Part shown: positions 1 through 21,700 of the stretch, one piece after another
How the letters are laid out: each line of letters begins with the position of its first letter
Position numbering within the stretch: the stretch's first letter is position 1
DNA from: a virus
IMG/VR virus record: IMGVR_UViG_3300032883_000049
Location: 1 to 21,700 of that record
DNA: 21,700 nucleotides
Reading direction: 5' to 3' (one strand)
Position numbers and translations under genes: made by a program
Notes under the pieces: generated by a model
The model's database searches: none
What the model saw: only the letters and a program-made list of their open reading frames with translations
What the model was told of the DNA's origin: nothing

Positions 1-1297
1 CAGACCACAGAGCTTTCTTGTAGTATTTGTAAATAGCTCCAAACTGTTTCGGAGGAGTAACGGCAAGATTCGCGGGATTCAACCGCCGCATAGTCGGCCT
101 GATGCGCCTGGAAATCTCCATGGGGATGTTTCCCGGATCCACGTAGATTCCATCGTCCGAGAAAAACATCGACTTCTTGAGAACCTGGATCATACTCGGC
201 TGTCCCAGGATCCCGTATTCCTGATCATAGGGCCTGCCGTGAAACGAAGTATTGTCCGAACCACTCACGAGGAATCGAGACTTCGATTTCGCAACTACCA
301 TGTCATTGATGAGTGACCCGAAGCCCCTTACTGGCTGACCGTCTGAACTTCCTACACGATCAAAGTCAGTCGCCAGACTGAACTGACGAGGATAGAGCCA
401 GTTCGAGCAATAGATCAGATCTGGAAGCGTGGGATCGCCTGCCACGATCAGCATGTCATTGAAGAACCGGATGTACTTCCCCTTGGGACACGGAAAGAAA
501 TCATAGCGGGCTTCAGGAGCGGCCCCGAGTTCAGCCTCAGTGATGGATGTAGAGTACGTTCCCGTGGTGTTGGATGTCGTACCTGCATACCGATAGGTAC
601 TCAAACTGGGTGCCAAGAGGTAGACCGCAATACTATCCACGGTCGCATCACTGGAAGCCGTGAGCCCGACGTTGAGATGCTTACCTGAGAGACTGACTCC
701 AACCGCAGGTTCAGATGAGGGATTAGATTCGTTACCAAAGAGATCCATGTACGTATAGATCGCGGAGAATGTACCCGTGAGACTTCCCGTGGAACCCGAT
801 ACCAGCGTAGGAACAGATGTTGGAGCATCCAACTCTGCCGATCGGTAGACCCAGGCAGATCCATTCCAACAGAGAATCATTGGGGAAGCGCCGCCGTTCT
901 CGTTTGAAATGAAGCACAAGCCGTTGTTAGACGTAGCACCGTAGTGCAGCGAGTTAGTAGCTGTGAATGTCCCTGAAATTGTCTGTCCACCCTGATGGAA
1001 ACTGGCGATGACGTTCAGGACGGATCCCTTGATGATGACAACCCTCTGCCTGTCAGTCAGAGAGGAAAATCCCTGCTGCGAGAAGAAGTCATAGATAAGA
1101 TTGCAGCCCCCGGTTCCCGAGAGAGTCACACTGACCTTTGCCATGCCCCGCCGTTTGGCAATGACCCCTTCATCATCGAAGTCCACGTTCTGGCAGTCCG
1201 AGACGAAATGAGGATCAGTGTCGGTGATGGGGCTCTGAGTGTCGAGCCCCTTCCACCCTGACAGTTCAAGGATCTGAACAGGAATCCCATCAGACAT
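1..1297 (-). CDS. large phage tail/structural protein, C-terminus beyond window
   Basis: A frame stays open from the ATG at 1297 to the window edge (432 codons), so the C-terminus is missing. The N-terminus runs MSDGIPVQILELSGWKGLDT, followed by 'DPHFVSDCQNVDFDDEGVIAKRRG'-type text. This 'aligned sites, then RxG' opening is typical of phage tail-hub, stabilisation or propeller-type virion proteins that start by listing where the tube contacts other subunits. The body is Gly/Ser/Thr-rich and beta-strand-like, with aromatic repeats such as YTYMDLFGNESNPSS and FNDMLIVAGDP, consistent with a beta-propeller or beta-sandwich. The start overlaps the stop of the upstream gene by 8 bases (ATGTCTGA), implying coupled translation. 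No catalytic motif was seen. The family is not named with certainty; a tail tip or stabilisation role is inferred from its position at the end of the structural operon. Confidence 0.75.
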   Translation of the reverse strand, partial: MSDGIPVQILELSGWKGLDTQSPITDTDPHFVSDCQNVDFDDEGVIAKRRGMAKVSVTLSGTGGCNLIYDFFSQQGFSSLTDRQRVVIIKGSVLNVIASFHQGGQTISGTFTATNSLHYGATSNNGLCFISNENGGASPMILCWNGSAWVYRSAELDAPTSVPTLVSGSTGSLTGTFSAIYTYMDLFGNESNPSSEPAVGVSLSGKHLNVGLTASSDATVDSIAVYLLAPSLSTYRYAGTTSNTTGTYSTSITEAELGAAPEARYDFFPCPKGKYIRFFNDMLIVAGDPTLPDLIYCSNWLYPRQFSLATDFDRVGSSDGQPVRGFGSLINDMVVAKSKSRFLVSGSDNTSFHGRPYDQEYGILGQPSMIQVLKKSMFFSDDGIYVDPGNIPMEISRRIRPTMRRLNPANLAVTPPKQFGAIYKYYKKALWS

Positions 1298-1625
1298 CGC
1301 CAGCACTCTGCCCTTCGCCCTGGTAAACGATATTCACTTTGGAAACGGTACTACCGTTCATCACCATGCGAGCAGCGTTGATCATGTCGTAGCCCTCAAT
1401 GATGTGGATCGGAGTAGCAATCGTATTGACATGGAAAATGACCCCGCCACCGACGCCGGTAGTAACCGTGTTCGTGGAGTCGAAACGCATCCTGATGTCG
1501 TTGGTTTCGACTTGGAACAGAACCCTTTGCGCATTTGTCGGGATTGACGGGAAGGACGTGATTGTCGTCCCAACCGTCATTCCATACGTAGCACTGAGAA
1601 CCTTGTTGGAAAGCCAAGGTTGCAT
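1290..1625 (-). CDS. small phage structural protein, 'MQP' paralog A
   Basis: A 111-residue protein starting MQPWLSNKVLS. I chose the ATG at 1625 because AAAGGGGGTAAGG lies just upstream; a TTG at 1649 would add eight residues but lacks a good ribosome site. The sequence is beta-rich. Its core, VETNDIRMRFDSTNTVTTG, closely parallels IETADVRMRYDGTVPLAAG in the gene at 4477-4779, and both proteins begin MQP and share a G-T-T segment, so they are paralogs. The family is unknown to me. Because it sits between tail-fibre-like genes and ends in an 8-base overlap with the next gene, it is most likely a minor virion or tail-fibre accessory protein. There are no signal peptide, membrane segments or catalytic residues. 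Confidence 0.75.
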   Translation of the reverse strand: MQPWLSNKVLSATYGMTVGTTITSFPSIPTNAQRVLFQVETNDIRMRFDSTNTVTTGVGGGVIFHVNTIATPIHIIEGYDMINAARMVMNGSTVSKVNIVYQGEGQSAGDV

Positions 1626-1652
1626 GACCTTACCCCCTTTACCTGTCAACTA

Positions 1653-2081
1653 TCAGGCTTCTGTGACGCCCAGAGCACCAATGGCAAATGATGGCATCAC
1701 CCCGTTGGTAACGTACAGCTGAGTGGTCAGCGAACCGGAATAAAGCAGCTTCCCCGTACCACTGTTGGTAGTGCCGATTCCAACCCAACCGATTGTTGAA
1801 CCCGTATTGGTACAGGTATTGAAATTGATCGCCGCCACGTTGAGCGTCGGATTTGCCGCCGTCCAACCAGTTGTGCTTCTGGAAACCGCGACACGAGCGT
1901 AACCCGTATAAGGAGTTTCGCTTGTGCTCTGATTGCCAGAAGTTGGATCGGCAGTATGCAGGCTGCAATACAGATTTGTGTTTGGTGCAGACGCAGCATT
2001 GTCCGCGAGATTGGCGATCGCCGTTCCGTTGAAGATCAGCTTGAGAACGTCTATGCAGAAGGTTGCTTGTTTCGCACCCAT
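1653..2081 (-). CDS. phage tail-fibre-like virion protein
   Basis: A 142-residue protein. After a short helical N-terminus (LKLIFNGTAIANLADNAA) come the hallmarks of a small virion family often annotated as 'phage tail fiber protein': YCSLHTADPTSG at about 38-49, then YARVAVSRSTTGW at about 61-73, then a WVGIGTTNSGTGKLLYSG strand pair and a terminal SFAIGALGVT. In that family the fold is a compact beta-sandwich that decorates the tail or head; no enzyme activity is known to me. The start is supported by GGGAGA seven bases upstream, inside the end of the preceding gene, which stops only 3 bases before. The family assignment rests on remembered motif resemblance, not on a search. Confidence 0.8.
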   Translation of the reverse strand: MGAKQATFCIDVLKLIFNGTAIANLADNAASAPNTNLYCSLHTADPTSGNQSTSETPYTGYARVAVSRSTTGWTAANPTLNVAAINFNTCTNTGSTIGWVGIGTTNSGTGKLLYSGSLTTQLYVTNGVMPSFAIGALGVTEA

Positions 2082-2084
2082 GAT

Positions 2085-3524
2085 TTATCTCCCGATTCTG
2101 ATTCTTGTTTTATTAGACCTTAATCCCCACCCCATTTGTTCGGTGAGCATTCCCACATGAGGAGGAGGCCCCCCCTCTCCCATGATTGCAGTGACGATGG
2201 ATTGTACGGCGATCTGCGCTGCAAGTTCCCCTCTGGCCTGGAGAAGTGCCTGGAGAGTAGAAGAGGCTAAGATCATTGCTACCGCAGTCCCAGAGGTAAT
2301 CCCCAAAAGATTCGCAGCAATCGATGAACTCGCAGATATGGACGATGCCAGTAATCCTGTTGCTTGAAGCAGTGCCGCAAGAGAACTGTTTGCCTGGACT
2401 GCACTCGCCAATACTCCTATGCCATCGACAGCGGAAGTGACACTTGAACTTGATGCAAGAGCACCTACAAGGACTCCCGTCCCCTGAGCATTCGCTGCAA
2501 CGGAGGATTGCGCGGCAACAGCAGCCTCAAGATTCGCTCTTCCCTTCACATCCCCCGAGATAGAACTGGAAGCAGTTGGAGATGATTGCAGAACTCCCAC
2601 TGCCTCCACCGTCCCAGTCATGCTGGAGGAAGCAGTAACGACAGCTTCTAAAACCCCACCAGCCACCCCTCCGGTAAGATTGGCGCTGACACTGGAGGAT
2701 GCTGCTAGGCCAGAGGCGAGAACTCCAGAACCCACCAGCGCAGAAGTAACTGAGGAGGATGATGCAAGGGATGAAGCCAGTACGCCCTTTCCTGCTGTTG
2801 CCGCCGCTACCGACGAACTTGCGACGATGGAACCTACCAGAGCCGTCTTGCCTTTTACTACTGCCGCTACAGAAGATGATGCGGCGACGGAAGAGGCTAA
2901 AGCAGTGTTTCCTCCTACTGCTGAAGAGACAGAGCTTGATGCGACGATTGAAGCCGTGATCGCCGTCGGCCCGCCTGCCAGATTACCACCTTCCCAGTTG
3001 TCTCCCCTCAATCCTGTCACATCGCCGTAAGCGGAGACCCCAGCGCCGCCGCCACTAAGAGAGGTCTTCCCCGTATAGGTCTTTACCGTGGCACCGTTCA
3101 CTTTTATATAAATTGTGCCTGGTGTAGATGGATTTGGTTCCATCCTGAGAACGTCGTTTTCCGCGAATAATTGCAAAGTTCCAGAATCCCAATCGGTATT
3201 TACCGAGTTGACGACGTCGCCACAAAAAAATTTGGCGTTAGACGTATATGCCTGAACATAGAAACCAGATGCCGGACTTTGCGCCCTGATGGAAACGCCG
3301 ACATAACCATCCGCTGTGATATTTACCAAATTGCATTGGGAGTAATGAGCAGCATTGAATGCGTCAGCATTCCACAGACATATTACATTTGCATCAGTGC
3401 TACCACCGATGAAACCGTTGGTGTTTATTTTCATGATGCCGACTAATGCAGTCCAATGTACACTATAGGTCGGCAGTTCAGTTCCATTAACGCCGGTAAA
3501 AGTGTCCGTCGCAGGAAGTGCCAT
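2085..3524 (-). CDS. LamG-like protein with 20-residue Ala/Ser/Val repeats
   Basis: A 479-residue protein. Residues 1 to about 182 look like a concanavalin/LamG-type jelly roll: TFTGVNGTELP, DGYVGVSIRAQ, GFYVQAY, LRMEPNP, YIKVNGATVKTYTG, then GLRGDNWEGG. Such domains usually bind carbohydrate or mediate host contact. From about residue 186 to 448 there are twelve or so copies of a 20-residue unit, approximately ASSSVxxxxxGxxxLxxxxx. The C-terminal 30 residues (GGPPPHVGMLTEQMGW and a basic end) are unique. Similar Ser/Val repeat tails occur in phage virion proteins of unknown function. The ATG at 3524 directly abuts the TAA of the upstream gene, with GGAG overlapping that gene's end. I infer a tail fibre or decoration protein in which the repeat forms an extended stalk; the binding partner is unknown. 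Confidence 0.8.
   Translation of the reverse strand: MALPATDTFTGVNGTELPTYSVHWTALVGIMKINTNGFIGGSTDANVICLWNADAFNAAHYSQCNLVNITADGYVGVSIRAQSPASGFYVQAYTSNAKFFCGDVVNSVNTDWDSGTLQLFAENDVLRMEPNPSTPGTIYIKVNGATVKTYTGKTSLSGGGAGVSAYGDVTGLRGDNWEGGNLAGGPTAITASIVASSSVSSAVGGNTALASSVAASSSVAAVVKGKTALVGSIVASSSVAAATAGKGVLASSLASSSSVTSALVGSGVLASGLAASSSVSANLTGGVAGGVLEAVVTASSSMTGTVEAVGVLQSSPTASSSISGDVKGRANLEAAVAAQSSVAANAQGTGVLVGALASSSSVTSAVDGIGVLASAVQANSSLAALLQATGLLASSISASSSIAANLLGITSGTAVAMILASSTLQALLQARGELAAQIAVQSIVTAIMGEGGPPPHVGMLTEQMGWGLRSNKTRIRIGR
2181..2969 (-). repeat. protein-level 20-residue tandem repeat array (60-base units)
   Basis: About twelve consecutive units with the anchor [AS]SSSV, a Gly near position 11 and a Leu near position 15. 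Most units are exactly 20 residues; two are 22-23. The units have diverged strongly at DNA level, so the periodicity is clear in the protein but not as identical DNA copies. This suggests an old array under selection for protein shape rather than recent slippage. Confidence 0.85.
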
Positions 3525-4205
3525 TTAGATCGTTACTCCACCAATGATTATCGGATCGTCACGCATTTGATCTGCGATTAACTTTATGAGTTGTCTGACT
3601 GTCGTCTGATTGGTTACACCGGAGGTATCAATATTCCATTCGCTGGCAATCTGCTGGAGGATAACACGAGCAGATTGTGGGATTTGATTCCAGCGGGTGT
3701 CCAGAGTGACATTGCCACCAAACATCGAAGTGCCTCCCGTGATGCCATAGAATCTATCCCCGAGCTGGAACATCCTCACTACCACTCTGACGCATTCACG
3801 ATAGGTCATGGAGTTAGCCATGATCCAGTCCGCCGGAATTTTGAAACCTTCCAGTTTGTTCTGGAGAGTAGTGAGAGCCAGGGCCGATACCGGCTGATCG
3901 AGATCCTGCGGCACCGCCAGTACGTCGATGTTTCCCACCAGGACATTATGTTGAGCAGTGCTGATCGCGGGCGCAACGACGAGAAACACAGGCTCGCCGC
4001 CGAACGCCATCCATGCGCTATACAGCCCCGTGAGTTCCAAAATAGGATTTGGATTCGAGCGGCCGGGGAAGTACTTTGGGAATCGGTTGTTGTTTAACAC
4101 TTGCATCGGAACTAGATAGAGTCTAAACAAGAGAACCTCCTGTGCACCAGATGATGATAAAAATAGAGCCGCCAATAAAAGGGCAAGGGCAATTCGTTTC
4201 ATCAT
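3525..4205 (-). CDS. secreted-type protein with signal peptide, unknown function
   Basis: A 226-residue protein. The N-terminus MMKRIALALLLAALFLSSSG is a classic signal peptide: Lys-Arg, a roughly 14-residue hydrophobic core, then a small-residue cleavage region near SSSGAQE. The mature part holds LTGLYSAWMAFGGEPVFLVVA, an ALALTTLQNKLEG segment, SMTYRECVRVVVRMFQLGDRFYGI and DTRWNQIPQSARVILQQIASEW; I recognise no domain. Two tandem ATGs follow GGAGATAA, so the first or second could be used. It lies 29 bases after the small gene at 4235-4477 and abuts the LamG-like gene. A signal peptide inside a virion operon is unusual; export of a lysis, adhesion or superinfection factor is possible but unproven. 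Confidence 0.75.
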   Translation of the reverse strand: MMKRIALALLLAALFLSSSGAQEVLLFRLYLVPMQVLNNNRFPKYFPGRSNPNPILELTGLYSAWMAFGGEPVFLVVAPAISTAQHNVLVGNIDVLAVPQDLDQPVSALALTTLQNKLEGFKIPADWIMANSMTYRECVRVVVRMFQLGDRFYGITGGTSMFGGNVTLDTRWNQIPQSARVILQQIASEWNIDTSGVTNQTTVRQLIKLIADQMRDDPIIIGGVTI

Positions 4206-4234
4206 TTATCTCCATTCTAATTAAAGTCTTTCCT

Positions 4235-4477
4235 TCACTTCCAACCGCGTCCAGAAAACGGGATAAAGCGCTTCATGAATAACCATGCCCGCACATACCA
4301 TGGTGTTTCCAAGATGGACACCCTGCGCCTGAGATCGTTGATTGCCTCGTTCTGATCCGCAAGGATTTCCAGAATGCCTGTCGAATCGGTGACATTCCCA
4401 GGGCCTTGCATCCCCAGAAACACCATCCCCAGACCACGTTTCTCCGCTGGGTTATGGCGTGTGATTGTCTCTTTCAT
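4235..4477 (-). CDS. small hypothetical protein with amphipathic helix
   Basis: An 80-residue protein. I took the ATG at 4477, which shares one base with the upstream stop (TGATG) and has AAGGGTGAG before it; a GTG at 4480 would add one residue. A short Gly-rich segment (FLGMQGPGNVTDSTG) is followed by a helix with heptad character (LEILADQNEAINDLRRRVSILE) and a C-terminal WYVRAWLFMKRFIPF stretch that is aromatic and basic. That end could associate with membrane but is short for a full transmembrane segment. The family is unrecognised. The position suggests a minor virion or lysis-accessory role; this is a guess. Confidence 0.6.
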   Translation of the reverse strand: MKETITRHNPAEKRGLGMVFLGMQGPGNVTDSTGILEILADQNEAINDLRRRVSILETPWYVRAWLFMKRFIPFSGRGWK

Positions 4478-4779
4478 CACTCACCCTTGATGTAAGCCAC
4501 GGAGACGAAGGCACTCGCACTCACCGGAACGAACTGCATGGCAGTGAAGAAATCCCGCCCCGTGATCTCCCATACACTGTCTTTCTTCATGAGCGTGGAT
4601 CCGTCCACACCGGCAGCTAAGGGAACCGTGCCATCGTAGCGCATCCTCACGTCAGCCGTTTCAATCGTGATGATCCCGCCCACCACGTCAGTACTTGGAG
4701 CAGGGAGATAGGTTCCGAGAGTCCCGCTAACCGTCGTGCCCAGGTTTTGACTGGGCTTGAGAATTATGTGTGGCTGCAT
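4477..4779 (-). CDS. small phage structural protein, 'MQP' paralog B
   Basis: A 100-residue protein read from the ATG at 4779 (MQPHIILKPSQNLGTT), which follows AAGGAAAAGGAAG, a strong ribosome site. A longer reading from an upstream ATG at 4905 exists, but it would overlap the adjacent gene by 179 bases and has no matching ribosome site. The core ITIETADVRMRYDGTVPL aligns with the protein at 1290-1625, and both begin MQP, supporting both the start choice and common descent. The C-terminus, FVPVSASAFVSVAYIKGE, is beta-like. The function is unknown; a small virion protein is likely given its neighbours. Its 5' end lies inside the last 53 bases of the gene at 4727-4951, in another frame. Confidence 0.75.
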   Translation of the reverse strand: MQPHIILKPSQNLGTTVSGTLGTYLPAPSTDVVGGIITIETADVRMRYDGTVPLAAGVDGSTLMKKDSVWEITGRDFFTAMQFVPVSASAFVSVAYIKGE

Positions 4780-4951
4780 CTTCCTTTTCCTTGAACTCCC
4801 TGGAGTTCGAATCGAAACTAATTTTGGATGGATCGAGCCCCATGCCCTCAGCACACTGGTTAAGATACATGCCGATTCTAATTTCGGCTCTGCGCTTCTG
4901 ATCAATTAGGGCGTCAAGAATCTCGTTCATTTCCACTGTCAGTCTGTTCAT
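4727..4951 (-). CDS. small coiled-coil hypothetical protein
   Basis: A 74-residue protein that starts on a 4-base ATGA overlap with the stop of the tail spike-like gene, the usual mark of coupling in this operon. Residues 1-35 form a charged helix (MNRLTVEMNEILDALIDQKR, then AEIRIGMYLNQ), and the tail after about residue 40 is polar and probably disordered. Its 3' 53 bases encode the start and the ribosome site of the next gene in a different frame, which may explain the low-complexity C-terminus. The family is not recognised; it could be a chaperone-like helper for the neighbouring tail spike or fibre. Confidence 0.65.
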   Translation of the reverse strand: MNRLTVEMNEILDALIDQKRRAEIRIGMYLNQCAEGMGLDPSKISFDSNSREFKEKEDAATHNSQAQSKPGHDG

Positions 4952-5715
4952 GCTTCAGCCGCCAAGGGAACTGCTGATCCCGTAGGAAAGATGACCATAA
5001 GACGAACCTTGCCGCCGCTGGTATCAGCATAAAGACGGCATGCCGATCCCTCAGCAGCCCCAGGGGGAGTGATGACGTTGATCCTCTGGTAACTTCCGTA
5101 AGAGATAGAGCCAAGTTGGATTGCCGTTCCTTGGTTGTAGAAACCACAATTGGATGATCCCCCTGAAGGAGCGGAGATGAACAGACCATAATTGATTCCA
5201 CTACCAGTTGGACCACCTATGTATGCTCCGAAGTTGTTTGTGTTCCCCAAAGTCTGAGGATAGATATAAAGTCCATACTTGTTGGTAATCGTTACATTTG
5301 CACCCTTAGATCCACCCAACGCTTCAAAGACTGCGCAGTTGTCCAGGGTCCTAGCCTGTCCATCGGCAAGCTCATAATTCTGTCCCGCAAAACAAGCATG
5401 GAAAGAATGACCAGCTTCCATACGTAAGGACGGCGCACTGTAGATCCCATACAGTTGCTTAGTGGGTTCGTTTGAAGTCAGATCATAGTCGGTTGTGCTC
5501 AAACCACCGATTATCTGAATCACATTCGAGTGGACAACTGCGATCCTCCCGGCATAGATGCCACCACGGAAAAACTGAGCAAGGGAGAACTCCCCATTGG
5601 CCCCTTGGATGTCAAGTTTCCCAGTAACGACCAGATCCCCGTAGACCGATCTATTTCCTGTTATGGAGCCATCATTATCGATATTCCCAGGAAGAAAGCC
5701 AACATCTGCTACCAT
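4948..5715 (-). CDS. tail spike/tail fibre-like virion protein
   Basis: A 255-residue protein. It opens with VYGDLVVTGKLDIQG, a short repeat-like strand segment common in phage tail fibres. The middle is Gly/Asn-rich and periodic (FGAYIGGPTGSGINYGLFIS, then SSNCGFYNQG), consistent with stacked beta-strands or a beta-helix. The end (ACRLYADTSGGKVRLMVIFP, then TGSAVPLA) resembles a short capping domain seen at the C-terminus of many environmental phage tail proteins. No lyase or hydrolase site is evident, so adhesion is more likely than depolymerisation. The start overlaps the upstream stop by 7 bases (ATGGTAG), with GGAGG just before it. Confidence 0.7.
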   Translation of the reverse strand: MVADVGFLPGNIDNDGSITGNRSVYGDLVVTGKLDIQGANGEFSLAQFFRGGIYAGRIAVVHSNVIQIIGGLSTTDYDLTSNEPTKQLYGIYSAPSLRMEAGHSFHACFAGQNYELADGQARTLDNCAVFEALGGSKGANVTITNKYGLYIYPQTLGNTNNFGAYIGGPTGSGINYGLFISAPSGGSSNCGFYNQGTAIQLGSISYGSYQRINVITPPGAAEGSACRLYADTSGGKVRLMVIFPTGSAVPLAAEA

Positions 5716-6395
5716 TGCTCCTCCTGCATGTATCCACGAACAAAACGGGGATCTTTAGTCTGCCGATCGTTCACACTTTCAAGAACTGTTTCTTTTTGGA
5801 ACTCAAGTTTGGAAATGTAACTGTCGAGCTTGGGATCTCCAATGGATCTCATGGCCTCACAGATCATCCATGTCACAATGAAATCCCAATGCTCTGGAGG
5901 TATTCCTATAGGAGCGTCTTGTGGTAATACCATATCGGGAATGGTTTTTACGTAGTGCATGAGATAATTCATGGCAATGTCTGCACCCGGAGCCAGTCTG
6001 AGTGTTCTTTCACCAACAATATCATAGTAAAAGTTTCCCATCCCGTTGGCGAAGCCACCGCCCATGATCAGCGCTTCCTTGAATTCGGGAGCCGAGTGAT
6101 TCTTGAAGATGAACCCGGTGTCCTGATAGGCCGTATCGGTGATCATGATCTCTTTGAGTTCCGCGAAATCATTGGGCAAGGTTATATCAGATGGATTTGG
6201 AGGTGTGGCAGTAGCGATCGTTCCGGTAGTGGAATCCTCAAAATAGTTTTTGTGTGCCTGCCGGATGATCTTTACGAGTTCATTCTTTCCCTCATTTGCC
6301 GCCATCACGAGTAAAGACTCGGGAACTTTGCGAACCGATAGATCCCCAATCTTCACTCGGGTCATCGTGAGCATAGTTTGCAGATTCGCAGCCAT
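5709..6395 (-). CDS. head-tail adaptor-like protein, copy 2
   Basis: A 228-residue protein. The N-terminal 50 residues are helical (RVKIGDLSVRKVPESLLVMA, NEGKNELVKIIRQAHKNYF). A strand motif ITLPNDFAELKEIMIT follows near 70-85, and a C-terminal helical bundle, HWDFIVTWMICEAMRSIGDP, continues with an aromatic and acidic end. This helix, 'LPxDF' strand, helix layout is that of phage adaptor proteins that sit under the portal and join head to tail. It shares that layout with the upstream gene at 6395-7003, though the sequence match is weak. The start overlaps the upstream stop by one base (TAATG). Confidence 0.65.
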   Translation of the reverse strand: MAANLQTMLTMTRVKIGDLSVRKVPESLLVMAANEGKNELVKIIRQAHKNYFEDSTTGTIATATPPNPSDITLPNDFAELKEIMITDTAYQDTGFIFKNHSAPEFKEALIMGGGFANGMGNFYYDIVGERTLRLAPGADIAMNYLMHYVKTIPDMVLPQDAPIGIPPEHWDFIVTWMICEAMRSIGDPKLDSYISKLEFQKETVLESVNDRQTKDPRFVRGYMQEEQW

Positions 6396-7003
6396 TATGC
6401 CCTCTCAATATCACCCGATTCTCTTTTGCCAACCTTTGCAGCCACATTGTCGGAATATCTCTGCATATAAACTTCCGCATCTGCATCATTGACCTTTGAT
6501 AGCGCCATGGAGGTAGCATAGTAAACGATAGGAGTCTCATGCTCATGACCCACATCAAATGTCACACTTCCGGTTGTTAAATGCGTCGGTTCCTTCACGT
6601 ATGTCATAGTCCCGGAGATTACCTGAGGACCACAAGAAATCGAATTTCCCGATACCTGGCACCAAGCGCCAAGATAACCAGGGTAGTTATTTATAAGATA
6701 TGATTCTCCAGGGCCGACCACCCAGCAATCATCAACTCCAGTAAAGGTTCCACTCAAGGTATGTGTCACCGTCAGTGAGTGAAAGAACATGTAATCGCTG
6801 GGAATCGCACACTGAGATCCACTGAATGTTTTGTTGGTAGTCAGTTCCGGGAAATGCTCTTGGGGAACTTTGTGCATGTAATCGAAGATTCCCTGATCGA
6901 GCCAATATAGGATTTCAGTATCCGTACGCTGAGGGTCCGCAAGAGTGCTCGGCTCGTTTATGTTCGAGCGAACCGCTGTTACCAAATCACCTGCAGTTGT
7001 CAT
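6395..7003 (-). CDS. head-tail adaptor-like protein, copy 1
   Basis: A 202-residue protein. The opening AGDLVTAVRSNINEPS and then TDTEILYWLDQGIFDYMHKV match the start of phage adaptor proteins, in which a short helix pair with a 'WL..G' turn is common. CAIPSDYMFFHSLTVT near 65-80 parallels the LPNDF strand of the next gene, and the last 50 residues are helical (YYATSMALSKVNDADAEVYM). The middle is beta-rich and aromatic. It overlaps the preceding gene by 4 bases. The function, joining the portal to tail parts, follows from family resemblance and position; I could not check it by search. Confidence 0.7.
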   Translation of the reverse strand: MTTAGDLVTAVRSNINEPSTLADPQRTDTEILYWLDQGIFDYMHKVPQEHFPELTTNKTFSGSQCAIPSDYMFFHSLTVTHTLSGTFTGVDDCWVVGPGESYLINNYPGYLGAWCQVSGNSISCGPQVISGTMTYVKEPTHLTTGSVTFDVGHEHETPIVYYATSMALSKVNDADAEVYMQRYSDNVAAKVGKRESGDIERA

Positions 7004-7428
7004 GACGGAATCCCCGGACCGTAAATACTTCGACCGTCCCGAATCTTCAACCAGTGATACAAATCCTGACTCATGGCGTGAACGTCATTCTCGAATGCCC
7101 GCCACTTCTCAGCCTCTTCCCTGGCTTCAATCTCCTCGATCAGATCCGCCATGGCCTCCCAACCTCCGTTTGACCAGAGATCGCAGCCCCGTAAAGTAGA
7201 GAAGATCGACCGTGAGAACTTCCCTGGCTCGATCATTGCTACCAGGATGTAGCCGTCACGCGCCCTGATGAAATCATCGGTGAAATCGCTCTTCGTGGTG
7301 TTGATAGGCATCCCATGAGCGATCTTCCGTTCAAGCTGGAACATCTTGCAGATAGGAGACCACCGGACACGCAATGCCGGATCGAAGACCTTCAATTCGT
7401 TGATGAACCACCTAGGCGCGGACGGCAT
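7000..7428 (-). CDS. small phage protein, 'DPALRVRW' type, unknown function
   Basis: A 142-residue protein. The N-terminal block INELKVFDPALRVRWSPICK, followed by FQLERK, resembles a class of small proteins near the head-tail genes of environmental phages, in which a residue line 'DP.LRVRW....W.VER' is recurrent. A central strand region (FIRARDGYILVAMIEPG) is followed by a charged helix, ADLIEEIEAREEAEKWRAFE. No catalytic signature is visible. AAGGAG lies upstream of the ATG. It lies between the beta-rich protein and the adaptors, so a head completion or connector role is plausible but inferred. Confidence 0.65.
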   Translation of the reverse strand: MPSAPRWFINELKVFDPALRVRWSPICKMFQLERKIAHGMPINTTKSDFTDDFIRARDGYILVAMIEPGKFSRSIFSTLRGCDLWSNGGWEAMADLIEEIEAREEAEKWRAFENDVHAMSQDLYHWLKIRDGRSIYGPGIPS

Positions 7429-7440
7429 GGAAAGTTCTCC

Positions 7441-7857
7441 TTAGAAAACGGTGTCGAGATCAGCGACGTTGGATTCTTCCTGAACGCCGCTCCTGGTGAT
7501 GCAGATCCGAACACCCAGATTGACCATGGCCGTTCCAACCGAATCGATGTCGAGCGTGAAGATGTCACCGGCTGCCACATTGGTGGGCTGACTGCTCAAT
7601 GTCGAGTAAGAAACTGTGGTCGAAACGGTACTGATCGTGATTTTGGTAGACTGAGAAAAGATCGTTGTTCCGTTCAGATGGACATCTGCGATCGTCTTGG
7701 TTGACCCCGTGCCCACATCAGAACAGGTGGAGAAGATATTAACGATCTTTCCGGCACACGGCGAAACTGCCATTGCCTTGTTCGTCGCTGCCGTAAGGGT
7801 GCCGACAGAAGTCAGATTGATCAACTGATGGTGCATGTTCTTTATGCGGATTCCCAT
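7441..7857 (-). CDS. beta-rich small virion protein (decoration-like)
   Basis: A 138-residue protein. It is almost entirely beta-strand-like: SPCAGKIVNIFSTCSDVGTG, then IADVHLNGTTIFS, then VAAGDIFTLDIDSVGTAMVN, then LGVRICITRS. The 'AGKI...V.LNG.TIF......AAGD....DID.VG' pattern recurs in small phage virion proteins beside capsid genes, where a decoration or head-fibre role is often assumed. It starts at the ATG at 7857, with GGGAGG about ten bases upstream; a later ATG at 7836 is possible. A 72-base gap separates it from the preceding gene and holds a short GC-rich inverted repeat (CCCG...CGGG). Confidence 0.7.
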   Translation of the reverse strand: MGIRIKNMHHQLINLTSVGTLTAATNKAMAVSPCAGKIVNIFSTCSDVGTGSTKTIADVHLNGTTIFSQSTKITISTVSTTVSYSTLSSQPTNVAAGDIFTLDIDSVGTAMVNLGVRICITRSGVQEESNVADLDTVF

Positions 7858-7929
7858 AGTTAGAACCCTCCCCGCTTCTCGAACGGGCGAGATACTGTTG
7901 TTGATGGAGGTGGAGAAAGTCTGGAGCGC

Positions 7930-8313
7930 TTACCTGGACTTTGCCGGAAACGCCATGGCTTTCATGGCTCCCGGCGCTTCCGGTACAGGTGCAGCGCCCC
8001 AGTGTGTTTCCATGTGCTGGTGAAGATCTTCAATCGTTTTGAACGATTTCGCGTCGCATTGATTGCTCTGGACGAAAGGACACGGATAGACTACATGCTT
8101 GCGAATCTCTTCCTGCGAAAGCTGGCCGAGATAGATAAGCTGAAATCCTACCGTTTCGCCAAAGTCGGGATCAATGATTTCGCTACGCTTGATCGCGTGC
8201 GCCGCCACTTCCGCAGGATAATCTACGACCTCGCCGGGTTGGATCGGTCCATAGTTCCCACTGTCGAAAGTGAACTCAAACGGCTTGTCGCTGGTATTGA
8301 TGATCTTCGCCAC
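7930..8313 (-). CDS. small protein with C2H2 zinc-finger-like C-terminus, next to capsid gene
   Basis: A 127-residue protein from a GTG at 8313 preceded by GGAG; a longer reading would start inside the capsid gene and is rejected. The first 65 residues look beta-rich (FEFTFDSGNYGPIQPGEVVD). Residues 76-104 form a zinc-finger-like unit: C78, C86, then FKTIEDLHQHMETH with H100 and H104. The Cys-Cys spacing (seven residues) is longer than the usual two to four, so metal binding is likely but unproven. It begins 26 bases after the capsid stop. Similar small proteins with a finger beside capsid genes are seen in environmental phages; the role is unknown. Confidence 0.7.
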   Translation of the reverse strand: MAKIINTSDKPFEFTFDSGNYGPIQPGEVVDYPAEVAAHAIKRSEIIDPDFGETVGFQLIYLGQLSQEEIRKHVVYPCPFVQSNQCDAKSFKTIEDLHQHMETHWGAAPVPEAPGAMKAMAFPAKSR

Positions 8314-8339
8314 TGTGCTTTCTCCGTTCAGTACCCGGC

Positions 8340-9622
8340 TTAGTAGATGTGGTTCGGCGTCCCCACCGTGGCAGTGATCCCGTCCAGTCGGAAGCTCTCG
8401 TTCGGACGATCGGTATGGTGCTCGTCGAAAATCCGATAGAATGCTTCCCACATGTCGTATCCCGCCACGTTGCGGAAGATCCGCTCATCTTCATCGGCCC
8501 ACTCGCCGCGTACGTTGATGTAACGGACGATCGAGCCCTTGATGGTTCCGAACAGAGTTCCGTAAGGAGCGTGCTTTGCGATCCTCCAGGGACGATCACC
8601 GTAGGTGATTTCTCCGCCCTTCTTGAGAGCCGCCTGTTTCGTTCCGCCATCCGGTGACTTCAGGTCAGCGCCGGAATACCGCCTGTCGGCCTGCAGGAGT
8701 TTCAGATACTCTCTGCGAACGCTGTGGTGGCAGAAGAAAACGCCGTCATTTGCGAAGTTGCCGCCACCGAGTTCATCCGAGGCATCGATGCCACGCTGGA
8801 TCACATCCAGGGTAAGCTGTCCCACAGAAGAAAACACGGTGGACTTGAAAACCGGATACGTGGTCCGGTTGACACCCGAAAGAGTGTTGGCGTAGGTGCC
8901 ATCATCGATCAGGCCCAGGAGACCCATGACCTCGTTGCCGTAGCTGTTCTTGCTACCGTCAGTAGAGATCCCCGAGACGTACTTGCAGCGCACCCAACGA
9001 CTGTTGTCGCTGAAGGTGGTCGATTGCGTTGCGGCGATCTTGACCGAAGTGCCAGCGGCGGTAATCGTCGAGACCTTCACAACTCCTTCGATGGTAGTCG
9101 CCGTGGTCGGATCAAGAACTGCGCAGTACATGTTAGGGTTGAGGAACCGGGCACCGTTCACAGCCCCCGAAACGTTGTATGGGCTATCCACGTTGAAAGT
9201 CGTGGTGTTGGTCATGCACTGAGCGCCGTACGTCAGACACAAGATGCCGGTTCCGGCACCAAACGCCTGTCTCTCGCGCTCATTCGCAAGATCCTTCACC
9301 AACCCCTTGATTTCCGATTCCATGGCCCTGGTGAACGCGCCTTCGCTCTTCAGGGATGCCTTGATGACCTGCCCCGTGAGCTGTACGCGCCCGTAGTTGT
9401 ACTTCGCGGTGATCGAGACATCCACGTAACCCTGAGCGCCAGCAGCCGGTAGGGGATCCCCCTCAGCCGACGCACCAACACCCTGGTTGCGCGAAATGTG
9501 CAGAGGATACTTCACCACGCGTCCCGTCCAGTCGGCTGAATCGTTCTCGTCGATCCAGTCCGCAAGGACGTTCTGCATGTTCAACTGCTCTTCGATGCGC
9601 GGCCCGTAAACCTCTTTGCAAA
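8340..9622 (-). CDS. major capsid protein, exon 2 (residues about 19-445)
   Basis: HK97-fold-like major capsid protein: the abundant shell subunit. The frame has no good start of its own, and in-frame text upstream of the first ATG/TTG reads KEVYGPRIEEQLN, a typical early motif of capsid proteins of this type. This shows that the N-terminus is encoded elsewhere, in the exon at 10294-10348. Later landmarks are VDVSITAKYNYGRVQLTGQV, MESEIKGLVKDLANERERQA, WVRCKYVSG, FFCHHSVRREYLKLLQADRR, and near the end YDMWEAFYRIFDEHHTDRPN. Joining after T10294 and before T9622 gives 1338 bases, 445 codons plus stop, within the usual capsid range. It follows the scaffold gene. A start at 9584 (TTG), used if no splicing is assumed, would lose the N-terminal arm. 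Confidence 0.85.
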
Positions 9623-10293
9623 CTGTTACGACCTCAATTTATGAGGCGGCTACTCGTTTCCGGTAGCTCTGCAGGTCGCCCTGCAGTTCGGATCGTTTCT
9701 TCATCCATCGTAGGAGTCACCCGTTCGGTCTCTCGCTGGGAAGGAAGTGCTTCATTCTCAACCGGTCCCATACGGTATCGGTTCAGGTGCTTCATCTTCG
9801 TGATGAGCAGTGAGCGCTTCTCGAACAGTTTCATGTCGCGGCCAGAGAACCGATTTCTTCCCTGAGCCGTTCCAAGCTCTACAAATTCCAGCATAGTCTC
9901 CGCTTGTCGTTTCTTCGCCACCAGATAGGGCATAATCGACTTGCACAAAATAGCCATATCCGCAAACGAAGTGACCTGGATCAACCAAGAACTTTTCCGA
10001 TTTCCTCTTCCCTTGATACTGCAGTACCGAAACTCATGATTGATGATCTGTTCCAAAATCTGCTTTACCCCGAGAATGAGTTCGATCGAAGTGTTCCCTA
10101 CAGCAAAAGAGCACTTGATCACCGGAAAGTGGTTTCGGTCGTAGGTAGCCGTCAGATAGAAAGATCCCTCTCCATCTGCGATCCCTGCGAGCCATGCCAA
10201 CTGTTCGTTAATGGTAGTCACATTCTTCCTTAGCTGGGCGTTTTCTCCGAAGAGACGTTCGCCCTTTTGGGTGAATTTTACTTGAGCATTGCT
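9623..10293 (-). ncRNA. group I intron interrupting the major capsid gene
   Basis: 671 bases between two parts of one capsid frame. P1: 10300-10294 (CTTGAGT) pairs with 10287-10281 (GCTCAAG), placing the conserved U.G at the 5' splice site. P10: the 3' exon TTGC (9621-9618) pairs with GCAA (10292-10289). The intron ends in G9623. P3: TCACCC (10274-10269) with GGGTGA (9722-9717). J3/4 is AAAA. P4: GGGCG (10264-10260) with CGCCC (10240-10236). P5: TCTC-TTCG-GAGA (10255-10244). P6: AAGGAAG (10231-10225) with CTTCCTT (9747-9741), with the ORF in its loop. Three 3' hairpins (9686-9669, 9667-9649, 9646-9632; two with GNRA loops) resemble P9-type domains. An R-like string (GAGAGACCGAACGG) and an S-like AAGAAACGATCCG are present, but I could not pair them as P7. 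Confidence 0.82.
9634..10221 (-). CDS. LAGLIDADG homing endonuclease, intron-encoded
   Basis: A 195-residue protein from a GTG at 10221, with AAGGAAG four bases upstream. A single LAGLIDADG motif, LAWLAGIADGEGSFYL (residues 8-23), carries the acidic residue that cuts DNA; single-motif members act as homodimers. A beta-strand saddle (FPVIKCSFAVGNTSIELILG) and then YLVAKKRQAETMLEFVELG follow the family order. It would cut the intronless capsid gene and so spread the intron. From about residue 151 on, the frame runs through the intron's 3' core, and the low-complexity tail is probably not part of the fold. Reading from the ATG at 10320, inside exon 1, is possible on the unspliced RNA but lacks a ribosome site. 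Confidence 0.88.
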   Translation of the reverse strand: MTTINEQLAWLAGIADGEGSFYLTATYDRNHFPVIKCSFAVGNTSIELILGVKQILEQIINHEFRYCSIKGRGNRKSSWLIQVTSFADMAILCKSIMPYLVAKKRQAETMLEFVELGTAQGRNRFSGRDMKLFEKRSLLITKMKHLNRYRMGPVENEALPSQRETERVTPTMDEETIRTAGRPAELPETSSRLIN

Positions 10294-10348
10294 ACTCAAG
10301 GCCCCCATTGAGGGCGGCATCGAAGCCGGTTAAGTCCTGTCCTGCCAT
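10294..10348 (-). CDS. major capsid protein, exon 1 (N-terminal 18 residues)
   Basis: ATG at 10348, with GAGG upstream, encodes MAGQDLTGFDAALNGGLE and one base of the next codon. On the unspliced transcript it stops at once at TAG (10294-10292), so it has no use as a separate gene. Spliced at T10294/T9622, it reads ...NGGLEFCKEVYGPRIEEQLN, joining directly to the capsid frame. It begins 16 bases after the scaffold stop, where a capsid gene is expected. An alternative join four bases away on both sides (after T10299 and G9619, reading NGGLKEVYG) keeps the frame too, but has no U.G pair at the splice site. Confidence 0.82.
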
Positions 10349-10364
10349 AATTGCTTACCTCACA

Positions 10365-11177
10365 TCAGTCTTGTCTACCTGCTTGCAGAATAGCCCAAGC
10401 TTGCTTGTGAGCAGATTTGGTGATCCCCTTGTCGTCTTTGTCCTTCGACTGCTGTGACAAGGTTCCCTGAGCACTAGGAAGCGTGGGCAACCGTGAAATC
10501 CGTCGCCGATCCGCTATGTCCTTGCTCTGTGCAGGTGTGGCCTTCCTGATTACCCCGAGAAAGTCCTTTTCAAGTACTGCGTAGGCTTTCTTGATGCAGG
10601 AAAGGTTGCCAGAAGCCCAGAGCCTTTTGAGTTTTGGATCCTGGTCTATTTCCAGCATAACCTGTCGAGCGAGACGGGCAACTGCCGCCTCATTCTTAGC
10701 CGGTATCCCTGCTGCCGTGGCAAGTTCGCGGATCTGTTCCTCTGCCGCGTCAAACTGCGCTTCAATGCGATCTGTCTGGTCCTGTTTCTGTTGCTCGATG
10801 TACTGAGCATACTCAGGGTCAGCCTTACGCATCAAAGCTTTGATTTCCTTCAGTTTGGCGGGAGAGATCTCCCCTTCCTGTTCGGCGGCTTTGGCAGCGG
10901 CAACCATCTGAGCTTTGTGCTTTTGGAACTCGATAACGTCGTTTGGATCGCCTATGTTAGCGCGATACCAGTTGGCGATTTCCTCAGCTTGTTTTCTCTG
11001 TTGGAGAAGTTGCTGGAAGCGCTGCTGCGCCTTTTTGGAGAGGGGCTGATCAGACTCTTCACCTTCCGGGTTTTGGTCGGCTCCGGCTTCCGAGGCTTCA
11101 AGGGATTCGTCTTTTACTTCGATTTGTTCGTCTGTAGCCGTTGACGAGGCGGCTCCTGTTTTTCCGTCATCTGGCAT
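10365..11177 (-). CDS. capsid scaffolding protein
   Basis: A 270-residue, highly charged, mostly helical protein just before the capsid gene. It has an acidic low-complexity N-terminus (about 1-45), then KKAQQRFQQLLQQRKQAEEI and a long Ala/Glu/Gln-rich coiled-coil region, and a basic polar C-terminus (KSAHKQAWAILQAG). These are the normal traits of phage scaffolds, which drive prohead assembly and then leave or are cleaved. The 'KKAQQRFQQLLQQRK' segment is a common scaffold feature in podovirus-like genomes. The start at the ATG follows AGGAC. An 85-base gap upstream may hold its own promoter, but I see no convincing -35/-10 pair. Confidence 0.85.
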   Translation of the reverse strand: MPDDGKTGAASSTATDEQIEVKDESLEASEAGADQNPEGEESDQPLSKKAQQRFQQLLQQRKQAEEIANWYRANIGDPNDVIEFQKHKAQMVAAAKAAEQEGEISPAKLKEIKALMRKADPEYAQYIEQQKQDQTDRIEAQFDAAEEQIRELATAAGIPAKNEAAVARLARQVMLEIDQDPKLKRLWASGNLSCIKKAYAVLEKDFLGVIRKATPAQSKDIADRRRISRLPTLPSAQGTLSQQSKDKDDKGITKSAHKQAWAILQAGRQD

Positions 11178-11262
11178 ACACTGAGTCCTCGTGACGTGAG
11201 GTTTCCGATAGTTTCACGCCACAAGGACTAACACAGTGCGGGAAGAGTGCAAGTGGTATTTT

Positions 11263-11997
11263 TCAGAATGCAGATTTCATGTGCGGATACTTCTCTAGGA
11301 AACGCTGGAGGTTCGAGTGACGTTCCGACTCCCTGGCGAAGCTGCATGACCAATTCTTTCCACGGTCCAGACTAGCTCCACCAGCGCCATGCTTGATGAC
11401 GAGATCACTACAGATCATCGTCCAGAAACCCTCAGCCCTGGCACGCATACAATAGTCGTCATCATCGAACCCGTAGCCAGTGAAGGTTTCATCCAGAAGA
11501 CCAATCTTGTCAATCAATTCCCGTTTGATGTAGACGCATGGGAAGCAGACAGTTAACTGGGAGCCGAAGATGTTTGAGAGGCTGGATCGCAGTTCCCTGA
11601 CCCTACTGAAACTTTGCCAACTGTTTCCCACCCCACCATCGATCAGGGGACTGATCAGACCGCACCTTTCCCATTCGTAGGCTCTTTGATGGAGTTTGGC
11701 AAAGAAGTCGTCTTCCACAACCTCCATGTCATCGTTGAGTAGAATTACGTCGTGAGGGAGAATATCTCCAACAAGAATTTTGATTCCACAGTTTGCATTT
11801 TTCGCGTAAATGAATGGCTTCTCAGCATCCACGTAGAAGCAGTCACCATACCATCCGGGATCATCAAAAGTCTCCTCGTGTCCGTCCCTGACCACGATTA
11901 TTCTTTGCCAATATTTGCTGTGTTTCCTGATTGACTCAATGAGGTTGCGAGCGTACTCAGGGTACTTGCTTAAGATCACTATTCCGTAGGGATTCAT
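11263..11997 (-). CDS. glycosyltransferase family 2-like protein
   Basis: A 244-residue GT-A fold enzyme that moves a sugar from a nucleotide donor to an acceptor. The N-terminus YGIVILSKYPEYARNLIESI is a Rossmann-like start; DVILLNDDMEVV (about 83-94) holds the metal-binding DxD-like NDD; TGYGFDDDDYCMRARAEGFW (about 173-192) is the typical acceptor/catalytic-base block of GT2 rhamnosyl- or glucosyl-transferases, and IKHGAGGAS closes the site. No membrane segment is seen, so it acts in the cytoplasm. The start overlaps the zinc-ribbon gene by 41 bases and has AGGAG eight bases upstream. It lies apart from the three-glycosyltransferase island, between portal and scaffold. The substrate is unknown. 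Confidence 0.85.
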   Translation of the reverse strand: MNPYGIVILSKYPEYARNLIESIRKHSKYWQRIIVVRDGHEETFDDPGWYGDCFYVDAEKPFIYAKNANCGIKILVGDILPHDVILLNDDMEVVEDDFFAKLHQRAYEWERCGLISPLIDGGVGNSWQSFSRVRELRSSLSNIFGSQLTVCFPCVYIKRELIDKIGLLDETFTGYGFDDDDYCMRARAEGFWTMICSDLVIKHGAGGASLDRGKNWSCSFARESERHSNLQRFLEKYPHMKSAF

Positions 11998-12241
11998 CGC
12001 TTCGGCTCCTGAAGGGATTGCAGATGCTGATGTGGTTGAAGAAACATTCTGGACAGAACAACCAAGACTGAACTTTGAGTTTTGGACCCGTAAACCTGGA
12101 TTCCCTAAAGACTACCTGACCCAGAGTAAACCGAACATGGCAGGTGCAACAATGGTTTTGGGATGGATGCTCCGGCATCCAGGCAAACTCTTCTTCCAGA
12201 TGTTTTGGCTTCTTGTGGTACGACGGCATCGTATGAGGCAT
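11957..12241 (-). CDS. small zinc-ribbon protein
   Basis: A 94-residue protein from the ATG at 12241 (MPHTMPSYHKKPK). It has two CxxC pairs, CCTC(H) near 31-34 and CPEC near 63-66, about 30 residues apart, which form a zinc-ribbon-like site; basic and aromatic residues lie between them (VVFRESRFTGPKLKVQSWLF). A TTG at 12268 would extend it across the 17-base duplicated segment and is less likely. AAAGG lies upstream, matching the ribosome site of the preceding small gene. The C-terminal 13 residues overlap the next gene. The role is unknown; possibilities include nucleic-acid binding or a minor head protein. Confidence 0.65.
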   Translation of the reverse strand: MPHTMPSYHKKPKHLEEEFAWMPEHPSQNHCCTCHVRFTLGQVVFRESRFTGPKLKVQSWLFCPECFFNHISICNPFRSRSDESLRNSDLKQVP

Positions 12242-12258
12242 GTGGCGCTGCCTTTCTG

Positions 12259-12300
12259 CCCTGTACAAAACTACTTTCGTACACCCTGTACAAAACTACT
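12259..12300 (-). repeat. 17-base tandem direct repeat, period 25
   Basis: CCCTGTACAAAACTACT occurs at 12259-12275 and again at 12284-12300, separated by 8 bases. It lies between the stop of the 49-codon gene and the start of the zinc-ribbon gene. Exact identity suggests a recent duplication; it contains GTAC, a short palindrome. It could be a regulatory or recombination remnant. Confidence 0.8.
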
Positions 12301-12448
12301 AGCGTTTCGAAACTGGCATCTTAGGCATGTTCTTCCGAGAGAGTTTCATGACCCCCTTCATGGCTTTCTTGACAGAGGAATCTTCGGTCGGGAGTTGCTG
12401 TTTCGTCCCCTGCCGATTGTAGGTGCCCATCAGTCCCTTGAGGTTCAT
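12299..12448 (-). CDS. small basic hypothetical protein (49 residues)
   Basis: MNLKGLMGTYNRQGTKQQLP and then a basic, Met/Lys-rich tail with KKAMKGVMKLSRKNMP. It starts on a 4-base ATGA overlap with the preceding gene, with AAAGGCAGC as ribosome site. Composition and the 'KKAMKGVM' segment parallel the end of the upstream gene (KKGMKAVMHRKKKG), suggesting that the two share an origin or function. Such short basic proteins lie near portal genes in several phages; DNA or scaffold contact is a guess. Its stop codon overlaps the direct repeat. Confidence 0.65.
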   Translation of the reverse strand: MNLKGLMGTYNRQGTKQQLPTEDSSVKKAMKGVMKLSRKNMPKMPVSKR

Positions 12449-12657
12449 TTGCTGCCTTTCTTCTTCCGATGCATGACGGCCTTCATGCCCTTTTTGACTT
12501 CGCTTTCCTCTGGCAATCCCTTTTCAGAAGTGGTAGCGAAGTCATGCAGTTGCTTGTGGGACATCTTGAGCAATCCACTGTTTCGAGCAAAGACCTGATC
12601 TGGGTTATGCTCAGCGATTGCCATGGCCCTGCGTTGTTTTACAGATGTGGCTGGCAT
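12445..12657 (-). CDS. small basic protein resembling DUF3008
   Basis: A 70-residue protein beginning MPATSVKQRRAMAIAEHNPD and continuing with KMSHKQLHDFATTSEKGLPE. The opening 'MPA.S..QR.AM..A' and the 'MS..QL.DFA.T..KGLPE' segment are the marks of DUF3008-type short phage and bacterial proteins, whose function is not established. It starts on a one-base TAATG overlap with the portal stop. The basic end (MHRKKKGSK) suggests nucleic-acid contact. The assignment rests on motif recall. Confidence 0.75.
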   Translation of the reverse strand: MPATSVKQRRAMAIAEHNPDQVFARNSGLLKMSHKQLHDFATTSEKGLPEESEVKKGMKAVMHRKKKGSK

Positions 12658-14969
12658 TACATCGGTCCTCCAGGCATGGGCGGCATATTAGGTTCGGACG
12701 CAGGTCCAGCGGGAGGAGTCTGAGTCCCACCTGGACCTGCGCCGTTTCCTGGCACTGCCGCTGCACCAGGACCAGCCCCAGGAGCACCAGGGGGCATGGG
12801 GGGAGGCATGGGCGTCATCGCCATCATGTGCTCAGTGATGTGATTCATGAAACGACCTTTGAGGTTCAAATCCATCTTGTCGAAGTCGCTCGTAAGCGCG
12901 TATTCCTTGTGTATCATCAGGTGAACCATGTGATTGTCGAGCATCGGATTAATGTCGGGATCCGTGTTTTCGTTCGTGAAGCGCCAGTTCTCACGCTGTG
13001 CGTACTTGATGTTCGAGTCCGTGTCACCCAAGAGAGCAGTCGAACCGAACTTCTCAAGAATCTGGTACTGAGTCTGCGGATTCATCGGATCGATGATTTT
13101 CATTGTGGCAAGATCCTGAATCATGGCTTGTTCACCCACGAGACTCTTGGGAACCCCACTACCAGCTTCCACAACGACATCGATCGCACCGGAGAGATCA
13201 GCTTTGCTGAATCGGGAAATCTCCCACGTGGAACCGGGACCCTGAATTTTATTGATCCGTTCCTCGTTGGCGAACTGCTGAAAGATCGTCAGAGCATCGC
13301 GGCAGACCTTTTCCCACTGAAGTTCGAATCTGTGAATGACTGGTGTGTAACGGGTGTTGGCTCTTTCGAGAAGTAACCTAAGAGCAGTTCCTGCGGTCAC
13401 ACCAGCAGGAGCGTTTCCCTTGAGAACATCCATCGTTCCCGCGAGAATGTCCATGTCGTTGTCAATTTTTTCCAACCAAGCGATGATCGAAGTTGGTACG
13501 TTGTCCCCTGGCACTCTCTCAGGTTTGAGCCGTGGATCCATAGCCCAGTTGCCTTCAAGGATCTGCCCAGGCTCACCCGTGATCTCAGTTACTCCCAGGT
13601 TTTTAGGGACGAGCCATACAGGATTGGCGCAACGTGTGATGATGAGTTGAATGAGGGACTCAAGTTTGTTCCGTTGCTCCTGCTTAGGAGCCACGTCATC
13701 CATAGGAGTTCGCCCGAAGATACGACCCGGAACTTGGTCGAACTGGATAATGTGCCAAGGCCAAATGGGTTTTCCTTCTCGCTCACGATAAGGGATTCCA
13801 TCGTTGACTTCTTTCTCGTTGAGGAGTTTGTCGTTAGCGTATACCGCTACGAGTCCTTCCGGGAAGTCCTTGCAAGGTCTCTTCCAGAGCATATCGACTG
13901 TAATGTTCTGGTCATCTCCAACGCTTCTACCCGAAGCGATTCCGGTGCCGTACATGGAGTTTCCAGCCGCGTATGCAATCGCTCTAAGCAGATTGAGACC
14001 AATAACACCTCCTGTGTTCGAGTTATTGTCTGCCTCAAGGTCTGGTTGGTCATAGAGTTCCTTGATTACTTCCACCGGATAACGGCGACGAATCAAAAGT
14101 TCCTGTACTTCCTCCATGCTCCGCGCTTCCAGATCGATGAAAACCTCAAAAGGACTGAAGACCTCAAGTTTCATTTTTCCGTTTGGAAGTTCTTCCCCTA
14201 CTTCTTGACCAGTCTCATCCACCGCATCTTGGACGTTTGGACTTCCACAGATTGGACAGGAATTCTCGCTCTTCTCCGTTTCCTCTTCTTCAGGAAGAAC
14301 TGGCGGGGCCCCAAGCGGTAACGGCATCGGCATCGAGGAACCCATGGCCCCGATGTTGGCTCCGTTACCGCCCCCCGTATCTGTGGCTATAGGTGCGTTG
14401 GTTTGAGGTTGTGTTGCAGTCGGTGTTGCAGGTAGAAGCGGCTTTGGACCTCCAGCCATGTCGGGCGCGAAGGTTTGCCCGCACTGCTGGCATTTCAAGT
14501 GCTGCACGAACGTCGTCCCGTGTTTAGGATCCTTGTCGTAGCAGGGATGCAAGATGACTGATCCGGTCAGAGTCAACCACGCCGAGCAAAGATTCCTGGC
14601 ATAGTCGCTGTCCATTTCCTTGAGGATCACATCGAAGTTTCGATCGGCTACCGCTGCTGAAGCAATGTCCTCGGGATTGTCACTTCCTGGACGCGCACGA
14701 ACATTCGGTTCCTTGGCAGACAGGACCTGCATGATCGTGGTAGCGATGCTGGCAAACTTGTTCGTGACGGGTCTAGGAACCCACTTCGCCACCTTGCGCG
14801 GACGCCACTTCCGCATCTGCGGAGAGTAGATTATCCATTGTATACCCAAGAAAAATAAGCAGTTCTGGAACCAAGCGCGTTCGTACGAGTAGCGTTCAGA
14901 CTGCGCCCGCTGCCGAGCCTTGTCGTATACCTTCCGAACCTCTTCGAGATTGTAGCCTTTTTTAGCCAT
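12657..14969 (-). CDS. portal protein with zinc-ribbon insertion
   Basis: A 770-residue portal: the dodecameric ring at one capsid vertex through which DNA enters. Early text RYSYERAWFQNCLFFLGIQW, then RPVTNKFASIATTIMQVLSA, and mid-protein FGRTPMDDVAPKQEQRNKLE with NAPAGVTAGTALRLLLERAN are typical of podovirus-like (P22-type) portals. At 160-163 and 238-241 lie CQQC and CPIC, flanking a Pro/Thr/Gly-rich segment of about 75 residues; this looks like a zinc ribbon with a disordered insert. The C-terminal 65 residues are Pro/Gly/Ala-rich and end in MPGGPM. The length is on the high side because of these two regions. It lies 42 bases after the glycosyltransferase gene at 15012-16043 and overlaps the next gene by one base. 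Confidence 0.9.
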   Translation of the reverse strand: MAKKGYNLEEVRKVYDKARQRAQSERYSYERAWFQNCLFFLGIQWIIYSPQMRKWRPRKVAKWVPRPVTNKFASIATTIMQVLSAKEPNVRARPGSDNPEDIASAAVADRNFDVILKEMDSDYARNLCSAWLTLTGSVILHPCYDKDPKHGTTFVQHLKCQQCGQTFAPDMAGGPKPLLPATPTATQPQTNAPIATDTGGGNGANIGAMGSSMPMPLPLGAPPVLPEEEETEKSENSCPICGSPNVQDAVDETGQEVGEELPNGKMKLEVFSPFEVFIDLEARSMEEVQELLIRRRYPVEVIKELYDQPDLEADNNSNTGGVIGLNLLRAIAYAAGNSMYGTGIASGRSVGDDQNITVDMLWKRPCKDFPEGLVAVYANDKLLNEKEVNDGIPYREREGKPIWPWHIIQFDQVPGRIFGRTPMDDVAPKQEQRNKLESLIQLIITRCANPVWLVPKNLGVTEITGEPGQILEGNWAMDPRLKPERVPGDNVPTSIIAWLEKIDNDMDILAGTMDVLKGNAPAGVTAGTALRLLLERANTRYTPVIHRFELQWEKVCRDALTIFQQFANEERINKIQGPGSTWEISRFSKADLSGAIDVVVEAGSGVPKSLVGEQAMIQDLATMKIIDPMNPQTQYQILEKFGSTALLGDTDSNIKYAQRENWRFTNENTDPDINPMLDNHMVHLMIHKEYALTSDFDKMDLNLKGRFMNHITEHMMAMTPMPPPMPPGAPGAGPGAAAVPGNGAGPGGTQTPPAGPASEPNMPPMPGGPM

Positions 14970-15011
14970 GCGTTAGCGTTACCACATTTCCAGAAGCAAG
15001 CAAGCGCAGAT

Positions 15012-16043
15012 TTACCCTACCTTGCTTCCAGCCACGATGCCTGCGGTCATTGCACCGGGACGTTTGGGTTCTCCTATGACAACCTCATCGACGACGGCGG
15101 TCTTCGGATCGAATACAGGGAAACCGATTGTCTGTGTGGCCGCTTCCTTGCCCTTGATGTATCCCCGGTTGATCGCAGAGTTGATGTCCAGGAGGTTTAC
15201 CAGCTTGAAATGCGAGCATCCCACACGCGTGTCAGCCCACACCGAGAAACCCATCTCCTTCGCCTTCCAGGAGAAATAGTGATCTTCCGTGAGCAGGATT
15301 TCCCGCGACGGCTTGTAGAGGAACCGGAACCAGGGCCGCTGCATCTGTTCGATGACGTGCCGAGAGATCATCAAGCAGGCAGCTCCAACGGAGTCCACCT
15401 CCAAGAGCTTCGGTTCTCCGATGACGCCTTTGTGAGCCCGGAAGACAAAGGGATCGAGACCGGTGTTTTTGCATCGACACTTCATGCCAGAAAGGATCCC
15501 GGTCTTCGGATCGCAGAACGCCTCGTAGAGTTCCCGCAACGGATTCCAACGGCAGAGACCATTGTTAAGAACGGAGTACTGAGTGGGATCATGAACCGTT
15601 CCATCGGCCAAGTACTTGCTCACACAGACGCACTGTTCGCACTCTGACCGCTCCCAGGTGGACGGCAGTAGTTCTCCCTTGATCCAGCAGAAGACGAGTC
15701 CGGAAATGATGTCCTTCCCTTCCAGAGTCATGTTCATCGCGGTAGGAGGCACGTCAACGTCGTCGTCGATCATCCAAAGGTAGTCGCAGTTGGTCTGGAG
15801 AAAGATCTCGCACAGACAGTTCCGGGCGTGGTCAATGTGGCGCACTTCCGAAATGAAGTGGAACCAGGGATCGAACTCCTTGACCTGAGCGAGAATGAAG
15901 AGCTTGTTGACGAGTGCCGTGTTGATGCTCGTCATGTTCGGTAGGCCGATGAAGATCTTGGGTCGGCCAGTAGGCCGGTTGATGGATCGTGCCTGATCAT
16001 TCAATGCTTGTTGGACTTCAGGTGGTAGAGTGATTTCGCTCAA
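15012..16043 (-). CDS. GT-A glycosyltransferase with Cys-rich insert
   Basis: A 343-residue cytoplasmic glycosyltransferase. KIFIGLPNMTSINTALVNKL opens the nucleotide-sugar fold; CDYLWMIDDDVDVPP (about 86-100) carries the DDD metal site; EDHYFSWKAKEMGFSVWADT near 263 is the acceptor-side block. Between them are CEQCVC and later CRC motifs, a possible metal-binding insert not needed for the fold. The start is a TTG at 16043, forming a TTGA overlap with the upstream stop, with GGAGG nine to ten bases before it. This protein type is common in environmental phages, where targets are unknown. With its neighbours it forms the sugar-modification island. Confidence 0.85.
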   Translation of the reverse strand: MSEITLPPEVQQALNDQARSINRPTGRPKIFIGLPNMTSINTALVNKLFILAQVKEFDPWFHFISEVRHIDHARNCLCEIFLQTNCDYLWMIDDDVDVPPTAMNMTLEGKDIISGLVFCWIKGELLPSTWERSECEQCVCVSKYLADGTVHDPTQYSVLNNGLCRWNPLRELYEAFCDPKTGILSGMKCRCKNTGLDPFVFRAHKGVIGEPKLLEVDSVGAACLMISRHVIEQMQRPWFRFLYKPSREILLTEDHYFSWKAKEMGFSVWADTRVGCSHFKLVNLLDINSAINRGYIKGKEAATQTIGFPVFDPKTAVVDEVVIGEPKRPGAMTAGIVAGSKVG

Positions 16044-16435
16044 GATTGAAGTTCCTCCAGTGCTTGTTCTTCGTCATAGGATGCACCGTCGCCAAAGATG
16101 TCCATCTGGCGCTCCTTGAGTTTTTCCTGTTCCTCCATGGTCGCAGGACTATCGGGAGTCAGCACTAGCTTCGCCGTCCGCATCAACAGAGCGTTGATCG
16201 CAGCCTCCGCACGCTTGCGCTCGTGCTCGACATCCCCGTGAAGTACGTTTATACACTCCTGAGCCCGGTGATTGTCTAACACCAATTCCTCACGGAGCCT
16301 TTCGATTTCCAATTCCGCACGCCTACGCTCTTCCTCAACTGCTTTTGTCAGAAGATCAATCTGCCGATTCAGATCAGCGATGCGAAACTCCTGCAGTTTG
16401 ATTTCCCTGTCGGTGGTAAACTTCATTCCAAACAT
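16040..16435 (-). CDS. coiled-coil protein
   Basis: A 131-residue protein; residues about 10-85 form one continuous coiled coil with a strong heptad pattern and Glu/Arg content (LNRQIDLLTKAVEEERRRAE, then LEIERLREELVLD). After that comes a short acidic tail with an EEQEKLKERQMDIFGD segment. No enzyme motif. The ATG at 16435 follows AAAGGAG by nine bases. It lies between two sugar-modifying enzymes, so it might hold enzymes together, or be a virion fibre piece; both are inference. Confidence 0.65.
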   Translation of the reverse strand: MFGMKFTTDREIKLQEFRIADLNRQIDLLTKAVEEERRRAELEIERLREELVLDNHRAQECINVLHGDVEHERKRAEAAINALLMRTAKLVLTPDSPATMEEQEKLKERQMDIFGDGASYDEEQALEELQS

Positions 16436-16436
16436 T

Positions 16437-17042
16437 TCATGCGCTCCTTTTGATTACTACGATAAAGTCAAAAGAGACGAGGATCGAATCAATCGTGTTT
16501 TCAGGGAAGATGGATCTCACATGAATCTCATCGATTAAATCTTTGACCATACCAGCTATCCCGGCCATATGACCCGATCCAGAATATTGTGAACCTTCCC
16601 ACGGACCTTCTTGATAGGAAACCCCCCAATCCTCTATGAAGTAAATGCCACCATTCTTGAGATGATTTCGAAACAGATGAACGAAAGATGCGCGAGTCAA
16701 ACTACCGACATGACTGCAGTCATCAATGATAACGTCAAAACCATCGGAAGCATGGCGCAGAGCAATCTCAGAAAGAAGCACGGTGTTCGCCTGATCGCAC
16801 TTGTAGGATGTGATCCTGTCCGAAAATTGCTGAGGAACAACATAATGGTTAGTGTCAATTCCCACTATTGCGGCATTTGGGAATAACTCTCTCCAAACAT
16901 TCAGGGATCCACCTTGAAAGATTCCCAGTTCTAGGACCGATGTTACCTTTTCTCGTATAGGCACTAGGATTTGCTCATATCTAACCCGCATCGTTTCCGG
17001 TTTGCGAGCATCATACTTTCGGACTAGATCATCTATAAGCAA
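16437..17042 (-). CDS. class I SAM-dependent methyltransferase (sugar O-methyltransferase-like)
   Basis: A 201-residue protein from a TTG at 17042, which follows GAAGGAGG by seven bases; an ATG at 17075 (11 residues more) has no ribosome site and overlaps the upstream gene by 43 bases. SVLELGIFQGGSLNVWRELF (about 35-54) is motif I, IVGIDTNH holds the ribose-binding Asp, FDVIIDDCSHVGSLTRASFV (102-121) and GGIYFIEDWG (131-140) match the metal-dependent sugar O-methyltransferases of macrolide and glycan pathways (demethylmacrocin/MycE-like group). It probably methylates a sugar made or placed by the neighbouring glycosyltransferases. The substrate is not known. Confidence 0.8.
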   Translation of the reverse strand: MLIDDLVRKYDARKPETMRVRYEQILVPIREKVTSVLELGIFQGGSLNVWRELFPNAAIVGIDTNHYVVPQQFSDRITSYKCDQANTVLLSEIALRHASDGFDVIIDDCSHVGSLTRASFVHLFRNHLKNGGIYFIEDWGVSYQEGPWEGSQYSGSGHMAGIAGMVKDLIDEIHVRSIFPENTIDSILVSFDFIVVIKRSA

Positions 17043-17845
17043 GGTCTGGCCTCCTTCAGCTTTTCGTCGTACCATGAGAGCCCATAGTAGGCACCCCAGT
17101 TCGGATTCGTATGGATCCCCCAGTTGTGGGCCTTATCGTTGGCCGACAACCGATTCCACACGCGATCGTGGCGCTCGATCACGTGTTCCCTTCCCAGGTA
17201 CTTGTAGTGCAGCATCATGAACTCGGGATCGCTTTCCAACACTCGATATTGCTCTCTTACTTCAGGTGGAGATGTGAGAACCTTCTGACCTGCCATCTGG
17301 AACTCACGGAAGTTCACACTTCCATCGTCACCAGTGAGAGTGAACCCATGGAGTCCAATGCCAATCGTGATGTCGATCTCGGGACGGAAGATCACTCGAT
17401 CGTACATGGGATCACGGATCCCAGTCCTCACGTAGGAAGTCATCTGACCAGGGCCTTGCGGACGCTCCTTTGAGAACATATTCCAGCCATGAGTGACGAC
17501 GGCAGAAAAGTGAGACGCCTTCAGTTCTCCTAGCCGTGCGAGTAGATTCGGATGGTAGTGGAACTCGTCAGAGTCTCCCACAAGGCACCAGTCAGCCAGC
17601 CCCCGACTGTGGATCTTGTACTCGTTCGAGCGCATGGCCTGCAGTTTCAGTTGATCCAACCCAGTAAAACCAGGATCCTTGATCTCCACCAGCGGCGCCA
17701 TACTCTCAAGAAACTCCCGTGTTCCATCCGTACTGTCATCGTCATAGACGAAGATCTTGGAAGCGAACTGAGCGTAATGACGCACGAAGAATTGGATCAT
17801 GTAGAGGTCGTTATACGTGCTGGTGTAGACGTGGAGGATTGTCAT
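17033..17845 (-). CDS. glycosyltransferase family 2-type (Glyco_tranf_2_4-like)
   Basis: A 270-residue protein. HVYTSTYNDLYMIQFFVRHY (5-24), the DDDSTDGT turn (35-42) and DWCLVGDSDEFHYHP (85-99) fit the family of distant GT2/GT92-like enzymes in which DSDEF is the metal-binding site. The C-terminal half carries YKYLGREHVIERHDRVWNRL, a conserved acceptor-side stretch, and HNWGIHTN. It overlaps the previous gene by 4 bases and the next by 10. It acts in the cytoplasm on an unknown acceptor. Confidence 0.85.
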   Translation of the reverse strand: MTILHVYTSTYNDLYMIQFFVRHYAQFASKIFVYDDDSTDGTREFLESMAPLVEIKDPGFTGLDQLKLQAMRSNEYKIHSRGLADWCLVGDSDEFHYHPNLLARLGELKASHFSAVVTHGWNMFSKERPQGPGQMTSYVRTGIRDPMYDRVIFRPEIDITIGIGLHGFTLTGDDGSVNFREFQMAGQKVLTSPPEVREQYRVLESDPEFMMLHYKYLGREHVIERHDRVWNRLSANDKAHNWGIHTNPNWGAYYGLSWYDEKLKEARPCL

Positions 17846-18765
17846 TCGAAGTACCTCCGATACATCTCCCAGACCACACGCGCCTTGAACGGGAAAGTGT
17901 TCTCCATGGCCTTCTCGACACCGTACTGAGCTAGATCTTTGAGGAATTGGTACGTGTTCCGGTAGCCCCAGATTTCGTCTTCCAGGTCTTTCAGGAGCGA
18001 TTCCAGACTGCGAACCTGCTCATGGCGCACCGTGGCTTCGCAATAGACCGAAGAGTTGGGATGAAGCGCCTGAAACACGTAGCTGGCCCAGATGTCCTCC
18101 AACCTGCCAATGAAGGCAAACGGACAGTAGTCCATCGCATATTTCGCGGCGAACATCGTGTTCTGACTGTTCATCGGCATGAACAGAGATCCGCAGAAAG
18201 GACTAAAGTTCTGGCCGATGCGAATGTCAGGTCTTAGTGCCAATCTCATAAGAGCATCGATGTCGGGATCACAATCCCACAGATTTGCCTGCATCAGCAC
18301 TTCGACGTTTCTGGTGAGATAGCGTCTGGACCACTCCTGATTCCTGAGTTCAATCGGGAATCCACGATGCCACAGTCTTATGTCGAATAGATGGACCGGC
18401 TCGTATATTTTCTCAGGCTTCACATGGGCTCCGATTGTCGTACCAATGTGGCATTTCTTTCCCCAGTTATCATAGGGGAAATTGTCATCGTCGATCGTCG
18501 CAATGACATCAGCCCCAGCCCGATACGCCATGATGATGGCGATCATGCGTCCCCTGGCCGTGCTGTCAGGACCGATGAGATTGCAGAGATCAGGAAACCC
18601 TTTCTGCTGCGCTTCCCAGTCAACGTACAGCCCCCGCTTGAGCGGATACTCCTTAGGACTCTTGCGATCCCCAGTAACGATCAGCGACCAATCCTCCATG
18701 GCATCATACTGTTCAATGGCTTTCGTTGGCGGCAGGATCGTTGTAGTGATGATGAACTTCTTCAT
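17842..18765 (-). CDS. STELLO/DUF288-like glycosyltransferase
   Basis: A 307-residue protein starting MKKFIITTTILPPTKAI on a 4-base ATGA overlap with the radical SAM gene; a longer reading from upstream has no support. The opening 'IITTTI.PPT.AI', DWSLIVTGDRKSP near 25-37 and ADVIATIDDDNFPYDNWG (85-102, DDD metal site) are marks of the STELLO-like glycosyltransferases, related to the reversibly glycosylated polypeptide (GT75) group. Later comes RPDIRIGQNFSPFCGSLFMP and a region with FIGRLEDIWASYVFQAL. It is likely to bind UDP-sugar. Phages carry this family in environmental genomes; the acceptor is not known. Confidence 0.8.
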   Translation of the reverse strand: MKKFIITTTILPPTKAIEQYDAMEDWSLIVTGDRKSPKEYPLKRGLYVDWEAQQKGFPDLCNLIGPDSTARGRMIAIIMAYRAGADVIATIDDDNFPYDNWGKKCHIGTTIGAHVKPEKIYEPVHLFDIRLWHRGFPIELRNQEWSRRYLTRNVEVLMQANLWDCDPDIDALMRLALRPDIRIGQNFSPFCGSLFMPMNSQNTMFAAKYAMDYCPFAFIGRLEDIWASYVFQALHPNSSVYCEATVRHEQVRSLESLLKDLEDEIWGYRNTYQFLKDLAQYGVEKAMENTFPFKARVVWEMYRRYFE

Positions 18766-19772
18766 AGGAAATAGCCTCTCTTCCCCTTTTCGAAATCCTG
18801 TACTGCTTGATCGTGAAGGACGAATTTGCAATCCACGAGATTACAAGCTTCCCGTTTGATCTGTCGGATCTTCTCTCGATGTTCAGCGGACATCCAGATT
18901 TCCCGAAACGGTTTCTCGAATATGTTTCCGATCCGGTGAGAATCCCATCGGTAGTAGTAGAAACAGCAGATGTAGATGTTCCCCTGCCAATCCATGACGG
19001 TGTGCAGAGGATTCAACCAGCACTGAGGAACCTTCTCGAAAGGAATGGGAATGATCCAAGAACTAACAAGATCATCAGCCCTGGCAATGTGAATCTGATC
19101 CCGCAGGAAGTTTGCCTCAACTCTCTTGTCGTATTGAGTCAGTTCCTCCGGTTCATGCCTCAGCGCCTTGAACGTCACACGATCTACTTTAAGCGTCCTT
19201 CCCAAAACGATTCCAGCCGCATAGTGCTCCCTACCCCGGAGACTGTCACCTACGGAAAACTTGATCGTAACCTCACAGTCAGAGTTTGTTCGGTCTCGTT
19301 CAGCCACCAGATGTTTTATGGACGCTAGAACATCGTACCAATGAGATTGAGGCACCCCCTTGTACTCGGAGTAGTCCTCTGGGTTGGTAGCCTCCAGAGA
19401 GATCCGGCAGTAAGTTCCCTTCAGAATCTCAGCAGTCATCTTGTCGATGCCTGTACCATTCGTGAGCAGGCCAAACGTCGCACCCCTGGAGACAATGTAT
19501 TCCATGTGATCTCGAAGGTACGGAAGCAAGGTGGGCTCTCCGCCACCCGCAAAATCGAACGCCTTGACCCCGACATCCAGAAACGTGTTGATCGCTTCCT
19601 TGTGTCGTTCTTCGTCCATCATGTTCGGCGTATGGAGATCACGATAGGCACATCCAAGGCAGTTTTGGTTGCAGACATCACAAGTGTGAAAGTCCACAAA
19701 GCGGGGCCAAACACGAAGACCACTTCTTATTGCAGCAATGTCGTCGTATCGGTGGATAACGTTCGTGAGCAT
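18762..19772 (-). CDS. radical SAM protein with SPASM/twitch-like C-terminus
   Basis: A 336-residue protein. The CNQNCLGC motif (C34, C38, C41; CX3CX2C) holds the 4Fe-4S cluster that splits S-adenosylmethionine; FDFAGGGEPTLLP (72-84) is the GGE motif that binds it; GLLTNGTGI (101-109) and RISLEATNPEDYSEYKG complete the barrel. Four or five Cys in the C-terminal part (C251, C269, C270, C310, C315) around WQGNIYICC and HRIGNIFEKPFREIW resemble a SPASM or twitch domain holding an auxiliary cluster. Such proteins modify peptides, sugars or proteins by radical chemistry. It starts on a one-base TAATG overlap with the methyltransferase and is followed directly by the STELLO-like enzyme. The substrate is unknown. 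Confidence 0.88.
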   Translation of the reverse strand: MLTNVIHRYDDIAAIRSGLRVWPRFVDFHTCDVCNQNCLGCAYRDLHTPNMMDEERHKEAINTFLDVGVKAFDFAGGGEPTLLPYLRDHMEYIVSRGATFGLLTNGTGIDKMTAEILKGTYCRISLEATNPEDYSEYKGVPQSHWYDVLASIKHLVAERDRTNSDCEVTIKFSVGDSLRGREHYAAGIVLGRTLKVDRVTFKALRHEPEELTQYDKRVEANFLRDQIHIARADDLVSSWIIPIPFEKVPQCWLNPLHTVMDWQGNIYICCFYYYRWDSHRIGNIFEKPFREIWMSAEHREKIRQIKREACNLVDCKFVLHDQAVQDFEKGKRGYFL

Positions 19773-20251
19773 TACTTCACCGCCTCCAGAATGATTATGA
19801 GTTTGGGTCCGTCCTGAGTTTCCTGTACGTGCTCACTGACAACCTTGAATACCGCCGTGATGCCATAGGATGCCGCAAATCGTTCCCTATAGGGATTTCC
19901 CTTCTCGAAGTACCAGAACGAATGCCGGTTCCAGAACGATACGTGCGTGGGATCCTGAAAAGCACCACGACCGTCGGTTGTGGGGACGTGTATTTCCATG
20001 ATTCCCCCGGATTTCAGAACCCTGTGGGCTTCGTTCATCGTGTGGATCTTGTCGGGGAGATGTTCGATGATGTCTTTGGCGAGGATGTAATCGGCCATGT
20101 TATTCAGAGCCCAGGTCCATGGTTCCCTCAAATCCATGCAAAAGAAGTTAGGATTGTTCTCTTCATCATCAAACGGAAAAATGTCTACGTTTAGATAATC
20201 TTTCTTGAGGTCATCTCCCGATCCTAGGTTAACCCAGAGTTTTTCAGTCAT
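19772..20251 (-). CDS. class I SAM-dependent methyltransferase (Methyltransf_11-like)
   Basis: A 159-residue protein. I start it at the ATG at 20251 (MTEKLWVNLGSGDD), which overlaps the terminase stop by 8 bases with GAGGA before it. WVNLGSGDD (6-14) is a shortened motif I, LNVDIFP (20-26) the acidic loop, ILAKDIIEHLPDKIHTMNEA (56-75) and HRVLKSGGIMEIHVP (76-90) are motifs of the 'D.LEHL.....  VLK.GG' methyltransferase group found with glycan genes. DPTHVSFWNRHSFWYFE (100-116) is a family-typical block. The usual length is 150-220, so it is complete. It probably acts with the sugar island; the target is unknown. Confidence 0.8.
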   Translation of the reverse strand: MTEKLWVNLGSGDDLKKDYLNVDIFPFDDEENNPNFFCMDLREPWTWALNNMADYILAKDIIEHLPDKIHTMNEAHRVLKSGGIMEIHVPTTDGRGAFQDPTHVSFWNRHSFWYFEKGNPYRERFAASYGITAVFKVVSEHVQETQDGPKLIIILEAVK

Positions 20252-21242
20252 AGTCCTCACCCGCTTCGTTGTCAAACTCTCCCAGTGAAGATCCGTTGCT
20301 CGACTCCTCATCGAAGTGTCTTGCCACAGACTTCCACTCGTTGTAACTGACAGGATCCTCCTGTTTCAACTTATCCATTTTCCGATCTTCAGGTTTCCCA
20401 GGAGCCATAAAGAACATCGTCATAAACATCTTGAAGTCATCGAATGAGTGATTGTCCTTGTCAACGATGCTCTCTTTGATGTTCCGACTCTCCTGCATCG
20501 TTCCTGACCAGTCAGAGTACCGAAGCTTCGAGAACTCCCATATCCATAGCGGACAGGTAGAGAACACGCGTAATCTCGGTTTGAACTCCCACTTATCAGG
20601 TTTCTTCTCGGGAAGGAACCACAGTTCCCCGTTGATCTTCTCTGCTACAGTGATGTCGCCACCTGCCTTCCCCGGTGCAAACACGATTTGTTCTGGATTG
20701 GACAACTCAAAAAACAGTTGTGCAATCGATTTAAGTTCGTTGCCGTCATCTGTCTGTTGGGTCTTAGCCCATATAGAGGGGTCGGCAATTGGCATATAGG
20801 ACAAGCGATTCCAAAACGGACAAGATCGTATGGCACGGGCAATCTGTCGGTACCCCATGCCCTTGCGGTAGTACTCCCACACAACCCACACGTCGCCGTC
20901 ATGATCAATTGCGTAGATGTGGAATGAACTCGGGTTACGGTGTCCATAATCGAAGGATCCATAAAGACTCCAAGAATTAGGAACTTCAAACGGTGGCACA
21001 ACGATCTTTGTCTTGAACAGTTCGAACTGAGGAAAGCAGAGTTCTCCTCCGGCAGCATCCCAGTCGATCTCCATCTCACCGCGCCATTGAGCGCTGGCAA
21101 GACCACCAGGGATACCCTCTGCCTCACGATCACGCCAGATGATTCCCGTAGGAGTGTCAGGATCCTTGTCGGGATCGGCAGAGTAGTGCACCCTGATCAC
21201 ATGGAAGCCGGGTTCGGAACGATAATGAGTTATGCCCTTCAT
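20244..21242 (-). CDS. terL: terminase large subunit, nuclease half only
   Basis: A 332-residue protein. It carries the RNase H-like nuclease domain of TerL, which cuts concatemeric phage DNA at packaging: YGSFDYGHRNPSSF (first Asp, about 93-106), MPIADPSIWAKTQ (second Asp), and HSFDDFKMFMTMFF (third Asp). The first ~70 residues (FHVIRVHYSADPDKDPDTP, then WRGEMEIDWDAAGGELCFP) match the linker that normally follows the ATPase domain. No Walker A or B motif is present, so the ATPase half must be in another ORF beyond 21700, either as a natural two-gene TerL or because the gene is interrupted. The ATG overlaps the stop of the ORF at 21239-21568 by 4 bases. The same frame stays open 30 bases upstream, to a TAA. 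Confidence 0.8.
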   Translation of the reverse strand: MKGITHYRSEPGFHVIRVHYSADPDKDPDTPTGIIWRDREAEGIPGGLASAQWRGEMEIDWDAAGGELCFPQFELFKTKIVVPPFEVPNSWSLYGSFDYGHRNPSSFHIYAIDHDGDVWVVWEYYRKGMGYRQIARAIRSCPFWNRLSYMPIADPSIWAKTQQTDDGNELKSIAQLFFELSNPEQIVFAPGKAGGDITVAEKINGELWFLPEKKPDKWEFKPRLRVFSTCPLWIWEFSKLRYSDWSGTMQESRNIKESIVDKDNHSFDDFKMFMTMFFMAPGKPEDRKMDKLKQEDPVSYNEWKSVARHFDEESSNGSSLGEFDNEAGEDYD

Positions 21243-21568
21243 TTCTGGGATATTTCCTTCATATGATCTTTGAAATACTTATGCATCAATCTCTCGTCCA
21301 GAAGTTTTGATACATTTTTAGGTTTCCTGTCTTTTCCAAACCCACAGAAATTTTTCTGAAGACCTAATGCCGCATCGAGTAGATTGCAAAAGTTCCCCAA
21401 AAGTTCATTAGAACACCATATTTTATGGCCAATCTGAGCAATCCAATCCAGAATCTCTGCAGATGAATTACATCGATTCTCGATGTCAACCTCGTAAATC
21501 CAGTGACCGTTTTCGAAAAACAAGATCACTTTTGAAACTTTATCTAGGATCACCGTTATCTCTCTCAT
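21239..21568 (-). CDS. unrecognised AT-rich ORF beside terminase
   Basis: 109 residues from the ATG at 21568, which follows GGAGG by eight bases; an ATG at 21586 is possible. The first part is strand-like (MREITVILDKVSKVILFFEN, then HWIYEVDIENRC), the middle is helical (AEILDWIAQIGHKIWCSNEL), then a Cys/Lys-rich segment (NFCGFGKDRKPKN) and a basic helix end. I recognise no family. GC is about 38% across 21241-21700 by hand count against about 50% in 20941-21120, so this looks acquired. Its position directly before a truncated terL suggests part of an inserted element, though no homing-endonuclease motif is visible. Confidence 0.55.
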   Translation of the reverse strand: MREITVILDKVSKVILFFENGHWIYEVDIENRCNSSAEILDWIAQIGHKIWCSNELLGNFCNLLDAALGLQKNFCGFGKDRKPKNVSKLLDERLMHKYFKDHMKEISQK

Positions 21569-21700
21569 TAATTCGTCCTCCAGCATGGTAGCATCGTACT
21601 GTTATCGCATCTCCATCATCAGTCATACTCTTATCAAATCCAGGATGGTAAAGATTCACATGCTTTAGAGCTTTAACTGCTCCAAATATACCTGATCCTA
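21540..21700 (-). CDS. C-terminal fragment of an unrecognised protein, N-terminus beyond window
   Basis: An open frame entering from the right edge and ending at TAA 21542-21540. The visible 52 residues begin GSGIFGAVKALKHVNLYHPG, followed by FDKSMTDDGDAITVRCYHAG. It contains the GGAGG and start codon of the next ORF and overlaps it by 29 bases. I do not recognise it; it shows no terminase ATPase motif. It shares the low GC of the neighbouring ORF. Confidence 0.45.
   Translation of the reverse strand, partial: GSGIFGAVKALKHVNLYHPGFDKSMTDDGDAITVRCYHAGGRINERDNGDPR

Follow-up and report, generated by a model that had tools for sequence, protein, structure and literature searches.

Introns in phage capsid genes have been described before. 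In the mycobacteriophage LittleE (JF937101), the major capsid gene carries an intron that is most likely of group I according to its authors and that contains a LAGLIDADG-like ORF, and its splicing was demonstrated by RT-PCR and by N-terminal protein sequencing (PMC3706429). The same report also cites a capsid-gene intron in the lactococcal phage Tuc2009. Among the crAss-like phages, group I introns in the major capsid protein (MCP) genes of the Delta and Zeta groups were inferred from metagenomes, and in one Zeta genome the MCP is described as lying in five fragments (PMC7886860). The original prediction for the locus reported here set a capsid-gene intron against phage introns at large, which it described as best known from DNA metabolism genes. 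The novelty implied there does not hold: capsid-gene introns were already published (PMC3706429, PMC7886860), and the present intron is a further, well-supported example. As described, the LittleE intron resembles it in its position in a capsid gene, its LAGLIDADG-like ORF, the U before the intron and the G at its end. LittleE differs in being another type of phage, with an HK97-like capsid and with the endonuclease on the opposite strand, and the two endonucleases match over a stretch of 22 columns only (E 5e-4). The likeness to the crAss-like phages, judged from their published description, lies in the MCP introns, while the phages themselves are different and larger. Among the matches listed from the open-licence literature, we found no earlier report of this capsid insertion site.

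We analysed a 21,700-base virus record (IMGVR_UViG_3300032883_000049, positions 1-21,700), referred to here as the window. Its gene content fits a tailed phage: the portal and adaptor proteins are SU10-like, and the major capsid protein is of the podovirus type. Between 11263 and 20311, glycosyltransferase-like, methyltransferase-like and radical SAM/SPASM proteins are encoded among the head genes (two of them detected only below the Pfam cut-off), and their presence in this region seems unusual. A 479-residue protein at 2085-3524 has many imperfect VASSSVSAA-type repeats (as judged by eye) and no Pfam match at E up to 0.1. Our analysis makes it very likely that a mobile group I intron, 692 nt long (minus strand, 10310-9619), interrupts the major capsid gene at CT^C, with splicing and homing as proposed below. 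The parts of the gene are as follows.

10358-10361, minus strand: GAGG, ribosome-binding motif of the capsid gene (from sequence)
10311-10348, minus strand: exon 1 of the major capsid gene, 38 nt from the ATG at 10348, encoding MAGQDLTGFDAA plus the first two bases of a Leu codon; top-scoring among 877 in-frame junctions compared with 19 relatives
9619-10310, minus strand: group I intron, 692 nt; exon 1 ends at T10311 and the intron ends at G9619
8340-9618, minus strand: exon 2 of the major capsid gene; the spliced product has 438 residues

The capsid identity of exon 2 is given by NF033394 (capsid_maj_Podo, E 7.5e-37) and phrog_14242 (major head protein, E 5.8e-50). As had been noted earlier, the capsid ORF (8340-9584, minus strand) lacks a proper N-terminus and begins inside the conserved protein, and capsid-like text in the same frame, KEVYGPRIEEQLN, stands upstream of its first start codon. 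We compared the gene with 20 relatives, i.e. five of the 13 phage records that match the capsid and 15 IMG/VR relatives (some are near-duplicates, e.g. L033/L034). The capsid query by itself found no relative in IMG/VR; alignment queries did, and found GTDB contigs too. All 20 relatives are uninterrupted and carry K(E/D)VY about 11-16 residues past the start, the N-terminus of intron-free relatives reading ...FDAAL-K(E/D)VY. Seven further loci comprised three already seen, two uninterrupted ones (L049 and L051), one that starts within the gene (L050) and one that bears an intron (L052). A short start segment like MAGQDLTGFDAAL precedes the motif in the 20 relatives and in L049 and L051 (those with a readable N-terminus), and L049 alone has KIVY in its place.

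To locate the junction, every in-frame, stop-free join was scored, with exon 1 ending between 10345 and 10270 and exon 2 starting between 9660 and 9590. The 877 junctions gave 481 distinct proteins, which were scored against 19 of the 20 relatives (L041 was left out, as the script gave it no M start). The T10311/C9618 class had the top mean score over these 19 and was the best for 16 of them; the remaining three each scored another junction highest. The top protein begins MAGQDLTGFDAALKEVYGPRIEEQLN..., contains no stop in its 438 residues, and is 67% identical to the intact relative L038 over residues 4-438. Removing the intron in silico thus restores the protein seen in the relatives. A shared CAA allows four equivalent placements of the junction, all giving one mRNA, and T10311/C9618 was chosen among them because the group I U...G rule selects it. 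The intron so defined starts CAAUG, ends UUUG, and lies between the second and third base of a Leu codon (CT^C), just ahead of the conserved K(E/D)VY. Read unspliced from the capsid start, the frame meets a stop after 18 residues.

The original prediction had placed the splice elsewhere, joining T10294 to T9622 to give a 445-residue capsid with a 671-nt intron, a 55-nt start exon, and CTTGAGT/GCTCAAG as P1. Part of that proposal stands: the T10294/T9622 frame is indeed open over 445 codons and also obeys the U...G rule, a capsid start exon does exist at ATG 10348, and alignment with homologous capsids favours a spliced start exon. However, that exon is shorter than claimed (38 rather than 55 nt), the intron at the best junction has 692 nt, and the best-supported product has 438 residues. 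The T10294/T9622 join yields MAGQDLTGFDAALNGGLEFCKEVY..., in which a seven-residue insert, NGGLEFC, is absent from the aligned relatives; it ranks 319 of 481, and the best junction outscores it for 19/19 relatives. The pairing taken for P1 (CTTGAG/CTCAAG) is real but is the P2 hairpin, conserved in the window and in L052, the actual P1 being GCCCU/GGGGC. The proposed P10 (TTGC/GCAA) falls together with that P1, and at the corrected site at most 2 bp of P10 are possible (by eye). We regard a group I intron spliced in this earlier way as very unlikely, and the following results refer to the T10311/C9618 junction.

Evidence for an inserted element came from two contigs of one Bacteroidetes MAG. 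L052 carries a homologous intron of 680 nt at the same Leu codon of the capsid gene, its capsid being 70% identical to that of the window in the best segment; its unspliced reading meets a stop after 13 residues. L051, from the same MAG, has an intron-free (empty) site. Positions 1-1160 and 1839-4939 of L052 match 1847-3005 and 3004-6109 of L051 at 83% and 79%, so that both flanks of the L052 intron are contiguous in L051. When 296 genomes from the same phylum as L052's genome were searched, the single match at E up to 1e-10 was that genome's own copy.

The introns of the window and L052 share one consistent group I fold (P1, P2, P3-P8, P9, P9.1 and P9.2), with the endonuclease in P6. The elements in the window are listed here.

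10301-10315, minus strand: P1, GCCCU (exon 1 end, 10315-10311) with GGGGC (10305-10301), U.G at the splice site
10281-10300, minus strand: P2 hairpin, 8 bp, GCAA loop; four two-sided changes against L052
10269-10274, minus strand: P3 5' strand, UCACCC, pairing with 9722-9717; 4/6 pairs two-sided against L052
10236-10264, minus strand: P4 (10264-10260/10240-10236) and P5 (10255-10252/10247-10244), UUCG loop
10225-10234, minus strand: 5' strands of P6 (GCU, 10234-10232) and P6a (AAGGAAG, 10231-10225)
9735-9747, minus strand: 3' strands of P6a (CUUCCUU, 9747-9741) and P6 (AGC, 9737-9735)
9726-9730, minus strand: P7 5' strand, GACCG, from comparison with L052 and L059
9717-9722, minus strand: P3 3' strand, GGGUGA, from comparison with L052 and L059
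9704-9715, minus strand: P8, weak in the window (3 bp)
9691-9695, minus strand: P7 3' strand, CGAUC; four of five pairs form and C9728.A9693 fails
9669-9686, minus strand: P9 hairpin, GCGA loop, from comparison with L052 and L059
9649-9667, minus strand: P9.1 hairpin, GAAA loop; three two-sided changes against L052
9632-9646, minus strand: P9.2 hairpin; three two-sided changes against L052

Between the window and L052, 36 of the 58 core pairs are identical, 2 changed on one side, 19 changed on both sides with pairing kept, and 1 is broken. We drew the helices manually while looking at the sequences, a procedure that by construction favours the pairing percentage. Eight slid controls, in which the 3' partners were shifted by 1-4 bases either way, gave 0-1 two-sided changes; they preserve the relatedness of the sequences but not the bias of hand-drawing. 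The pseudoknot helices P3 and P7 contribute 4 and 2 of the 19 two-sided changes. The P3-P4-P6-P7 core with its P3/P7 pseudoknot is present and backed by covariation. The original prediction had also listed P3, P4, P5 and P6; helices of these names exist, although it gave no coordinates with which to compare them. The U at the end of exon 1 pairs with G in P1 in both introns (U10311.G10305 in the window), and the P2 loop is GCAA in the window and GUAA in L052 (by eye). P7 of the window has a G-C pair that we take to be the one expected at the guanosine site, and its C.A mismatch (C9728.A9693) may be natural, result from misassembly or indicate decay. Folds with P7 as GACC/GGUC (9633-9630) or as GGUGACUC/GAGUAGCC were dropped after L052 fixed P7, P9.1 and P9.2. 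The empty-site contig, the homologous intron at the same codon and the RNA covariation together lend strong support to the predicted group I intron in the major capsid gene, in agreement with the original prediction on this central point, and the intron is probably self-splicing.

Searches with parts of the fold gave a third intron. A search with a 3'-domain pattern led to a single IMG/VR contig, L059. Its 698-nt intron (11170-11867) interrupts a different phage gene, contains a LAGLIDADG-like ORF and has a 3' domain related to that of the other two introns. When its exons are joined after T and before A, the matches of the protein span the junction (phrog_23653, of unknown function, E 7.6e-34; phrog_4176, tail fiber, E 9.3e-5), as do those to three phage records at 33-35% identity, and the host gene is possibly a tail gene. 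In eight helices, likewise placed by hand, 113 of the 114 cells in the three introns are paired and 20 of the 38 pairs show two-sided change, against 0-3 such changes in six slid controls; P4 of the window is also backed by this three-way comparison. All three introns end in G (G9619 in the window, being one of four equivalent placements). The introns found were therefore two at this capsid site and one elsewhere. A P4-P5 pattern search gave zero matches. A 16-base core pattern hit 14 IMG/VR contigs, none of which showed the endonuclease motif within 700 bases upstream or, by eye, the core downstream; we judged these hits to be chance.

We also evaluated the introns against Rfam, a check that the original prediction had proposed. 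The window gave no match to the group I models, whole or in pieces, at gathering and permissive thresholds, even with E up to 10. L052 (1148-1782) matched RF00028 over the full model at 20.0 bits (E 0.021), the middle of the alignment running through the endonuclease and conflicting there with the proposed P6-P7, and L059 gave a partial match of 12.6 bits (E 2.1). As a control, the LittleE capsid intron scored 30.7 bits (E 1.6e-5). All three fall below the RF00028 gathering score of 50, which is a detection threshold and not a defining feature of the group I class. Failing the curated threshold counts weakly against the intron, because the RT-PCR-verified LittleE intron fails it as well; the window's miss at E up to 10 counts somewhat more. 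In the joined ribonucleotide reductase gene of Pseudomonas phage KIL1 (L024:2604-2823), a sub-threshold group I match (21.3 bits, E 0.18) is cut off at the locus end. The points counted against the intron are the Rfam miss, C9728.A9693, the 3-bp P8, the 2-bp P10, the small number of introns, and the other junctions preferred by 3/19 relatives.

Most of the window intron is taken up by an ORF that the original prediction did not mention.

9634-10221, minus strand: LAGLIDADG homing endonuclease ORF with a GTG start at 10221; conserved domain at about residues 1-150, the tail overlapping the 3' ribozyme core

The LAGLIDADG motif, whose acidic residue is catalytic, reads WLAGIADGEGSF in the window and WMAGIADGEGSF in L052. 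The protein matches phrog_5046 (E 5.9e-11; labelled HNH endonuclease in PHROG) and, with phmmer, I-MsoI (natural chain 1m5x, E 0.0026; the doubled single-chain construct 3fd2, E 3e-8 from two stretches of 0.03 each). Pfam LAGLIDADG_3 (15.6 bits, cut-off 22.5) and LAGLIDADG_1 (13.8 bits, cut-off 23.1) stay below their curated scores, which are detection thresholds. An AlphaFold2 model (mean pLDDT 62.5, from a 2-row alignment) has the alpha-beta-beta-alpha-beta-beta-alpha fold, and Foldseek placed it with I-MsoI/I-CreI (best E 7.3e-7, TM 0.49 by query, about 18% identity). The window endonuclease thus resembles these single-motif LAGLIDADG enzymes in sequence and predicted fold; unlike them, it has an extra tail over the ribozyme core. 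Compared with L052, residues 1-150 have pS 0.79 and pN 0.27, while the 39 codons of the tail have pS 0.38 and pN 0.48, so the domain, unlike the tail, looks to be under purifying selection as a protein. In the window (9634-9770), L052 (1700-1826) and L059 (11740-11846), the endonuclease frame continues without a stop across the 3' ribozyme domain, with a common register and similar C-terminal peptides; in L059 it is open from exon 1 through almost the entire intron. This openness in all three introns apparently follows from RNA conservation.

The 5' strand of P6a, AAGGAAG (10231-10225), complementary to CUUCCUU, is likely the endonuclease ribosome-binding site. We infer that in the window P6a folding for splicing and endonuclease translation may exclude each other, as in a switch; the P6a-type pairing over the ribosome-binding site is shorter in L052. 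A wider reading combines this switch with the view that the three introns form a ribozyme subfamily which Rfam detects poorly or never and which has spread among phage virion genes with different LAGLIDADG enzymes. We consider this combination rather unlikely.

The endonuclease query by itself found no relative in IMG/VR, and an alignment search gave four. Phage endonucleases retrieved with the StenR_269 homologue belong to the same broad family. Besides StenR_269 there are 37 such records, at thyX, DNA methylase and other loci in Pseudomonas KIL, Rhizobium, Gordonia, Streptomyces, Mycobacterium and Caulobacter phages, with 24-33% identity to the StenR_269 protein. Nine of these loci were scanned, and no group I core was found near the endonuclease at E up to 1. 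In the Stenotrophomonas phage StenR_269 itself (L007:2910-3430), the endonuclease lies between the scaffold and capsid genes; a capsid-start-like stub, MSFSGMHFS, is followed by a stop before it, and a differently coded start, MSFSGMQYG, comes after it. This arrangement looks like a free-standing endonuclease with a remade capsid 5' end rather than an intron.

The StenR_269 gene, which precedes a capsid gene apparently without splicing, is one reason to consider that a homing endonuclease gene has been inserted here with no functional intron around it. In that case the capsid would be translated from an internal start (TTG 9584), or its gene would be broken. The broken P7 pair and the absence of an Rfam group I match to the window also fit such an insertion. 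However, it does not account for the exact reading frame that intron removal restores, for the 19 two-sided RNA pair changes against L052, or for the core common to the third intron, and an internal start would drop KEVY, which is invariant in the six capsids of alignment A1. This explanation therefore appears highly improbable to us. An intein, a group II intron or translational bypass has next to no probability. Although a homing endonuclease that splits a conserved gene also fits an intein, the exon 1 frame runs into a stop after 18 codons and differs from the endonuclease frame, leaving no single open frame. The Rfam group II families gave no match to the window, and the CAAUG...UUUG ends differ from the GUGYG...AY ends of group II introns. 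At 692 nt, the element is also far longer than known translational bypass.

For the mobile group I intron, we propose the following course of events. The pre-mRNA would fold into P1-P9.2, a guanosine bound in P7 would attack after U10311, and the freed end of exon 1 would then attack after G9619. The joined mRNA would encode the 438-residue capsid protein carrying the exon 1 N-terminal peptide MAGQDLTGFDAALKEVY / MAGQDLTGFDAALK; RNA from the capsid start left unspliced would yield just an 18-residue peptide. The LAGLIDADG protein would cut the intron-free capsid genes of co-infecting relatives, and repair would copy the intron in. The intron-bearing L052 and the intron-free L051, from one MAG, form a natural pair in which homing into a capsid gene could be tested.

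These findings suggest that phage introns with an endonuclease in P6 can escape the standard group I model, and such introns may be under-counted. If the proposed intron is real, gene callers will annotate the capsid gene without its true start, and the capsid of this phage and of the L052-type phage would depend on RNA splicing.

Follow-up and report, generated by a model that had tools for sequence, protein, structure and literature searches.

Why would a phage keep a run of sugar-related genes inside its packaging operon, and to what would their product be attached? These questions are raised by a viral record of 21,700 bases from an uncultured tailed phage, which was analyzed in its entirety (hereafter, the window). 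A sequence-only reading of this DNA had described seven coupled genes between terminase and portal, including two methyltransferases, a radical SAM enzyme and three glycosyltransferases (GTs), and had suggested that they synthesize and attach a methylated glycan.

Layout of the island

The seven ORFs (15012–20251, minus strand, at the coordinates first given for them) contain no internal stops and are flanked by a terminase nuclease gene on one side and the portal gene on the other (table 1). The order of transcription is the nuclease part of TerL, MT1, rSAM/SPASM, mutase, GT24, MT2, coiled-coil, GT-C and portal. The portal gene is followed on its 3′ side by GT-D, scaffold, a LAGLIDADG-like ORF and the major capsid protein (MCP), which we infer to be such from its position, its conservation in relatives and its 47% identity to an unannotated MW202554 protein.

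TerL overlaps MT1 by 8 bases (the MT1 ATG lies at 20251) and MT1 overlaps rSAM by 1 base; the rSAM/mutase, mutase/GT24 and coiled-coil/GT-C overlaps are 4 bases each, a single base separates MT2 from the coiled-coil gene, and GT-C lies 42 bases from the portal gene. The junctions had been described as overlaps of 1–10 bases or near-abutting, which is correct for all of them within the island except GT24/MT2, where the overlap is 43 bases. The upstream border is indeed terminase, but the gene before MT1 encodes only the nuclease half, the terminase being split in this lineage. The seventh gene encodes a small coiled-coil protein and no enzyme. A further GT-A gene that had been noticed outside the island (GT-D) was confirmed. 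The GC profile of the window showed no break in composition, and scans for Rfam families, tRNAs and tandem repeats found nothing relevant to the island. A near-identical gene order recurs in two independent phages (L011 and L114), indicating that the island is not a chance arrangement.

Table 1. Genes of the island and its borders in the window.
Feature	Position	Strand	Evidence
Nuclease half of a split TerL, upstream border	20244..21242	-	phrog_5653 1e-8; 49–61% to L012, L013, L114
MT1, class I methyltransferase	19772..20251	-	PF13489 1.3e-7; L011 51%, L115 65%
Radical SAM/SPASM enzyme (rSAM)	18762..19772	-	PF04055 9e-12, PF13186 5e-9; L011, L114 47–49%
GT75-type NDP-pyranose/furanose mutase homologue	17842..18765 (start ATG 18765)	-	Profile, AF2 model, Foldseek, residue map
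GT24, family-2-type glycosyltransferase	17033..17845	-	PF13704 1.4e-12; 32–38% in L011, L114, L115
MT2, MycE/TylE-type sugar O-methyltransferase	16437..17075	-	3ssm 1.7e-15, 8ia9 1.2e-10; phrog_21658 1e-18
Small coiled-coil protein, directly before GT-C	16040..16435	-	Same place in L011, L012, L013, L115
GT-C, GT-A-fold glycosyltransferase	15012..16043	-	Constant in six phages, 36–47%; Foldseek STIV A197 2.5e-9
Portal protein, downstream border	12657..14969	-	PF23899 1e-10, phrog_156 2e-16
GT-D, GT-A glycosyltransferase between portal and scaffold	11263..11997	-	TIGR01556-like 1.2e-6; 39–47% L011, L012, L013; 47% L115

Constant and exchangeable genes in related phages

Single-sequence scans of IMG/VR with the rSAM, mutase and portal proteins detected no relatives, and profile scans with MCP, rSAM and portal identified five close ones (L011, L012, L013, L114 and L115). 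The lineage consists of podovirus-like phages with the locus in the head/packaging operon. L011, whose MCP is 66% identical, encodes MT1, rSAM, mutase, one additional GT, GT24, coiled-coil, GT-C, portal and GT-D. L114 has rSAM, mutase, GT24, GT-C and portal at 38–61% identity, and no methyltransferase was recognized in its island. The contig of L114 is labeled as part of a Bacteroidetes MAG, yet it is plainly phage. L115 contains MT1, another methyltransferase, GT24, coiled-coil, GT-C and GT-D and lacks rSAM and mutase, whereas L012 has only another methyltransferase in addition to coiled-coil/GT-C/GT-D, and L013 only these last three; the split terminase of L013 encloses a tandem GT2 gene.

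GT-C and portal are constant in all six phages, and the coiled-coil protein and GT-D were present in all five in which coverage was checked; neither GT-C nor GT-D had a match in more distant phages (MCP 36–47%). The gene content of the relatives thus shows a constant layer (coiled-coil, GT-C and GT-D) and a swappable cassette of MT1, rSAM, mutase, GT and MT2. The possibility that the seven genes form one obligate unit was rejected, as L115, L012 and L013 carry subsets of them. Independent occurrence of the genes, which would have counted against the first reading, was thus observed in part: MT1 and GT24 are found in L115, which lacks rSAM and mutase, and L012 and L013 have GT-C and GT-D but not the cassette. 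The set is therefore modular; only rSAM and mutase stay together, wherever the close rSAM is found (see below).

Profile scores of GT-C and GT-D are weak alone, and both proteins are conserved across the relatives; for some GTs, the assignment owes more to conservation than to high profile scores. GT-C contains D93xD95, E253-D254 and four invariant cysteines (C135, C138, C189 and C191). Because the confidence of its predicted model is moderate (pLDDT 66.8), its matches in PDB are read as a GT-A fold only. The closest solved structure to this model, the archaeal virus GT-A protein STIV A197, differs from GT-C in that the latter has a four-Cys insertion.

MT2 matches MycE (3ssm) and TylE (8ia9), both of which methylate macrolide sugars, and its DDxSH and ED motifs align with theirs. 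It corresponds to their C-terminal catalytic part alone (212 amino acids versus about 400). The earlier assignment of a sugar-type O-methyltransferase is thus supported.

A mutase homologue and its radical SAM partner

The gene downstream of rSAM had been read as a STELLO-like GT. No Pfam family matches the window protein, and the STELLO family (PF03385) matches just three of 34 relatives (best E-value 0.0018); this identity was therefore rejected. In contrast, a profile of 36 relatives matches MtdL (7xpr, 7xpu, 7yua and 8hl8) with an E-value of 7e-35. A Foldseek search with the AlphaFold (AF2) model of the protein (pLDDT 94.1, pTM 0.93) gave MtdL as the best solved structure (2e-20, TM 0.8) and rice OsUAM2 as the second (5e-10), with ordinary GT-A enzymes far behind. 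Profile, fold and residues (below) identify the protein as a homologue of GT75-type nucleotide-sugar mutases.

MtdL is a GT75 NDP-pyranose mutase for which a covalent arginine mechanism has been proposed (PMC9937993). It acts on GDP-L-galactose and GDP-L-fucose, converting GDP-L-galactose to GDP-L-galactofuranose; Arg159 is autoglycosylated, and the active enzyme has Asp87 and the Mn ligand His287 (PMC9937993). A residue map showed that the equivalents of D109-D111, R159, D195, Q229, R257, D260 and R289 are kept in 34/34 phage proteins, and that of S228 in 30/34. The key residues in the window protein are D92-D94, R134, D168, S200-Q201, R221, D224 and R252. On the other hand, His287 is replaced by Gln in all 34 phage proteins and the Asp87 position is occupied by Ile, Val, Thr or Ser across the family. 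Plant AtRGP1-3 also have Ser at 87, and the inactive AtRGP5 lacks His287 (PMC9937993). At the Ser86 position the window has Ser and the family Ser, Thr, Cys or Asn, and the equivalent of Thr13 appears to be T8, as read off the motif and not computed. The positions that favor GDP over UDP in MtdL are compatible with the window sequence.

Thus, the phage proteins share with MtdL/Hyg20 and plant UAM/RGP the fold, the DDD motif, the nucleophilic Arg, the general-base Asp and most substrate residues, but differ in having Gln for His287, lacking Asp87, being only 22–23% identical and residing in phage sugar clusters. Considering the His287 and Asp87 positions, we place the window protein in a GT75-related sister family whose metal site has changed, rather than counting it as an established GT75 member; it probably works as a mutase, and its activity or metal use may differ from those of MtdL.

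The rSAM protein agrees with its first description as a SPASM-like radical SAM enzyme. In an alignment with 11 relatives, C34xxxC38xxC41, GGGEP, the SPASM cysteines and indeed all cluster cysteines are present, and both domain matches are over the curated cut-off. No named subfamily could be assigned: the best 25 of 31 NCBIfam matches are all far below cut-off, the top ones being maturases (TIGR04317 2e-18, mycofactocin and anSME). Searching PDB with the rSAM profile yielded the sugar-acting radical SAM enzymes cytosylglucuronate decarboxylase, DesII and BtrN (SPASM part) among many other matches, a result that is no more than suggestive.

A profile scan for the mutase detected 108 viral relatives, 80 of which were kept. 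A close rSAM gene is located directly upstream of the mutase in 6/6 loci (window, L011, L114, L026, L057 and L108), in different settings: within the head operon in the window, L011 and L114, after the capsid gene in L026, downstream of an array of GTs in L108 and, in L057, in a cluster of genes for DNA hypermodification. In L026 and L112, such sugar genes directly follow the major capsid gene.

Elsewhere in the mutase family the typical neighbor is an SDR epimerase, which was found near the mutase in 72/84 viral loci (median distance 839 bases). Sixty-eight of these 72 proteins match cyanophage S-T4 gp119 (39–100% identity over at least half of the protein, most at full length). The best PDB match of gp119 is GDP-mannose 3,5-epimerase (2.5e-78; next unrelated enzyme 2e-22), and by sequence it is a homologue of this enzyme. 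GDP-mannose 3,5-epimerase makes GDP-L-galactose, which is a substrate of MtdL; a homologue of the epimerase is thus near the mutase in 68/84 viral loci. Among bacterial relatives, two mutase genes (L163 and L164) adjoin SDR enzymes and a third (L165) occurs with gmd and a GDP-L-fucose-synthase-like gene. Very few enzymes are known to yield furanosyl donors. The usual proximity to the epimerase implies that many environmental phages may make GDP-L-galactofuranose-like donors.

The mutase of the window lineage is instead paired with rSAM. No SDR epimerase was found in the rSAM-bearing viral records, which are fragments (the L114 contig was searched by blastp only). The six rSAM loci fall within the 13/85 loci lacking an SDR epimerase (hypergeometric P-value = 3.9e-6), a value that is not a fair probability, because five of the six rSAM-linked mutases form one clade, with L026 at its base, and represent one or two events rather than six. 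Judged from these sequences, the swap of epimerase for rSAM amounts to one or two replacements.

Proposed pathway and acceptor

We favor, with moderate confidence, the hypothesis that the cassette makes a GDP-furanose donor and that a methylated glycan is assembled by the GTs and methyltransferases, the probable carriers being head proteins. The substrate altered by the rSAM enzyme would be a nucleotide sugar, in all likelihood a GDP-hexose; a link to GDP sugars is suggested by the epimerase homologues near the mutase and by the gmd and GDP-L-fucose-synthase-like genes of L165. The mutase would then contract the ring of this sugar via a covalent adduct on Arg134 to give an NDP-furanose. GT24, GT-C and GT-D may then transfer the sugar or sugars, and MT2, probably together with MT1, would O-methylate them. 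A head or portal-associated protein of the virion is the most likely acceptor, considering that the constant GTs flank the portal gene, so that their expression would coincide with that of the head genes, and that mycobacteriophage Corndog offers a precedent; gene position is an indication, not proof, of a virion acceptor. A Ser-rich repeat protein (2085–3524) was considered as a dedicated acceptor and not supported, as L011 has no S/T-rich counterpart. The general proposal of methylated glycan synthesis and attachment is thus supported by the MT2 match, the several GT-A proteins and the recurrence in relatives, with the correction that one supposed GT is a homologue of donor-making mutases.

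A bolder and rather doubtful idea is that rSAM is a radical nucleotide-sugar epimerase, or another C–H modifier, replacing the NAD-dependent GDP-mannose 3,5-epimerase as the source of the mutase substrate, in which case the head would carry the product of a methylated-furanose route not known in cells. The rSAM-linked branch poses an assayable question, whether a radical SAM enzyme can do the job of the epimerase.

It is unlikely that the glycan is instead destined for host surface polysaccharide or LPS, where it might mask receptors, change serotype or cause superinfection exclusion. Such a role would suit the cyanophage mutase clusters, whose heptose genes (GmhA in 15/84 loci, HldE in 12/84) and several GTs resemble surface-polysaccharide synthesis, as does a sugar region of more than 40 kb, including gmd, that holds a mutase-family gene in a huge phage. 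The clusters of S-T4 and Sf-CH5 have a mutase 39% identical to that of the window, with a methyltransferase and GTs nearby, but these clusters include epimerase and heptose genes, lack rSAM and are outside the head operon in both annotated loci. In the window island, by contrast, we recognized neither a flippase nor a polymerase or membrane GT, and the head module surrounds both constant GTs.

Many SPASM enzymes modify peptide side chains, and the maturases among the sub-cut-off NCBIfam matches could mean that rSAM acts on a virion protein or small peptide, apart from any sugar pathway. We consider this improbable: rSAM adjoins the mutase at all six loci of the close family, its distant homologues (L110–L113) are also in or beside GT genes, and its neighborhood showed no gene for a precursor peptide.

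Very unlikely is a supply of sugars for DNA base hypermodification, which is kept as a rival by L057, where the neighbors of the pair include genes for a thymidylate-synthase-like protein, a 5-hmdU DNA kinase (PF18723, 5e-45) and, at 1.5e-8 to PF20691, a TET-associated glycosyltransferase. In the lineage itself, PF18723 and PF00303 had no match in the L011, L012 and L013 contigs or PF00303 in L115 (an absence that is not final, the contigs being fragments), and PF20691 (TAGT) matches in the window and relatives were below cut-off. In a search with PF12851 (TET), the control itself was silent.

A methylated glycan on head proteins, the reading we favor, is of a kind already known. In Corndog, an O-methyltransferase is encoded between portal and capsid protease together with two GTs and a putative GlcNAc-transferase, and these enzymes have been suggested to modify the capsid (PMC4351075). 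Capsid and tail-tube glycans of mycobacteriophages have been reported (Freeman 2023, as cited in PMC11256854 and PMC12619734). The statement that no described pathway has this set therefore stands for the exact combination in the literature searched, but not for head-module glycan islands in general. Like this cluster O mycobacteriophage, the window, L011 and L115 have a methyltransferase and GTs inserted among head genes. The phages are otherwise unrelated, neither a mutase nor a radical SAM enzyme is mentioned in connection with Corndog, and its genes run from portal to protease, whereas those of the window run from terminase to portal. In the literature searched, there is no description of a radical SAM enzyme paired with a pyranose/furanose mutase in a phage; soil phages encoding "GT75" were mentioned in passing as carrying cell-membrane-related genes, without a pathway (PMC12016548). 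With this island, head-associated genes for glycans, previously known in mycobacteriophages, extend to an unrelated lineage whose sugar chemistry is identifiable.

Epimerase and sugar genes in other viruses

A homologue of GDP-mannose 3,5-epimerase was found near the GT75-type NDP-pyranose/furanose mutase gene in 68 of the 84 loci (L026-L105, Synechococcus phage S-T4 (L007), and cyanophage Sf-CH5 (L008)), suggesting a probable GDP-L-galactofuranose pathway that is widespread among viruses. The radical SAM-mutase pair of viral locus L057 is enclosed within a DNA hypermodification cluster, beside thymidylate-synthase-like, 5-hmdU kinase, and TAGT glycosyltransferase genes. The sugar-gene region of huge phage L006 (LR756501.1) exceeds 40 kb and contains gmd together with homologues of the window's radical SAM, mutase, GT24, and MT2 (sugar O-methyltransferase) genes. 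A SU10-type phage (L112) carries a TPR/GT protein and a distant radical SAM homologue right behind its capsid gene.

Terminase genes of the lineage

TerL is encoded in the window's lineage by two ORFs, with ATPase and nuclease apart. They are separated by small ORFs or, in L013, by a tandem glycosyltransferase. In the more remote relatives L121 and L132, the ORFs at this position are about 529 aa long, and distant GT-C-like glycosyltransferases lie immediately upstream of terminase. L114 (DPLS01000191.1) is a phage of this lineage, although its contig is labelled Bacteroidetes MAG UBA11986; this label may hint weakly at the host, or else reflect a binning error.

Coordinates of features in the window and other loci
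Feature	Locus	Position
TerL nuclease ORF	window	20244-21242
Split TerL ORFs	L012	760-1587 / 2118-3116
Split TerL ORFs	L013	841-1695 / about 2986-3946
Split-TerL ORF	L115	590-1402
Distant GT-C-like glycosyltransferase	L121	5255-5995
Distant GT-C-like glycosyltransferase	L132	1170-1886
Hypermodification cluster	L057	1228-6893
Sugar-gene region	L006	295000-344000
TPR/GT and radical SAM region	L112	5880-10470
Ser/Ala-rich protein gene	window	2085-3524
LAGLIDADG-like ORF	window	9634-10320
Similar ORFs	L016	4839-5399 and 8744-9238

Other ORFs of the window

One product (479 aa) has a long Ser/Ala-rich, ASSSV-type repeat region with a period, judged by eye, of about 20 residues; no S/T-rich counterpart was found in L011, a close relative. 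A LAGLIDADG-like ORF, whose match to PF14528 (E = 0.019) was below the cut-off, lies between the scaffold and major capsid genes, and two ORFs of locus L016 resemble it.
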